DNA from: Aquabacterium sp. A3
GTDB taxonomy: Bacteria; Pseudomonadota; Gammaproteobacteria; Burkholderiales; Burkholderiaceae_C
Direction of reading: 5' to 3'
Assembly: GCF_038069945.1 (NCBI RefSeq)
Contig: NZ_JBBPEV010000002.1
Location: 186,001-250,000, forward strand
DNA length: 64,000 nucleotides
The notes beneath the pieces were generated by a model. The model saw only the letters and a program-made list of their open reading frames with translations, was not told where the DNA came from and ran no database searches. Made by a program: the position numbers and the translations under genes. Positions 1-64,000 of this stretch are shown piece after piece; position 1 is the stretch's first letter; every line of letters starts with the position of its first letter.

Positions 1-290
1 ACCTGCACCCGTGCTGGCAGGCACAGGGGCTGGCCAGAGACCGGCTGCGCCTGCCGTGCTTTTGGGCGCAGGCCTGGCACGATGAACGCACCGGCTGCCC
101 GGTGGGCGTGACCCTGCCGGCCTTTGGCGACTTCACGGGCATGTGGCCCGTGCGGCCGCAGGCCCGCGATGGTGTGTGGGTGGTCACGCCCGAGGGCGCG
201 GTGCACGAGGTGCAGGCCCTCTCGGCGCTGAACTCAGCGAGCGCGACGGCGTGCGGCGGCGCTGGCCACCAGCAGTCCGGCGAGGGCTAG
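1..290 (+). CDS. pdeM: PdeM-like ligase-associated DNA-repair phosphoesterase, C-terminal fragment
   Basis: The frame is open from the window edge (first whole codon at base 3) to a TAG at 288-290, so only the last 95 residues are present. Visible motifs are RLRLPCFW, LPAFGDFTG and WVVTPEGAV. In the PdeM metallophosphatase family these form the end of the protein: a conserved LPAFGxFTG loop followed by a short strand. PdeM is usually encoded with a DNA ligase, an Lhr-like helicase and an exonuclease, which would lie to the left. The last 57 bases overlap the 3' end of the opposite-strand PEP-CTERM gene, so the tail after the conserved part (roughly 20 residues) is probably not functionally constrained. 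The metal-binding residues are outside the window. Confidence 0.7.
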   Translation, partial: LHPCWQAQGLARDRLRLPCFWAQAWHDERTGCPVGVTLPAFGDFTGMWPVRPQARDGVWVVTPEGAVHEVQALSALNSASATACGGAGHQQSGEG

Positions 291-1061
291 GCCCCAGGTG
301 CCCGGCTCGGGCACAGCGGCCACCGAAAACTCACCTTGCAGCAACAGTTGGCCACCCAGTTCGGTCATCCCGCTCAGGGCGCGTCCTGGTTCGGTGGTGA
401 AGCCCTGGTAGGCGCTCAAGACCAGGGTGAGCTCATCGCCCACCATGGCCTCAAAGCCCAGGCTGAAGGCCTCAGTGGCATCGGCCGTCCAAAACCCGTT
501 GAAACTCGCCAGCGTGTCACCGCCGCGCAGCACGTCCAGCGTCAAGCCCAGATCGTGTGCGCCGGTCAGCCCGTTGATCAGGGCGTCGGCGGTGCCATCG
601 AACTGCACGTGCACCAACTGTCCAAAGGTTTCGCCCGCATCGCCCGACACGCGCAGGGTCAGCCCGTCGACCGACAGGCTCTGCACCAGGCTGTAAGCGT
701 CCAGCAGGCCTTGGCCAGTGGCCGACCACACGTGGCTGGCGTCCAGCGTCAAGGCGGTGCGTGGGCTGGTGGCGTCCAGCGACACCAGGTGCGTGTGGCC
801 GCCTTCCACGCTCAGTCCGGCGTGCCCTTGCGGGCCGTGGGTCTGGAAGTCGCTCAGCAGCACGGTGCCCGGGGTGCTGTCGTCCGCCAGCGCATCGCTG
901 ACCGAGCGGCTCACGGTTTCGCCATCGACCGTGGCCGACTGCTCGATCACGTCCACGGCGGTGCCGGCGCTCACCAGGTCCAGGCGGGCGGCCTGGGCGC
1001 TGCCCAAGGCGCCCAGCGACACCAGGACGGCCAAGGCCAGGGATTGAGGTTGAGTCATCAT
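234..1061 (-). CDS. PEP-CTERM sorting-domain protein, partner of the 5'-nucleotidase
   Basis: A 275-residue exported protein with an N-terminal signal peptide (hydrophobic LALAVLVSLGALGSAQA core, cleavage near residue 24). The C-terminus is a textbook PEP-CTERM signal: VPEPGTW, a hydrophobic helix, then a basic RRRAR tail. Proteins of this type are processed by an exosortase and displayed at the surface or in exopolysaccharide; no exosortase gene is in this window. The middle is a beta-rich, Asp/Thr/Leu-rich region with no recognisable enzyme motif. The start is ATG-ATG at 1061 with GGAG just upstream; longer in-frame extensions run into the preceding gene and look non-coding. It starts 17 bases after the nucleotidase stop, so the two are almost certainly one operon. 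Function unknown. Confidence 0.85.
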   Translation of the reverse strand: MMTQPQSLALAVLVSLGALGSAQAARLDLVSAGTAVDVIEQSATVDGETVSRSVSDALADDSTPGTVLLSDFQTHGPQGHAGLSVEGGHTHLVSLDATSPRTALTLDASHVWSATGQGLLDAYSLVQSLSVDGLTLRVSGDAGETFGQLVHVQFDGTADALINGLTGAHDLGLTLDVLRGGDTLASFNGFWTADATEAFSLGFEAMVGDELTLVLSAYQGFTTEPGRALSGMTELGGQLLLQGEFSVAAVPEPGTWGLALAGLLVASAAARRRAR

Positions 1062-1078
1062 GAAGATCTCCTGGGCGC

Positions 1079-2995
1079 TCAGGGCAGGCGGGTGATGCGG
1101 TCTTGCGCGCCGGGGGCCACGCCAGAGGGGTTGGCCTGCAGGTAGGCCTCGAAGGCGTCCACGTCCACGGCGCCACCCAGGCGCTGGGTGCCGTCCTTGA
1201 GCACAGTGAAGGCGTCGCCGCCATCGGCCAGGAAGCTGTTGACCGTGACGCGGTAGCTGGCGGAAAGGTCGATGGCAGCGCCATTCAGGGCCATGTGGCT
1301 GACCTTGTTGCCGCAGGCAGCGCTTGCGCTCCACTGGTAGCTGAAGCCGCTGGAGACCTGCAGGATGCGGTCAAAGCCACCCTGGCCCAGGCAGTTGGCA
1401 AACTGCTGCTCCAGCAAGGTCTTGATCTGGTCGCCGCGCAGCGTCATTGTCACCAGCGAGTTGCCGAAGGGTTGCACCGTGAAGGCATCGCCGTAGGTGA
1501 CTTCACCGTGGGGTGCATTGAAGGGCAGGTCGGCGCGGATGCCACCGGGGTTCATGAAAGCCACCACGGCCTCGCCCATGCCGATGTCATTGGTGGCATC
1601 CAGTTGCGCGTCGGCGATCACATCACCCAGGGCCGACTCGCCGGCGCTGTTGGCGCTGCGGCTGATGGCGGCCGTGATGTTGCCGATCACGCGCGCCTTG
1701 GGCACGGCCGCCAGGCTGTCGTAGTGGGCCACCAGGTCGACCAGGGCCGGGTCTTCTTCGGTGTTGGCGCCCGTGCCGGTGGTCAGGATGGTGGCGTTGG
1801 TGCTCAGCACGTCCTTGCTGCTGGTGTCGATCACCACGTCGATGTCACCCAGGTTGCGGGCGTACTGGCCAGACGAGGTCACGCGCACCATCGAGCCGTC
1901 CGATTTGGGCAGCATGCAGTTGTAGGCCTGGTGGGTGTGGCCCGAGATCACCAGGTCCACGGCCGGGTGCAAGCGGCTGACGATGTCGACGATGGGGCCG
2001 GAGATGCTGGGGCAACCGGCGGTGCCGCTGACGGCCACGCCACCTTCATGGATCAGCACGACGATGCCCTGGATGCCTTGGGCCTGCAGCTGCGGCACCA
2101 GGGCATTGACGGTGTCGGCCTCGTCGCCGAACTGCAAACCAGCCACGCCCGAGGGCGACACGATGGTGGGCGTGCCTTCCAGCGTCATGCCGATGAAGGC
2201 CAGCTTGTTGCCCAGGAAGTCCTTGACGCCATAGGCCGGCAGCAGGGTCTCACCCGTGTGGGCGTCGGTCACGTTGGCGGCCAGGAAGTCAAACTCGGCG
2301 CCGGCGAACTGGCCGTCGTCCCGCTTGTCTTGCGCCAGGCCCTGACCCGAGAAGGCATCGGTGGGGTGGTTGCCGCCATGTTGCATGCGCAGCAGTTCGG
2401 TCTTGCCCTCGTCGAACTCGTGGTTGCCCACGGCATTGAAGTCGATGCCGATGCGGTTCATGGCCTCGATGGTGGGCTCGTCCTTGAACAGGGCCGACGT
2501 CAGGGGGCTGGCACCGATCATGTCGCCGGCCGACACCACGGCGTGCAGCGGGTTGGCCGCCTTCAGGGCTTTGATGCGGGTAGAAAAGCGCGCCACGCCC
2601 GGGTTGCTGCTGGAGCCCTCGCCGGCCTTGATGTTGCCGTGGAAGTCATTGAAGGAGATCAGCTTGACCGTCAGCGTGCGGCCCACGCCCGAGGCCTTGG
2701 CCGCACTCATCAGGCGCACGCGCTCGATGGACGTCAGCTTGCGGGTCTTGAGCAGCTCGAACGACACTTGCGAGACATGGCTCAGGAACGCAGCCTGGCT
2801 GCCCCAGGGCGCTTCATCGTTGAAGGCGTCATCCAGCGTTTTGCAGTCGCTGCTGATCACGCGGTTGGCCACCGGGGTGGTGTAGGTGTCGAAGGTGATG
2901 GCGCCCGCGGACGAGCCCACCACACAGGTTTGTGCGGCGGCCAGGCCACCATAAGACATCAGCAAGGCCGCAGCCACGCATCGCAGGGTGAACAT
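1079..2995 (-). CDS. Bifunctional metallophosphatase/5'-nucleotidase (UshA family), periplasmic
   Basis: A 638-residue exported enzyme expected to hydrolyse nucleotides, nucleotide sugars or cyclic nucleotides outside the cytoplasm. The signal peptide ends at AAAQT near residue 22. About 85 residues of unassigned sequence follow, then the calcineurin-like metallophosphatase domain with its ordered metal ligands: FNDFHGN, SAGDMIG, GNHEFDEG and GHTHQ. The C-terminal half is the 5'-nucleotidase substrate domain (NPGGIRADL, QPFGNSLV). The ATG at 2995 has GGAG at a good distance; a TTG two codons upstream is the alternative. The gene is transcribed leftward into the PEP-CTERM gene and diverges from the ATPase gene at 3125. 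The roughly 85-residue insertion between signal and catalytic domain is unusual. Phosphate or purine scavenging is the likely role. Confidence 0.88.
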   Translation of the reverse strand: MFTLRCVAAALLMSYGGLAAAQTCVVGSSAGAITFDTYTTPVANRVISSDCKTLDDAFNDEAPWGSQAAFLSHVSQVSFELLKTRKLTSIERVRLMSAAKASGVGRTLTVKLISFNDFHGNIKAGEGSSSNPGVARFSTRIKALKAANPLHAVVSAGDMIGASPLTSALFKDEPTIEAMNRIGIDFNAVGNHEFDEGKTELLRMQHGGNHPTDAFSGQGLAQDKRDDGQFAGAEFDFLAANVTDAHTGETLLPAYGVKDFLGNKLAFIGMTLEGTPTIVSPSGVAGLQFGDEADTVNALVPQLQAQGIQGIVVLIHEGGVAVSGTAGCPSISGPIVDIVSRLHPAVDLVISGHTHQAYNCMLPKSDGSMVRVTSSGQYARNLGDIDVVIDTSSKDVLSTNATILTTGTGANTEEDPALVDLVAHYDSLAAVPKARVIGNITAAISRSANSAGESALGDVIADAQLDATNDIGMGEAVVAFMNPGGIRADLPFNAPHGEVTYGDAFTVQPFGNSLVTMTLRGDQIKTLLEQQFANCLGQGGFDRILQVSSGFSYQWSASAACGNKVSHMALNGAAIDLSASYRVTVNSFLADGGDAFTVLKDGTQRLGGAVDVDAFEAYLQANPSGVAPGAQDRITRLP

Positions 2996-3124
2996 GAGCA
3001 AACTCCAGAAGTGACAGGGTCAGGATGAAAGCCATCTTGGCCACCCGGTTTGACGCCGCTGTGAAGGCCGGCGCGGCCCCGTGGTCTGTTCGGCATGGCG
3101 CGGCCCTGGCCTACACTTGCCCGC

Positions 3125-4015
3125 ATGAGTGCTGCAGACCCTTCCATGACCGCCCTGCTGGCCCGCGCCGAGCAGGTGCTTTCGCGGCTTGAAGCCGTGT
3201 TACCCCAGCCCTTGCAGGCCCCTGACTGGGGCGCTTCGGTGGCCTTTCGCTATCGCAAGCGCCAGGCCGGGGTCTGGGGGGCGGGTCGGCTGGAGCCGGT
3301 GCGCCATGTGGGCCTGATCCGTTACGACGATCTGCAGGAGATCGACACCCAGAAGGGCCGCTTTGCCCGCAACCTGGCGCAGTTCGTGGCGGGCCGCACG
3401 GCCAACAACGTGCTGCTGTCGGGCGCACGGGGCACGGGCAAGTCGTCGCTGGTGAAGGCGGGCCTGCACGCTCACGCGGCGGAGGGCCTGCGCCTCATCG
3501 AGGTGGACAAGGCCGATCTGGTGGACCTGCCCGACCTCGTGGAGCTGGTGAGCGATCGCTCCGAGCGCTTCATCGTGTTCTGTGATGACCTGAGCTTCGA
3601 CGAAGGCGAGCCCGGCTACAAGGCGCTGAAATCGATGCTGGACGGCACCATCTCGGCGGCGGGTGATAACGTGCTCTTGGTGGCCACCTCCAACCGCCGC
3701 CACCTGCTGCCCGAGTACCACGCCGACAACAAGAGCTACACACGCGGTGATGACGGCGAGCTGCACCCCGGCGAGGTGGTGGAAGAAAAGATTTCGCTGT
3801 CCGAGCGCTTTGGCCTGTGGATCAGCTTCTACCCCTTCAGCCAGGATGAATACCTGGCCGTGGTGGCGCAGTGGCTGACGCACCTGGGCCTGGACGCCGC
3901 AGCCATCGAGGCGGCACGCCCCGAGGCGCTGGTGTGGGCCATTGAGCGGGGCTCGCGCTCGGGCCGCGTGGCCTACCAGTTTGCGCGCCACTGGGCGGGG
4001 GGCGAACATGTCTGA
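3125..4015 (+). CDS. AAA-type ATP-binding protein, DUF815 family
   Basis: A 296-residue cytoplasmic P-loop ATPase. The Walker A motif is GARGTGKSS near residue 113, with Walker B FIVFCDDLSF and the sensor-like VATSNRRHLLP after it; the region EKISLSERFGLWISFYPF is typical of the DUF815/COG2607 family. The biochemical role of the family is not established. The ATG at 3125 was chosen over an upstream in-frame start because it lies where homologues usually begin. The gene overlaps mutT by 8 bases, a pairing I recall as common in Burkholderiales, and so the two are co-translated. Confidence 0.85.
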   Translation: MSAADPSMTALLARAEQVLSRLEAVLPQPLQAPDWGASVAFRYRKRQAGVWGAGRLEPVRHVGLIRYDDLQEIDTQKGRFARNLAQFVAGRTANNVLLSGARGTGKSSLVKAGLHAHAAEGLRLIEVDKADLVDLPDLVELVSDRSERFIVFCDDLSFDEGEPGYKALKSMLDGTISAAGDNVLLVATSNRRHLLPEYHADNKSYTRGDDGELHPGEVVEEKISLSERFGLWISFYPFSQDEYLAVVAQWLTHLGLDAAAIEAARPEALVWAIERGSRSGRVAYQFARHWAGGEHV

Positions 4016-4529
4016 TCGTCCTTCTGATCATTCTTCTGAGCGCAAGTCCTATCACGTCATGGACGCCACCGACCGGCCTCCGGTGGATGTGGCCGTGGGC
4101 GTGCTGATCGAGCGCGATGCCGACGGGCATGAGGCGCGGTTTTTGATGACCTCGCGGCCTCAGGGCAAGGTCTACGCGGGCTACTGGGAATTTCCGGGCG
4201 GCAAGCTGGAGGCTGGCGAGACGGTGGAGCAGGCGCTGAGGCGCGAACTGCACGAAGAAATCGGCATCACCATCGGCGAGGCCCATCCCTGGCAGGTGGA
4301 GTTGATGGACTACCCCCATGCCCGCGTGCGCCTGCACTTTTGCAAGGTGTACGACTGGGTGGGCGACTTCGAGATGAAAGAGGGCCAGCACATGGCCTGG
4401 CAGGGCTTGCCCGTGGACATGGTGCCGGTGCTGCCCGGTACCATCCCCGTGCTGCAGTGGCTGGCGCAAGAGCGTGGCCACACCGGGCCCACCCACCGGC
4501 CCACGCCGCCCGAGCCCGCGACGGCCTGA
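4008..4529 (+). CDS. mutT: Nudix hydrolase, MutT-type 8-oxo-dGTP diphosphatase
   Basis: A 173-residue protein carrying a complete Nudix box (GX5EX7REUXEEXGU), seen from GGKLEAGE through RRELHEEIGI. The Glu residues of REL-HEE bind the catalytic Mg2+. MutT removes 8-oxo-dGTP and so prevents A:T to C:G transversions. The family position (following the DUF815 ATPase) and the WEFPGGK lead-in support MutT over a generic Nudix enzyme. The first 30 residues are polar and precede the domain. The ATG at 4008 overlaps the ATPase stop codon. Confidence 0.87.
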   Translation: MSDRPSDHSSERKSYHVMDATDRPPVDVAVGVLIERDADGHEARFLMTSRPQGKVYAGYWEFPGGKLEAGETVEQALRRELHEEIGITIGEAHPWQVELMDYPHARVRLHFCKVYDWVGDFEMKEGQHMAWQGLPVDMVPVLPGTIPVLQWLAQERGHTGPTHRPTPPEPATA

Positions 4530-4565
4530 TCACGACCCCAGACTCACACGACCGAGGACGACACC

Positions 4566-5444
4566 ATGACCTACCAGACCCTGAGCACCCAGGTGGACGC
4601 CGATGGCGTCATGCTGCTGACGCTGAACCGCCCTGAGCAACTCAATGCCTTCACGGTGGAGATGGCCAACGAACTGGTGGACGCCTTCACCCGCGCCAGC
4701 GACGACGATGCGGTGCGCGCCATCGTGGTGACCGGCGCCGGCAAGGCCTTTTGTGCCGGCATGGACCTGAGCGTTGGCGGCAATGTGTTCGGGCTGGATG
4801 AAAGCCAGCAGCCCACCATGCAGGACATGCAAGAGCGCCTGGACGACCCGGCCATCCACGCCGGTGTGCGTGACACGGGCGGGCGCGTGGTGCTGAGCAT
4901 CTTCAATTGCAAGAAGCCCGTGATCGGTGCCATCAACGGCGCGGCCGTGGGCATCGGGGCCACCATGACCCTGCCCATGGACATCCGCCTCGCGTCCGAG
5001 AAGGCGCGCATCGGCTTTGTGTTCGGCCGCATCGGCATCGTGCCCGAGGCGTGTTCGAGCTGGTTCCTGCCGCGCATCGTGGGCATCTCGCAAGCGCTGG
5101 AGTGGACCTACATGGCCGACATCTTCGACGGCCATGAAGCCCAGCGGGGTGGCCTGGTCAAATGTGTGGTGCCGCCCGAGCAGTTGCTGGACGAGGCCTT
5201 GAAGATCGCACGGCGCATCGCCACCGAGCGTTCGGCCGTGGGCATCGCGTTGACGCGCCAGATGATGTACCGCAACGCGGCCCAACCGCACCCGCTGGCC
5301 GCCCACCAGGTGGATTCGCTGGCCATGTTCTACACCAGCATCGGAGACGGCAAGGAAGGCGTGCAGGCCTTCCTGGACAAGCGCCCTGCCCAGTTCAAGG
5401 GCAAGGCCTCGGAGATGCCGCCGTTTTACCCCTGGTGGGAGTGA
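4566..5444 (+). CDS. Enoyl-CoA hydratase/isomerase (crotonase family)
   Basis: A 292-residue crotonase-fold enzyme. It shows the N-terminal LTLNRPEQLNAF motif, the first oxyanion-hole segment GAGKAFCAGMDL, and the second (AINGAAVGIGATM). The GRIGIVPEACSSWFLPRIVG region carries a Glu where catalytic hydratases have one of their two acids. The exact CoA substrate cannot be told from sequence. It is a single gene 36 bases after mutT, and its last 19 bases overlap the convergent TerC gene. Confidence 0.85.
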   Translation: MTYQTLSTQVDADGVMLLTLNRPEQLNAFTVEMANELVDAFTRASDDDAVRAIVVTGAGKAFCAGMDLSVGGNVFGLDESQQPTMQDMQERLDDPAIHAGVRDTGGRVVLSIFNCKKPVIGAINGAAVGIGATMTLPMDIRLASEKARIGFVFGRIGIVPEACSSWFLPRIVGISQALEWTYMADIFDGHEAQRGGLVKCVVPPEQLLDEALKIARRIATERSAVGIALTRQMMYRNAAQPHPLAAHQVDSLAMFYTSIGDGKEGVQAFLDKRPAQFKGKASEMPPFYPWWE

Positions 5445-6427
5445 GCCACCTCGGGTGGGTCGTGCCGGGTCTTGTACAGCGAGAACAGCACGCCCCCCAG
5501 GATCAGGCCGAAGGTCACACTCAGTGAGAACGCGGGCGGGATCTTGCCGATGATCCCCACCAGGAAGATCTTGGTGCCGATGAACACGAGCACCAGGGCC
5601 AGCGCGTACTTCAGGTAAGCGAAGCGGTGGATCATGGCCGACAGCGCGAAGTACAGCGCACGCAGGCCCAGGATGGCGAAGATGTTGCTGGTATAGACGA
5701 TGAAGGGGTCGGTGGTGATGGCGAAGATCGCCGGCACCGAGTCCACGGCAAACACCAGGTCCACGAATTCGATCAGGCACAGTGCCAGGAACAGGGGCGT
5801 GGCCCAGCGCACCAGCCGGCCCGTTTGCGGGTCGGGTTGGTGCACGAAGAAGTGGTGTCCATGCAGCTCGTCCGTCACCTTCATGCGCTTGCGCAGGAAC
5901 GTCAGGATGGGGTTGCTGTGGATGTCGGGCATGTGGTCTGCAATCAGCCACATCTTGATGCCCGTGAACACCAGAAAGGCGCCGAACAGGTACAGCACCC
6001 AGCTGAACTGGCTGACCAGCGTGGCGCCCAGCCCGATCATGAGGGCGCGCAGCACGATCACGCCCAGGATGCCCCAGAACAGCACGCGGTGCTGGTACTC
6101 GCGCGGGATGGCGAAGTAGCTGAAGATCAGCGCGATGACGAACACGTTGTCCATCGACAGCGATTTTTCGATCATGAAGCCCGTGAGGTACTTCATCCCG
6201 CTGTCGGCGCCCAGGTACCACCACACCCAGGCCCCGAAGAGCAGGGCCATCGTGATGTAGAAGCCCGACAGCAGCAGGCTTTCCTTGACCTCGATGACGT
6301 GATCGTCTTTGTGCAGCACGCCCAGGTCAAAGGCCAGCAGGGCCGCCACGATGCCCATGAAGCTCAGCCAGAGCCAGGCTTCCTTGCCCAGGAAGGGCGT
6401 GTTCAGAATGATCAGCAGAGTGTCCAT
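5426..6427 (-). CDS. TerC/Alx-family integral membrane protein (paralogue 1)
   Basis: A 333-residue protein with about nine hydrophobic segments. TerC-family acidic motifs lie within membranes: FDLGVLHK, MIEKSLSMDNVFV, LRALMIGLGA, and FVDLVFAVDSVPAI followed by SNIFAILGLRAL. Family members (Alx, MeeF/MeeY) are linked to Mn2+ export and to metal loading of exported proteins; tellurite resistance is the historical name only. A second TerC gene lies at 15121-16095. I found no good yybP-ykoY Mn2+ riboswitch in the 209-base leader; instead an inverted repeat covers the start codon (see 6426-6478). The gene ends in a 19-base convergent overlap with the crotonase gene. Confidence 0.87.
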   Translation of the reverse strand: MDTLLIILNTPFLGKEAWLWLSFMGIVAALLAFDLGVLHKDDHVIEVKESLLLSGFYITMALLFGAWVWWYLGADSGMKYLTGFMIEKSLSMDNVFVIALIFSYFAIPREYQHRVLFWGILGVIVLRALMIGLGATLVSQFSWVLYLFGAFLVFTGIKMWLIADHMPDIHSNPILTFLRKRMKVTDELHGHHFFVHQPDPQTGRLVRWATPLFLALCLIEFVDLVFAVDSVPAIFAITTDPFIVYTSNIFAILGLRALYFALSAMIHRFAYLKYALALVLVFIGTKIFLVGIIGKIPPAFSLSVTFGLILGGVLFSLYKTRHDPPEVAHSHQG

Positions 6428-6478
6428 GGGTCAATGTGAAGATGCCATGGGCCTGCACTCTAGACATTTGTGACCCAT
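6426..6478 (-). promoter_or_regulatory. Inverted repeat covering the TerC start codon
   Basis: On the minus strand ATGGGTCACAAATGT (6478-6464) can pair with ACATTGACCCAT (6437-6426), the latter including the first bases of the TerC start codon. One arm has a three-base bulge. No Shine-Dalgarno-like AGGAG is visible before this ATG. A leader hairpin that hides the initiation region would fit metal- or pH-controlled translation as in alx, but this is inference from base pairing only. Confidence 0.35.
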
Positions 6479-6552
6479 TGGAAAATTCGCATGTCCAAGG
6501 CGTTGACTTCGAAAAAACCTGATGATGAATGGGCTGGCCACCGCGCATGGCC

Positions 6553-6581
6553 GAAAAAAAGCCTGGCACGCGGCCAGGCTT
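6553..6581 (-). terminator. Intrinsic terminator of the SWIB gene
   Basis: A 9-bp perfect stem (AAGCCTGGC/GCCAGGCTT) with a five-base loop, followed on the minus strand by a run of T (6560-6554). It lies 56 bases after the SWIB stop codon and separates that gene from TerC. Confidence 0.85.
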
Positions 6582-6636
6582 GGGTGCGGTGAGGGCTCTG
6601 GGCAACGCGTCCGTCACCAGGCCCGCAGGCGCAGCA

Positions 6637-6918
6637 TCACTTGAGGTGTTCGCTCACCAGCTTGGTCAGCTCGAACATCGTGACTTGCGGCTTCTTGAAG
6701 ATGACCTTCAGCTTGTCGTCAGCGTTGATGTTGCGCTTGTTGGCGGCGTCTTGCAGGTTGTGCTTCTTGATGTATTCCCACACCTTCTTGGTCACCTCGG
6801 TGCGCGGCATCGGGGTCGAGCCGATGATGGCGGCCAGATCGGCGCTCGGGGTCAGGGGCTTCAGGAAAGCCGCGTTCGGGGTGCGCTTGGCGGGAGCCGC
6901 CTTCTTCGCAGTTGCCAT
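6637..6918 (-). CDS. SWIB/MDM2-domain protein
   Basis: A 93-residue basic protein: a Lys/Ala-rich N-terminal tail of about 15 residues, then one SWIB fold (residues ~16-92) with FLKPLTPSADLAAIIG, the VTKKVWEYIKKHNLQD helix and the KLKVIF strand. Stand-alone SWIB proteins are widespread in betaproteobacteria and Chlamydiae; in eukaryotes the domain belongs to chromatin remodellers. A DNA- or chromatin-related role in bacteria is presumed, not proven. It is monocistronic, with its own terminator downstream and a 214-base intergenic region shared with the divergent oxidoreductase. Confidence 0.88.
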   Translation of the reverse strand: MATAKKAAPAKRTPNAAFLKPLTPSADLAAIIGSTPMPRTEVTKKVWEYIKKHNLQDAANKRNINADDKLKVIFKKPQVTMFELTKLVSEHLK

Positions 6919-7132
6919 GTGAATTCACTCCATCGATGAAATCGGATCTGATGCGGGCCCGGGCACTGGCTGGTTCACCAGCGTTCCTCTGGGGCGTGCG
7001 TTGTGCATGGTAGCGCCTAATGCGGTTAAATCTGGCTGGTGGCCGCCCTGATCGAGATTTGCGGCGATTTTTTTTGATCTTTTCGGGGTGAATCGGCCAT
7101 GATCGCCCCAGCAACACAACGGAGACACCCTG

Positions 7133-8395
7133 ATGACACCTCAAGCCGTGCTGGCGCAGTCCTTCACCTTGCCCAATGGCGTGGTGGTGAAGAACCGCCT
7201 GTTCAAGTCCGCCATGAGCGAGGCCCTGGGCACGCGCGCGGGGGCTGCGACGCCCGAGCTGGCCCGCTTGTACGGCGCCTGGGCTGATGGAGGCATTGGC
7301 TTGTGTGTGACGGGCAACGTGATGATCGACAAGCGTGCCCTGGGTGAGCCGGGCAATGTGGTGATCGAAAACGACTCGTACATGGCGGAGTTGCAGGCCT
7401 GGGCGCAAGCGGCCACGCGCGATGGCGCCCAATGCTGGGTGCAGCTCAATCACCCGGGCAAGCAGGCGCCCAAGGGCTTGAACAAAGAAAACGTGTCGCC
7501 CTCGGCCGTGCCGTTTCGGCCCGAGATGCAAGCCTTCTTTCCCACCCCGCGCGAGTTGACCGACGCCGAGGTGCGCGAGATCGTGGCGCGCTTTGGCCGT
7601 GCCGCGGGCATCGTCAAGCAGGCCGGCTTCAGTGGGGTGCAGATCCATGGTGCGCATGGCTACCTGGTCAGCCAGTTCTTGTCGCCGCACCACAACCGCC
7701 GCACCGATGACTGGGGCGGCACGCCCGAGAAGCGTCGGCACTTCGTGCTGTCGGTGTTCAACGCCATGCGCGAGGCCGTGGGGCCGAGCTTCCCGATTGG
7801 CATCAAGCTCAATTCGGCCGACTTTCAACGTGGCGGCTTCACGGAAGAGGAGTCGCTGGACACCATCCGTGCGCTGGCCGAGGCCGGCATCGACTTGATC
7901 GAGATATCGGGCGGCACCTACGAGGCGCCGGCCATGACCGGCGTGAAGAACAAGGCCGAGCCGGTGAAAGACAGCACGCGTCAACGCGAGGCGTATTTCC
8001 TGGCGTTTGCCGAGAAGGCCCGCCAGGCCGTGAAGGTGCCCTTGGTGGTGACGGGTGGCTTTCGCTCGCTGGAGGGCATGGCCGAGGCCATCACCAGTGG
8101 CGCCGTGGATTTTGTGGGCATCGCGCGCGCGCTGGCGTTGGAGCCCGACTTGCCCAAGCGCCTGCTGGCGGGCCAGCAGCCCACGCAGGTGGTGCGCCCC
8201 ATCAAGACGGGCATCGGCTTCATCGACAAGATGGGCTTGATGGAGGTGACCTGGTACACCGGTCAGCTCAAGCGCATCGGCAAGGGCGAGGCGCCCAAGC
8301 CGAACGAGTCGGCACTGTGGGTGTTCTTGAAGTTCATGGGCAAGCAGATGGGGCTGGGGCGCAAGAAGAAGCCCACCAAGCTGCGCGCCACCTGA
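7133..8395 (+). CDS. NADH:flavin oxidoreductase, Old Yellow Enzyme family
   Basis: A 420-residue FMN-dependent TIM-barrel oxidoreductase. Recognisable elements are the N-terminal NRLFKSAMSE, the active-site IHGAHGYLVSQFLSPHHNRRTDDWGG block (His/His pair and Tyr), and the phosphate-binding VTGGFRS and VDFVGIARAL motifs. The C-terminal 60 residues extend beyond the barrel (LMEVTWYTGQLKRIG), as in the 2,4-dienoyl-CoA-reductase-like branch, but the Fe-S/FAD domain of the large enzymes is absent. Natural substrate unknown; activated alkenes are expected. Single gene, divergent from the SWIB gene. Confidence 0.88.
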   Translation: MTPQAVLAQSFTLPNGVVVKNRLFKSAMSEALGTRAGAATPELARLYGAWADGGIGLCVTGNVMIDKRALGEPGNVVIENDSYMAELQAWAQAATRDGAQCWVQLNHPGKQAPKGLNKENVSPSAVPFRPEMQAFFPTPRELTDAEVREIVARFGRAAGIVKQAGFSGVQIHGAHGYLVSQFLSPHHNRRTDDWGGTPEKRRHFVLSVFNAMREAVGPSFPIGIKLNSADFQRGGFTEEESLDTIRALAEAGIDLIEISGGTYEAPAMTGVKNKAEPVKDSTRQREAYFLAFAEKARQAVKVPLVVTGGFRSLEGMAEAITSGAVDFVGIARALALEPDLPKRLLAGQQPTQVVRPIKTGIGFIDKMGLMEVTWYTGQLKRIGKGEAPKPNESALWVFLKFMGKQMGLGRKKKPTKLRAT

Positions 8396-8399
8396 GGGC

Positions 8400-9515
8400 T
8401 CAGGCGCGGGGGCCGGGCACCAGGTGGGCCCGGCGGATGTCGCTCAAGGTGCGGCAACCATTGAGGGCCATGGCGATCTCCAGTTCATCACGCAGCAAGC
8501 GGATGACATGGGCCACACCCAAAGCCCCGGCCACGGCCAGGCCGTGCAGGTAGGGCCGCCCGATCAGCACGGCGTGCGCGCCCAGGGCCAGGGCCTTGAA
8601 CACATCGGTGCCACGGCGGATGCCGCCATCGACCAGCACGGGCCAGTCGGGCCCCACCGCGTCGACCACCTGAGGCAGCGCCCAGGCCGTGGAGACGGCC
8701 GTGTCCAGCGTGCGCCCGCCGTGGTTGGACACGATCACGCCGGCCAGCCCCATGGATTGGGCTTGTTGGGCGTCGGCGGGGTGCAGCACGCCCTTGAGCA
8801 GGATGGGCAGGTGGGTGAGGCCTTGCAGCCAGGCGATGTCGTCCCAGGTGGGGGCGTGGCGCAGCAGGCCGTCGAACAGCGCGCTGCCCCCGGGAGGCAG
8901 GGCTTGCGCCTCCGGCATGCGCAAGCCCTGCAGGTTCACGGCGCTCACGCCGGGTGGCGCCGCAGGCCCTGCGCGGCGTTCGCGATCGCGCACGCCGCTG
9001 CAGGGGGCGTCCACCGTCAGCACCAGGGCTTCGTAGCCGGCGGCTTCGATGCGCCGCACGAACTCGGTGTTGAAGCCGCGGTCGTGCTGCAGGTACATCT
9101 GCATCCACAAGGGGCCGCGATCGGCGTCGTTGCGGATGGCCTGGGCCACGCTTTCCAGCGGGGTGCTGGCCTGGGTGCTGAGCACCAGGCCGGCCTGCTG
9201 GGCGCTGGCAGCGCAGGCCACGCCCAGCTCGCCATCGGCGTGCACCGCGCGGTGCAGGGCCACCGGGGCCAGCATCAGGGGGTGGGCCAGGGTGCGGCCC
9301 AGCAATGTGCGCCTGGTGTGGCCGCCAGCCAGGGGCTGCATCACGCGGGGCCACAGCCGCCATTGGGCCCAGGCCTGGGTGTTGGCGCGCACCGTGTGTT
9401 CATCGGCGGCACCGCCGGCCAGCCAGGCCCAGGTGGCGTCGCTGAGGTGCTGCTGAGCCAGCCCTTCGTAATCGGCCAGGCTCACCACACCCGGGGGCAG
9501 GGCGGGCGTGCTCAC
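8400..9515 (-). CDS. FMN-dependent alpha-hydroxy-acid oxidase/dehydrogenase
   Basis: A 371-residue protein of the lactate oxidase/glycolate oxidase family. Visible are [13 protein letters not shown] near the N-terminus, the FMN-binding QMYLQHD, the active-site Lys in LLKGVLHP, the catalytic His in VSNHGGR, and [18 protein letters not shown] binding FMN phosphate. The GTG at 9515 overlaps the stop of the preceding hydroxylase gene as GTGA, which suggests coupling; a GTG four codons upstream is possible. It oxidises a 2-hydroxy acid, probably lactate-like. No membrane-anchoring loop is obvious, so a soluble oxidase is likelier than a respiratory dehydrogenase. Placement after piuC puts it at the end of a Fur-controlled unit. 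Confidence 0.85.
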
Positions 9516-10192
9516 ACCTCGGCCCACATGCGCAGGAGGTTGTGGTACGTGCCCGTCAGGCCCACGGTGATGGGGCTTTCGCCTTGCTGGCGCAGGCGCA
9601 GCAGGTTCATGTCCATGTCAAAAAGCAGGCGGCGTTGTTCATCGCTGCGCACCATGCTTTGCACCCAGAAAAAGCTGCACACCCGCGCGCCCCGCGTGAC
9701 GGGCTCGACCCGGTGCACGCTGGTGCTGGGGTAGACCACCAGGTGGCCGGCGGGCAGCTTCACGCCGCGCGTGCCGTAGGTGTCCTGGATGACGAGTTCA
9801 CCGCCGTCGTAATCGGCCGGGTCGGTGAGGAAGAGGGTGCAGCTCACGTCGGAGCGCACTTTGTCGCCCGCGCGTGTGTTGTGCATCACGGCGCCATCGA
9901 CGTGGTCGCCATAGGTGTTGGTCTCGCCGCGGTAGCGGTTGAACTGCGGCGGAAAGACCTTGTGGGGCAGCGCCGCCGAGAAAAACAGCGCGCTGCGGTT
10001 GAGCGCCTGCAGCACGCGCTCCTGGGCAGCCTGGACGGCGTCGGAGTCGGTGCGCAGTTGTTCGTTTTGTTTGGCGTGGATGGCCTGCCCGCCCGCCGTG
10101 GCCCGCCCATCGCGCCAGACGCCCTGGTCCAGCAGCTCGCGCAGCGCGCGAACCTCTTCAAGGTTCAGAACGTCGGGGATGGTCAGCAGCAT
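9512..10192 (-). CDS. piuC: PKHD-type Fe(II)/2-oxoglutarate hydroxylase (PiuC/YbiX family)
   Basis: A 226-residue dioxygenase of the double-stranded beta-helix fold. The iron triad is visible as H-x-D in GDHVDGAV and the distal His in [10 protein letters not shown]; the nearby Arg (VTRGAR) fits 2-oxoglutarate binding. PiuC homologues typically sit beside TonB-dependent siderophore receptors (piuA, fiu), as here, where the receptor ends 32 bases upstream. Their reaction is unproven; modification of a siderophore or a surface protein has been proposed. It is co-transcribed with the receptor and overlaps the following oxidase by 4 bases. Confidence 0.88.
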
Positions 10193-10224
10193 GGCAGGCA
10201 GGGCAGGCCGAAGCCTGCGTCAGG

Positions 10225-12510
10225 TCAGAACAGCACCTTCATAGTGGCGGTGATGGTGCGGGGAGCGCCCGGGGCGTAGAAGCCGCGGTACAGCGAGTCA
10301 GCATACAAGCGGTTGGTCACGTTGGTGCCATTGAGCTTGATCGACACGCTTTCGCTGTAGGCGTACTCGGCCATCAGGTCGAAGGTGGTGAAGGCGGAGG
10401 CCTCGACCGTGCGGTTGCCCTCGGGGTTTTGCTCGCTGCGGTAGTTCACGCCGCCGCCGATGCGCCACTTGGGCGTGAGCTGGTAGGTGGTCCAGAAGCT
10501 GGCGCTGCGCTTGGGGGTCAGACCAGGGCGGTCGCCCTTGCGTTGGGCGTTGCCGGTGCTCACATTGCTCTCGTCAATCCTGGCCTTCGGGATCCAGGTG
10601 TACGACACGTAGGCCTCCCAACCTGTCGCCAATCGACCCGCAATGTCCACGTCCAGGCCCATGGCGTGGCGCTTGCCCGACAGCAGCTGCTGGTCGGCAG
10701 CAGAGTCTGGATCGGTGTTGCGTTCGTTGTACTTCTCGGTGCGGAAGGCCGACGCACTCACCGACAGCTTGTTGTTGAGCAAGTCGAGCTTGGTGCCCAC
10801 TTCGAAGTTGCGGCTCTTTTCGGCCGGGGTGGCGGCATCCTTCAAGGCATTGGCCGAGTTGGGGTTGGGCGTGTTGGCGTAGGTGTCGCCCGAGGTGTTG
10901 AACGAGCTGCCGCCGGCGACGTGGAACGATGCCCAATCGGTGGGCTGGTAGATGGCGCCCAGGCGGTGGCTGGTCAGCCACTGGATGCGGCTGGTGCGGT
11001 TGCCGGTGGACGTGACGTACTCGCCGTGGAAGCGATCGCGTCGCAGGCCCGCCAGCAGTTTGATCTCGGGCGTGATCTCCATCAGGTTCTGGCCGTACAC
11101 GGCGAAGGAAGACGCATCGAAGGTGTTGTACTGGATGTCGGTGCGGGTGTCGACGATGCTGGCGCCATCGTTGGGCGTGCCCACGGTGGTGGCAGGCCGC
11201 GATGGACCGGCGATGTTGTTGTTGCGCTTGGCGTCTTCCTTGACGTAGTCCACGCCCAGGATGATGTTGTGGCGCAGGCCCAGGGCGTTGAAGGTCTTGC
11301 TGAAGTCGCTTTGTGCGATGAGCACGTCCGTTTCGGCGATGCGGCCTTTGCCCGATCGCGTGATCACGGTGTCGTTGTTCAGGTTGTCGATGGTGGTGCC
11401 GCTGGCAAAGCGGTTCACGGTGGCCCACAACTCACGCTCGAAGCGCCCCTGGCGCACGGTGGTTTTGAGCTCACCCCCGCCTCGCACGCGGTGCGTGTGG
11501 CTGATCGTGGCGTAGGTGGCCGAGCCCTTGTTGTAGTCGCTGGCCAGGCCATAGAAGGCATCGTTGGCCAGTTTGGGCACGATGGTGCCATCCTGGATGA
11601 ACCACGGGTGGTTGTAGATGGGGTTGTTGTCGTACTCCAGGTGGTAGGCGCTCACCATGAACTCGTTGGTCTCACCGATGTTCCACCGGAAGGTGGGGGC
11701 GATGCCGCGCTTGGAGATTTCGATGCCGTCGTTGTCGGCTTCTTGAGCCATCACGTTCAGGCGCAGGGCCGAGCTGTCGCTGGTCTTGAAGTTGAAATCG
11801 CCCGTGGCGCGCACGTTGTCGCCGGTGCCCACCGAGATGTTGGCCTCGTGTTGCGTCATCAAAAACGGCGTCTTGCTGACCTGGTTGACGATGCCACCGG
11901 TGGAGCCCCGGCCGAACAGCATGGATGCCGAGCCCTTGAGCACTTCCACGCGCTCCTGGTTGAAGGTGTCGCGCTCGTACAGCGAGGGGTCGCGCAGGCC
12001 ATCGATGTAGATGTCTCCGGCCTGGCTGAGCGAGAAGCCGCGCAGGCGCACGTCCTCTTCACCGGTTTCGCCGGCCTGGAAGGTCACGCCGGCGGTGGTG
12101 CGCAACAGTTCCTTGAAGTCGTCGAGGTTGCGGTCGTCCATCAGCTTTTCAGTGATCACGGTGATGGACTGGGGGATGTCGCGCAGGGCTTGGTTGCCCT
12201 TGCCGATGCGGGTGGTGACGGCCTGGTAGCTGATTTTGGCTTCGGGGCGCTCGGCCTTGCCCTTGACCGACACGGTGGGCAAGGTGCTTTCGACAGCCTC
12301 TGTGGCCTGGCTCACGGTGGCCACGGGCGGGGCCGCCGCAGGGGCCTCGGGGGCGGTTTGGGCCAGGGCGCTGCCGCTCAGCAGGCTCAGGCCCAGGCCA
12401 GCGGCCAGGGCGCCCAGCGAGCCCAGGCTGGACGCACAGGGCAGGTCGGTGGCGGCGGTGTCGTGGGATGTCGGGCGGATGGCTTGGGCCAGGGTGTGGT
12501 GTGATGACAT
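10225..12510 (-). CDS. TonB-dependent siderophore receptor (Fiu/PiuA type)
   Basis: A 761-residue outer-membrane receptor. The export signal ends at GSALAQT near residue 52, following a long polar N-region. The plug domain (about 95-235) shows IPQSITVITEKLM, ELLRTTAGVT, DIYIDGLRD, RVEVLKGSASMLFGRGSTGG and NQVSK, the hallmarks of siderophore receptors. A 22-strand barrel ends in the terminal aromatic residue (KVLF) needed for BamA recognition. The association with PiuC points to catecholate siderophores, but specificity is not readable from sequence. Control is by the promoter with an overlapping Fur box at 12594-12622. It heads the operon receptor-piuC-hydroxyacid oxidase. Confidence 0.92.
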   Translation of the reverse strand: MSSHHTLAQAIRPTSHDTAATDLPCASSLGSLGALAAGLGLSLLSGSALAQTAPEAPAAAPPVATVSQATEAVESTLPTVSVKGKAERPEAKISYQAVTTRIGKGNQALRDIPQSITVITEKLMDDRNLDDFKELLRTTAGVTFQAGETGEEDVRLRGFSLSQAGDIYIDGLRDPSLYERDTFNQERVEVLKGSASMLFGRGSTGGIVNQVSKTPFLMTQHEANISVGTGDNVRATGDFNFKTSDSSALRLNVMAQEADNDGIEISKRGIAPTFRWNIGETNEFMVSAYHLEYDNNPIYNHPWFIQDGTIVPKLANDAFYGLASDYNKGSATYATISHTHRVRGGGELKTTVRQGRFERELWATVNRFASGTTIDNLNNDTVITRSGKGRIAETDVLIAQSDFSKTFNALGLRHNIILGVDYVKEDAKRNNNIAGPSRPATTVGTPNDGASIVDTRTDIQYNTFDASSFAVYGQNLMEITPEIKLLAGLRRDRFHGEYVTSTGNRTSRIQWLTSHRLGAIYQPTDWASFHVAGGSSFNTSGDTYANTPNPNSANALKDAATPAEKSRNFEVGTKLDLLNNKLSVSASAFRTEKYNERNTDPDSAADQQLLSGKRHAMGLDVDIAGRLATGWEAYVSYTWIPKARIDESNVSTGNAQRKGDRPGLTPKRSASFWTTYQLTPKWRIGGGVNYRSEQNPEGNRTVEASAFTTFDLMAEYAYSESVSIKLNGTNVTNRLYADSLYRGFYAPGAPRTITATMKVLF

Positions 12511-12593
12511 GGTGTCTGAGGCTGGGTGTGGGCGCGCGTGGCAGGCACGGACGCGTCAGGTTCGGGGATGGCGATTGATTCGTGGTGTGGCCA

Positions 12594-12622
12594 ATGATAA
12601 CGATTCGTATTGCGATTGTTAA
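12594..12622 (-). promoter_or_regulatory. Fur-box-containing promoter of the siderophore receptor operon
   Basis: On the minus strand there is a -35 TTAACA (12622-12617), a 17-base spacer and a -10 TATCAT (12599-12594), each 5/6 to the sigma-70 consensus. The plus strand over the spacer and -10 reads GATAACGATTCGT (12596-12608), a Fur-box core shared with three other sites in this window. The predicted leader is about 77 bases. Confidence 0.7.
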
Positions 12623-12664
12623 GCATTGTGTCGCCATGACGCACCACCCAGGCATGGGGTGGGC

Positions 12665-12798
12665 AAAAAAAAGCGTTTGTCGCAACCCCGTCAACCGCTG
12701 GCCCTATCCCCACGATCGGGCCAATGGCGTCCCCACGTTGACATCGACGGCATGGTGTCCGGCGACATCGTCTTGACGGGGTCTGGTGCGACAAACGC
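12665..12798 (-). ncRNA. Candidate Fur-regulated small RNA with paired ends
   Basis: Predicted start is G12798, six bases after the -10 of the promoter at 12805-12833. The first 12 bases (GCGTTTGTCGCA, 12798-12787) are exactly complementary to 12673-12684. After a four-base bulge (12783-12786) another 10 bp (12782-12773 with 12685-12694) pair perfectly. The 22-bp stem encloses about 78 bases with smaller hairpins (TGGCCC/GGGCCA and TGTC-GCCG-GACA) and is followed directly by T8 (12672-12665). Promoter, start, terminal stem and T tract thus fit a roughly 130-nt RNA repressed by Fur. A miniature inverted-repeat element with its own ends is the main alternative. No ORF inside has a ribosome-binding site. 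Confidence 0.55.
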
Positions 12799-12804
12799 GT
12801 AGCT

Positions 12805-12833
12805 ATAGTAACGAGAATGATTCGCAATAGCAA
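12805..12833 (-). promoter_or_regulatory. Fur-box promoter for the candidate small RNA
   Basis: Minus-strand -35 TTGCTA (12833-12828), 17-base spacer, -10 TACTAT (12810-12805). The spacer contains the Fur-box core, read on the plus strand as GAGAATGATTCGC (12813-12825). It lies 45 bases after the feoB stop codon and points away from feoB, toward the paired-end element. Confidence 0.6.
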
Positions 12834-12877
12834 ATCATTTCGATGGGCCTGTCAGCAGCAGGGTTGATCCTGCCGTG

Positions 12878-14779
12878 TCAGCCCCAGCCCAGTGCCCTCG
12901 CCAGCTGATAGGTTGCAAACGAGGCGGCATAGGCCAGCACGAACAGGTAGCCGCCTGCGATCAGGGCCATCGACCAGCCACCCGCCTCGCGCTTGATGGT
13001 GGCCAGGGTGCTCAGGCACATGGGCGCGAACACATACCAGACCATCAGCGACAGGGCCGTGGCCAGGCTCCAGCCATGCTGCAAGATGGGGATGAGGGCG
13101 TCGGTGGCGTCGTCGGTCACGTTGGAGAGCGCGTACACCGTGCCCAGGGCACTGACGGCCACTTCCCGCGCGGCCAGGCCGGGCACCAGCGCGATGCTGA
13201 TCTGCCAGTTGAAGCCGATGGGCTCGAACACCACGGCCAGTGCGCGCCCCAGCATGCCCGCCAGGCTGTGTTCGATGGCCGGCCCCGTGGCGCCCACGGG
13301 CGGCGCCGGGAAGCTGGAGAGGAACCACAGCAGCACGGTCAGCGTGAGGATGATGCCGCCCACGCGCCGCAAAAAGATCTGCACGCGTTGCCACAGGCCC
13401 AGGGCGATGTTGCGCGGGCTGGGCCAGTGGTAGTTGGGCAGCTCCATCATCAGGCTGCGCACCTGGCCTTGGGTGGTGAACTGCTTGAGCACCCAGGCCA
13501 CGGCCATGGCGCCCAGGATGCCCGCCAGGTACAGGCCAAACAGCACGAGGCCTTGCAGTGACAGCCCTCCGGCCACCTCGCGCGCGGGCACGAAGGCGGC
13601 GATCAGCAGGGCGTACACCGGCAGTCGGGCCGAGCAGGTCATGAGCGGCGCGATCATGATGGTGACCAGCCGATCGCGTGGGTTGGCGATGGTGCGCGCG
13701 GCCATGATGCCGGGGATGGCGCAGGCGAAGCTCGACAGCAGCGGGATGAACGATCGGCCTGACAGGCCCACGCTGCCCATGAGGCGGTCCAGCAGGAAGG
13801 CGGCGCGGGGCAGGTAGCCCGATTCTTCCAGCACCAGGATGAAGAAGAACAGGATGACGATTTGAGGCAGGAAGACCAGCACCCCGCCCACCCCTGCGAC
13901 CAGGCCGTCAACCACCAGGCTGTGCAGCCAGCCTTGGGTAGGTAGCCAGGCGCTCACCGTGCTGGCCAGCCAGCCCGTGGCCGCTTCAATCCAGCCCATG
14001 GGGGCCTCGGCCCAAGCAAACACGGCCTGGAACACGAAGAACAGCACCATCGCCAGCAGCATGGGGCCCGCCACCGGGTGCAACACGGCCCGATCGATGC
14101 GGTCACTCATGAGGTGCGGCACGCTGGTGTCCAGCCCCAGGCGCTGCAAAATGCCGCGCACGGCTTCGTGATCGCCCCGGGTGTCGGCTTCGGGGTGTGC
14201 GATCGGGGCCTGGGCCGCACCAGGCTCTGCGGTCCGGCCCCACACCGAGGCGTCGTCCAGCCATTGTTTCAGGGCGTCTGCCCCCTGGGCCTTGACGGCC
14301 ACGGTGCTCACCACGGGCACGCCCAGCTCGCGGCTCAGGGCCGCCGGATCAATTGCCAGGCCTCGGCGCTGCGCCAGGTCCACCATGTTCAGGGCCACCA
14401 TGCAGGGCAGGCCCAGGCGCTTGACGGCCAGCACCAGCCGCAGGTTGCGGCGCAGGTGGGTGGCGTCCACCACGCACACCACCAGGTCGGGGCGTTTTTC
14501 GCCCTGGGCGCGGCCGCGCAGCACGTCCACGGTCACCGACTCGTCCAGCGAACGTGGGTGCAGGCTGTAGGCGCCGGGCAGGTCCAGCAGGCGCAAGGTT
14601 TTGCCAGCCGGGGTGATCAGGCGGCCCTCTTTGCGCTCCACCGTCACGCCGGCGTAGTTGGCCACCTTCTGGTGGCTGCCCGTCAGGCGGTTGAACAGGG
14701 CGGTTTTGCCGCAGTTGGGGTTGCCCACCAGGGCCACCAGTGGGCCGCCACGGTGCACATGAACAACGGCTTCTTTCAT
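12878..14779 (-). CDS. feoB: Ferrous iron transporter FeoB
   Basis: A 633-residue inner-membrane Fe(II) transporter. The N-terminal G domain shows G1 GNPNCGKTALFN near residue 17, G3 DLPGAYS and G4 NMVD. A helical spacer leads to a membrane domain with paired Gate motifs (SFACAIPGIMAART and PLMTCSARLPVYALL), in which the conserved Cys residues line the iron path. It is shorter than E. coli FeoB (773), as is usual for this branch. The ATG at 14779 overlaps the feoA stop as ATGA. There is no feoC. Transcription comes from the Fur-box region ahead of feoA. Confidence 0.95.
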   Translation of the reverse strand: MKEAVVHVHRGGPLVALVGNPNCGKTALFNRLTGSHQKVANYAGVTVERKEGRLITPAGKTLRLLDLPGAYSLHPRSLDESVTVDVLRGRAQGEKRPDLVVCVVDATHLRRNLRLVLAVKRLGLPCMVALNMVDLAQRRGLAIDPAALSRELGVPVVSTVAVKAQGADALKQWLDDASVWGRTAEPGAAQAPIAHPEADTRGDHEAVRGILQRLGLDTSVPHLMSDRIDRAVLHPVAGPMLLAMVLFFVFQAVFAWAEAPMGWIEAATGWLASTVSAWLPTQGWLHSLVVDGLVAGVGGVLVFLPQIVILFFFILVLEESGYLPRAAFLLDRLMGSVGLSGRSFIPLLSSFACAIPGIMAARTIANPRDRLVTIMIAPLMTCSARLPVYALLIAAFVPAREVAGGLSLQGLVLFGLYLAGILGAMAVAWVLKQFTTQGQVRSLMMELPNYHWPSPRNIALGLWQRVQIFLRRVGGIILTLTVLLWFLSSFPAPPVGATGPAIEHSLAGMLGRALAVVFEPIGFNWQISIALVPGLAAREVAVSALGTVYALSNVTDDATDALIPILQHGWSLATALSLMVWYVFAPMCLSTLATIKREAGGWSMALIAGGYLFVLAYAASFATYQLARALGWG

Positions 14780-15054
14780 GCGCGCACCGGTGGCGACACA
14801 GGGGTGACCAGGATGCAGGCGGCCTCGGCTTGGCGCAGGGCAAAGGTGGAGTCGCCCACGCGCACCACCAGCGGGTCTCCGCCCGGCCTGGCGCGGTTCA
14901 TGATTTGCACGCGCTCGCCGGGGATGAAGCCGATTTCTTCCAGCCAGCGAGCCCACTCGGGGCTGTGTGCCGGGGGGGTGACGGCCGCCACGGTGGCCGG
15001 GCAATGGTCGGCGAGATGGCTCAGCGTGGCAACGGCAGGGGCGGTGAGGGGCAT
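14776..15054 (-). CDS. feoA: Ferrous iron transport accessory protein FeoA
   Basis: A 92-residue SH3-like protein of the FeoA family (LEEIGFIPGERVQIMNRA, then GDPLVVRVGDSTFALRQAEA). FeoA is a cytoplasmic partner needed for FeoB activity. The stop overlaps the feoB ATG by 4 bases. The start codon at 15054 lies only 10 bases from a possible -10 (TAAAAT, 15069-15064), so the mRNA leader may be extremely short or absent. Confidence 0.92.
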   Translation of the reverse strand: MPLTAPAVATLSHLADHCPATVAAVTPPAHSPEWARWLEEIGFIPGERVQIMNRARPGGDPLVVRVGDSTFALRQAEAACILVTPVSPPVRA

Positions 15055-15063
15055 GGTGCGCCA

Positions 15064-15085
15064 ATTTTAACGAGAATCATTCTCG
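15064..15085 (-). promoter_or_regulatory. Fur box and -10 element of feoAB
   Basis: CGAGAATCATTCTCG (15071-15085) is a perfect 7-1-7 inverted repeat and the best Fur box in the window. It abuts a minus-strand -10 candidate, TAAAAT (15069-15064). No good -35 is visible. It lies 17 bases upstream of the feoA ATG. Confidence 0.8.
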
Positions 15086-15120
15086 CGCCACCCAGGTTTT
15101 TGCCGCGCGCTTGCGCTGGC

Positions 15121-16095
15121 TCAGTCTTGCACCGTCTTGCTGCCGCCGATCTTGGGCGCCGTCTTGACGCTCCACACCATGGTGACGGCCAATACGCCCA
15201 CCACCACGGCCAGCGACACCAGGGCCGGGATCTTGATGCCCCAGTACACCACCAGCATCTTGGTGCCGATGAACACCAGCACCACGGCCAGGCCGTAGTT
15301 CAGCAGGTGGAACTTGGCGGCCATGGCGGCCAGCAGGAAAAACATCGCCCGCAGCCCCAGGATGGCGAAGATGTTGGACGTCAGCACGATGAACGGGTCA
15401 GACGTGATGGCGAAGATGGCGGGGATGGAATCCACCGCGAAGATCACGTCGGTGATGCCCACCAGGGTGCACACCAGCAGCAGCGGCGTGGCCACTTTGG
15501 CGCCGTTGTGCAGGGTGAAGAACTTTTCGCCGTCGTAATGGGGCGAGACGGTCATGAACCGCCGCAGCATCTTCAGGGCGGGGTTGGATTCAAGATCGCC
15601 TTCTTCGTCATTGGCCGTCCACATCTTGATGCCGGTGATCACCAGGAAGGCGCCGAACACGTACAGGATCCAGTGGAACTCGGCGATCAGCCAACCCCCG
15701 ATCAGGATCATGATGGCGCGCAGCACCATGGCCAGGATGATGCCGATCATCAGCACCCGCTTCTGGAAGGCGGCGGGGACCGAGAAGTAGGTGAAGATCA
15801 TCAGGAAGACAAAGATGTTGTCCACCGCCAATGATTTTTCGACCAGGTAGCCGGTGAGGAACTCCAGCGCCTTGGTGTGGGCCACCGCGCTGCCCGACTC
15901 TTGCACGTAGGCCCACCACAAGAACACATTGAAGGCCAGGCTGAGCGCCACCCACACGATGGACCAGCGGATGGCCTCGGGCACGCTGACGGCGTGCGAG
16001 CCTTGCTTCTTGAGCACGGCGAAATCAACGAACAGCGCCAGGACGACGATGGCAATGAAGGCCGCCCAAAGCCAGGCGGGCGCAGATCCGAACAT
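15121..16095 (-). CDS. TerC-family membrane protein (paralogue 2)
   Basis: A 324-residue polytopic protein with the same membrane-embedded acidic motifs as paralogue 1: VDFAVLKK, LVEKSLAVDNIFVF, LRAIMILIGG, GITDVIFAVDSIPAI and SNIFAILGLRAM. The ATG at 16095 has GGAG at a good distance; upstream in-frame starts lack one. It begins 71 bases after hmuV on the same strand, so it may be read with the heme operon, though a -10-like TACAAT (16125-16120) could give it its own promoter. Metal (probably Mn2+) handling is the family-based expectation. Its place between heme uptake and feoAB suggests a link between iron and manganese supply. Confidence 0.87.
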   Translation of the reverse strand: MFGSAPAWLWAAFIAIVVLALFVDFAVLKKQGSHAVSVPEAIRWSIVWVALSLAFNVFLWWAYVQESGSAVAHTKALEFLTGYLVEKSLAVDNIFVFLMIFTYFSVPAAFQKRVLMIGIILAMVLRAIMILIGGWLIAEFHWILYVFGAFLVITGIKMWTANDEEGDLESNPALKMLRRFMTVSPHYDGEKFFTLHNGAKVATPLLLVCTLVGITDVIFAVDSIPAIFAITSDPFIVLTSNIFAILGLRAMFFLLAAMAAKFHLLNYGLAVVLVFIGTKMLVVYWGIKIPALVSLAVVVGVLAVTMVWSVKTAPKIGGSKTVQD

Positions 16096-16166
16096 GGGGG
16101 CTCCAGAAAGTGGCCCTGCATTGTAGTGAGGTGGCGTCATCCGGCCGCCGCCATGGATGCTTGGGC

Positions 16167-16946
16167 TCAGGAAAACGCCAGCCATCCTCTGTGGGGCGCT
16201 GCTTGCAGCCGATGGCAGGCCACCCCCCAGATGCGCCGGATCAGCGTGGGCTCCAGCACGTCTTCACAGCGACCGCACGCGGCCACGCGGCCTTCGTGCA
16301 GCACCACCACCTGATCCGCGTAGGTGTTGGCCAGGTTGATGTCGTGCAGCACCACGACCACGCCCAGGCCCCGGGCGGCCAACTCGCGCAGCAGCCGCAT
16401 GACGCTGTGCTGGTGGGCCAGGTCGAGCGCGGCGGTGGGCTCGTCCAGCAGCAGCCAGCGTGGTGTGGTGTCGCCGGGGTGGGCGGTGATCTGCGCCAGC
16501 ACACGCGCCAGTTGCACACGGGCTTTCTCTCCGCCCGAGAGCTGGTCGTACAGCCTGTCGAGCAGGTGGTGGGCGCCGGTGCGCTGCAGGCAGTCGTCCA
16601 CCAGGCTGGCTTCATGAGGGTGCGGGCAGTCGGCATGGGGGTAGCGGCCCATCTGCACGATGTCGCGCACGCTGAAGTCAAACGGCACTTGGTGCTCTTG
16701 CGACAGCAGGCCCCGGTGGCGGGCCAGGTCCATGGTGTCCCATTGGCTGAGCGGGTGCGGGCCCAGGTGCACCTGGGCGCAGGTGCGGCGGTCCAGTCCC
16801 GCCAGGCAGCCCATCAGGGTGGACTTGCCCGCACCGTTGGGCCCCAGCAGGGCGTGCACCTGGCCGTGGCGCAGGCTCAGATGCTGGATGGCCAGGGTGC
16901 GGCGGCGGCCGTGGTGCACGGACAGGTCATTGGCGCTGAGGTCCAT
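16167..16946 (-). CDS. hmuV: Hemin ABC transporter ATPase HmuV
   Basis: A 259-residue ABC ATPase with Walker A GPNGAGKST (near residue 35), a Q-loop (LLSQEHQ), the signature LSGGEKARV, Walker B WLLLDEPTAALD and the H-loop VLHDINLA. It powers heme import across the inner membrane with HmuU and HmuT. The ATG at 16946 was chosen because the ABC fold begins there. It is 37 bases after hmuU and the last recognised heme gene of the operon. Confidence 0.92.
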   Translation of the reverse strand: MDLSANDLSVHHGRRRTLAIQHLSLRHGQVHALLGPNGAGKSTLMGCLAGLDRRTCAQVHLGPHPLSQWDTMDLARHRGLLSQEHQVPFDFSVRDIVQMGRYPHADCPHPHEASLVDDCLQRTGAHHLLDRLYDQLSGGEKARVQLARVLAQITAHPGDTTPRWLLLDEPTAALDLAHQHSVMRLLRELAARGLGVVVVLHDINLANTYADQVVVLHEGRVAACGRCEDVLEPTLIRRIWGVACHRLQAAPHRGWLAFS

Positions 16947-16983
16947 GGGGTCTCCTGGTAGGGGGATCGGTGGGATCCGTGGA

Positions 16984-18057
16984 TCATTGGGCGCGCGGCC
17001 CGCGCTGCCGCAGCAAGACCAGAAACACCGGTGCACCGATGAGTCCGGTCAGCACGCCCAGGGGCAACTCGACCGGCGGGGCCACGGTGCGGGCGGCGGT
17101 GTCGGCCAGCAACACGAGGCAGGCTCCCATCAGGGCGGAGCCGGGCAGGACCACGTGATGGCGTGGCCCCAGCAGCAAACGAATCAGGTGGGGGGCCAGC
17201 AGGCCGATGAAGCCCACCATGCCGATGACGGCCGTGACAGCGCCCACGGCCATGGCCGTGAGGCCGACGCACATGAGCTGCAATCGCTTGACGTTCACGC
17301 CCATCACGCGGGCCTGTGCTTCGCCCAACGCCAGCGCATCCAGCGGGCGCTGCAGGGTGTGGGAGCCGATCAGGGCCAGCAGCACGGGTGGCAACACGGC
17401 CAGCACCGTGGTCCACTGGCTGGGCGCCAGGCTGCCCAACAGCCAGAAGTTCAGGGCGCGTTGCTGGGTGTCGCTGGCCAGGTAGGTGAGCAGGCCCAGG
17501 CCGGCCATGGCCAGCGCGTTGATGGCCAGGCCCACGAGCAGCAGGTTGGCCAGGTGCACCTGGCCTTGTCGGCGCGACAAGCGCCAGGCCAGTGCCGTGA
17601 CCAGCACCCCACCCGCGAAGGCGAAGACCATGGTGGCCGCCATGCCCGACATGCCTGAGCTCAGCATGGGCAGCAGCACGATGCAACTGGCCGCGCCCAA
17701 GGCGCCGCCTGCGCTCACACCGATGAGGCCGGGGTCGGCCAAGGGGTTGCGAAACAGGCCCTGGATCATGGCGCCGGACACGCCCAAGGCGGCACCGGCC
17801 AGGCAGGCCATGAGCAGGCGTGGCGCGCGGATGTGCCAGAACACCTGGGCGGCGGTCAGGTCGGGGTTGAAGGGCGCATCTGCCGGGCGCCACCACCAGG
17901 CCCACAGGCGGGGCAGGTCATTCAGCGTGATGGCGTAGGCCCCCTGGGTGGCGGCCAGCGCCGCGCAGCACAGCGCCAGGGGCAGGCCCAGCCACCACAG
18001 CCATCGGCGGCCCTGCAGGTGGGTGGGCATGCCCGCGGGGCGCCACACCGCGCTCAT
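16984..18057 (-). CDS. hmuU: Hemin ABC transporter permease HmuU
   Basis: A 357-residue FecCD/BtuC-family permease with about ten transmembrane helices. Typical motifs are RAPRLLMACLAGAALGVSGAMIQGLFRNPLADPGLIGVSAGGALGA-type pieces near residues 75-115, and LMGACLVLLADTAAR plus PVELPLGVLTGLIGAPVF at the C-terminus. The ATG at 18057 overlaps the hmuT stop as ATGA. It forms the inner-membrane channel for heme. Confidence 0.92.
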   Translation of the reverse strand: MSAVWRPAGMPTHLQGRRWLWWLGLPLALCCAALAATQGAYAITLNDLPRLWAWWWRPADAPFNPDLTAAQVFWHIRAPRLLMACLAGAALGVSGAMIQGLFRNPLADPGLIGVSAGGALGAASCIVLLPMLSSGMSGMAATMVFAFAGGVLVTALAWRLSRRQGQVHLANLLLVGLAINALAMAGLGLLTYLASDTQQRALNFWLLGSLAPSQWTTVLAVLPPVLLALIGSHTLQRPLDALALGEAQARVMGVNVKRLQLMCVGLTAMAVGAVTAVIGMVGFIGLLAPHLIRLLLGPRHHVVLPGSALMGACLVLLADTAARTVAPPVELPLGVLTGLIGAPVFLVLLRQRGPRAQ

Positions 18058-18920
18058 GCCAACTGCTGCTGAAGCTGGTTCAGCACGCTGGGCATGCGGG
18101 GGCCAAAGCCCAGCAAGGCCATGCCCTCGACGGCCACGAGGCGCTGCTGCCGGGCCGCCGGGGTGTGCAACAGGCCGGCCTGTTGCCACAGCCGCTCGGC
18201 GCCGCCCAGAAACGTCAGCGACTCGGTGGTGGTCAGTACCACGTCGGGCTGCGCCAGCACCACGCTTTCGGCGCTCAAGGCCCGGTAGCCGCTCACCTGC
18301 TCCAGGGCGTTGCGGGCGCCGGCCAGTTGCAGCATGGCGTGGGCCGGGGTGTCGCGACCGGCGGTCATGGCGCCGCCACCATGCGCCATCACGAACATGA
18401 CGCGCGGCGCTGCCTGGGGCCGCACGCTGGGTTGGCGGGCCTGAATGGCCTGCCACTCGGCTTGCAGCTCGGCCGCCAGGGCGCGGCCCTGGGCCACGCG
18501 GCCTGTCAGCTGCGCCACCAGCCGCACCTTGGTCAGCACGTCGTCAAAGCGCCAGGTGCTGGGCACCAGGTGCACCGGCACACCCGTCTGGCGCAGTTGG
18601 GCCAGCACCACCGGCGGGCCGGCGTCGTCGGTGGCCAGCACGGCGGTGGGCTGCAGGGCCAGCAAGCCTTCGGCCGACAGCGTGCGCATGTAGCCCACCT
18701 TGCGGGTGTGCTGCGCAGCCTCGGGGAAGGTGCTGGTCGTGTCGGTGCCCACCAGGGTGTCTTGCGCGCCCAGGCGGTAGATGGTTTCCGTCAGGCTGCT
18801 GTGCACCGACACCAGCCTCGGGGTGGTCTGGCCCGCTCGGAGGGGGCCTGTGCCCAGGCCGAGCAGCGGGGCGATGGCCAGGGCCTGGAGCCCCTGGCGA
18901 CGGGTGATCAAGCCGCTCAT
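18054..18920 (-). CDS. hmuT: Hemin-binding periplasmic protein HmuT
   Basis: A 288-residue periplasmic binding protein of the cobalamin/heme class. The N-terminus begins MSGLITRRQG, a twin-Arg-like pair before a hydrophobic stretch with a cleavage site near GPLRAGQ. The fold shows SLTETIYRLGAQDTLVGTD (a Tyr suited to heme ligation), LQPTAVLATDDAG, and VMFVMAHGGGAMTAGRDT. It delivers heme to HmuUV. It overlaps hmuS by 4 bases upstream and hmuU by 4 bases downstream. Confidence 0.9.
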   Translation of the reverse strand: MSGLITRRQGLQALAIAPLLGLGTGPLRAGQTTPRLVSVHSSLTETIYRLGAQDTLVGTDTTSTFPEAAQHTRKVGYMRTLSAEGLLALQPTAVLATDDAGPPVVLAQLRQTGVPVHLVPSTWRFDDVLTKVRLVAQLTGRVAQGRALAAELQAEWQAIQARQPSVRPQAAPRVMFVMAHGGGAMTAGRDTPAHAMLQLAGARNALEQVSGYRALSAESVVLAQPDVVLTTTESLTFLGGAERLWQQAGLLHTPAARQQRLVAVEGMALLGFGPRMPSVLNQLQQQLA

Positions 18921-20023
18921 GCCACGGCCTCCAGCTGCGGTTCACCCGTGCTCACCTCGTGCGCCAGTTGTCGCCAGGCGGGCAGTTCGGGTCGGCCGGG
19001 CTTGCGCTCGCCAAAGCACATGGCGATCACGTCGCCACGTTCGTCAAACAGTTCAATGGACGTCACCGGGCCGTCGTCGGTGGGCTTGGTCACCAGCCAG
19101 CTCTCGTGGATGGCGTCGCGGCGCAGGTGCAGGTTGAAGCCCTCGTCCAGCACATTGATCCACGGGCCCATGGGCTCGATGCGGTGCACGGCGCCGGTGT
19201 GGATCTGCAGGCAGCCATGGTTGCCGGCAAACACCATGATGGGCAGCCCCGAGCGGCTGGCCAGGTGCAGCATCCACTCCACCGCGATCAGCGGCGTGCG
19301 TTGCGTGTGCACGCCTTCCATCAGGCGCATGGCCTGCAGCCGTCCCACGTTGAAGCGCTTGAGCAGGTCGAAGAACTCGTGCGTGTCGCGCATGCCAGCC
19401 CAGGCATCGCCCAGGCCCAGGGCGTCGATCTCGGCATCAGGCCGGTCGGGGCGCGAGCGGTGCTCGCCCACGGTGAACACCGGGTGCAGCTCGGGCCGGG
19501 CGTGTTGCTGCACCAGCGCATCGAGCGCTTGCAGGTCGGTGCCCGGGCGGGCGTGTACCTTGTGCACCGCCTGACCATGACGGTCGAAAAACTGCAGGCT
19601 GTGCCGCTCACCCTGAGGCGTGCGCTCCACCACGTGGAAGCCCGCGTGCCAGTTCATCAAGAACAGGCGCAGGTCGATCTCGGGGCCCACGGCCAGGCCG
19701 ACGGGGCCTTGCGCACTGACGTTGCGGTACACGCCGATCTTTTCGTGCACGACATGCTCGTTGCGCGTCAGCGCCATCACCGGGCCCACGGTTTCCAGGC
19801 CCTGCAGGATGCGCACCCATTCACCGTCGAGCGCGACGGTGGTCAGCAGGCCGTCGGCGGCCTCCTGTGGGCTCATCAGGCTGACAGCATGGGCAGCCAC
19901 CACGGCCCCTTCGCTGAGCCCCAGTTGCCGCGCGGCGTCTCGTGCCCGCAAGCCCTGGGCGCGCAGCGTGGCGAAGGATGTGCGCCAGTGGCTGGCCGTG
20001 TTCGTGGTGTTGGTCGTGCTCAT
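18917..20023 (-). CDS. hmuS: Hemin-degrading factor HmuS
   Basis: A 368-residue cytoplasmic protein made of two similar halves (HmuS/HemS/ChuS family) that binds incoming heme and releases iron. Seen: ARQLGLSEG, VMALTRNEHVVHEKIGVY in the N-half, and MVFAGNHGCLQIHTGAVHRIEPMGPWINVLDEGFNLHL in pieces in the C-half, where the His residues are heme ligands in relatives. The stop overlaps the hmuT start as ATGA. It follows the receptor by 59 bases. Confidence 0.92.
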   Translation of the reverse strand: MSTTNTTNTASHWRTSFATLRAQGLRARDAARQLGLSEGAVVAAHAVSLMSPQEAADGLLTTVALDGEWVRILQGLETVGPVMALTRNEHVVHEKIGVYRNVSAQGPVGLAVGPEIDLRLFLMNWHAGFHVVERTPQGERHSLQFFDRHGQAVHKVHARPGTDLQALDALVQQHARPELHPVFTVGEHRSRPDRPDAEIDALGLGDAWAGMRDTHEFFDLLKRFNVGRLQAMRLMEGVHTQRTPLIAVEWMLHLASRSGLPIMVFAGNHGCLQIHTGAVHRIEPMGPWINVLDEGFNLHLRRDAIHESWLVTKPTDDGPVTSIELFDERGDVIAMCFGERKPGRPELPAWRQLAHEVSTGEPQLEAVA

Positions 20024-20082
20024 CGGTGTGCTCCATGGTGCGAGGGGTGGTGGTGGGTGAGGGGGGCCGTGGGATCAAGGCG

Positions 20083-22320
20083 TCAATAACGGGCACTGAG
20101 CGTCAGCTTCACGTTGCGGCCAGGCCCTGGCGTGCCCGGGCCGCCGTTGAAGCCGTTGTCCAGCAGGTAGGCGCTGTTGTGGAGGTTGTCGGCCACCAGG
20201 GCAGCGTCCAGGTGGCGGTTGATGCGCCAGTTCAGCGAGGCGCCCAGCAGGCGGTAGCTCGGGGCGTGTGCGATCTGGGTGCGGGCGGTGTCGGCGTAGT
20301 AGGTGCGCGACCACACCTGCTGCCAGCGCAGGCCCCATTCGCCCCAGGCGGTCTGGCGGGTCAGGCTCAGGTGCACGCGGTCGGCAGGGGCGCCGATCAG
20401 GTCGCTGTGGTCCAGCCCGTCAAACTGCGTGCCTTGGATCTGGCTGCCCGTCAGGCGGGCTTGCCATTGCTGCCAGCCCAGGGTGGCCTCCAGCTCCAGC
20501 CCGCGGCGGCGCTCCCACCCGGGTTGAATGAGTTGGCCGCTGCCGCCCGGTTCAGCCATCAAGGATTCCAGCAGGTGTTCGGTGCGATTGACAAAGGCCG
20601 TGACCTTGGCCTGCAGCCAGCTGCCAGGCCCCAGCACCTCGGGTTGTCGGGTGTGCAGGCCCCATTCGAGGCTGTGCGACACCTCGGGCTCGTAGTACGC
20701 CGCGCAGATGCCCGTGCTGGGCGCCACCTGGGCGCCGGTGGCATAGCCGGGCACGCGCGGCCGACCGTTGGCCACACGCAGCAGGGTGCTGTTGTTGCAC
20801 ACGCCGTAGCCCGCCCGCATGAAGGCTTCGTCGATCAACGGGGGCCGGTGGCTGCGGGCCGCGGTGGCAAAGGCGGTCCACCGCCGAGGCTGCAAGTCGT
20901 AGCTCAGGGTGAGGCTGGGAGAGGTGTGCGCATAGCGCACCTCGGTCGGCTGCCCGGTTGCCTGCAGCAGTTCGGCATTGCCGCCTTGCACCGACACCGT
21001 GGTGTGGTCCCAGCGCACGCCGGGTGAGGCCTCCCAGCGGCCCCAGCGCTGGGCCAGTTGAACATACGCACCGGCCGTCTCTTTGCGGCCAGGCGGTTGC
21101 GCCTGGTTGTAGCCGCCCGGATAGAGGATGGCGTTCAACATGGCATTGCCTGAAACGCGGCGGGCCTCTCGCTCGCTGTGGCCGGCTTGCACGCCTGCGC
21201 GCAGCGTCAGTCGGGTGTCTTCGTCTGGCCGCCACAGGGCCCATTGCAGCCGGCTGTCCAGGGTGTGGTGCGTCTGGCGCACGTCGTCGTCCACCGTGGT
21301 GTTCATCGAGAAGATCGACCAGCCGGGCTCGAAGTGGTCGCGCACCCGGGTGTCGCTGCGGCCCACGGTCGTCGTCCATTCATGCCCTTGGGCGTCGTCC
21401 ACCCAACGGGCCTGCAGTGACAGGGTGTCGTCGTCAATGCGGCGCTGCACCTGGCCAAAGCTGCCCACCTGTTCGATGGCGGTGTCGCCCGTGCCCACGG
21501 CGCCGCTGTAGGTGTCGTAGGCCTGCAGGCCCTGGTCTCGGTAAGCCACCCAACTGGCGCTGAGCTTCCAGGCGTCGCTGGCCCACCAGCTGGCTTTCAG
21601 CAGGTGGCTGCCCGCATCGGTTTCGGACAGGGGCAGCCGCAGGCCGTTGGACAGCTTGAGGTTGCCACCTTTGCGCTGGCTGAAGCCCCACACCACGTCG
21701 GTTTGTTCGCTGGGGCGACCATAGGCGGCGACAAACTGGTGCTGCTCGTGGTTGTTGCTGGCCCAGCCCAGCTTGGCGCGCGCGCCCCAGGTCTGGCCCG
21801 GGCGCAGCAGGTCGCGTGCGTCGCGCGTGGTGGCGCGCACGGTGCCGCCCAGCGCGCCGGTGCTGTCGATCTGGGCGCCACGCTGCACCTCGATGGCCTT
21901 GAGCAGTTCGGGCTCGATGAAGGTGCCGCCAAAGCGGTACTTCTCGAAGCCTTTGGTCACGCCATCGAGTTCCACGCGCACGTCTTCGGTGTCGCTGTAG
22001 CCCCGGATGTTGAATTGCATCCCACTGTTGCGAGGGCCACCTTGCACCGTCACGCCCGGCACCTCGTCCATCAGTTGGAAGACGGAATCGGCCTCGCGAC
22101 GGCGCAAGGTGGCGTCGTTCAAGGTGGTGCGCGCGGCGGTGGGTGACATGGTGGTGTCTGCCCGACGGGGTGGCGTGGCGCGCACGCTCACCTCGGGCAG
22201 TTCGGTGGCCGTTTCAGGCGGGAGGGCAGGATCAGGGGCCTGTGGCGTGGCCAGCGCGCTGGCCACGGCGACCGTGCTCCAGCCGCCGGCCACCCACAGG
22301 CGAGACAACAAAGAGGTCAA
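20083..22320 (-). CDS. TonB-dependent heme receptor
   Basis: A 745-residue outer-membrane receptor. The export signal ends near ASALATPQ (residue 26) and a likely TonB box is ELPEVSVRAT (about 40-49). The plug follows (MDEVPGVTVQGGPRNSGM, NIRGYSDTEDVRVELDGV, ALGGTVRATT). Late in the barrel, AARSHRPPLIDEAF resembles the FRAP box and YEPEVSHSLEWG the NPxL-like segment of heme/hemoglobin receptors. The terminal SARY ends in an aromatic residue. Placement directly ahead of hmuS fixes the substrate class. Whether it takes free heme or heme from a protein is not readable. Confidence 0.88.
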   Translation of the reverse strand: MTSLLSRLWVAGGWSTVAVASALATPQAPDPALPPETATELPEVSVRATPPRRADTTMSPTAARTTLNDATLRRREADSVFQLMDEVPGVTVQGGPRNSGMQFNIRGYSDTEDVRVELDGVTKGFEKYRFGGTFIEPELLKAIEVQRGAQIDSTGALGGTVRATTRDARDLLRPGQTWGARAKLGWASNNHEQHQFVAAYGRPSEQTDVVWGFSQRKGGNLKLSNGLRLPLSETDAGSHLLKASWWASDAWKLSASWVAYRDQGLQAYDTYSGAVGTGDTAIEQVGSFGQVQRRIDDDTLSLQARWVDDAQGHEWTTTVGRSDTRVRDHFEPGWSIFSMNTTVDDDVRQTHHTLDSRLQWALWRPDEDTRLTLRAGVQAGHSEREARRVSGNAMLNAILYPGGYNQAQPPGRKETAGAYVQLAQRWGRWEASPGVRWDHTTVSVQGGNAELLQATGQPTEVRYAHTSPSLTLSYDLQPRRWTAFATAARSHRPPLIDEAFMRAGYGVCNNSTLLRVANGRPRVPGYATGAQVAPSTGICAAYYEPEVSHSLEWGLHTRQPEVLGPGSWLQAKVTAFVNRTEHLLESLMAEPGGSGQLIQPGWERRRGLELEATLGWQQWQARLTGSQIQGTQFDGLDHSDLIGAPADRVHLSLTRQTAWGEWGLRWQQVWSRTYYADTARTQIAHAPSYRLLGASLNWRINRHLDAALVADNLHNSAYLLDNGFNGGPGTPGPGRNVKLTLSARY

Positions 22321-22355
22321 ACGTCACCTCGAAGGGCTGGCGGTGGGGTGGGGGC

Positions 22356-23057
22356 TCAGGTGCGGCGGCGGCTCATGGCGCCCACGGCGAGCAGGCCGGC
22401 GGCCATCAAGGCCCAGGTTTCGGGCTCGGGCACGGCGGGCGTCACGGCGGTGGCGTAGACCGCCACCTGGTCCAGGCTCATGTGAGCGGCGCTGCCCGTG
22501 AAGCTGAACACCCAGGGCCCGGTGGCGTCCAGCGTCCAGTGCCACAGGCTCTCTTCTTCGGTACCACCAAAGCCGCCCGTGATGGCCTCACTGAAGGTGA
22601 TCGTGCGGGTGGCTTCGACACCGTTGAGGGTGGCGATGTCGGAGGCGGCTGAGCCCACGGTGGACACCCGCAGGTACACGTCAAACAGGCCCGAGGTGGC
22701 GCCGGCCACGTCCAGCGTGAAGGCGGTGGCGCCAGAAAAGCCGTAGATGTTGCCGCCGCTGGTCGGGAAGCCCGAGCCGGTGGTTTCGGTCAAGGTGCCC
22801 GCGCCGGCGATGTCGGGCGTGTCATCGACCGGATAGCCGTAAATGGCGTTCCACTCGGCGTAGCTGCTCCCCTCGGCCGGGGCGCTGATCCAGGGGGTGC
22901 TGGCGCTGGTGCCGGTGCCGTTGTGGCCTGCGGCGGCGCTGTCCCATTGGCCTGCCGTGGCCATGGCAGGTGTACTCAGGGCGCTCAAGGCCAGGGCGGC
23001 GGCCACGCCGGTGGCGGTGCGCAGGGAGGGGGTCGACAAATGTTGGATGAAGGACAT
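22356..23057 (-). CDS. PEP-CTERM protein inside the heme-uptake operon
   Basis: A 233-residue exported protein. The signal peptide (AALALSALSTPAMATAG) ends near residue 35; the C-terminus is VPEPETWALMAAGLLAVGAMSRRRT, shown here in parts as VPEPETW, hydrophobic helix and RRRT, the PEP-CTERM exosortase signal. The mature part is a small beta-rich domain (FTLDVAGATSGLFDVYLRVSTVG, WTLDATGPWVFSFTGSAAHMSLDQVAVY in pieces) resembling the jelly-roll modules of secreted proteins. It holds few His or Met residues. It lies 35 bases before the heme receptor on the same strand, so it is probably induced by iron starvation. A surface heme-capturing or receptor-assisting role is an inference from position only. 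Confidence 0.85.
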   Translation of the reverse strand: MSFIQHLSTPSLRTATGVAAALALSALSTPAMATAGQWDSAAAGHNGTGTSASTPWISAPAEGSSYAEWNAIYGYPVDDTPDIAGAGTLTETTGSGFPTSGGNIYGFSGATAFTLDVAGATSGLFDVYLRVSTVGSAASDIATLNGVEATRTITFSEAITGGFGGTEEESLWHWTLDATGPWVFSFTGSAAHMSLDQVAVYATAVTPAVPEPETWALMAAGLLAVGAMSRRRT

Positions 23058-23178
23058 GGTTGGCTCTCTCGGTTGATGAAGAGGGGCCGTGTTCCTTACC
23101 CACAAAGGCAACGACAGCGAAATGATGAACAGGGATGTCAAGGGCGACCGACTGATCGGCCACCCAGCCCAGGGTGCC

Positions 23179-23400
23179 TCACCCTCGGGCGTCGGGATTG
23201 CTTGGTGCGGACGGCACGTCCACCACGAAGCGATGCTGCTTGCCGCAGTCCACGATCACCTCTTTCTGGCCGCGCTTGAGCAGGCGCACATCCACCCGCA
23301 TCGAGCCATAACCGTCGTGCCGGATCAGTTCGTCCAGCAGCGTCAGCAGGCGGGCTCTCACGGGGGCCAGGGCAGGGGTGTCCACGACAGGGGCAGGCAT
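23179..23400 (-). CDS. Small conserved-looking protein, first gene of the heme operon
   Basis: A 73-residue cytoplasmic protein: an N-terminal amphipathic helix (RARLLTLLDELIRHDGYG), then strands in MRVDVRLLKRGQKEVIVDCGKQHRFVVDVP. I do not recognise a named family with certainty. Position and the RLLKRGQKEVIVDCGKQHRF pattern recall HemP/HmuP, the small protein that often heads heme operons, but the HemP signature end (LRxTxxGKLILTK) is missing. The start at 23400 follows a Fur-box promoter by about 19 bases and lacks a strong ribosome-binding site. It precedes the PEP-CTERM gene by 121 bases. Confidence 0.7.
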   Translation of the reverse strand: MPAPVVDTPALAPVRARLLTLLDELIRHDGYGSMRVDVRLLKRGQKEVIVDCGKQHRFVVDVPSAPSNPDARG

Positions 23401-23425
23401 GACGCCATGTGGTTGCGATGGATTA

Positions 23426-23454
23426 ATTCTAAATAAGAATTATTCGCAAAACAA
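23426..23454 (-). promoter_or_regulatory. Fur-box promoter of the heme-uptake operon
   Basis: Minus-strand -35 TTGTTT (23454-23449), 17-base spacer, -10 TAGAAT (23431-23426, 5/6). The spacer carries the Fur core, plus strand AAGAATTATTCGC (23435-23447). The surrounding 30 bases are strikingly AT-rich for this genome. Confidence 0.7.
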
Positions 23455-23506
23455 GGCCCGTGACGCAAACCCACGCGATCGTGGGGGGCAAGTGCCTTGT
23501 GGAGGC

Positions 23507-25138
23507 TCAGCGGTCGCGCAGGTCTTCTTGCTGCTGTCGTTGCCACGCGCGAGAGCGGGACAACAAGGCGCTCAGCTCGATGGTGTCGGCGGCATCCGGC
23601 TGCCGGAAACGGCGCTGCGCGCCCTCGGCCCGATCGATCGCGCCGGGCAGGTCACCCAAGGCCGCAGCGGCTTCGGCTTCTGCCCGAACAGCCCGCACGG
23701 GCAGGCCCAGTTTTTGCCACAAGCGGGCCAGCAGCAGCCAGGCGGTGGCGTCTTGCGCCTGCGCGCTCAGTTGCGCTTCGATCTGGTCGGCGCTGGTTTG
23801 CAGTTGGGCGGTGTCATGGCCTGATGCGGCCAGCACGGCCTCGGCCCGCAACAGGCGTTCGGGCCGGGCTTGCGGGTCCAGGGTGAGGCGGGGGCCGGTG
23901 GTCTGGCGCATCAGCAAGGCCAGGGCCTGTGCGCCCTGCCGGGCCTGGATCAGGCCCTCGGCTTCGGCCAGCGCCAGCACGCGGTCGGCCACGGGGGCCG
24001 CCTGCACGGGCAGCAGGCGTGCGGCGTCGCGTGCGGCCTTCAAGGCCTCGGCCGCTTCGGCGTGCAGGCTGGCGCGCTGCAGGGCCACGGCCCGTCCGTA
24101 GTGCGTGGCGGTTTGGGTCAGGGCGTCTGCGTCGGCGGCCGGCTGTCGCCGCATCATGGCCTGCAAAGCACCTTGCCGCGCGTCCATCAACACCCGTGCG
24201 CGCGCCGCCATCAGCGCGTGCCGGGTGGCGCGCACATCGTCCACCGCCGGGCGCACCAGCCCCCAGCCCGAGGTGCCCACGCGCGAGCGGGCTTCGCCGA
24301 TGCGCTCGGTGGTCAGCGGGTGGGTGCGCAGGTAGGGGTAGCTGCCGTCGTCGTTGAGGCGCGAGGCCTGGGCCAGCTGCTCGAACATGCCGGCCATGCC
24401 CGCCGGGTCGTAGCCGCCATCCACCAGCACGCCAAAACCCACGCGGTCGGCTTCGCGCTCCATGTCGCGAGAGAAGTTCAACTGGTTCTGGATGGCCACC
24501 GCCTGGCCGCCCGCGATCACGGCCTGGGCCGCCGCCGGGTTGCTGCCGGCGGCCAGCACGCCCAGCAGCAGCGAGGCCAGGCTCACCCACGACATCTGTG
24601 ATTGCTGGCCGATCATCCGCGCGATGTGCCGCTGGGTGACGTGGGCCAGTTCATGGGCCAGCACCGAGGCCAGTTCGTCGGGCGTGCGCGTCATGGCCAC
24701 CAGGCCCAGGTGCACGCCGATGTAGCCCCCGGGCAGCGCAAATGCGTTCACCGAGCTGTCACGCACCAGAAACGCCTCCCAGGCGTGGGATTGCCACAGC
24801 TCGGGCCCGAGGTCGCCGCGTTGTCGCGCCGCGCTCAGCAGGCCCTGCCAGAGCCCGCCGATGTATTCCAGCAGCAGGGGGTCGTCCAGCACGGCCGGAT
24901 CCTGACGGATGCTGCGCATGATGCGGTCGCCCAGGCGCCGTTCGGCGATCGGCGACAGGGCGGCGGCCGACGCATCGCCGAGATCGGGCAGGTTGATGCT
25001 GCTGGTGCTGCCGCCCACAGGCTGTGCCGCTGCCGGCCGGGGCTGCAGGCCACCCAGGGCCACACAGGCTGCCACCCCGATGCAGGTGACTGAACGAAGC
25101 AGGTGGGTGGGACGCTGGTGGGTGAGGGGCAGGAACAT
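23507..25138 (-). CDS. bepA: BepA/YfgC-like M48 periplasmic metalloprotease with TPR region
   Basis: A 543-residue exported protease/chaperone of the M48 family. The signal region ends at RPAAAQP near residue 38. The zinc site HELAHVTQRH lies near residue 175, with the downstream Glu in FSRDMEREADRVG. The C-terminal half (about 300-520) is an Ala-rich helical repeat region, as in BepA, where TPRs dock on the BAM/LptD machinery. It is expected to degrade or assist misassembled outer-membrane proteins. The ATG at 25138 was chosen because longer frames lose the signal peptide. It diverges from moaC. Confidence 0.88.
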   Translation of the reverse strand: MFLPLTHQRPTHLLRSVTCIGVAACVALGGLQPRPAAAQPVGGSTSSINLPDLGDASAAALSPIAERRLGDRIMRSIRQDPAVLDDPLLLEYIGGLWQGLLSAARQRGDLGPELWQSHAWEAFLVRDSSVNAFALPGGYIGVHLGLVAMTRTPDELASVLAHELAHVTQRHIARMIGQQSQMSWVSLASLLLGVLAAGSNPAAAQAVIAGGQAVAIQNQLNFSRDMEREADRVGFGVLVDGGYDPAGMAGMFEQLAQASRLNDDGSYPYLRTHPLTTERIGEARSRVGTSGWGLVRPAVDDVRATRHALMAARARVLMDARQGALQAMMRRQPAADADALTQTATHYGRAVALQRASLHAEAAEALKAARDAARLLPVQAAPVADRVLALAEAEGLIQARQGAQALALLMRQTTGPRLTLDPQARPERLLRAEAVLAASGHDTAQLQTSADQIEAQLSAQAQDATAWLLLARLWQKLGLPVRAVRAEAEAAAALGDLPGAIDRAEGAQRRFRQPDAADTIELSALLSRSRAWQRQQQEDLRDR

Positions 25139-25258
25139 GGGCGACGGGGTGAGCGCTCGGGCACTGCGCAGTATGCTTGCAACCGCTGCGAGTCGATCTC
25201 TGGCGGTCGTCCAGGGTTCGCCCACCTTACCCTTCTTTACCCATTTTCCTGACACCGA

Positions 25259-25753
25259 ATGTCCGAACTCACCCACTTTGACGCGCAAGGCCAGGCCCAC
25301 ATGGTCGATGTCTCCGACAAGCCCTCGACCGTTCGGGTGGCCGTAGCCACTGGCGTGATCTGCATGCAGGCGGCCACGTGGCAGCGCATCCAGTCGGGGC
25401 AGGCGGGCAAGGGCGATGTGCTGGGCGTGGCCCGCATCGCCGGCATCCAGGGGGCCAAGCGCACCGCCGACTGGATCCCGCTGTGTCACCCGATTCCCTT
25501 GACGCGGGTGGCCATCGAGTTCGACCACATCGAAGCGCAGGACGCTGTGCGCCTGCGGTGCAGCGCCACGGTGCAGACCGTGGGCCCCACGGGCGTGGAG
25601 ATGGAGGCCCTGGTGGCCGTGCAGGCGGCCTTGCTGACGGTGTATGACATGTGCAAGGCCATGGACCGCGGCATGCTCATCACCGACGTGGGCCTGCAGG
25701 AAAAGCGCGGCGGGCGCAGCGGTCACTGGCGCCGGGACGACGGCAGCAACTGA
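25259..25753 (+). CDS. moaC: Cyclic pyranopterin monophosphate synthase MoaC
   Basis: A 164-residue enzyme of molybdenum cofactor synthesis, converting 3',8-cyclo-dihydro-GTP to cyclic pyranopterin monophosphate. Conserved blocks are [10 protein letters not shown], the [10 protein letters not shown] active-site loop, [28 protein letters not shown] in pieces, and the Lys-rich EKRGGRSG near the end. Normal length for the family (about 160). Its final 31 bases overlap the convergent ligase gene. Confidence 0.95.
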
Positions 25754-27591
25754 TCCCAGCGGTAGGTGCGCTGCGCCGGCTGGCACTGGAATGGCATCAC
25801 GGGTCTGGCGGCTGCGGCCTCATCGACCTTGCACTCGTCAAAGAACGCGGTCGCTGCGGGGTTGTGGAACTCGCGCAGGCGATCGGCCACCGCCCGGGCG
25901 CGGTCCACATCGCCGCTGGCGGCCAGCGCGCGCGCATAAGCCATCATCAATCGGGCGTCGATCAGGTTCATCAGCGTGCGGCTGAAGTCGGCCGGCTGCG
26001 GCGTGGGCAGGCGCTTGCTGGTCACGGCGGCGTAGTCGGCCTGATGGCCCCACCAGGGCTGCGCCTGGCTGGTGGCAATGCGCTGTGCCAGCGGCACCTG
26101 GCGTGTCCAGGGCGCGTAGATGTCGGCGGCCAGGCGATAGTCCACCATGTTCCAGACGGCGGCCACGGCCGTGGCCACGCCGCCCACCATCAGCACCCAA
26201 GCTCCCCGACGGCGGGTGGCACCTGGGTCGCCATCCTGGCTGGCCGTCGCTGATGCGCTGCCCAGGCCCAGGCCCCAGGCAAAGGCCGTGGGCAACAGCA
26301 GGTGGGCGTACCACAAGGGGTACTCCAGCAGGCTGTGCAGCCCCAGGGTCGTCACCATCAGGGCGCAGGCCCCCACCGTGGGTGCCTGCACGGCCGGGGC
26401 GCGCCACAACCGCCGCACCAGTGCCCACCATGCCCAGGCGCACAAGGCCGTCAGCAACGCCGCCAGGGGCAGGCCCAGTTCAACGGCCCAATGCAGCGGC
26501 AGGTTGTGGGTGTGGTCAAAAAAGGCGCGCGGCCGATCCGGGAACGGCGTGAACGTCCACGCGGCGTTGAAGCCGCCAAAGCCCACCCCCTGCCAGGGAT
26601 GTTGCGCGATCAAGCTCAAGGTGTTGGCCCAGATCGCAAAGCGCGAGCTGGACACATCGCTGCCATCGTGCAGGCGGGCCTCGGCCGCGAACGCCACGCC
26701 CAGGTGCAACTGGCTGAGCCCGGCCATGGCCAGCCATGCCATGCCGTACAACAAGGGGCTGCTCAGCAGCAGCACGCGCCAGCGGCCCGGCAGGCTGCGG
26801 TCCAGCAGGCCCCACAGCGCCAGCAGCGCCATGGCCACCATGCCGGTGCGCGAGGCCGTCAGCACCACGCCCGCGATGCAGCCAGCCACCAGGGCGGCCA
26901 TCCAGCGCGGGGACCGAAGCCCCTGGGCGCCCAGCCACACCGCGGCCGCCGCCGCCATCACGAGCAGAGAACTGAAGTGGTTGGGCTGCCGGAGGTTGCC
27001 CACGGCGCGTCCCGGTACCGTGGGCCGGGCCAGCACGTTCCCGTCGGTCCAGCCCGGCATGAACACCTGGATCAACGCGATGAGCAGACCGACCGCACCG
27101 GCCAGCATCAGTGCCGTGAAGAAGGCCGAGCGCGAGGCGCGGGCACCTGGCTCGTCGCCGCCGCTCCAGCAGCCCGCCAGCATGGCCAGGCCAGCCACCA
27201 TGGGCAGGCCGGCGCCCATCAGGCCCAGCCCCAGGGGCAGCGGGCCGTGCAGGCTGGCCCACAGCGCCGCGGCCGCCTGCAAGGCCAGGGCCAGCCACAC
27301 GGCACTCAAAGCGCTCAAGGGGATCGAAGGCCGCATGGTGCCGGGGGTGTGGGGGGCTCGCCCCATCCAGCAGCGGCCCAGCCACCACAGCCACACCCCC
27401 CAGCCCAGCACCGCCAGGGCCTGGTTGTAGTAGGTGACCGAGGGCGGCTCATGCAGGGCCACCAGGGTGGGCAACAGCACGGCCAGGGCGGCCAGCCAGG
27501 CCGAGCGCGCGCCCCAGCCTGGCGGCCATCCAGGCCGGACAGTGGACGAAGACAAGGGCAATGTGGACGATGCCGACACGTTGAAGCTCAT
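25723..27591 (-). CDS. Wzy/PglL-type O-antigen ligase or O-oligosaccharyltransferase
   Basis: A 622-residue inner-membrane protein with about 11-12 transmembrane helices. The Wzy_C core is seen in [25 protein letters not shown] and the large periplasmic loop with [12 protein letters not shown] and [13 protein letters not shown], whose His residues are needed in PglL/WaaL enzymes. The C-terminal soluble part (about 500-620) fits the PglL-associated C-terminal domain. It is expected to transfer a lipid-linked glycan to protein (pilin) or lipid A; a pilin glycosylation role is favoured by the family but no pil gene is nearby. The start at 27591 is 18 bases from the divergent MFS gene. Confidence 0.85.
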
Positions 27592-27609
27592 CCTGCTATT
27601 GTCTCCTCC

Positions 27610-28821
27610 GTGCAGCCCCTGATCGTCAGCGAACGCCTGTTGCTGTGGACACTGGCGTCGATCAATTTCACCCACATCGTCGACTTCATGATCATGATGC
27701 CGCTGGGCCCTCAGCTCACGCGGCTTTTTGGCATCAGCGACACCCAATTCGGCCTGCTGGTGTCGTCGTACTCGCTGGCCGCGGGGGCTTCGGGGCTGTT
27801 GGTGTCCATGTTCATCGACCGGTTCGAGCGCAAGCGGGCCCTGCTGTGGCTGTACGCGGGTTTTGCGCTGGCCACCCTGGCCTGCGGGCTGGCGCCAGAC
27901 TTCGGCAGCCTGCTGGCCGCGCGCGTGGCCGCTGGCGTGTTTGGCGGTGTGCTGGGTGCGCTGGTGCAGACCATCGTGGGCGATGCCGTGCCCTTCGAGC
28001 GGCGTGGCCAGGCCATGGGCGTGGTCATGTCGGCGTTCTCGCTGTCCACGGTGGCCGGGGTGCCCATCTCGCTGTGGCTGGCCAGCTGGGGCGGATGGCA
28101 CGCGCCATTTTTCGCCATCGCCGCCGTGTCGGTGCTGGTGTGGTGGGGCGCCTGGCGCAGCGTGCCGGTGCTGCAGCACCACCTCACGGGCGTGTCGGCG
28201 CAACCGGCGCTGGTTCAGTTGCGCCGGGTGGTGTCGGTGGGCAACCACTGGCGGGCCTTCGGCCTGTCGGCGCTGCTGGTGACGGGCAGCTTTTCCATCA
28301 TCCCCTACATCACCATCTACACCACCACCAACGTCGGCCTGCGCGACGACCAGGTGCCCATGGTGTACCTGATTGGCGGTGTGGCCACGTTCTTCACAGC
28401 CCGCATGTGGGGCTGGCTGGCCGACCGCTTCGGCAAGGTGCAGGTGTTTCGCACCGTCAGCGTGGTGGCCGTGCTGCCCATGCTGGCACTCACCCACCTG
28501 CCGCAGGTGCCGGTGTGGGTGCTGCTCATCGTCACCACGGGATTTTTCGTGTTCGTGTCGGGCCGCATGGTGCCCGGCATGGCCTTGCTCACGGCGGCCT
28601 CGGATCCACGCCTGCGCGGCTCGTTCCTCAGCGTGAACAATGCGCTGCAATCGGGCGCCATGGGGGTGGCGGCCTGGCTGGGTGGGGTGATGATCAGCCG
28701 CGGTCCGGATGGACTGGTGCAGGGCTACGAGCGCGCCGGGTGGCTGGCCTTGGTCACCACCGCACTGATGGTGTGGTGGGTGGGCCGGCTGCAGTTGCAC
28801 ACCGATCAGCGCGCCACTTGA
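27610..28821 (+). CDS. MFS transporter
   Basis: A 403-residue major-facilitator protein with 12 predicted helices. The family loop motif is seen as FIDRFERKRALL between helices 2 and 3 and again as WLADRFGKVQVFR in the second half; THIVDFMIMMPLGPQ in helix 1 is typical of drug/sugar exporters of the AraJ-like group. Substrate unknown. The best start is the GTG at 27610, directly before QPLIVSE; no strong ribosome-binding site precedes it and the divergent ligase gene begins 18 bases away, leaving little room for separate promoters. Confidence 0.82.
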   Translation: MQPLIVSERLLLWTLASINFTHIVDFMIMMPLGPQLTRLFGISDTQFGLLVSSYSLAAGASGLLVSMFIDRFERKRALLWLYAGFALATLACGLAPDFGSLLAARVAAGVFGGVLGALVQTIVGDAVPFERRGQAMGVVMSAFSLSTVAGVPISLWLASWGGWHAPFFAIAAVSVLVWWGAWRSVPVLQHHLTGVSAQPALVQLRRVVSVGNHWRAFGLSALLVTGSFSIIPYITIYTTTNVGLRDDQVPMVYLIGGVATFFTARMWGWLADRFGKVQVFRTVSVVAVLPMLALTHLPQVPVWVLLIVTTGFFVFVSGRMVPGMALLTAASDPRLRGSFLSVNNALQSGAMGVAAWLGGVMISRGPDGLVQGYERAGWLALVTTALMVWWVGRLQLHTDQRAT

Positions 28822-28997
28822 GGGCGCGTTGCGCTGCCTCAAGCATCTTCGGTCTTTCATCACAAAAAGTCCAGACACCATACAAACACTGATGTCATGG
28901 GCTTGTCATGCGGGGCCGACAGGCGCACACTGAATTCCCGGTTGACGACTTCGCCGGCCGGGTGTCTTCAACGCTTCTGCTCTCGAAAGGAGGCAGC

Positions 28998-29345
28998 ATG
29001 AATTTGACGATCAGTGGCCACCATCTGGAAGTGACTCCCGCATTGCGCGAGTACGTGCTCACCAAGCTCGACAGGGTCACCCGACATTTCGATCAAGTCG
29101 TGGACATCTCCGTCCTGCTCACCGTTGAAAAGCAAAAGGAAAAGGATCGCCGCCAGAAGGCCGAAGTCAATCTGCACGTGAAGGGCAAGGACATCTTCGT
29201 CGAAACCGCCCATGAAGATCTGTACGCCGCCATTGATCAGTTGGTTGACAAGCTGGACCGCCAGGTCTGTCGCCACAAGAGCAAGGTGCAGAACCATCAC
29301 CACGAAGCCCTCAAGCGCCAGGATGCCTTCCTGGACGCTGCATGA
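28998..29345 (+). CDS. hpf: Ribosome hibernation-promoting factor (RaiA/HPF family)
   Basis: A 115-residue short-type HPF: the beta-alpha-beta-beta-beta-alpha fold with [55 protein letters not shown] in parts and [16 protein letters not shown]. It binds the 30S subunit and inactivates or dimerises ribosomes in stationary phase. A perfect AAAGGAGG lies 5 bases before the ATG. In most betaproteobacteria it follows rpoN; here an MFS gene precedes it. An intrinsic terminator follows, separating it from ptsN. Confidence 0.92.
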
Positions 29346-29435
29346 GAAGCACACGCTGATGCCGCAAGCCTGATTGATACAGCGTGCTTGGTGCGATCTG
29401 CGACCGGGTCGCCCGCCACAGGCAGGCACCAAGTT

Positions 29436-29458
29436 AACGGCCCTTCGGGGCCGTTTTT
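29436..29458 (+). terminator. Intrinsic terminator after hpf
   Basis: An 8-bp stem AACGGCCC/GGGCCGTT closed by a stable TTCG tetraloop and followed by a T run. Confidence 0.85.
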
Positions 29459-29624
29459 CATGAAATGTCCCCATCTTGACGCGCCTAGCATGGGTTTCAT
29501 GGGCCCTGCCCTGGGGCGCGGAGCCCAGGAATGGGGAATATGACACTTGCTGCGCTGCAGCATAAGGTGCAGAATCCCCCAAATAGACGATCGCAAGGTG
29601 TCTGCAGAGATGCCAAGCTGTCCC

Positions 29625-29630
29625 TATAAT
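29625..29630 (+). promoter_or_regulatory. Consensus -10 element ahead of ptsN
   Basis: TATAAT, 64 bases upstream of the ptsN ATG. The -35 at 17-base spacing (CTGCAG) is poor, so an activator or an extended element may be needed. Confidence 0.45.
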
Positions 29631-29694
29631 CCGCCCCTCATCCGACCCCGGAGGCGGGGACCAAGGCCCAGCCGTCAGCCCCGTTTGTAACAAG

Positions 29695-30165
29695 ATGAAC
29701 CGTCTCTCAGCCATCCTCCCCGTCAGCCAGGTGCTGGTGGACGTGGACGCCAGCAGTAAGAAGCGCGTCTTCGAGCACGCTGGGTTGCTGTTCGAAAACC
29801 AGCACGCCATCGCCCGGGCCACCGTCACGGACAACCTGTTCGCGCGTGAGCGTCTGGGCTCCACCGGTCTGGGGCACGGCGTGGCCATTCCCCATGGTCG
29901 CATCAAGGGTTTGAAGAACCCTTTGGCGGCGGTCATTCGCCTCAGTCAGCCCATCCCGTTCGATGCCCCTGACGACGAGCCGGTCAATTTGCTGATCTTC
30001 CTGCTGGTGCCCGAGGCCGCCACCCAGCGGCACCTCGAAATCCTCTCGGAGATCGCCGAGTTGCTGTCCAACCGTGAACTGCGCGATCGCCTCAAGAACG
30101 AATCCGAGGCGAGCACTGTGCATCACATCATCGAAACCTGGCAGCCGCTGCGCTCCGTGGCCTGA
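29695..30165 (+). CDS. ptsN: PTS IIA-like nitrogen regulatory protein PtsN (EIIA-Ntr)
   Basis: A 156-residue EIIA domain of the fructose/mannitol class. The phosphorylated His is H67 in GVAIPHGRIKG; LLIFLLVPE and HLEILSEIAELL are the following conserved strands and helices. It is the terminal acceptor of the nitrogen-related PTS and regulates by interaction (potassium transport, stress) rather than sugar uptake. It is 9 bases ahead of hprK, a standard proteobacterial pair. Confidence 0.94.
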   Translation: MNRLSAILPVSQVLVDVDASSKKRVFEHAGLLFENQHAIARATVTDNLFARERLGSTGLGHGVAIPHGRIKGLKNPLAAVIRLSQPIPFDAPDDEPVNLLIFLLVPEAATQRHLEILSEIAELLSNRELRDRLKNESEASTVHHIIETWQPLRSVA

Positions 30166-30174
30166 TCAAACACC

Positions 30175-31137
30175 GTGAGCCTCAAGGATCTGGCCGTCAT
30201 CAGCGCCGAGGCGCTGTTCGAAGACAACAGGGCGGCCTTGCGCTGGGAGTGGGTGGCGGGCCACGCCAACCCCGAGCGGCGATTTGACGAGGCGGCGGTG
30301 CAGTCGGCGCAGTCGGCGGCCGACCTGGTGGGTTACCTGAACTACATCCACCCCTACCGGGTGCAGATCGTCGGGCGGCACGAGTCGGCTTATTTCTCCA
30401 ACTCCAGCCCGGAAGACCAGGAGCGGCGCATCCAGCGCATCGTCACGCTCGATCCCCCCATGGTGGTCGTCGCCGATGCCATGCCGCCGGGCGAAAAGCT
30501 CATGGCCATGTGCGGGCGGGCGGGCATCCCGCTGTTCGTCACCAAAGAGCCTGCGGGCCACGTCATCGACGTGCTGCGCAGCTACCTCACGCAGCACTTT
30601 GCCGAGCGCATCACGCGCCACGGCGTGTTCATGGACATCCTGGGCCTGGGCGTGCTGCTCACGGGCGAATCCGGCCTGGGCAAGAGCGAACTGGGCCTGG
30701 AGCTGATCTCGCGTGGTCACGGCCTGGTGGCCGATGACGCGGTGGACCTGTACCGCGTGTCGCGCACCGCCATCGAAGGACGCTGCCCCGAGTTGCTGCA
30801 AAACCTGCTGGAAGTGCGCGGCATCGGCTTGCTGGACATCAAGGCCATCTTTGGTGAAACGGCGGTGCGGCGCAAGATGCGCCTGAAGCTGCTGGTGCAC
30901 CTGGTGCGCAAGGAAACCATGGAGCGCGAGTTCGAACGCCTGCCCTACGAGCCGCTGTTCGAAGAGATCATGGGTGTGCCGGTGCGCAAGGTGGTGATCG
31001 CCGTGGACGCGGGCCGCAACCTGGCGGTGCTGGTGGAGGCCGCTGTGCGCAACACCGTGCTGCAGCTGCGCGGCATCGACACCTACAAGGAATTCATCGA
31101 GCGCCACCAGCGCGCCATGGAGCGCGGTGGCGACTGA
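30175..31137 (+). CDS. hprK: HPr kinase/phosphorylase
   Basis: A 320-residue enzyme that phosphorylates and dephosphorylates HPr on a Ser. The N-terminal domain (1-130) ends before the kinase domain with Walker A GESGLGKS (residues 164-171) and the family signature [16 protein letters not shown] near 220. The start is a GTG at 30175 with no clear ribosome-binding site, suggesting re-initiation from ptsN. Catabolite repression through CcpA does not exist in these bacteria; HprK is thought to tune the regulatory PTS. The usual next gene, rapZ, is replaced here by convergent fur. Confidence 0.93.
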
Positions 31138-31152
31138 GCCCTGAGGCGGCCA

Positions 31153-31605
31153 TCAGCCGTGGTGGCTGTGGCGTGGGTGGCCCACCTTGGCCTGGCATTC
31201 GGGCTTGTTGCACACCACGTACAGCGACAGGGCGTGGTCGTGCAGCTTGTAGCCCCGCTCTTCAGCGATTTGTTGCTGGCGGCGTTCAATCTCGGCGTCG
31301 TAGAACTCTTCCACCTGCCCGCAGCTCACGCACACCAGGTGATCGTGGTGCTTGCCTTCGTTGAGCTCGAACACGGCCTTGCCGGCTTCGAAGTGGTTGC
31401 GCGACAGCAAGCCGGCCTGTTCAAACTGCATCAGCACCCGGTAGACCGTGGCCAGCCCGATGTCCGAGCCGTCTTTCAGCAGCACCTTGTAGACATCTTC
31501 GGCCGTCATGTGCCGTTGCTCGGCCTGCTGGAACACTTCCAGGATCTTGATGCGGGGCAGGGTGGCTTTCAGGCCGCTGCTCTTGAGTTCTTCTGCTTGG
31601 TTCAT
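31153..31605 (-). CDS. fur: Ferric uptake regulator Fur
   Basis: A 150-residue Fe(II)-dependent repressor: winged helix (KATLPRIKILEVFQQAEQRHMTAEDVYKVL, shown in part, recognition helix IGLATVYRVLMQFEQAGLL), then the metal-binding dimerisation domain with GKHHDHLVCVSCGQVEEF and the second Cys pair region VVCNKPECQ. The His-rich C-terminus (HPRHSHHG) is typical. It is the probable regulator of the four Fur boxes at 12.6, 12.8, 15.1 and 23.4 kb. It diverges from bamE. Confidence 0.95.
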   Translation of the reverse strand: MNQAEELKSSGLKATLPRIKILEVFQQAEQRHMTAEDVYKVLLKDGSDIGLATVYRVLMQFEQAGLLSRNHFEAGKAVFELNEGKHHDHLVCVSCGQVEEFYDAEIERRQQQIAEERGYKLHDHALSLYVVCNKPECQAKVGHPRHSHHG

Positions 31606-31646
31606 GGAGGTCTCCGGACAGACGGGCAGGCCGGCACAGCCCCCGC

Positions 31647-31652
31647 TAGAAT
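31647..31652 (+). promoter_or_regulatory. -10 element of bamE
   Basis: TAGAAT within the 124-base fur-bamE intergenic region, 77 bases before the bamE ATG. No convincing -35 and no Fur-box core is present here. Confidence 0.35.
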
Positions 31653-31729
31653 GCCCGATGATATCGGCTTGGGCAAATCCCGGTCACCGGTCAGCCCTTG
31701 TTCCTTCCTGTCTCTGGATTTTCCGCACC

Positions 31730-32287
31730 ATGAAGCCCACCTTGTCGAGTCGACGCGCCAGCCTGCTGGGGTCTGTGGTTCTGCTGTCAGCCCTGGTGGC
31801 CGGCTGCAGTTCGTCACCCACCTCCTTGCGCAACCCCGAAACCTTGTTCGGGCTGCTGACGCCATACCGTGCCGACGTGGTGCAAGGCAACGTCGTCACC
31901 CAGGAGGTGCTGGGCCTGGTGCAACCCGGCCTGGGCCGCATGCAGGTGCGCGAGCTGCTGGGCACGCCCCTGCTGGTCGATCCCTTCCATGCCGACCGCT
32001 GGGATTACGTCTTCACCCTGCGTCGCCAGGGCGTGCCTGACCAGAAGCGCGTGGTGTCGGTGTTCTTCGACGGCGATGTCGTCAAACGCTTTGACGCGGG
32101 CGAGATGCCCTCCGAGCGCGAGTTCGTGTCCTCCATCGACCGGCCCGTCAAAGACAAGGAAGCCCCTAAAGACCTGACCCCGGAGCAGATCGCTGCGTTG
32201 CCGGTGCCCGCCAAGACCGAGGTGTCACAGCCCCAGCCCCAAGGCGCCATCCGCGACTACCCGCCCCTGGAAGCCGGTCGCCCCTGA
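31730..32287 (+). CDS. bamE: Outer-membrane assembly lipoprotein BamE (SmpA/OmlA)
   Basis: A 185-residue lipoprotein with a lipobox LVAGC (Cys at 26). The BamE fold covers about 45-120: [46 protein letters not shown] in parts. It is a subunit of the BAM complex inserting beta-barrel proteins. The C-terminal 60 residues are Pro/Lys/Glu-rich and longer than in E. coli BamE (113 residues), a feature of betaproteobacterial members. The order fur-bamE-dapB is conserved in Burkholderiales. Confidence 0.93.
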
Positions 32288-32372
32288 GCTGTCTCCGTCC
32301 TTTCCCGCCTGCGCTTTTCCCGTCTGCGTCTTTCGGCCAGCGCCTTTGCCGCAGGCCTCAGCACCCATCGCC

Positions 32373-33200
32373 ATGAGCACCACCCCCACAGAGCAAGCCC
32401 CCCACCGCATCGCCATCGCTGGCGCCTCCGGCCGCATGGGCCGCATGCTGGTCGAAGCCGTGATGAACGCCCCTGACGCCAGCCTGGCCGGCGCCCTGGA
32501 CGTGGCCACCAGCCCGGCCGTGGGCATTGACGCCGCCGCCTTCCTGGGCGCCAGCAGCGGCGTGGCCATCACGCCCGACCTGCGCCAGGGCCTGGGTAAC
32601 GCCCAATACCTGATTGACTTCACCCGCCCCGAAGGCACCCTGGAGCACCTGCGCGTGTGCCGCGAATTGGGCGTGAAGATGATCATCGGCACCACCGGCT
32701 TCACCGACGAACAAAAGGCCGAGATCGACGCCGCTTCGCGCGACATCGCCATCGTCATGGCCCCCAACATGGCCGTGGGCGTCAATGTGGTCTTCAAGCT
32801 GCTGGCCCAGGCGGCCAAGGCGCTCAAAGAGGGCTACGACATCGAGATCATCGAGGCCCACCACCGCCACAAGGTGGATGCCCCCAGCGGCACCGCCCTG
32901 AAGATGGGCGAGGTGGTGGCCGAGGCCGTGGGCCGTGACCTCAAGGAATGCGCCGTGTACGGCCGTGAGGGCGTCACCGGCGAGCGCGACCCCTCCACCA
33001 TCGGCTTTGCCACCATCCGCGGTGGCGATGTCGTGGGCGACCACACGGTGCTGTTCGCCGGCATCGGCGAGCGCATCGAGATCACGCACAAATCGTCCAG
33101 CCGCGCCACCTATGCCCAGGGCAGCCTGCGCGCGGTGCGCTTCCTGGCGCACCAGCCCCATGGCCTGTTCGGCATGGACGACGTGCTGGGCCTGAAGTGA
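32373..33200 (+). CDS. dapB: 4-hydroxy-tetrahydrodipicolinate reductase DapB
   Basis: A 275-residue enzyme of lysine/diaminopimelate synthesis. The Rossmann start is [14 protein letters not shown]; the catalytic and substrate-binding block is [19 protein letters not shown] near residue 165-185. GTTGFT and APNMAVGVN flank the nucleotide site. The ATG at 32373 gives the normal length. It begins 85 bases after bamE and precedes the exbB-like gene by 23 bases. Confidence 0.95.
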
Positions 33201-33223
33201 ACCTGATCGCCTGAGAGGCCAGC

Positions 33224-33880
33224 ATGGGCAACCTTCTGATGTATTGGCAGCAAGGCGATGCGGTGTCGCGCGCCGTGGCCCTCACTTTGCTGGTCATGTC
33301 CATCGGCTCGTGGGTGCTGGTGTTCTGGAAGGGCTGGGTGCTGCGCCGTGTGCGGCACGACCTGAGCAGCGCCCCGGCACACTATTGGGCCGCCAGCGAT
33401 GTGACGGCCGCCCGCCAGGCCTTGCAGCCGCTGGACCGCGAAGGCGTGCTGCTGCCCCTGGCCGATGCGGCCCATGCGCCGGTGGACGCACGCAGCCTGG
33501 GCGCCCAGGCCACGCCGGAGGCCCAGCTCACCCGCGCCCTGCGCGACGCGCTGCACGAGGTGCTCGCCCGCTTGCGACTGGGCCTGGTGTGGTTGGCCAC
33601 CGTGGGGGCGGTGGCGCCCTTTGTGGGCCTGCTGGGCACCGTCTGGGGCATCTATCACGCCATGCTGCGCATCAGTGCGGAAGGCTCGGTGGGCATCGAT
33701 CAGATTGCCGGCCCCGTCGGCGAGGCCCTGGTCATGACCGCCGCCGGTCTGGCCGTGGCCATCCCCGCCGTCATCGCCTACAACCTGTTTGGCAAGTTGG
33801 TCACGGCCAGCGAGGCCGACTTGGAAGGCTTCGCGCACGACCTGCGTGAAACCGCGCTGGCCTTGCGCGCGAAGGGTTAA
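33224..33880 (+). CDS. exbB: MotA/TolQ/ExbB-family proton channel subunit
   Basis: A 218-residue inner-membrane protein with three helices: residues ~12-40, ~120-145 (GLVWLATVGAVAPFVGLLGTVWGIYHAM in pieces) and ~165-190 (EALVMTAAGLAVAIPAVIAYN). The conserved GLLGTVWG and TAAGLAVAIPA segments define the family. With the next gene it converts proton motive force into movement for a TonB- or TolA-like partner. No tonB or tolA is adjacent; the heme and siderophore receptors of this window would need this energy source. Confidence 0.88.
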   Translation: MGNLLMYWQQGDAVSRAVALTLLVMSIGSWVLVFWKGWVLRRVRHDLSSAPAHYWAASDVTAARQALQPLDREGVLLPLADAAHAPVDARSLGAQATPEAQLTRALRDALHEVLARLRLGLVWLATVGAVAPFVGLLGTVWGIYHAMLRISAEGSVGIDQIAGPVGEALVMTAAGLAVAIPAVIAYNLFGKLVTASEADLEGFAHDLRETALALRAKG

Positions 33881-33887
33881 GAGCACC

Positions 33888-34316
33888 ATGGCCTTTGGTC
33901 GGCTGGAGCGCGAACAGGGGCATGCCCCCATGAGCGAGATCAACATGACGCCGCTGATCGACGTCATGCTGGTGCTGCTCATCTTGTTCATGCTGACCGC
34001 ACCCTTGATGACGTCGCGCCTCAAGCTGGAGTTGCCCGAAACCGACGCGGCCGCCGCGCCCGATACCGTGCCCCAGGTGATGGCGGTGGCCATCACCGCC
34101 AACGGGGTGGTGCACCTGGACGAGCAGCCCACCTCGATGCAGGCGCTGGCCGCGCAGGCCAAGGCCCTGGCCGAACGCAACCCGGACACCGAGGTGCACC
34201 TCAGCGTCGACAAGTCGGTGCGCTACGACAAGGTGGCCGAGACCATGGCGCTTCTGCAACAGGCGGGGCTTCGCCGTCTGGCCTTCATCACGGCAGCGCC
34301 CGGCGGGGCACAATGA
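33888..34316 (+). CDS. exbD: ExbD/TolR-family proton channel subunit
   Basis: A 142-residue protein with a cytoplasmic N-terminus, one transmembrane helix containing the essential Asp (NMTPLIDVMLVLLILFML) and a periplasmic domain (VHLSVDKSVRYDKVAETMALLQQAG). It pairs with the ExbB-like subunit 7 bases upstream. Assignment to ExbD rather than TolR rests on absence of tolA, tolB and pal nearby. Confidence 0.88.
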   Translation: MAFGRLEREQGHAPMSEINMTPLIDVMLVLLILFMLTAPLMTSRLKLELPETDAAAAPDTVPQVMAVAITANGVVHLDEQPTSMQALAAQAKALAERNPDTEVHLSVDKSVRYDKVAETMALLQQAGLRRLAFITAAPGGAQ

Positions 34317-34356
34317 GGCATCGCCTCCCGTCGCAGCCACCGGGCTGCAGCCTGCC

Positions 34357-35856
34357 ATGTCCACGCCCAAGTTCACCACCCAGCGTTTTGACGATGCCGA
34401 GGCCGCCCTGGCCTACGTGCGCCACCTCTACGACAGCCAGATTGCCCACCTGCGTGATTGCCTGACCCGGTTCGTGGCCGGCGAGACCTTCAAGCAGCCC
34501 GTGCGGGCCAAGTACCCCTTCGTTCGCATCCACATCGACACGGTGGCGCACCCCGATTCGCGCCTGTCGTACGGTTTTGTGGCCGGCCCTGGGTTTTACG
34601 AAACCACCATCACCCGGCCCGACCTGTTTGCCGCCTACCTGCGCCACCAGTTTCAACTGCTGCTGGCCAACCATGGGGTGCTGCTGGAGGTGGGACTGAG
34701 CGCCGAGCCCATCCCCGTGCACTTCTGTCTGGCCGAAGACCAGCACCTGGAGGGCAACATGAGCCCCGAGCGCCGCACCTTGCTGCGCGACGTGTTCGAC
34801 CTGCCCGACCTGGCCGCCATGGACGATGGCATCGCCAATGGCACCCACGAGGCGCGTGGTGGCAAGCCCCGGCCACTGGCGCTCTTCACGGCGCCCCGCA
34901 TCGACTACTCGCTGCACCGGCTGCGCCACTACACCGGCACCTCACCCGAGCACTTCCAGAACTTCGTGTTGTTCACGAACTACCAGTTCTACATCGACGA
35001 GTTCGTGCGCCTGGGCCGTGATCTGATGGCCACCCCGCCCGACCCCACCCACCCGCGCGATGACGACGACTGCATCGCCTTCGTCGAGCCTGGCAATGTG
35101 ATCACCTGGCGCACGGGCGTCACGCCCGATCCCGACTGGCGGGAGGGCGTGCCCCCACCGCGCCTGCCGCAGATGCCGGCCTACCACCTGGTGCGCCGTG
35201 ACCACGGTGGCATCACCATGGTCAACATCGGTGTGGGCCCGGCCAACGCCAAGACCATCACCGACCACATCGCCGTCTTGCGCCCGCATGCCTGGATCAT
35301 GCTGGGCCATTGCGCCGGCCTGCGCAATTCACAGCAACTGGGTGACTACGTGCTGGCCCATGGCTACGTGCGCGAAGACCATGTGCTGGACGAGGACCTG
35401 CCTCTGTGGGTGCCGATCCCGCCGCTGGCGGAAATCCAGCTGGCGCTGGAAGGGGCGGTGGCCGATGTGACGCAATTGCACGGCTACGAGCTCAAGCGCA
35501 TCATGCGCACCGGCACCGTGGCCAGCACCGACAACCGCAATTGGGAACTCTTGCCCCAACGCGAGCCCGAGCGGCGCTTCAGCCAGAGTCGCGCCATCGC
35601 GCTGGACATGGAAAGCGCCACCATCGCCGCCAACGGTTTTCGCTTCAGGGTGCCCTATGGCACCTTGCTGTGCGTGAGCGACAAGCCCCTGCACGGCGAG
35701 CTCAAGCTGCCCGGCATGGCCAACCAGTTCTACCGCGAGCGGGTGGACCAGCACCTGCGCATCGGCCTGCGGGCCATCGAGCGCCTGCGGGCCAACCGGG
35801 CCGGGCAACTGCACAGCCGCAAGCTGCGCAGCTTTGCCGAAGTGGCGTTCCAGTGA
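34357..35856 (+). CDS. amn: AMP nucleosidase
   Basis: A 499-residue enzyme splitting AMP to adenine and ribose 5-phosphate, controlling adenylate levels. The N-terminal AMN domain (~1-170) includes RAKYPFVRIHIDT and RLSYGFV; the C-terminal nucleoside-phosphorylase fold has MVNIGVGPANAKTITDH, WIMLGHCAGLRN and the catalytic ALDMESATIAANGF. Normal length (E. coli 484). It starts 40 bases after exbD and is followed by a bidirectional terminator. Confidence 0.93.
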   Translation: MSTPKFTTQRFDDAEAALAYVRHLYDSQIAHLRDCLTRFVAGETFKQPVRAKYPFVRIHIDTVAHPDSRLSYGFVAGPGFYETTITRPDLFAAYLRHQFQLLLANHGVLLEVGLSAEPIPVHFCLAEDQHLEGNMSPERRTLLRDVFDLPDLAAMDDGIANGTHEARGGKPRPLALFTAPRIDYSLHRLRHYTGTSPEHFQNFVLFTNYQFYIDEFVRLGRDLMATPPDPTHPRDDDDCIAFVEPGNVITWRTGVTPDPDWREGVPPPRLPQMPAYHLVRRDHGGITMVNIGVGPANAKTITDHIAVLRPHAWIMLGHCAGLRNSQQLGDYVLAHGYVREDHVLDEDLPLWVPIPPLAEIQLALEGAVADVTQLHGYELKRIMRTGTVASTDNRNWELLPQREPERRFSQSRAIALDMESATIAANGFRFRVPYGTLLCVSDKPLHGELKLPGMANQFYRERVDQHLRIGLRAIERLRANRAGQLHSRKLRSFAEVAFQ

Positions 35857-35875
35857 CCCGCCTGTTTTTGCCATG

Positions 35876-35907
35876 AAAAAACCCCAACCCGACAGGGTGG
35901 GGTTTTT
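35876..35907. terminator. Bidirectional terminator between amn and the HigA gene
   Basis: The stem AAAAACCCC-A-ACCC/GGGTGGGGTTTTT with a GACA loop and one bulged A has T runs on both strands, so it can end both amn and the convergent HigA transcript. Confidence 0.8.
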
Positions 35908-35935
35908 ATGTGACAAGCTTGGTGTCGCGCACGAA

Positions 35936-35955
35936 ACACCCCCTTCAGGGGGTGT
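35936..35955 (-). repeat. Perfect palindrome after the HigA gene
   Basis: ACACCCCC-TTCA-GGGGGTGT, 8-bp stem, four-base loop. It has only a weak T tract on the minus strand and probably assists the neighbouring terminator. Confidence 0.5.
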
Positions 35956-35969
35956 GTGGCGCCAATGAA

Positions 35970-36290
35970 TCAGGCGGCGAGGGCCATGCCGTTGGCGCCC
36001 ACCTTCACGGGCGTGATTTCACGGCGCACTTGCTCGCCGGCCTGCTCTTCGGCCACGCGCAAGTCGTAGGCCGTCTGCAGGTCCATCCAGTACTGGGGCG
36101 TGGTGCCAAAAAAGCGTGCCAGGCGCAGCGCGGAGTCAGGGCTGACGCCGCGGCGTTCACGCACGATGTCGTTCACACGGGGGGCGGGCACGTGCAGGCG
36201 AATGGCCAGGCCACTGGCCGACAGACCGTGTTTTTCCATGAACTGCGAACGCAGGATGGCACCGGGATGCTGAGCTTGTGACTTGTTCAT
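35970..36290 (-). CDS. higA: HigA-family antitoxin, apparently without a toxin partner
   Basis: A 106-residue HTH protein of the HigA/VapI class: HPGAILRSQFMEKHGLS, LAIRLHVPAPRVNDIVRERRGVSPDSALRLARFFGT (in parts) and the typical YWMDLQTAYDLRVAEE. HigA normally follows higB by a few bases, but the 142 bases upstream contain no HigB-sized ORF; the next gene upstream is a divergent Crp/Fnr regulator. It may act as a solitary transcriptional repressor. An inverted repeat at 36348-36367 could be its operator. Confidence 0.85.
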   Translation of the reverse strand: MNKSQAQHPGAILRSQFMEKHGLSASGLAIRLHVPAPRVNDIVRERRGVSPDSALRLARFFGTTPQYWMDLQTAYDLRVAEEQAGEQVRREITPVKVGANGMALAA

Positions 36291-36347
36291 GATTTCACGC
36301 AGAGTTCGACTTCAGTGAACCTATCGTATGAGTTTCGGGGGATTTAG

Positions 36348-36367
36348 ATTGTCAATCCGGTGACAAT
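36348..36367. promoter_or_regulatory. Inverted repeat between higA and the Crp/Fnr gene
   Basis: ATTGTCA-ATCCGG-TGACAAT, a perfect 7-bp inverted repeat with a six-base spacer, 57 bases upstream of the HigA start and 66 bases from the Crp/Fnr start. It fits an HTH dimer operator (HigA autorepression, or control of the divergent gene). A second, weaker palindrome, TAGGG-GTATAT-CCCTA, lies at 36401-36416. Confidence 0.45.
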
Positions 36368-36432
36368 GTTACGCTCTGCATCTAACCATTTCAGGGGGTG
36401 TAGGGGTATATCCCTATAACGTTGAACGTTCC

Positions 36433-37218
36433 ATGGATGAAATTCGTGCGTCGGGCGCTGTCCCTGCGGGCCTGCTGGCCGCCTTGCGCAGCCAGGGCTG
36501 GTTTGCCACGTGTGAAGATGGTTTTCAGCTGGCCTTGCTGGGGCAGGCCCGGCTGCAGCACCTGTCGGCCGGCGACACCTTGTTTGCCCGTGGCAGCGAG
36601 GCCGATGGCCTGCACTGTGTGCTGGCCGGGGCCGTGAAGATCAGTTCGGACGACCCGGTGAGCGGCGCGCAGCGCCTGTGGGCTTACCTGGAGCCGTATC
36701 AATGGTTTGGCGAGCTGTCGCTGCTGGACGGGCAACCCCATTCGCTGGACGCCATCGCCGACCAGGACAGCCGCATCCTCACGGTGCCCAAGGCCCGCCT
36801 GGACGCCTGGCTGCAGGCGCACCCTCGGCATTGGCGTGAACTGTCGCGCCTGGCCTGTGCCCGGCTGCGCGGGCTGCAGGCGGCCACCGAAGACCGAGAT
36901 CAACTGTCGGTGGACGACCAGGTCGCCCGTCGCCTGGTCTTGTCGGCCAGCAACGCCGGGCAGCTCGTCTGGGGCCACTGGCGCCGCCGTGTGCGCCTGC
37001 CCCAGGAGCACCTGGCCAGCATGCTGGGCGTGTCTCGGCAAACCATCAACAAAGCCTTGCGCCGCCTGGAGCGTGATGGCCTGCTGCGCCTGGGCTACGC
37101 CGAGATCGAGATCCTGCAACTGGAGCACCTGGTGGTGCGGGCGGGCACGTTCGATCCGGTGGTCTACCCCGGCATGGCGGTGCCGCCCTGGGTGCTCAAG
37201 GCGGTCAGCGGGCCTTGA
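36433..37218 (+). CDS. Crp/Fnr-family transcriptional regulator
   Basis: A 261-residue protein: a cyclic-nucleotide-binding-like beta roll (~30-140; [25 protein letters not shown]), a dimer helix, and a C-terminal winged HTH with the recognition helix in [25 protein letters not shown]. There is no N-terminal Cys cluster, so it is not an oxygen-sensing Fnr; the cyclic-AMP-contact Arg is not obvious. Effector unknown. A -10-like TATAAC lies only 13 bases before the ATG, so the leader may be very short. The last 14 bases overlap convergent purT. Confidence 0.85.
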
Positions 37219-38461
37219 CCCCCACCTTGACCCCCACCTTGGCCGCCGCCGCCTTGGCCTTGGTGCGTGCCGTGTCCAGGTCCGCATCAAAGGCCAGGGC
37301 CACGCCCATGCGGCGCTTCACAAAGCTCTCGGGTTTGCCAAATAGGCGGATGTCGGTGCCGGGTTCGGCCAGGGCCTCGGCCACGCCTTCAAACACCACG
37401 TCCTGGGCGTCCACGCCGCCGTAAATCACCGCCGAGGCGCCCGGGCTGCGCAGGCGGGTGTCCACTGGCAGGCCCAGGATGGCCCGCGCGTGCAACTCAA
37501 ACTCGCTTTGCACCTGGGTGCACAAGGTGACCAGGCCGGTGTCGTGGGGCCGGGGGCTCACCTCGCTGAACCACACCTGCTCGCCCTTGACGAACAGCTC
37601 CACACCAAACAGACCCTGGCCGCCCAGGTTGTCGGTCACGGCCTTGGAGATCTCGCGTGCCTTGCGCAGGGCCTCGGGGTGCATGGGGTGGGGCTGCCAG
37701 CTCTCCACGTAATCGCCGCTGACCTGGATGTGACCGATGGGCTCGCAGAAGTGGGTGACCACTTCGCCTTGCTGGGCCCCGCTGCCGGCGGCACGCACCG
37801 TGAGCTGGGTGATCTCGTAATCGAAATCGATGAAGCCTTCGACGATGACGCGGCCGTGGCTGACGCGTCCGCCCTCCATGGCGTAGGCCCAGGCCTTGGC
37901 CACGTCGGCCGGGCCGTCGATCTTGCTCTGCCCCTTGCCGGACGAGCTCATCACCGGTTTGACGATGCAGGGGTAGCCGATGCCAGGCTGGCCATCGGTG
38001 CCCTCGATGGCGGCTTGCAGTTCGGTCAGCGAGTCGCAGAAGCGGTAAGGGCTGGTGGGCAGGCCCAGGGTTTCGGCGGCCAGGCGGCGGATGCCCTCGC
38101 GGTCCATGGTCAGGCGCGCGGCGCGGGCGGTGGGGATGACGCGCACCACACCCTCGGCCTCCAGGGCCTCCAGCACCGGGGTGGCGATGGCCTCGATCTC
38201 GGGCACCACCAGGTGAGGGCGCTCGGCCTCGATCAGCGCGCGCAGTTGCTGCGCGTCGCTCATGGCGATGGTGCGGCTGTGGTGCGCCACCTGTTGGCCG
38301 GGGGCGTGCTCGTAGCGGTCCACCGCGATGGTTTCCACGCCCAGGCGTTGCAGGGCGATCAGCACCTCCTTGCCCAACTCGCCAGCGCCCAGCAGCATGA
38401 CGCGGGCGGCCGAAGGAGACAAAGGGGTGCCCAGGGGCTGGGTGTGTGCGGTGGTGCTCAT
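37205..38461 (-). CDS. purT: Formate-dependent GAR transformylase PurT
   Basis: A 418-residue ATP-grasp enzyme making formylglycinamide ribonucleotide from GAR, formate and ATP. The PreATP-grasp start is [24 protein letters not shown]-grasp motifs are [15 protein letters not shown] and [23 protein letters not shown] in pieces. Normal length (E. coli 392) plus a Lys/Ala-rich tail in which VGVK is duplicated by a 12-base tandem repeat. The ATG at 38461 places the Rossmann strand about 20 residues in. Confidence 0.94.
37215..37238. repeat. 12-base tandem repeat in the purT 3' end
   Basis: Two copies of TTGACCCCCACC, encoding the duplicated Lys-Val-Gly-Val near the PurT C-terminus; it lies just downstream of the convergent Crp/Fnr stop. 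Copy number could vary by slippage. Confidence 0.7.
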
Positions 38462-38519
38462 GGTGTGGGGGGCTGATCGGCAAGAAGTGAGACGGTGCAT
38501 TTTCAAGGATGATGCACGC

Positions 38520-39236
38520 ATGAATCAAAGTAATCGCATCGGCATCATGGCCGCCATGCCCGAAGAGCTGCAGGCCTTGCTGGACCGCATGGTGGACGAC
38601 ACCCCGGTGACGCTGGGCGGTCGCACGTTCTGGTGTGGGCAACTGCAAGGGGTGGAGGTGGTGGTGGTGCTGTCGGGCATCGGCAAGGTGGCGGCGGCCA
38701 TCACCACCACCTTGCTGCTGCAGGCCTTCGAGGTCAATGAGCTGTGGTTCACGGGCGTGGCCGGGGGCCTGGCGCCCCAGGTGCAGGTGGGGGATGTGGT
38801 GGTGGCCGACGCCCTGGTGCAGCACGACATGGACGCCTCGCCCCTGTTTGCGCGCCACGAATTGCCCGGCTTGGGCCTCAGTCACCTGCAGGCGCCCGCT
38901 GCGCTCATCGACGAGGTTGTGGGTGTCGTGGCGCAGGCGCAGCCCCAACCTGTGCACCGTGGGCTGGTGCTCAGTGGGGACCAGTTCGTGGCGTCGGCCG
39001 GCCAGGTGGCCGAGCTGGTGCAACGCCTGCCTGGCGCCCTGGCCGTCGAGATGGAAGGCGCCGCCGTGGCCCAGGTGTGTCACGCATTCGACAGGCCTTG
39101 CGTCATCGTCCGCACCATCTCTGACCGCGCCGATGAGGCTGCGCCGCAGGATTTCGGGCGCTTCATCGCCGAGGTGGCCAGTCCCCGGTCAATGGCCATC
39201 GTGATGGCCCTGCTGTCGGCGCGTTCCAAGCGGTAA
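38520..39236 (+). CDS. mtnN: 5'-methylthioadenosine/S-adenosylhomocysteine nucleosidase
   Basis: A 238-residue nucleosidase of the PNP-UDP family that clears MTA, SAH and 5'-deoxyadenosine. Conserved pieces: [10 protein letters not shown] at the N-terminus, [29 protein letters not shown], the catalytic [14 protein letters not shown], and RTISDRADE. It feeds methionine salvage and AI-2 precursor formation. Single gene, 58 bases from divergent purT. Confidence 0.93.
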
Positions 39237-39282
39237 CTTGATCATTTTGTGCACTTCTGCCGCCGCAGCCGGTGCCATGCAC

Positions 39283-39309
39283 TACAGGCTTCAGGCGCCG
39301 CGCCGATAC
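39283..39309 (+). promoter_or_regulatory. Sigma-28 (FliA)-type promoter of the chemoreceptor operon
   Basis: TACAGGCT, 11 bases, then GCCGATAC. The flagellar consensus is TAAAGTTT-N11-GCCGATAA; the -10 matches 7/8 and the -35 5/8. It ends 28 bases before the receptor ATG. Confidence 0.55.
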
Positions 39310-39337
39310 CGATGCGTGTAGCGGCGGAGAAGAGCTC

Positions 39338-41761
39338 ATGACAACATCGTCCGATCTGGTTCAGCAGGATGTCGCCCAAGCGGTGATGACGTCACAGATG
39401 GTGACCGAATACGACGCCGATGGGCAGATCACCCAGGTCAACGAGGTGTGTTGTCGCAGCCTGGGCCATCGTCCAGAGGCTCTGGTTGCGCGCGGCGTCG
39501 ACCAATGGATTGAGCCGGAAGAGCAGGCAGCATTTCACACGGTGTGGGCCACGGTGCTGGCAGGGCAGTGCCACATGGGTGAATGGCGTCGGCGTCATGC
39601 CGATGGACGTTTGATGTGGTTGCGCCTGGGGTGGGTGCCCTTGATGGATGCGTCTGGCCAACTGCGCAAGGTGATGGAGTTCTCGTGCGACATCACCGAC
39701 ACCAAAGCCCGTTCGTTCGAGGATGCCTCACGGCTGGCCGCCATCTCGCGCTCGCAAGGCGTGGTCGAGTTTTCGCTCGACGGCACCGTGCTGATGGCCA
39801 ACGCGATGTTTCTGTCCACGATGGGATACCGCGAAGACAACGTGGTGGGACAACACCACCGCATGTTCATTGAGCCTGATGAGGCCCGCAGCGGCGCCTA
39901 TCGCAGCTTCTGGCTGAAGCTGGGGCAGGGAGAATCGCTGGAAGACGACTACTTGTGTCTGGCCCATGGTGGTCGACACGTCTGGCTGCACGCCACCTAC
40001 AGCCCGGTGCTGGACGCCGAGGGACGTCCGCACAAGGTGGTCATGTACTGCCACGAGATCACGGCGTCTCGCATGGCCTCGCTGGAGAATCAAGCCCGTG
40101 TGGACGCCATTGGTGCCGGCCATGCCTTGTTGGAGCTTGACGCCAAAGGGCTGATCCTTGCGGCCAATGACGTGGGGTGTCAGGCCATGGGTTATCGCCA
40201 GGCCGATATGGTGGGCAAGCTCGAAAGTGATTTCATGTTCGAAGACGACATCAACCATCCTGCTTACCAGGAAGGCTGGCGGCGTCTGCGTGCTGGACAA
40301 GGGTTGCAGACCGAGGTTCGGCGCCGTGCCATTGACGGCCGAGAGGTGTGGTGGGCCTCCACCATGAGCCCCGTCATGGGCCCGGATGGTCAGCTGGCGA
40401 AGGTGCTGGTGATTTCGCAGGACGTGACCGCCCTCAATGCCAGCCGGCTGGACCTGGAGGGCAAGGTGGCGGCCATTGATCGGGCTCAGGCCGTCGTGGA
40501 ATTTGACCTGCAGGGCAAGGTTCTGAGCGCCAACGACAACTTCTTGCGCTTGCTGGGCTATGCCCTGGATGAGGTGAAGGGGCGCCCTCATCGGATGTTT
40601 GTCACGCCCGCAGAGGTGGCTTCGGCCGCCTATCAGGCGTTCTGGGATCGCCTTGCCCGCGGCGAGTTCGTGTCAGGCGAATTCCGGCGCATGGGTCGTG
40701 ATGGCAAAGAGGTCTGGATCCAGGCCACGTACAACCCGATCTTTGGTCGGGACGGCAAGCCCACCAAGGTGGTGAAATACGCTGTGGACATCTCGCAGCA
40801 GAAGATGCGCAACGTCGAACATGAGGCCAAGTTGTCCGCCATCGACAAGGCGCAAGCGGTGATCGAGTTCGATCTGGACGGCAACGTGCTGTCGGCCAAT
40901 CGCAACTTCCTGATGACCATTGGCTACACGGCCCGCGAGATCGTAGGACACCACCACAGCATGTTCTGCACGCCCGAGCACACCCAGAGCGAAGAGTATC
41001 GAGATTTCTGGTTGCGCCTCAATGAGGGCCAGTTCATCAGCGGGCGCTTTCATCGGGTGGGTAAATACAGTCGTGACGTGTGGATCCAGGCTACTTACAA
41101 CCCCATACTGGATGCCAACGGGCAGGTGGTCAAGATCGTCAAGTTCGCGCATGACGTGACCAAGGAAGTGCAGCTGGAGCAGCACATCTCGACGAAGTCA
41201 CGGGACATGGCCCACAGCGTGCAAAGCCTGATCGACAGCATCACCAACATCGCGGCCAACAGCGGTGTGGCGGCTGAGACCTCCGAGCAGGCCACGTTGG
41301 CCGCCCGATCAGGCTTCGAGGCTGTGCAGCGATCGATCACCATGATCGATGCCATCCAGGCCAGCTCGTTGCGCATGTCGGAGATCGTTCGGGTGATCAG
41401 CGAGATTGCCAACCAGACCAATCTGCTGGCCTTCAATGCGGCCATCGAGGCGGCGCGGGCCGGCCAGCACGGCGTCGGCTTCTCGGTGGTGGCGGGCGAG
41501 GTTCGCAAGCTGGCCGAGCGGAGTTCGCAAGCGGCCCGCGAGATCGCCAAACTCATTGATGAGTCGGTGATTCAGGTCAATGCCGGTGCCGAGGTCAGCA
41601 AAGACGCCGCCCAGAAGTTCGAGGGGGTGATGTCCAGCGTGGGTCGGGCTGGTCACAGCGTGCAGCAGATTGCCAAAGAGGCAGAGCAGCAGCGTGAGGT
41701 GGCTCATTCGGTCTCCTCGCTCATCGAAGCGCTGGTGCTTGACGGCAGGGTTGTCCCGTGA
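39338..41761 (+). CDS. Soluble methyl-accepting chemotaxis protein with five PAS domains (BdlA-like)
   Basis: An 807-residue receptor with no transmembrane helix. Five PAS domains repeat every ~122 residues (about 10-125, 130-247, 252-369, 375-492, 497-614); each ends with a W-x-x-A-T-Y-N-P type strand, at W460 and W582 in domains 4 and 5. The signalling domain (~620-800) holds the conserved hairpin tip [20 protein letters not shown]. There is no methylation-enzyme docking pentapeptide. Domains such as [21 protein letters not shown] and WIQATYNPI closely resemble BdlA, the biofilm-dispersal receptor of Pseudomonas. It overlaps the CheW-like gene by 4 bases (GTGA). ATG at 39338 has GGAG upstream. 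Confidence 0.9.
40450..41181 (+). repeat. 366-base direct repeat encoding PAS domains 4 and 5
   Basis: Two adjacent units (40450-40815, 40816-41181) have the same register: GCCATTGAT/GCCATCGAC and TGGATCCAGG occur exactly 366 bases apart. The protein similarity (EFDLxGxVLSANx[12 protein letters not shown]) points to tandem duplication of a single PAS unit; units 1-3 are more diverged. Confidence 0.75.
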
Positions 41762-43263
41762 GCCACGAACCGCTGCGACACTACGGCGGCTTCGAGCTGG
41801 CCGGTATGTCGATGGCTTTGCCACTGACGTCATTGCGCGAGGTCCATCCCTGGTGCGAGCTGGTAGAGATTCCCAGTCCTTCGGCGGCGGTCATGGGGGC
41901 CTTGTCATTGCGTGGCACCCTTGTACCCGTGGTGAACCTCTCGACTGTGCTGTCTCGTGGACCACAGATCCAACGTTGGGGCTGTCTGATCGTCATGGTT
42001 CACGAAGGTCAGATCATGGCGCTGGCGGCGGATGCGGTCACGGGCGTGTTCTCGTGCGAACCGTCAACGCTGCACCCCATGCGGGGTCAAGATCCTGTGG
42101 CGTCCATTCTGGCCGCCAATGTGTACCGAAGCGATCAGGACCGAGAGGTCTGCCTCTTGTCCGTGGCTTCGGTGTTCTCCTTGCCAGGGGTGGTGTCGGT
42201 GGTCGATCCAGAGCCGCAACGTCAGCAGGTGGGTGAAGGGCTGCTGGAGCGCAGCGATGACTCGCACCCACTGATGCTCCTGCGCTGTGGTCGGGTACCC
42301 ATGGCGATTGACGCCATGGCGGTGGCCGGCACGATACCGGCGCCGGCGCTGCGCCCTTCCGCCCTGGCCCAGGGGCACTGCCTGGGCGTGGTGTCTCATG
42401 CTGGGCGAGACATTCCGGCCGTGGACCTGCAGTCGCTGTGCGGCCTGGGGGCCATGGACGTCTCTGCTGGCATGCAGGCGTTCGTGCTCACACTCGACGA
42501 GGGCGAGGTGGCTCTGTTGATGGGGGAAGTGCTGGACGTGGTACGGGCGCCAGCCGAATCGGCCCTGCACGTGCCCGCTTATGCCTTGCCTGCGCGTGAT
42601 TTGTTCGAAGGTGCTGTGCCCACGTCGGCACTCAGTGAAGACGTCGTGAAACGCCTGGGCATGCAGGTGTCTCAGTTCTTGTGGTTGTCGGCACAGGGCC
42701 TGCGACAACACCCTGCGCTGATCAGCCTGGCCTCCATGAGCGATGGTCAGACCTCATCTGACCACGCGCACGGATTCAAGTCTGCATCGTTGGCGCAGTC
42801 GATGCTTACCTATGCCCTGGGCGGCGATGCCGCCACCCCGCTGGAACAGGTCAGCGAAATCCTGCCCTACGACCCCGGGTTGTGCGTGTTTGCGCAGCAA
42901 GGTGCCTTGCTGGGCATCCTGGTCAACCGTGGCCGGTCCATCCCGGTGATGTGCCTGAGTCGCCTTACGGGGCTGGCATCGCCGGAAGTCAGCCCCGCGG
43001 TCAGTGTGCTGGTGGTGGTGCATGAAGGGCAGCATGTGGGCTTTGCTGTGCCCGCCCTGCGCTCCATCGAGCCGTCAGACTGGTCCCCCGAGTTGCCCGC
43101 CATGGGGCAGCCTGGCGGCGACCCTCTGGCGCAGGCCCTGTCGGGACGCCGGTTGGTGCAGGTGGGAGTGCCCGGCCAGCAACGCATGCTGCCCTTGCTG
43201 GACCTGCAACAGGCCGCACGCAGCCTCATCGAGCAGGGCCAGCGAGAAGCCGTGGCCGCATGA
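41758..43263 (+). CDS. Protein with three CheW domains
   Basis: A 501-residue soluble protein that seems to be three CheW folds in series: about 8-155 ([18 protein letters not shown]), 170-315 ([20 protein letters not shown]) and 345-495 ([19 protein letters not shown]). Each carries the CheW loop-strand pattern before a P-V-x-x-L motif, with the best LRG match in domain 1. CheW couples receptors to the kinase CheA; three in one chain could cross-link or scaffold arrays. No CheA, CheY, CheR or CheB is in the window. It starts at a GTG overlapping the receptor stop. Confidence 0.8.
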
Positions 43264-43349
43264 TTGGGCCCCTAAATCGGCACTACTTCACGGATGCCGG
43301 GCTCGGCGGGAGCTCAGACTCGGCGTAGCAAACTCCGGGCGTCATCGGC

Positions 43350-46300
43350 ATGATCCAGCTCCTATTTGCCCTGGACGTCGACCCAGGGCTTCTGATCTAC
43401 GGCAGCTACAACCCTTGGCTGGTGGCGCTGTCGGTGGCCATTGCGGTCTTCTCATCGACCATGGCCCTGAACGCTGCCACCCAGGCGCGTGACATGCACA
43501 ACGCCCACTTGCGGCGTGTCACCCTGCTGGCTGGCAGCCTGGCCCTGGGGTGCGGCGTGTGGGCGATGCACTTCATCGGCATGCTGTCGTTTGCCCTGTG
43601 CACCACGGTCAAGTACGACGTGGCCATCACGACCGCTTCGCTGTTGCCCAGCATCGGGGCTTCATGGGTGGCGCTACAGTTGCTGGCGCAAGATCGCGTG
43701 TCGTGGCGTCAACTGCTGGTCAGCGGCGTGCTGGTCGGGGCGGGCATCGGTGCCATGCACTATGCGGGCATGGCTGCGATGGACATGCCGGCCCAACTGC
43801 GGTATGACCCCTGGATGTTCGCGCTGTCCATCGTGGTGGCGGTGGTGCTCGTCGTGCTGGCCTTGTGGATCCGGTTCGGCATGGGGCGCCTCATGAGCAC
43901 CCAGTCGGCGGTGGTGCTCAATGTCCTGGCGGGTACCGTGATGGGCATGGCCATCTCGGGCATGCACTACACCGGCATGGCCGCTGCCCGGTTCATGGGC
44001 GAGTCGCTGGACCCCAGCGTGCTCGATCTCCAGGACCCGGTGCCCTTGGCCCTGTCCATCTCGCTGGTGACCGTGGTGGCCACGGTGCTGGTGGCTGCTG
44101 CCAGTGGCCTGGCCCAGTACCGACAGCTGATCGAGCGTCTGCAAAGCAAGGAAAACAAACTCAGTGCCATCCTGGACACCGCGCTGGACGGCATCCTTGT
44201 TTTTGATCATCAAGGCCAGATCATCCGCGTCAATCCGGGGGGCGAACGCATCTATGGCTGGTCTCGGCATGAGTTGGTCGGGCACAACGTCACCACCTTG
44301 TTGTGCGAACCGCTGCGCACGCAAGTGTTGCAGGACGTGCCCGCGTTCATTGACCGTCTCAAGCAAATGGTGGGGCTGGAGTTCATGGCGGAGGGGCAGC
44401 ATCGCCAAGGGCACCGCGTGCCGCTGCGCCTGGTGCTGGGTCGGGCCGTGGCCGATCAGCATGACGTCTTCGTGGCCTACGTTTCCGACGTCAGCGAGCG
44501 CGTGAAGATGGAGTCGGCACTTCGTGCCAGCGAGGCGCAGTTTCGCACCCTGATCGCCAACATCCCGGGCATTGCGTACCGCTGTCGCCTTGACAAGGGC
44601 TGGCCCATGGTGTTCATCAGCGACGCGGTGGAGCGCATCACTGGATTTCAGGTGGCTGACTTCCTGGGGGGCTCCCCTCGCGTGCGCTTCGCCGATCTGG
44701 TGCCTGCTGATGAGGTGAGCCAGGTCAGCGACCTGGTCATGGCGTCGGTGCAGCGCGGCGAGTCCTTCGTGCTGGAGTTTCGGTTGCGCCATCGCGAAGG
44801 CGGCTGGCGATGGATGTGGGGAAACGGAAGCCTGGTGCGCGATGACGAGGGCCGGGCGCTGTACATCGACGGGGTGCTGCTGGACATCACCGAGCGCCGC
44901 CAGATGGAAGAAGACCTTCGTGACGCGAAGGAACGAGCCGAAGCAGCCGCAGCGGCCCGCAGCTCATTCCTGGCCAACATGAGTCACGAAATCCGCACCC
45001 CGATGAACGCCATCATTGGCTTCACCGAGGTGGTACTGGGCAGCCACGATATCCCGGACGCTCAGCGCAAGCACCTGGACACGGTGCGCCGGTCGGCCCG
45101 ATCGCTGCTGCACCTGCTCAATGACATCCTGGACAGCTCCAAGCTGGAGCGTGGCGCATTGGAGCTGGAGTGCCTGGACTTCAACCTGCGCGATTTTGTG
45201 GCGCAACTGTGTGCCGAGCAGGCCATTCAGGCAGCGCGCAAGGGCTTGACCCTCCACCATGATGTGCACGCATCGGTTGAGCCCTTTGTGCGCGGCGACC
45301 CGCACCGGCTGCGCCAGGTGTTGATCAACCTGCTGGGCAATGCCGTGAAGTTCACCGAACTGGGCAGTGTGACCATGACGGTTCAACGCGACGCTGACAT
45401 GCTGCATTTCGCGGTGCGCGACACAGGCATCGGCATTCCCGCCGATCGGCTGCAGAGCATCTTCGAGCCGTTCACGCAGGCCGATGCCTCCATGAGCCGC
45501 CGTTTCGGAGGCACCGGCCTGGGTACCACGATCAGCAAACAGCTCGTCGAGCTGATGAACGGTCGCATCTGGGTGGAGAGTACGCTGGGGCAGGGCAGCA
45601 CCTTTCATGTTTGCGTGCCCTTGGGTGCAGGACAGGAGGCTTTGGCAACGGCCGCCGGCGGCACCGACATCGTGAGTCTGCCGCCCTTGCGTGTTCTGGC
45701 GGTGGACGACGTGCCGCAGAACACCGAACTGTTGTTGGTTGCGCTTGGCCAGTTGGGGCACACGGTGGTGGTGGCCGACGACGGCCGCCAGGCAATCGAT
45801 CATTTCCGCCAATCTGAGTTTGACGTGGTGTTGATGGACGTGCAAATGCCCGTGATGGATGGCCTGCAGGCCACCTGTGCGATCCGAGAGATCGAGCAGT
45901 CTCAAGCCCGTGTGCGCACGCCCATCCTGGCGCTGTCAGCCAGCGTGTTGCCTGAAGATCGGGCCGCGGCCGTGGACGCCGGCATGGACGGATTTGCCGT
46001 CAAACCTGTTGAGCTTCCCCAGCTGCTGGCCGAGGTGGCGCGAGTGACGGGCCTTGGCCCGCCGGCAGGCATGGGGCAGGCGATGACTGAGACGGCACCG
46101 GATTCGAGCTCGTGGTTGCCCCTGAACCCTGAGATCGTCGATCAGCAACGCGCCTTGCGCCGGTGGGGGCAGACGGAGGCCTACAGGCAGGCCCTGCAAC
46201 GATTCGTGCGCGATCAACAAGCCTGGCTGGACGCCACGGACCACCACACCCCGCCCTCTGAAGCCCTTCGTGTGGCCGCAGAGGCTCATCGACTCAAGGG

Positions 46301-46757
46301 CGCAGCCAGTAACCTGGGGCTGAGTTTGCTGGCGGCGGCGTGTGAACCTCTCGAGCATGCCGCGCGTGCCCATGAGCTGGCGGTGGTGCCCATGCTGTGG
46401 GTTGAGATGCGTGATGCCCTGACGCTGACGCTGGGCAATCTTCAGCAGGGCTTGAGCAGCGCCGTCACGGCGCAGACGCAGGTCTTGGCATCGGCCGCGC
46501 CCCGGCTCTCTGCCCCACAGGCCCATGAGCTGGCCGGGCAGGTGATGACGGCCTTGCGGCGAGGTGAGCCACTGGAGCAGGAGCTGCAATCCCTGTTGGG
46601 AGGCGTGGCCCATTGGGTGGATGAGCCGCAGCGCCTGGCAGTTCTGCAGGCCGTGGATGACTTTGATTTTGACCAGGCGGCCTCGGCGTTGAGCGCCCTG
46701 ATGAGCGAGGTGCCCACACAAGACCACCGCGAGGAGGACACCCATGTGGACCGTTGA
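43350..46757 (+). CDS. Hybrid histidine kinase: MHYT sensor, PAS, PAS, kinase, receiver, Hpt
   Basis: An 1135-residue membrane kinase. An N-terminal MHYT domain (seven helices, ~1-260) shows its three signatures: MHFIGML, MHYAGM and MHYTGM; these are proposed to bind copper and sense O2, CO or NO. Two PAS regions follow (~270-385, 390-515), then HisKA with phospho-His 546 (MSHEIRTPMNA), an HATPase domain (DTGIGIPADR, FGGTGLGTTISKQL), a receiver with Asp 830 (VLMDVQMPVMDG) and an Hpt domain with His 980 (EAHRLKGAASNL). GLGTTIS replaces the usual GLGLAIS. The start has a weak ribosome-binding site; a stop codon upstream excludes longer forms. It overlaps the next gene by 14 bases. Confidence 0.9.
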   Translation: MIQLLFALDVDPGLLIYGSYNPWLVALSVAIAVFSSTMALNAATQARDMHNAHLRRVTLLAGSLALGCGVWAMHFIGMLSFALCTTVKYDVAITTASLLPSIGASWVALQLLAQDRVSWRQLLVSGVLVGAGIGAMHYAGMAAMDMPAQLRYDPWMFALSIVVAVVLVVLALWIRFGMGRLMSTQSAVVLNVLAGTVMGMAISGMHYTGMAAARFMGESLDPSVLDLQDPVPLALSISLVTVVATVLVAAASGLAQYRQLIERLQSKENKLSAILDTALDGILVFDHQGQIIRVNPGGERIYGWSRHELVGHNVTTLLCEPLRTQVLQDVPAFIDRLKQMVGLEFMAEGQHRQGHRVPLRLVLGRAVADQHDVFVAYVSDVSERVKMESALRASEAQFRTLIANIPGIAYRCRLDKGWPMVFISDAVERITGFQVADFLGGSPRVRFADLVPADEVSQVSDLVMASVQRGESFVLEFRLRHREGGWRWMWGNGSLVRDDEGRALYIDGVLLDITERRQMEEDLRDAKERAEAAAAARSSFLANMSHEIRTPMNAIIGFTEVVLGSHDIPDAQRKHLDTVRRSARSLLHLLNDILDSSKLERGALELECLDFNLRDFVAQLCAEQAIQAARKGLTLHHDVHASVEPFVRGDPHRLRQVLINLLGNAVKFTELGSVTMTVQRDADMLHFAVRDTGIGIPADRLQSIFEPFTQADASMSRRFGGTGLGTTISKQLVELMNGRIWVESTLGQGSTFHVCVPLGAGQEALATAAGGTDIVSLPPLRVLAVDDVPQNTELLLVALGQLGHTVVVADDGRQAIDHFRQSEFDVVLMDVQMPVMDGLQATCAIREIEQSQARVRTPILALSASVLPEDRAAAVDAGMDGFAVKPVELPQLLAEVARVTGLGPPAGMGQAMTETAPDSSSWLPLNPEIVDQQRALRRWGQTEAYRQALQRFVRDQQAWLDATDHHTPPSEALRVAAEAHRLKGAASNLGLSLLAAACEPLEHAARAHELAVVPMLWVEMRDALTLTLGNLQQGLSSAVTAQTQVLASAAPRLSAPQAHELAGQVMTALRRGEPLEQELQSLLGGVAHWVDEPQRLAVLQAVDDFDFDQAASALSALMSEVPTQDHREEDTHVDR

Positions 46758-47787
46758 CAAGGAACGCAAGCCCTGCGTGTTGGTCGTGGACGACGAAGCC
46801 ACCAACCTTCAGGTGTTGCGCCAGATTTTGCAGGATGACTATCGCCTGTTGTTTGCCAAGGACGGCCGCAAGGCCTTGGAGCTGGCACGCACCGAACGCC
46901 CTCAACTGGCGCTGCTGGACGTGATGATGCCCGACATGACCGGGCTGGACGTGTGCCGAGAACTCAAGGCCGACGCCCGCACCGCCGACATGCCTGTGAT
47001 CTTCGTGACTGCGCTCAGCAGCACCGAAGACGAGACGGCTGGCTTTGAATTGGGGGCGGTTGATTACATCACCAAGCCAGTCAGCGCCCCGATCGTGAGG
47101 GCGCGTGTGCGAACACACCTGTCGCTTGTGCGCGCAGACGAACTGCGCGACACCCGCCTGCAGATCATTCAGCGCCTGGGCCTGGCCGCCGAGTACAAGG
47201 ACAATGAAACTGGTTTGCACGTCATCCGCATGAGCCACTACGCGCAGGTTCTGGCTCGCGCCACCGGATGGAGCGAGCCTGCCGCTGAAGAGTTGTTGGC
47301 TGCAGCACCCATGCATGACATTGGCAAGATCGGCATTCCTGATGGAATTTTGCTCAAGCCTGGGCCGCTCAGTCCCGAAGAATGGGAGGTGATGAGACGC
47401 CATCCCATCATTGGCGCTGAAATCATTGGCGAGCACCCCTCATCCCTGCTGCGAATGGCGCGCAACATCGCGCTGGCTCACCATGAGAAGTTCGATGGCA
47501 CCGGCTATCCGCATGGCCTGGCCGGAGAGGCCATTCCCATTGAAGCGCGCATCGTGGCCGTGGCCGACGTCTTCGATGCGCTGACCACCGAGCGCCCCTA
47601 CAAAAAAGCGTGGCCAGTGGACGAAGCCTTCAAGACCATCGCCGAGGGGGCCAGCAAGCACTTTGACCCGGTGATTGTTGAACAGCTGTTTGCTCAGCAA
47701 TCGGCCATCCTGGCCATCAAGGAGCGCTGGAAAGAAGACGGTGCGGGCATGGCCGCCGCGTCTTCTCGGGCTGACTGGGCTCAGTGA
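46744..47787 (+). CDS. Response regulator with HD-GYP domain (RpfG-like c-di-GMP phosphodiesterase)
   Basis: A 347-residue two-domain protein: a receiver (1-125, phospho-acceptor Asp 59 in [11 protein letters not shown], Lys in DYITKPVS) and an HD-GYP domain with the metal pair H191-D192 ([11 protein letters not shown]), [14 protein letters not shown] (GYP at 254-256) and [21 protein letters not shown] enzymes hydrolyse cyclic di-GMP. The Hpt of the hybrid kinase upstream is the obvious phosphodonor. Last 7 bases overlap the convergent Aer-like gene. Confidence 0.92.
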
Positions 47788-49418
47788 GCCGTGTCCTGCT
47801 TCATCTGCTTGCGCAGGGCCACCGCATCCACGCTGCGCGCCTTGTCTTGCGCATCCAGCATGAACACCTGCACCGTGTTGGCCACCTGTTGGGCATGACT
47901 GGCCAGGTTCATGGAGGCGGCGGCTATCTGCTCCACCGCCGCCGCGTTTTGCTGCGTGATGCCATCCAGCTGAGACACCGCCGAGTTCACTTGCGAGATG
48001 CCCGAGAGCTGCTCGGTGGCGCCATGGCTGATGGTCTCGATCAGGGCCCCCACACGCTCCACCGCCTGCAGTGCCTCGCTCATGGTGCCCGCAGCCACCC
48101 CCGTGAGTTCGCTGCCCTGGTGCACCTTCTCTGACGAGTCGGTGATCAGTTGCTTGACCTCGCGGGCGGCCGTGGCCGTGCGCTGGGCCAGCGCTCGCAC
48201 CTCGGACGCCACCACCGCAAAGCCTCGGCCTTGCTCGCCCGCACGGGCGGCCTCCACCGCCGCGTTCAGCGCCAGGATGTTGGTCTGGAAGGCGATGCTG
48301 TCGATCACCTGGATGATGTCGCCAATGCGGCGCGACGACTCTTCGATCGCACCCATGGTGCTGGTCACGTTCTGCACGGCCGCGGTGCTGCGCCGGGTGA
48401 TCGCCAGTGTCTCTTGGGCCAGTTGCGAGGCCTGCCCTGCGTGGTCGGCGCTGTGCTTGACCGTGCCGGTGATCTGCTCCATCGAGGCCGCAGTTTGTTG
48501 CAGGTTGCTGGCCTGCGATTCGGTGCGGCCCGACAGGTCCTGATTGCCCAGCGAAATCTCCTGAGTGGCGTGCATCAGGTCGTCCACACCATTGCGCGCA
48601 TCGCGCACGATGGAGCGCAGGTTCACACTGAGCTGGTTGAGGCTGCGCGTGAGCTGGCCCACCACATCGTACCGGTCGGTCTGGATTTCTTGCGTCAGGT
48701 CACCTGCCGCCATGCGGTTGGCCGTGTCGATCAGGGCCTGGATCGGGCCCAGCGCCACGCGGTTGACCAGGGCTCGGGTGCCCCACACGGCCACAGCCAT
48801 CAGGGGCAGGCCCAGGTACAGCGGCGCGCTGCTGTCGGGGTGCTGCCCCTGCCACAGTCCGCAGCCATAGGCTGTGCCAGCCACGGCGGCCGTCACCCAG
48901 GTCAACTTGCCAGACAGGCCGGGCTGCAAGGCCAAGTGCAAGCGGCCCAGCCAGGTGTTGCGCAGCACGCGGCCCTCACGCAGCACGTGCACCAGACGCC
49001 CACTGGATTTCTCTTCGCGCATGCGCTGGTACAGGGCCTCGGCCTCGGCCACCTGCTCGCGCGTGGGCTCGGTGCGCACCGACATGTAGCCCGTGGGCTG
49101 ATCGCCCTGCATCAGCGGCGTCACATTGGCCTGCACCCAGTAGTAGGTGCCGTCCTTGCGGCGGTTCTTCACGGCAGCCGACCAGGGCTTGCCCCGAGCG
49201 ATCGTGTCCCACATGTCCCGGAAGGCTTCTTCGGGCATGTCGGGGTGGCGGATCATGTTGTGCGGCTGCCCGAGCAACTCTTCGCTGCTGTAGCCGCTCA
49301 CCCGGATGAAGGCCGGGTTGCAGTACAGAATGCGACCCTTGAGGTCGGTGGTGGACACCAGCGTTTCGCCCTTGGGAAAGGGGTACGCCTGGTCAACGAT
49401 GGGTTGGTTGAGTCTCAT
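47781..49418 (-). CDS. aer: Aer-like energy-taxis receptor (PAS plus MCP)
   Basis: A 545-residue membrane receptor. The N-terminal PAS domain (~10-125) has the Aer FAD-site pattern: [17 protein letters not shown] and IARGKPW. Two hydrophobic segments (~165-205) are followed by a HAMP-like region ([25 protein letters not shown] in parts), then the MCP domain with [30 protein letters not shown]. It senses redox or oxygen state for the flagellar motor. The ATG overlaps the stop of a 31-residue ORF as ATGA and has no ribosome-binding site of its own. A sigma-28 promoter lies upstream. Confidence 0.9.
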
Positions 49419-49510
49419 GCACGCATCCACGCTGTCATCAGCAGGAACGTGAGCCCCCCTGCCTGGGCCAGGGCACCGCCCTGATGCCTGAATATCGACT
49501 GCCTTGACAT
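49415..49510 (-). CDS. 31-residue small protein translationally coupled to the Aer-like receptor
   Basis: Begins [16 protein letters not shown], has a short hydrophobic stretch ([12 protein letters not shown]) and ends MRA. A strong GGGAGG lies 8 bases before its ATG at 49510, and its TGA overlaps the receptor ATG (ATGA). It sits between the sigma-28 promoter and the receptor, in the expected mRNA leader. It may be a coupling leader or a small membrane-associated protein; no homologue is known to me. Confidence 0.5.
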
Positions 49511-49536
49511 GTTCTTGACCTCCCTTTGCCTTTGCT

Positions 49537-49563
49537 TTATCGGCCGCGTCGACAACTTCTTGA
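49537..49563 (-). promoter_or_regulatory. Sigma-28 (FliA) promoter of the Aer-like receptor
   Basis: Minus-strand TCAAGAAG (49563-49556), 11 bases, then GCCGATAA (49544-49537), a perfect flagellar -10. It is 26 bases upstream of the small ORF's ATG. Confidence 0.8.
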
Positions 49564-49633
49564 TCAATATCAATAGAGGGCGGTGCAGGCAGAATCCCAC
49601 CTGGATTTGCCACGGCCGCCGCCAGACCTCTTC

Positions 49634-50662
49634 ATGACCGACCCTTGTGACACCACCTTGCCGAGCTGGCCCCACGCTTACCCGCTCACGGGCGCCAGCG
49701 CCATCCTGAAACGCTGCAACGAAGACTTCGTCGTGACCGAGCTCCCGCTGCAGTTGCCCTGCGGTGAAGGCGAACACCTGTGGCTGGACGTTGAAAAGAA
49801 CGGCGCCAACACCACCTTCGTGGCCCACCAACTGGCCCAGGCCGCCGGCGTGACGGAGCGTGACGTGGGCTACGCCGGCCTGAAGGACCGCCATGCCGTC
49901 ACCCGCCAGTGGTTCAGCATCTACCTGCCCCATGGAAAAGCGCAGGCCCGCACGCCCGACCTGAGCACCCTGGTGCATCCCGAGTTCAAGGTGCTGAGCC
50001 AGCGCCGCCACCTCAAGAAGCTGCGTCCCGGTGACCTGCAGGGCAACCGGTTCAGCATCGTGTTGCGCGAGGTGCGCGGCGACCGCGACGCCATCGAGGC
50101 CAACCTGAAGGCCGTGGCCGCCCATGGCGTGCCCAATTACTTTGGCGCCCAGCGCTTTGGCCACGACGGGGGCAACGTGGCGCAAGGCCGGGCCATGCTG
50201 GCGCGCGACATCCGCGTGCGCAACCCCAAGAAAAAGGGCATTTACCTGTCGGCGGTGCGCTCGTTCGTGTTCAACGAAGTGCTGGCCTGGCGCATACAGC
50301 AGGGGCTGTGGGGCCAGACCCTGCCCGGCGACGTGCTGGACGACGCGGGCCGGCCCACCGGCCCCCTGTGGGGACGCGGCCGCGTGAGCACCACCGAGCA
50401 GGCACAGGCCCTGGAAAACGCCGTGGCCCAACGCCACGCCACCTTGTGCGACGGCATGGAGCACGCGGGCCTGGACCAGGAGCGCCGCGCCCTGGTGGCC
50501 CACCCGCTGGACATGTCATGGACGTGGCGACAAGCCGACGAACTGGCGCTCACGTTTTCATTGCCTGCCGGCAACTACGCCACCTCGGTGTTGAGCGAGA
50601 TCGTGCGCACCACCGAGCCGGAACGGCAGACCGACAGCGAGACGGTGGCCGCCGAGCAGTGA
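49634..50662 (+). CDS. truD: tRNA pseudouridine(13) synthase TruD
   Basis: A 342-residue enzyme. The catalytic Asp is D85 in GYAGLKDRHAVTRQWFS; the TruD insertion domain includes VPNYFGAQRFGHDGGNV and ends with FSLPAGNYATSVLSEI. The N-terminal FVVTELPLQLPCGEGEHLWL is family-typical. ATG at 49634 chosen over a GTG 17 codons upstream because homologues start near there. Single gene. Confidence 0.93.
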   Translation: MTDPCDTTLPSWPHAYPLTGASAILKRCNEDFVVTELPLQLPCGEGEHLWLDVEKNGANTTFVAHQLAQAAGVTERDVGYAGLKDRHAVTRQWFSIYLPHGKAQARTPDLSTLVHPEFKVLSQRRHLKKLRPGDLQGNRFSIVLREVRGDRDAIEANLKAVAAHGVPNYFGAQRFGHDGGNVAQGRAMLARDIRVRNPKKKGIYLSAVRSFVFNEVLAWRIQQGLWGQTLPGDVLDDAGRPTGPLWGRGRVSTTEQAQALENAVAQRHATLCDGMEHAGLDQERRALVAHPLDMSWTWRQADELALTFSLPAGNYATSVLSEIVRTTEPERQTDSETVAAEQ

Positions 50663-50695
50663 TGCCGCAGTGCTGGGTTGGTGGCTGCAGGGCCG

Positions 50696-51703
50696 TCACT
50701 TCGTTGGGCGATTTGCGGCCGGCGCAATCTTCGAAGCATCGTCCCAGGTCTGGCGCGGCGCAATGGTCGACTTGTTGCCGCTCAACTCCAGTTTGACGGC
50801 AGAGACGGCGTTGTGAATCGCCGAGCCAATCATCTTGTGTGCTTGCTCGTGTTCGACCTGCACGCGCGCTGCGCGCTCTGCTGGGTCATGGTGCGGCAGG
50901 ATGATCGGGAATGCAGCCCCCCTCAATGGCCCCCCAGGCTGAGAGTCATGCCGGAAGTGAATCGGCATGCGCTTGGCGCCCGGTTCGTAGGTCACGTCAT
51001 CACCCGTCCAGCGCAGCGCCAGCGCACGCCGCGGCGTCGTGCGGGACTTGTTGCCGAACGAGCCGTGCAGCGTGAGGGGATGGAACATGAGGATGTCGCC
51101 AGGTTCCATGTCCCAGTGCAGAAGGTCGTACTGGTCCGGATTGGCATTGATGTCGGGAATGTCGTCTGCGTTTTCATCGATCAGTGCCGCCACGTAGTCA
51201 GGCGACAAGGCCTTGAAGCGCTGCGGCCACTTGTGTGAGCCCTTCACGTACAACAGTCCGCTGTTTTCGGTCGTCACCGGATTCAAGGGGATCCAGAAGG
51301 ACGTGATCTGTTCGCCGCGAATCGGCCAGAAGGTCAGGTCCTGATGCCACGGGGTGGGCGCATCGGTGCCAGGTTCCTTGATGAACATCTGGTCATAAAA
51401 AAAACGAACCTCTTCGGACCTCATCAAGTCCTTGGCCCAGCGTGCAAAGGGGCCGTAATAGATCAGGTCGCGCAGCACATCGATGCGTTTCCACAAGAAG
51501 ATGTCCATCTTGTAGCCCTCGGTCTTGCGCGACATGAACTTGCCCGTCACAGATTGGGCGTTACGGGCTTCTTCGATACCGCGCTCCACCATCTCCACCC
51601 AGTTTTTGTCCAGCGCACCCTTGAGCATGATGACGCCATCGTCGTCATAGCGCTTGAGTTCTTCGGCCGTGAGTTGACGGACGGGAAAGGCAGGAAAACC
51701 CAT
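50696..51703 (-). CDS. Phytanoyl-CoA dioxygenase (PhyH) family protein
   Basis: A 335-residue Fe(II)/2-oxoglutarate oxygenase: the iron-ligand pair is in TPWHQDLTFWP (H-x-D), the distal His in MFHPLTLHGSFGN, and the co-substrate Arg in RRALALRW. SRKTEGYKMDIFLWKR resembles substrate-side segments. The substrate is not predictable; members hydroxylate acyl-CoAs, quorum signals or secondary metabolites. It diverges from a TetR regulator across a 132-base AT-rich region with palindromes, so control by that regulator is likely. Confidence 0.85.
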   Translation of the reverse strand: MGFPAFPVRQLTAEELKRYDDDGVIMLKGALDKNWVEMVERGIEEARNAQSVTGKFMSRKTEGYKMDIFLWKRIDVLRDLIYYGPFARWAKDLMRSEEVRFFYDQMFIKEPGTDAPTPWHQDLTFWPIRGEQITSFWIPLNPVTTENSGLLYVKGSHKWPQRFKALSPDYVAALIDENADDIPDINANPDQYDLLHWDMEPGDILMFHPLTLHGSFGNKSRTTPRRALALRWTGDDVTYEPGAKRMPIHFRHDSQPGGPLRGAAFPIILPHHDPAERAARVQVEHEQAHKMIGSAIHNAVSAVKLELSGNKSTIAPRQTWDDASKIAPAANRPTK

Positions 51704-51727
51704 GGAAACCTCGATAAAGTGATTGAA

Positions 51728-51750
51728 CTATCGTAAATGATAGAGTTATC
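51728..51750. promoter_or_regulatory. Candidate TetR operator between the PhyH-like and TetR genes
   Basis: CTATC-GTAAAT-GATAG (51728-51743) is an inverted repeat that overlaps GATA-GAGT-TATC (51739-51750). The region is AT-rich and centrally placed between divergent starts. Confidence 0.5.
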
Positions 51751-51835
51751 AGTAAATTGTGACTTCAGGGTTTCTACTTGGGGTGCAAGGTGCTGTTAGT
51801 CTTGGGGCTGACAGCTGCCATCACTTCATTCGGTC

Positions 51836-52630
51836 ATGCTTCCCGCCAAGAAATCGACGTCTCCGAGCGCTCCCAAAATTCCCGTCAAGCGGACGAAGAA
51901 GGCTTCTGAATCTGGACAGGCGAAGCAGACTGGCGGCGTTGGTCGTGGCTCGGCTGGTGCGGCCACAACGCGACAGGACAAGAGGCGCCAGGAAACTCGA
52001 CTCAAGCTCATGCGTGCCGCTTTGCGCCTGATGTCGGCAAAGGGCGTCGATGGGGTGGCCATTCAAGACATCACCAATGCAGCGGATGTCGGTTTTGGCT
52101 CGTTTTACAACCACTTCCCATCCAAAGAGGCGATCTTCCTGGCCTTGAAGGATGAGTTGATCGAGCACTACGCTGCGGCGCTCGACAAACTGGGCGAACA
52201 GGTCGCGGACCCTGCTGAGAAGATCGCCGCATCGGCGCGCTACACCATTCGGTACGGACGAGCCGATCCGGTGTGGGGCCACTTTGTGCTGGCCACCCAC
52301 TTCAACCGCGACAGCTTGCATGCCGGTCTGGGACGCTATCTGCTCAGGGACGTGATGAGCGGCATCGAGGGCAAGCGCTTTGTCTGCCATGACCTGCCCA
52401 GCTTGGTCGTGGCTGTGGGAAGCACCATTCTGGGTGGCCTCATGGCAGAGGTCACCGTCTCCAATCATGCCGATGACCCTTTTGGCTCGCCGCCAGATCT
52501 GCCAGAAAAGGTTTCTGCCACCGTGCTGGTGACGCTGGGGCTGCCTTGGGCAGAGGCTTGGGCGATAGCGAGTCGCCCGCTTCCTTCGGTCGACTTGCCC
52601 ATCAGTCCCCTTGGTCAGGATGTGACCTGA
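51836..52630 (+). CDS. TetR/AcrR-family regulator with a long basic N-terminus
   Basis: A 264-residue regulator. The HTH (~57-105) is seen in RAALRLMSAKGVDGVAIQDITNAADVGFGSFYNHFPSKEAIFLAL, shown in parts (VAIQDITNAADVGFGSFYNHF). It is preceded by about 45 residues rich in Lys, Ser, Ala and Gly, unusually long for TetR proteins; a start at a downstream Met (residue 60) would cut the HTH, so the first ATG is kept, though the tail may be over-annotated. Divergent from the PhyH-like gene it probably controls. Confidence 0.85.
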   Translation: MLPAKKSTSPSAPKIPVKRTKKASESGQAKQTGGVGRGSAGAATTRQDKRRQETRLKLMRAALRLMSAKGVDGVAIQDITNAADVGFGSFYNHFPSKEAIFLALKDELIEHYAAALDKLGEQVADPAEKIAASARYTIRYGRADPVWGHFVLATHFNRDSLHAGLGRYLLRDVMSGIEGKRFVCHDLPSLVVAVGSTILGGLMAEVTVSNHADDPFGSPPDLPEKVSATVLVTLGLPWAEAWAIASRPLPSVDLPISPLGQDVT

Positions 52631-52663
52631 TACGCCATTTTTGAGCGGTGCAGGCCATGAAGC

Positions 52664-52695
52664 AAAAAGCCCCGGGCACTTGCGCCCAGGGCTTT
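52664..52695 (-). terminator. Intrinsic terminator of ssb
   Basis: AAAGCCC-C-GGGC/GCCC-A-GGGCTTT, an 11-bp stem with one mismatch and a six-base loop, followed by T5 on the minus strand. Confidence 0.75.
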
Positions 52696-52725
52696 CGGAT
52701 GAAGGCAGGCCAGTGTCAGCCGTGC

Positions 52726-53244
52726 TCAGAACGGGATGTCGTCATCCATGTCGTCAAAGCCGGTGGACGACTTCGGCGCAGGCGCCGGAGCGGGTCGCGG
52801 CGCTGGGGCCGGGCGGGGCGCGGCTGCGCGCGGCGCGGCGGCTGGCGCGTCACCAAAATCGTCCCCTGCGGGGGCGCCACCGCCGTACCCGCCGCCACCA
52901 CCACCGCCATCACGGCCACCCAGCAGTTGCATTTGCTCGGCCACGATCTCGGTGGTGTAGTTGTCCTTGCCGTCCTTGTCTTGCCACTTGCGGGTCTTCA
53001 GTCGGCCTTCCACGTACACCGGGCGGCCCTTGCGCAGGTATTCGCCGGCGATCTCGGCCAGGCGGTCGTAAAACACCACGCGGTGCCATTCGGTTTCCTC
53101 AACCTTGTCGCCGCTGGCCTTGTCCTTCCAGTTGCGGGTGGTGGCCACCGAGACGTTGCAGACCGCCGCGCCGCTGGGCGTGTAGCGAACTTCGGGGTCG
53201 CGGCCCAGGTTGCCGATGAGGATGACTTTGTTGATGGAGGCCAT
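52726..53244 (-). CDS. ssb: Single-stranded DNA-binding protein SSB
   Basis: A 172-residue protein: OB fold (1-110; [47 protein letters not shown]), a flexible linker (Gly8 run, then alternating Ala/Pro/Arg), and the acidic tip DMDDDIPF that binds partner proteins. Normal length for the family. The RBS-proximal ATG at 53244 is clear. Confidence 0.95.
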
Positions 53245-53396
53245 GGCCTGATTCCTAGAGAGGTTGGTTGAACGAACGGATCGTTGGTTAAGGCGCTCAT
53301 TATGGCGTGAGCGGTGGCCAAAACACTCCCCCTGGCAGGTGCGTTCTTTGGGGGGAACTCGCTTCCCCTAAGATGCGGGTTTCAGGAGCATTTTTC

Positions 53397-54197
53397 ATGT
53401 GTCAGCTGCTGGGCATGAGTGGCCACACACCCACCGACATCGTGTTCAGCTTCTCGGGCTTTGCCACCCGCGCGCACGAGCACGCCGATGGTTTCGGCAT
53501 CGCCTTTTTTGAAGGCCCCGGCGTGCGCCTGTTCGTCGACCACCTGCCGGCCAGCGCCTCGCCCGTGGCCGAGCTGGTCAAGCGCTATCCCATCAAAAGC
53601 CGGCACGTGATCGCCCACATCCGCAAGGCCACGCAGGGCGCCATCGCCTTGCAGAACTGCCACCCCTTTGTGCGCGAACTGTGGGGCCGCTACTGGGTGT
53701 TTGCCCACAACGGCAACCTGGTGGATTACGCGCCCCGCCTGCACGCCAGCTTCAGGCCCGTGGGCGACACCGACAGCGAGCGCGCCTTTTGCTGGCTGAT
53801 GCAGGAGCTGGCCAAATCACACGCCAGCATGCCGGCGCTGGACGAGCTCACGTTGACCCTGCAAGAGCTGGTGCCCCGGGTGGCGGCGCATGGCACCTTC
53901 AACTTCATGCTCAGCCAGGGCGATGCCCTGTGGGCGCATTGCAGCACCCACCTGCACTACCTGGTGCGCCAGCACCCCTTTGGCGAGGCCCGCCTGCAAG
54001 ACCAGGACCTGTCGGTGAATTTTGCCGAGCTCACCCAGCCCGATGACTGCGTGGCCGTGATCGCCACCCAGCCGTTGACGGTCAACGAGCCCTGGGTGGC
54101 CATGCAGCCCGGTCAGTTGCTGACCTTCGTCTCGGGGCGGCCGGCATCGCCCAGGCCGGAGGCCTCCAGCACCGCGCGCACCAGCCCATCGGGCTGA
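53397..54197 (+). CDS. Class II glutamine amidotransferase (YafJ-like)
   Basis: A 266-residue Ntn-type glutaminase domain: catalytic Cys2 exposed after Met removal (MCQLLGM), FAHNGNL forms the oxyanion region, and VIAHIRKATQG with HPFVRELWG bind glutamine. The synthase partner domain is absent, so the acceptor is unknown. The last 20 or so residues (after PGQLLTFVSGRP) run antisense over a TetR gene and are probably unconstrained. Ribosome site AGGAG upstream. Confidence 0.88.
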   Translation: MCQLLGMSGHTPTDIVFSFSGFATRAHEHADGFGIAFFEGPGVRLFVDHLPASASPVAELVKRYPIKSRHVIAHIRKATQGAIALQNCHPFVRELWGRYWVFAHNGNLVDYAPRLHASFRPVGDTDSERAFCWLMQELAKSHASMPALDELTLTLQELVPRVAAHGTFNFMLSQGDALWAHCSTHLHYLVRQHPFGEARLQDQDLSVNFAELTQPDDCVAVIATQPLTVNEPWVAMQPGQLLTFVSGRPASPRPEASSTARTSPSG

Positions 54198-54772
54198 GCG
54201 CCAAACAGCCCCAGTTGCCCCTCCAGCAGCAGGTGGCTCAGGCCGTGCACCAGGCTCCAGCGGGCCAGGGCGCGCAGCAGCGTGGCTTCGTCGGGCGGGC
54301 CGGGCGGGGCCCCGGGCGGGCGGCTTTGCTCCAGCAATTGCATGAAGGCCGCCATGGCGGCGCCTTGCAGCTCCGCATCCTGGCTGGCCAGCAAAAACCG
54401 GCCGAACATCAGCCTGAACAAGCCCGGGTGCCGCTGCGCAAACTGCACGTAGCGCAGGCCGGATGACAAGGCCTCGTCCTGCGGTCCGCCCTTCAGGCCG
54501 GCCTGGTCTGGCCCGGGCCCCGTGGTGCAGCGGCTGTCGGCCTGCTCGGCGGCAAAGCGCCTGAAGCCTTCGGCCGCCAGGGCGCTCAGCAAGGCATCCT
54601 TGTCGGCAAAGTGACGGTAGGCCGCGTTGGCCGACACCCCCAGCTCGCGCGCCAGGGCCCGCAGGCTGAGCTCGGCGGCGTCCTGGGTGGCCAGGGCGTT
54701 CATCCCGGCGTCGATCAGGGCATTGCGCAGGTCGCCGTGGTGGTAGGTGCGTTCACTCTTGAGGTTTTCCAT
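54113..54772 (-). CDS. TetR/AcrR-family regulator divergent from the carotenoid oxygenase
   Basis: A 219-residue regulator with an N-terminal HTH (LSLRALARELGVSANAAYRHFADKDALLSAL in parts) and a C-terminal TetR_C_33-like domain (LRYVQFAQRHPGLFRLMFG, LHLLLEGQLGLFG-type end). The ATG at 54772 is preferred; a GTG at 54790 would add six residues. Its 3' end overlaps the amidotransferase gene by 85 bases. It probably represses the divergent oxygenase. Confidence 0.85.
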   Translation of the reverse strand: MENLKSERTYHHGDLRNALIDAGMNALATQDAAELSLRALARELGVSANAAYRHFADKDALLSALAAEGFRRFAAEQADSRCTTGPGPDQAGLKGGPQDEALSSGLRYVQFAQRHPGLFRLMFGRFLLASQDAELQGAAMAAFMQLLEQSRPPGAPPGPPDEATLLRALARWSLVHGLSHLLLEGQLGLFGAQPDGLVRAVLEASGLGDAGRPETKVSN

Positions 54773-54776
54773 GATG

Positions 54777-54829
54777 TTGACATTGTCCACATTTCATGGT
54801 GTCATGCGCATGTTCACGGTGTACACATG
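54777..54829 (+). promoter_or_regulatory. Promoter and candidate TetR operator of the oxygenase gene
   Basis: TTGACA (54777-54782), 17 bases, TGTCAT (54800-54805). The palindrome CATGT-N11-ACATG (54809-54829) covers the expected start site, a good place for repression. Confidence 0.5.
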
Positions 54830-54872
54830 TCGCCGTGATGGCCAATCCACCCACCCCTCACAGGAGCCCGCC

Positions 54873-56279
54873 ATGTCATTGACCCTGCCTTGGGCCGCCG
54901 CCCGCAAGACGCCTGCCGCCCAGCCGGCCATGCCCAGCTTTCTGGACGACGTGTTTGCCCCCGTGTCGGGGGAAGCCGAAACCACCGCGCTGCGGGTGGA
55001 GGGGCAACTGCCCGAGGCCTTGAACGGGCTGTATGCCCGCATCGGGCCCAATCCCCTCAAGCCCAACCCCCAGCGCTACCACTGGTTCATCGGCGATGGC
55101 ATGGTGCATGGCGTGCGCCTGCAAGGCGGCCAGGCGGCCTGGTACCGCAGCCGCTACGTGGGCAGCAACTCGGCCCACAAGGCTTTGGGGCGGCCCATCT
55201 TGCCGGGGCCCCGTCATGGGCCCGGGGATGTGGTCAACACCAATGTGTATGGCCACGCGGGGCGGCTGTGGGCCTCGGTGGAGGCCGGCATGCTGCCGGT
55301 GCAGCTCGATGACCGGCTCGACAGCGTGCGCCACGGCACCTTCAACAGCCCGCGCAAGCAGCCCTTCAGCGCCCACCCGCACCGCGATCCGCACACCGGC
55401 GACTTGCACGCCATCTGCTACGACGCCTTCGTGCGCCACAAGGTGCAGTACGTGCGGGTGTCGCCCCAGGGCGATGTGAGCCGCGTGGTGGACATCCCGG
55501 TGCAGCACGGGCCCATGATCCACGACTGCGCCATCACGCGCCGTTTTGTGGTGGTGCTGGACCTGCCGGTCACCTTTTCATTCAAGCGCCTGTTGACGCG
55601 ATCGGCGTTCCCGTACGCCTGGAACGACAAGCACCGCGCGCGTGTGGGCCTCTTGCCCAAGGACGGGCAGGCCGCCGACATGCGCTGGTTCGACGTCGAC
55701 CCTTGTTATGTCTTTCACCCGTGCAACGCCTTCGAGCTGCCCGATGGCAGCGTGGTGATGGACGTGGTGGCGCACCGCCGCATGTTCGACCGCTCGCGCA
55801 GCGGGCCCGAGCTGGACTCAGGCGCGCGCTTTGAGCGCTGGACCTTGCCCGCCGATGGACAGCGCGTGGTGCGCGAGGTGCTGCACGACGTGGCTCAGGA
55901 GTTTCCGCGCCTGGACGAGCGCCTGACGGGCGAGCCCTACCGCTACGCCTACGCCGTGGGGTTTCAGCCCGATCAGCCGGGCGGCCAGCCGCTGTTTCGC
56001 CATGACCTGAACACGCGCCAGACCACGCGGCACGACTTCGGGCCGCACGCGGTGCCTGGCGAATTTGTGTTCGTGCCGCGCCGTGCGCAGGGGCCCGAGG
56101 ACGACGGCTGGTTGATGGGCCTGGTGCACAACCGCCAAAGCGGCTGTGCCGAGCTCCATGTGCTCAATGCCGATGATTTCGGCGGGGCGCCCCAGGCCGT
56201 GGTGCACATCCCCGCGCGCATCCCGGCGGGGTTCCACGGCAACTGGGTGCCTGATGCGGGGCTGACCGCCGCTCAGTGA
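54873..56279 (+). CDS. Carotenoid oxygenase/lignostilbene dioxygenase family protein
   Basis: A 468-residue seven-bladed propeller oxygenase (RPE65/CCD family). The four Fe(II)-ligand His are in FSAHPHRDP, MIHDCAITRRF, VFHPCNAFE and FHGNWVP. IGPNPLKPNPQRYHWFIGDGMVHG is the standard N-terminal block (in parts). It cleaves a conjugated double bond of a carotenoid or a stilbene such as lignostilbene; no carotenoid genes are adjacent. AGGAG precedes the ATG. Its stop overlaps the convergent hydrolase by 7 bases. Confidence 0.88.
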   Translation: MSLTLPWAAARKTPAAQPAMPSFLDDVFAPVSGEAETTALRVEGQLPEALNGLYARIGPNPLKPNPQRYHWFIGDGMVHGVRLQGGQAAWYRSRYVGSNSAHKALGRPILPGPRHGPGDVVNTNVYGHAGRLWASVEAGMLPVQLDDRLDSVRHGTFNSPRKQPFSAHPHRDPHTGDLHAICYDAFVRHKVQYVRVSPQGDVSRVVDIPVQHGPMIHDCAITRRFVVVLDLPVTFSFKRLLTRSAFPYAWNDKHRARVGLLPKDGQAADMRWFDVDPCYVFHPCNAFELPDGSVVMDVVAHRRMFDRSRSGPELDSGARFERWTLPADGQRVVREVLHDVAQEFPRLDERLTGEPYRYAYAVGFQPDQPGGQPLFRHDLNTRQTTRHDFGPHAVPGEFVFVPRRAQGPEDDGWLMGLVHNRQSGCAELHVLNADDFGGAPQAVVHIPARIPAGFHGNWVPDAGLTAAQ

Positions 56280-57154
56280 GCCGCCTGGTAGAGGGCGTCG
56301 CCGGCTTCCATGGGGTTGCCGGTGCGCTCGTAGGTGCTCACCCACGCGTCGTAGTTGTGGATGGCCTCTTGCTGCCAGGGGTGGAAGCCGGGCTTGAAGT
56401 AGGCGAACAAGGTACCCAGGTGGCTGGACAGCACGCCCTTGTAGCCGAACAGCCACCAACGTGACTTGGCCATCATCCACATGCGCTGACCGAAGGAAAA
56501 GCCATCGTTCTTGAGGAAGCGGTTGGTGTAGCGCATGGTCAGCACGCTCAGGAAGATGATCACGTGGACCATCGCCGCGCACCGCATGAAGTAGCCCACC
56601 TTGGCCACTTGCTGCATCACGTCATAGGCCACGGCCTTGTGCTCCATCTCTTCCACCGCGTGCCAGGCCATCATGGCGCGCAGCTTGGGGTCGGCATTGG
56701 CCATGGTCTCTTTCTTGACGAAAAAGATCTCGGCCAGCATGGCGGTGAAGTGCTCGAAGGCGGCGGTCAGCGCCAGGTTGTATTCCTTCGAGAAGTGCTT
56801 GGTGTGGAGGGCGTTGTTGCGGTTGATGAAATCAACGATGGCGTCCACGTCCATGCCTTGCTCGCGCAGGCGCTGGTTGTACTTGGAGTGCACGATCCCG
56901 TGCTGGCCTTCCTGGCGGATGAAGGTCTTGATCTCGGCCAGCAGCTTGGGGTCGGTGGTTTGCTCGCGGAAGGCGCGCACGCACGAAATGAAGTAGCGCT
57001 CGCCATCCGGAAAGGCGGCTTGCAGCGCATCGATCAGCCGCGACTTGTGCGGGCTGTTGTCGTACCACCAGCGGGGCAGTTCACCGTCCAGGCCGAAGTC
57101 CAGCTTTTCCCGGGCGACCAGGGCCTTGGCGTTGTGCAGTGCTTGTTGACTCAT
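56273..57154 (-). CDS. COG3687-type putative metal-dependent hydrolase
   Basis: A 293-residue protein of the PF10118 family with a diiron-like helical bundle: FIRQEGQHGIVHSKYN, FTAMLAEIFF and WHAVEEMEHKAVAYDV supply Glu/His ligands. A hydrophobic pair of helices (MVHVIIFLSVLTMRY) suggests membrane association. The ATG at 57154 is used because the one at 57160 abuts the AAGGAG ribosome site. Substrate unknown; the ligand pattern resembles ferritin-like oxygenases. Confidence 0.8.
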   Translation of the reverse strand: MSQQALHNAKALVAREKLDFGLDGELPRWWYDNSPHKSRLIDALQAAFPDGERYFISCVRAFREQTTDPKLLAEIKTFIRQEGQHGIVHSKYNQRLREQGMDVDAIVDFINRNNALHTKHFSKEYNLALTAAFEHFTAMLAEIFFVKKETMANADPKLRAMMAWHAVEEMEHKAVAYDVMQQVAKVGYFMRCAAMVHVIIFLSVLTMRYTNRFLKNDGFSFGQRMWMMAKSRWWLFGYKGVLSSHLGTLFAYFKPGFHPWQQEAIHNYDAWVSTYERTGNPMEAGDALYQAAH

Positions 57155-57285
57155 GTGCATCTCCTTCTCGTGGTGCGCTTGCCGATGTTGGTCAGCAAGC
57201 CGCTTTTGTCTTGATCTGAATCAGATGTTACGACGCGGAGGGAGTGCAGCAGGGCTGCCTGAACGACACCAGGGCAGCACCTGCG

Positions 57286-58464
57286 TCATGAAGTGGCATT
57301 GAACAGCTCTCGACCGATCAACATGCGTCGGATTTCGCTCGTGCCCGCGCCAATCTCGTACAACTTGGCGTCACGCCAGAGTCGTCCCAGGGGGTAATCG
57401 TTGATGTAGCCGTTGCCGCCGAAGATCTGGATGCCTTCACCGGCCATCCAGGTCGCTTTTTCGGCCGTCCACAAGATCAGGGCGGCGCAGTCCTTGCGCA
57501 CGTGGCGGGCGTGCTGGCTGCCCAGCGCATCCAGATTTTTGGCCACGGTGTAGGCCAGCGAGCGCGCCGCCTGCTGCACCGTGTACATGTCGGCGATCTT
57601 GCCCTGCAGCAGCTGGAACTCGCCGATGGCCTGGCCGAATTGCTTGCGCTCGTGGATGTAGGGGATCACGTTGTCCATGACGGATTGCATGATGCCCAGT
57701 GGGCCGCCCGAGAGCACGGCGCGCTCGTAGTCGAGCCCGCTCATGAGCACCTTGGCGCCGTTGCCCTCGCCGCCCAGCACGTTGTCAAACGGCACCTCGC
57801 AGTCTTCAAAAAACAGCGGGTAGGTGTTGGAGCCGCGCATGCCCAGCTTGTCGAGGTGCTGGCCCCGGCTGAAGCCCTTCATCCCTTTTTCGATGAGGAA
57901 GGCCGTCATGCCCTTGGCGCCCGCGTCTGGGTCCGTTTTGGCGTAGACCACGAGCACGTCGGCGTCACCACCGTTGGTGATCCACATCTTGCTGCCGTTG
58001 AGGATGTAGCGGTCACCCTTCTTGTCGGCGCGCAGCTTCATGCTGACCACGTCCGATCCTGCGTTGGGCTCGCTCATGGCCAGCGCACCGACGAAGTCGC
58101 CGCTGATGAGCTTGGGCAGGTACTTGCGCTTTTGCGCCTCGCTGCCGTTGCGGTGAATCTGGTTGACGCACAGGTTGGAGTGCGCGCCGTAGCTCAGCCC
58201 CACCGAGGCGCTGCCGCGGCTGACCTCTTCCATGGCCACCATGTGGGCCAGGTAGCCCAGGTTGGTGCCGCCGTACTCTTCTGACACCGTCAGGCCGTGC
58301 AGGCCCAGGTCGCCCAGCTTCTTCCACATGTCGGCCGGGAAGAGGTTGTCGCGGTCGATGTCGGCGGCGCGGGGCGCGAGCTCCTTGTCCACGAAGGTGC
58401 GCACGGCGTCGCGCAGGGCGTCGATGTCGTCGCCGAGCTGGTGGTTCAGGCCAGGCAGGGTCAT
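57286..58464 (-). CDS. ivd: Isovaleryl-CoA dehydrogenase
   Basis: A 392-residue acyl-CoA dehydrogenase, first oxidation of leucine catabolism. FAD/substrate motifs: [30 protein letters not shown], and [17 protein letters not shown]. The catalytic Glu appears in [19 protein letters not shown], the position used by isovaleryl-CoA dehydrogenases rather than the usual C-terminal Glu. It is the last gene of the liu operon here, 48 bases after the lyase. Confidence 0.93.
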
Positions 58465-58512
58465 GGTGTGTCTCCTCGGTTTCTGCGAACGGTGATCGGA
58501 TCGGTGTGCGGC

Positions 58513-59430
58513 TCAGGCAGCGCGGGCGCGTTTGGCCAGCGTGGCGCGCGCCACGCGCGAGGCCGTGGGCCGTCCCAGCGCGCCAGAGATGAAGGCACCG
58601 GCGTCCACCAGCGCGTCCAGATCGATGCCGGTGTGAATGCCCATCCCGTGCAGCAGATAGACCACGTCTTCGGTGGCCACGTTGCCGGTGGCGCCCTTGG
58701 CGTAGGGGCAGCCGCCCAGGCCGGCCACGCTGGCATCGAACGTGTGCACGCCCAGTTGCAGGCAAGCGTAGATGTTGGCCAGCGCCTGGCCGTAGGTGTC
58801 GTGAAAGTGGCCACTGAGTTCGGCCAGGGGCACGCGTTTCATGGTGACTTCCATCACGCGCTGCACCTGGCCTGCGGTGCCCACGCCGATGGTGTCGGCG
58901 ATGCCGATGTGGTGGCTGCCGATGTCCAGCAGGCGTTGCACCACCTCGTCCACGGCCTGGATGCTCACCTCACCCTGGTAGGGGCAACCCAGCGCGCACG
59001 ACACGGCGGCGCGCACCTTCATGCCATGCGCATGTGCGGCCTCGGCCACCGGGCGGAAGCGCTCGATGGATTCGGCGATCGAGCAGTTGAGGTTGCGCTG
59101 GCTGAAGGCCTCGCTGGCGGCCGCGAAGATGACGACTTCATCGGCCTTGGCGGCCAGCGCGCCCTCAAAGCCCTTCATGTTGGGCGTGAGCACGCTGTAG
59201 CGCACGCCGCCCTGGCGCGTGATGCCGGCCATGACCTCGGCGTTGTCGCCCATCTGCGGCACCCACTTGGGGCTGACAAAACTGGTGACTTCGATCTCGC
59301 GCAGGCCAGCGGCTTGCAGGCGGTGCACGAGCTCGATCTTGGTGGCCGCAGGCACGGGCTGGGCCTCGTTTTGCAGGCCATCGCGGGGGCCGACATCGAC
59401 CAGGGTGACGTGGGTGGGGAGTTGACTCAT
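58513..59430 (-). CDS. liuE: Hydroxymethylglutaryl-CoA lyase
   Basis: A 305-residue TIM-barrel lyase cleaving HMG-CoA to acetoacetate and acetyl-CoA. Metal site VDVGPRDGLQNE; SGHFHDTYGQALAN carries His ligands; the active-site Cys loop is VAGLGGCPYAKGATGNVATED (in parts). Start ATG at 59430; it begins 10 bases after liuD. Last step of the leucine pathway. Confidence 0.93.
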   Translation of the reverse strand: MSQLPTHVTLVDVGPRDGLQNEAQPVPAATKIELVHRLQAAGLREIEVTSFVSPKWVPQMGDNAEVMAGITRQGGVRYSVLTPNMKGFEGALAAKADEVVIFAAASEAFSQRNLNCSIAESIERFRPVAEAAHAHGMKVRAAVSCALGCPYQGEVSIQAVDEVVQRLLDIGSHHIGIADTIGVGTAGQVQRVMEVTMKRVPLAELSGHFHDTYGQALANIYACLQLGVHTFDASVAGLGGCPYAKGATGNVATEDVVYLLHGMGIHTGIDLDALVDAGAFISGALGRPTASRVARATLAKRARAA

Positions 59431-59440
59431 GGGCGGGCCT

Positions 59441-61396
<1,956 letters not shown>

Positions 61397-61404
61397 GCGG
61401 CGCC

Positions 61405-62202
61405 TCAGTGTCCGGCCACCCACGGCGGCGTGCTGCGTGTGAGGAATGCGTTCAAGCCCGCCTTGCCCTCGTCGCTGGCGCGCACGTCGGCGATGCGGCG
61501 GGCGGTGATGTCGCGCAGTTCGTGTGTGATCGGGCGGCTGCCGATCTCGCGCACCAAGGTCTTGCATTCGCGCACCGCATGGGGCCCGTTGTGCAAGATG
61601 GACTCGACGATGCCCTGCGTGGTCGCCGCCAGCTGGTCAGAGGCCACCACCTCGTGCACCAGGCCCATGGCTTGCGCACGCGCGGCCGAAAAACGCTCGG
61701 AGGTGACAAAGTACCGTCGCGCCGCCCGCTCGCCGATGGCGTGGATCACATAGGGGCTGATGGTGGCGGGGATCAGGCCCAGCCGCGCTTCGGACAGGCA
61801 GAACTGGGCCGCCTCGGCCGCCACCACCACGTCGCAGCACGACACCAGGCCCACGCCGCCGCCGTAGCAATCGCCCTGCACCTCGGCGATCACGGGCACC
61901 GGGCAGCAGGTCAGCGTCCACAGCATGTTGGCCAGCCGCGAGGCATCGCGGTGGTTGTCCACCCAGCTGTAGTCGGCGGTCTGGCGCATCCAGTTCAGAT
62001 CGGCCCCTGAGCAAAACGCGGTGCCGGTGGAGCCCAGCACCACGGCGCGCAAGCCGGCGTCGTCCTGAAACGAGGCAAAGACCCGCGTGAGCTCGGCCAC
62101 GGTGTCGGCGTGAAAGGCGTTGCGCACATCGGGGCGGTTGAGCCGCACGGTGGCCACGGCCCCTTGCCGTTGAACATCCAGGTGTTGAAGTGGGGTGGTC
62201 AT
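61405..62202 (-). CDS. liuC: Methylglutaconyl-CoA hydratase (enoyl-CoA hydratase family)
   Basis: A 265-residue crotonase: VRLNRPDVRNAF, GTAFCSGADLNWMR, EVQGDCYGGGVGLVSCCDVV and FCLSEARLGLIPATISPYV. Position in the operon identifies the substrate, 3-methylglutaconyl-CoA. The ATG at 62202 stands 6 bases after GAGGAG; the one at 62208 is too close. Begins 10 bases after liuB. Confidence 0.92.
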   Translation of the reverse strand: MTTPLQHLDVQRQGAVATVRLNRPDVRNAFHADTVAELTRVFASFQDDAGLRAVVLGSTGTAFCSGADLNWMRQTADYSWVDNHRDASRLANMLWTLTCCPVPVIAEVQGDCYGGGVGLVSCCDVVVAAEAAQFCLSEARLGLIPATISPYVIHAIGERAARRYFVTSERFSAARAQAMGLVHEVVASDQLAATTQGIVESILHNGPHAVRECKTLVREIGSRPITHELRDITARRIADVRASDEGKAGLNAFLTRSTPPWVAGH

Positions 62203-62212
62203 GCGCATCTCC

Positions 62213-63820
62213 TCACATGCGGAAGACGCCAAAGCGCGTCTCGGGGATGGGGGCGTTCAGGCTGGCGCTGAGCGCCAGGGCCAGCACGCGGCGGGTGTCG
62301 GTGGGGCGGATCAGGCCATCGTCCCAGAGGCGAGCGGTGGCGTAGTAGGGGTGGCCTTGCGCCTCGTACTGATCGCGGATGGGGGCCTTGAACGCGGCTT
62401 CGTCGTCGGCGCTCCACTGGCCGCCCTTGGCTTCGATGCCATCGCGCTTGACCGTGGCCAGCACCGACGCCGCCTGCTCGCCGCCCATCACGCTGATGCG
62501 CGCGTTCGGCCACATCCACACGAAGCGCGGGTTGAAGGCGCGACCGCACATGCCGTAGTTGCCGGCGCCGAAGCTGCCGCCGATGATGACGGTGAATTTG
62601 GGCACCTGCGCGCACGACACCGCCGTCACCATCTTGGCGCCGGCCCGCGCGATGCCTTCGTTCTCGACCTTGCGGCCCACCATGAAGCCGGTGATGTTTT
62701 GCAGGAAGACCAGGGGCACCTTGCGCTGGCAGCACAGCTCGATGAAGTGCGCGCCCTTGTTGGCCGACTCTGAAAACAAAATGCCGTTGTTGGCCACGAT
62801 GCCCACGGGCATGCCTTCGATGTGCGCGAAGCCGCACACCAGCGTGGCGCCATAGCGGGCCTTGAACTCGTCGAACTCCGATCCGTCGACCAGGCGGGCG
62901 ATGACCTCGCGCACGTCAAAGGGCTTTCGGGTGTCGGCCGGGATCACGCCCATCAGCTCGGCTTCATCCAGCAGCGGAGGGCGGGGTGTGACCAGCGACA
63001 GCGCTGGTGACTTGCGCCAGTTCAGCCGCGCCACACACTGCCGCGCGATCGCCAGCGCGTGCTCGTCGTCGCGCGCCAGGTGGTCGGCCACACCCGACAG
63101 GCGCGTGTGCACGTCGCCGCCGCCCAGGTCCTCGGCCGTGACCTCTTCGCCCGTGGCGGCTTTGACCAGGGGTGGGCCGCCCAGGAAGATGGTGCCCTGC
63201 TGGGCCACGATGATGGTCTCGTCGCTCATGGCCGGGACATAGGCACCACCCGCGGTGCACGAGCCCATCACCACCGCGATCTGCGGGATGCCGGCCGCGC
63301 TCATGTGGGCCTGGTTGTAGAAGATGCGACCGAAGTGGTCGCGGTCAGGAAACACTTCGTCTTGATTGGGCAGGTTGGCGCCGCCCGAGTCGACCAGGTA
63401 GATGCAGGGCAGGCGGTTTTGCTGCGCGATCTCTTGCGCGCGCAGGTGCTTCTTGACGGTCAGCGGGTAGTAGGTGCCGCCCTTCACCGTGGCGTCGTTG
63501 CACACCACCATGCATTCCACGCCCGCCACGCGCCCGATGCCGGCGATCACGCCCGCGCAGGGGGCGGCGTTGTCGTACACGTTCAAGGCGGCCAGCGGCG
63601 CCACTTCCAGAAAAGGCGAGCCAGCGTCGAGCAGTTGGGTCACGCGGTCGCGTGGCAGCAGCTTGCCTCGCGCCAGGTGTTTGGTGCGGGCGGCGTCACC
63701 GCCGCCCAGGGCCACGGTGGCCAGCTGGTGGTCCATGTCGTCGACCAGGGCCTGCATGGCCAGGGCACTGGCCTGGTAGGCCTGGCTGCGCGGGTTGAGC
63801 TGGGTGGTCAGCACGGGCAT
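62213..63820 (-). CDS. liuB: Methylcrotonyl-CoA carboxylase beta subunit (carboxyltransferase)
   Basis: A 535-residue carboxyltransferase: [31 protein letters not shown], here in parts, is diagnostic of MCC-beta; [16 protein letters not shown] and [13 protein letters not shown] mark the two carboxyltransferase halves, and [15 protein letters not shown] the biotin pocket. First complete gene of the liu operon. Starts 38 bases after the partial gene at the window end. Confidence 0.94.
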
Positions 63821-63858
63821 GGCTCGAAGGCTCCTGCAAGGGTGGGGCGGTACCGGGG

Positions 63859-64000
63859 TCAGCGCGGGGTCTGCACGTGCTTCAGGGCGGCGATGACCTC
63901 GTCCCTGAAGCGCTGCAGTTGGGCCGCGTTCGATTCGGGCGGCATCAGTGCGGCCCAGATCAGCGTCGTGAGTTGTTCGGCCGTGGCGTCAATGGGGGGG
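63859..64000 (-). CDS. C-terminal fragment of the gene preceding liuB, possibly a TetR-type regulator
   Basis: Forty-seven residues ending [16 protein letters not shown] and a TGA at 63861-63859. The frame stays open to the window edge. Amphipathic helices ([31 protein letters not shown]) fit the end of a TetR-family protein but this is weak. In Pseudomonas the liu operon is headed by the MerR-type LiuR, which this does not resemble. Confidence 0.45.

Follow-up and report, generated by a model that had tools for sequence, protein, structure and literature searches.

What is the short minus-strand element that separates feoB from a TonB-dependent receptor gene, with two ends that can pair and a Fur-type promoter beside it? 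We addressed this question in a stretch of 64,000 nucleotides from Aquabacterium sp. A3 (hereafter the window), for which an initial annotation had proposed a Fur-controlled small RNA. We conclude that the locus very probably holds a previously undescribed small RNA gene of Aquabacterium, a genus of freshwater bacteria, which its sequence features suggest is on under iron shortage and has its ends zipped together.

A closed element between feoB and a receptor gene

The initial annotation described five parts in register: a sigma-70 promoter, a Fur box in its spacer, an element starting six bases after the -10, an end-to-end stem of 12 plus 10 bp around 78 bases, and eight T directly after the stem. 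All are present in the window (Table 1). We take TTGCTA and TACTAT to be the -35 and -10 elements, and PiuC to be the appropriate name for the PKHD-type hydroxylase. Between the two stem segments the 5' side alone has a 4-nt bulge, and both arm pairs enclose the 78-nt interior (12772–12695). For the 134-nt strand the predicted folding energy is -70.4 kcal/mol (z = -5.26), and none of 200 dinucleotide shuffles folded as well. The annotation had considered such an arrangement hard to obtain by chance; we agree, because the same arrangement is seen in 16 of the 42 congeneric genomes, counting that of the window.

Table 1. Features of the RNA locus and its neighbours in window coordinates
Feature	Position	Strand	Remarks
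Sigma-70-like promoter	12805..12833	-	-35 TTGCTA 12833-12828, 17-bp spacer, -10 TACTAT 12810-12805
Fur box inside promoter spacer	12807..12830	-	Second of 127,954 positions with the receptor-box matrix
Predicted small RNA, ~131-134 nt	12665..12798	-	Putative +1 at G12798, six bases past the -10
Closing stem P1, 5' arm GCGUUUGUCGCA	12787..12798	-	Double changes in relatives preserve the pairing
Closing stem P1, 3' arm UGCGACAAACGC	12673..12684	-	Pairs 12/12 with 12798-12787
Stem extension P1b, 5' arm, 10 bp	12773..12782	-	Double changes at 3/5 modelled pairs
Stem extension P1b, 3' arm	12685..12694	-	Pairs 10/10 with 12782-12773
Inner hairpin P2, variable	12740..12769	-	Predicted fold; double changes at 3/8 modelled pairs
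Motif M1, GUGGGG	12731..12736	-	GUGGGG in 12/16 RNAs, GGGGA-type in the other 4
Inner hairpin P3, M2 in its loop	12695..12727	-	Predicted fold; double changes at 8/14 modelled pairs
Motif M2, GUGGGG, P3 loop	12708..12713	-	In 16/16 RNAs
T8 tract completing an intrinsic terminator	12665..12672	-	T5-T8 in 16/16
Separate Fur box of the TonB receptor gene	12590..12613	-	Top-scoring of 127,954 positions
TonB-dependent receptor, 761 aa, downstream neighbour	10225..12510	-	Pfam PF00593, PF07715
PKHD-type hydroxylase, PiuC-like	9512..10192	-	Pfam PF18331, PF13640
FeoB, upstream neighbour	12878..15064	-	Pfam PF02421, PF07664; mechanical frame extends further upstream
FeoA, probably 14776-15054	within FeoB frame	-	Named by inspection only

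Two versions of the RNA in one genus

The 16 genomes comprise 11 with arms of the window's kind (type A) and five (G007, G458, G455, G013, and G036) whose arms are quite different, reading AUGCGCUGACC or AAGCGUUGACC, and still pair (type B). In the window's genome (3.83 Mb), a single copy was found. Comparison by blastn with 60 other genomes (36 of the same genus; E ≤ 0.001) matched nine, seven of them at the RNA locus (G001, G009, G017, G023, G024, G029, and G033). A type-A covariance model (R1) built from eight RNAs was run over the 42 genus genomes and matched 11, adding G457, G027, and G011. Type-B RNAs were sought in the ~800 bases upstream of the receptor gene in 16 of the 22 genomes, out of 42, that have a receptor ortholog (E ≤ 1e-120). 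A hairpin of at least nine perfect pairs before a T tract was present in seven of these 16 regions (those of the window, G023, and the five type-B genomes), and none was found in the other nine. At the type-B loci, a Fur-box promoter precedes a closed RNA of 141–145 nt with a T7–T8 tail; a type-B model (R2) matched the five known genomes of the 42 and none further. Covariance-model searching of related genomes, which the initial annotation had recommended, thus gave 16 of 42 genus genomes with one match each. The RNAs of G027 and G011 are shortened to ~110 nt, with most of P2 missing and the closing stem and M2 retained. Short inner pieces lying off the RNA loci, matched by blastn in G005, G027 (contig C24), and G009 (contig C611), were not counted.

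An arm-pattern scan of a collection of 84,980 species returned ten stretches, every one from Aquabacterium, and named carriers are A. parvum B6, A. commune DSM 11901, and A. fontiphilum CS-6. In a 399-genome sample of the family, the exact type-A arm pattern matched only the window's own genome; this pattern is too strict, since it missed G001, G017, and G027, all of which carry the RNA. R2 matched 0/399 genomes of that sample, a result that is uninformative because only seven candidates per genome were scored in the rows listed and no type-B genome was among the listed genus members. The exact window arms had no match in viral contigs. The RNA is apparently restricted to the genus, the power of the model searches being weak outside it. 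It also seems dispensable, as no copy was detected in 26 of the 42 genus genomes, incomplete genomes being among these 26.

The motif pattern GGGGA-GTGGGG-T5 occurred in 22 of 42 genus genomes, namely the 16 carriers and six others (G014, G028, G003, G018, G004, and G008) in which the pairing arm is absent and which were not accepted as RNA copies. Extra matches besides the RNA were seen in G033, G001, and G024. A strict motif pattern matched four of the 399 family genomes, three of the genus plus G184, whose match has no arm.

Covariation supports a minus-strand RNA

Across nine pairs in 16 sequences, 97.9% of the cells of the closing stem were paired, with changes on both sides at five of the nine pairs. 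One stem pair is U-A, U-G, or C-G in different relatives. Covariation reached 0.433, compared with 0.214 ± 0.033 for shuffled (0/500) and 0.028–0.129 for slid alignments; in the shuffle control, two of five measures were not extreme (38/500 and 483/500). The slid control is the stronger of the two; relatedness inflates the shuffle control. The feature that the initial annotation called unusual, closure of the whole RNA by its own terminator stem, is supported by this stem being paired across 16 sequences with compensatory changes.

When 41 pairs were followed in the 11 type-A RNAs, double changes were found at 17, against 9.5 after shuffling (0/500) and 1–5 after sliding; here the sequences had been aligned by fitting to the model, and one measure, the count of pair types, did not stand out from the shuffles (97/500). 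The inner hairpins, like the closing stem, show compensatory changes, well above the slid controls and on most measures above the shuffled ones. The model scored 57–149.5 bits on the minus-strand transcript and at most 24.1 on the opposite strand, and the wobble pairs are consistent with a minus-strand transcript. The first 5' bases pair with the last 3' bases before the T tract, the first stem pair being lost in three relatives (G009, G024, and G011). We conclude from these patterns of substitution that the element is very probably a real RNA gene.

The promoter travels with the RNA and contains a Fur box

The sigma-70-like promoter, Fur box included, accompanies the RNA in 16/16 loci. Read from fixed alignment columns, the spacer is 17 in 16/16, and the -35 of G001 may be shifted by one base. 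Between the -10 and the start of the stem in the alignment lie 6 nt in the 11 type-A loci and 8–9 nt in the five type-B loci; type-B stems begin two bases earlier, so that the stem starts 6–7 nt after the -10 in all 16. Given this near-fixed distance, the closing stem presumably forms the first transcribed bases.

Nine receptor boxes, all from congeners in which the RNA is absent, supplied the Fur matrix, which was scanned over 127,954 window positions. The box in the RNA promoter scored 21.9 and ranked second, behind the receptor's own box (33.0). The best Fur scores in the 16 RNA promoters, on either strand, ranged from 10.7 (G023) to 25.7. It is very likely that the putative RNA is under Fur control. 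The proposal of a Fur-controlled small RNA in an iron locus is supported by covariation, promoter register, Fur box, locus, and poly-T alike.

Other Fur-like sequences were noted along the way. The third-best match in the window (23429–23452, minus strand) lies just upstream of a 73-codon frame (23179–23400, minus strand) with no Pfam match, and a weak match (15060–15083, minus strand; score 2.6) before feoA/feoB is the fourth distinct place. At locus L063 (G014), a second Fur-like sequence with a -10-like element lies ~120 bases upstream of the receptor's Fur box; no RNA with paired ends follows it, and it is possibly the remnant promoter of a lost copy.

Gene neighbourhood and alternative readings

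The gene order TerC, RNA, TonB receptor, PiuC is largely kept. TerC lies within the fetched stretch in 10/10 type-A relatives, directly adjoining the RNA in six (G011, G017, G027, G029, G033, and G457), on the far side of feoAB in G023 (the same as in the window), and at a greater distance in G001, G009, and G024. Downstream of the RNA, and in the same orientation, comes a receptor ortholog in the window, in seven of the ten type-A relatives (a fragment at a contig end in G009), and in all five type-B genomes. In G457 the downstream receptor is a distant one. In G001 and G017 the RNA stands tail to tail with an opposite-strand PiuC-like gene, which itself follows a distant receptor. Among the 11 type-A loci, feoAB adjoins the RNA only in the window and in G023.

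The initial annotation had offered the alternative that a miniature inverted-repeat element, its ends GCGTTTGTCGCA, had inserted by a promoter, and the 12-bp terminal repeats are indeed perfect (12/12), while the changed orientation and distant receptor in G001 and G017 could be read as movement. A mobile element would not be expected, however, where the surrounding gene order is largely kept, as the constant presence of TerC illustrates. The further copies of the arms that it predicts were not found in the window's genome, each relative gave one model match at a related rather than a dispersed position, there was no plasmid match, and the flanks in the window show no target duplication by eye. 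The promoter moves with the element in every locus, and the type-B arms pair despite their different sequence; we give this explanation next to no weight. That the stem is simply the feoB terminator near a Fur promoter, with no RNA function, fits the window, where the element follows feoB on the same strand. This reading is very unlikely, given the rarity of feoAB beside the RNA, the 5' arm lying 6–7 nt from its own -10, and a 78-nt interior in which GUGGGG is retained and covariation is likewise seen. Were the element instead a cis-acting leader or attenuator acting on the receptor gene, the frequent same-strand receptor ortholog downstream would fit. But a separate Fur box lies between the RNA and the receptor gene in all loci inspected for it (those of the window, G023, and the five type-B genomes), the stem and T tract form a full terminator with no alternative antiterminator pairing by inspection, and a leader is unworkable in G001 and G017 because of the tail-to-tail arrangement there. 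We regard it as quite improbable.

Two further alternatives concern what the transcript would do. A short coding transcript is suggested by a 25-codon frame in the window's RNA and a frame of the same length, with similar start and end, in its sister G023. The middles of these two frames are unlike, being shifted by two small length changes, the frames of G036, G017, and G009 do not resemble the window's, and 11 of the 16 RNAs contain no ATG or GTG frame of at least 12 codons stopping inside the RNA, so coding is extremely unlikely. The RNA might instead bind protein as a sponge, for example titrating a GGA-binding regulator such as CsrA: M1 contains GGGGA in 16/16 RNAs, which we take to resemble a CsrA site loosely. 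The better conserved loop motif M2, however, has GGA only in the window and G023, and we assign the sponge a low probability. The reading we prefer is that of a Fur-repressed, independently transcribed noncoding RNA of ~131 nt that acts as proposed below; judged from sequence, its probability is roughly 0.8.

Relation to known RNAs

RyhB, PrrF, and NrrF are iron-responsive small RNAs, repressed by Fur and located in iron loci, and RyhB and PrrF serve iron sparing. To our knowledge, the ends of RyhB and PrrF are not closed by one stem. Fur-controlled small RNAs are thought to arise repeatedly in unrelated lineages. The window and the loci of the 15 relatives gave no Rfam match at the gathering score, and the region 12640–12860 of the window gave none at E ≤ 1; RyhB, PrrF, and NrrF are presumably themselves Rfam families. 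The analogy to these RNAs drawn by the initial annotation therefore stands for the class and finds no support as homology. No report of this RNA was found in the literature searched, subscription journals lying mostly outside that search, and the accessible part of a study of Bordetella sRNAs (PMC3110155) contains no Fur-controlled sRNA.

According to the portions of the source available, RyhB and PrrF are Fur-regulated with the control site directly upstream (PMC7377471), an arrangement shared by the Aquabacterium RNA, for which there is no Rfam match. The same portions describe BrrF of Burkholderia cenocepacia, also in the Burkholderiales, as a 126-nt sRNA of low-iron conditions with a link to the TCA cycle; it is released from the hemP transcript by cleavage, has no directly upstream Fur box, and ends in U residues without a stem-loop (PMC7377471). 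We rejected identity with BrrF, as the Aquabacterium RNA has its own promoter, Fur box, and terminator stem, and its neighbours are FeoB and a TonB receptor. NrrF of the betaproteobacterium Neisseria is a Fur-repressed sRNA with sdhCDAB as a known target; as excerpted, it pairs with petA through ~14 nt, and its suggested contact on the sdh mRNA is between sdhD and sdhA (PMC5586341), whereas the candidate sites of the Aquabacterium RNA flank the sdhC start. RusT of Caulobacter is, in the text seen, an iron-responsive sRNA kept among close relatives, bound by Hfq, with four stem-loops and a predicted target-binding segment in a stem-loop, at a locus between lolA and xth (PMC11005374). This locus is unrelated to the one described here, and on that partial description the likeness lies in the iron link, the conservation among close relatives, and the segment borne by a stem-loop. 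A design with paired ends is known from engineered antisense RNAs, in which, by a secondhand account, flanking inverted repeats pair the ends and are meant to stabilise the RNA in E. coli (Nakashima 2006, cited in PMC3587592). Those constructs are artificial, whereas the Aquabacterium RNA is natural and its closing stem doubles as the terminator. As far as we searched, the function class is known, and the sequence family and closed design are new and set apart from BrrF, NrrF, and RusT by the descriptions given of these.

Proposed mode of action

When iron is scarce, Fur would leave the promoter, and transcription would begin at the first base of the closing stem and end on the T tract that directly follows this stem. 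Both RNA ends would then be sealed together, as in the engineered paired-termini RNAs, which should prolong the life of the RNA and lessen its need for factors that bind RNA ends. Serving as a handle of freely drifting sequence, the stem would display two constant GUGGGG motifs in or near hairpin loops, and these motifs would pair with C-rich CCCCAC sites at translation starts. The most likely first target would be sdhCDAB, in line with the iron sparing of NrrF and RyhB, and the RNA may in this way help the cell to save iron. A shifting terminator stem combined with fixed G-rich motifs would be a natural counterpart of the paired-termini silencing RNAs. Since one genus offers 16 genomes with two arm versions and a patchy presence, the origin and turnover of an iron-sparing RNA could be studied directly in Aquabacterium.

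The two motifs lie 22–26 nt apart and are constant, whereas the arms vary; the GGGGA-type form of M1 occurs in G009, G024, G027, and G011. M2 is mostly unpaired in the predicted folds, and M1 is partly paired in several. A constant loop motif on a covarying stem gives M2 and P3 the usual look of a seed, and we infer that the GUGGGG motifs are the seed. On balance we lean slightly towards an RNA that acts by pairing through GUGGGG.

Candidate sites at sdhC and sodB

We read sdhC in 14 of the 16 RNA-bearing genomes, G009 and G455 being dropped with no Sdh_cyt match. CCCCAC is present in codons 7–9 in 13 of these 14, and also in eight of 17 congeners read without the RNA. For comparison, 20 of the 26 genus members that lack the RNA were taken together with eight genomes of other genera. 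Within this set, G002 and G005 gave no match, G010 and a second G031 copy were in the wrong frame, and seven of the eight other-genus genes were missed by the start motif; the one read, from G067, has no site and lies outside the tree. In the window's species, a second CCCCAC stands between the Shine-Dalgarno sequence and the AUG, giving two copies around the start codon, a combination found in one of 1598 window tiles and at one of 100 open-frame starts in the window. A leader CCCAC at sdhC, scored by script, occurred in nine of 14 genomes with the RNA versus one of 17 without it (G012); reading by eye gave none of the 17, and the script count is the one used.

On the tree, neither the coding nor the leader site was associated with the RNA; a sign test on the three independent pairs that the supported branches allow gave p = 1. 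The pairing energy of the window motifs with sdhC was unexceptional, 275 of 4000 random 80-nt stretches being as good, and for sodB the figure was 1559 of 4000. Whole-RNA duplexes spanned nearly the full length of both molecules and were uninformative. CCCCAC was present at sodB in only four of 13 RNA-bearing genomes, three of the 16 having no SodB match. Because the tree test was not significant, the energies were at background, and sodB was weak, sdhC is treated as a lead only; that it is a direct target is a tentative idea, less likely than not.

The fullest version of the model is a natural paired-termini riboregulator in which the terminator stem seals the ends while two GUGGGG loops grip CCCCAC sites bracketing a start codon, as at sdhC of the window's species, for stable, Hfq-independent, two-point silencing in iron shortage. 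We consider it speculative and, taken whole, unlikely. The T5–T8 tail is compatible with an Hfq-dependent sRNA.

A further regularity was seen in sdhC itself. Codons 4–8 (AAC GCG AAA ACC CCA; loci L087–L100) do not vary among 13 of the 14 genomes with the RNA, and several genomes without it share them; some other constraint at the RNA level is possible.
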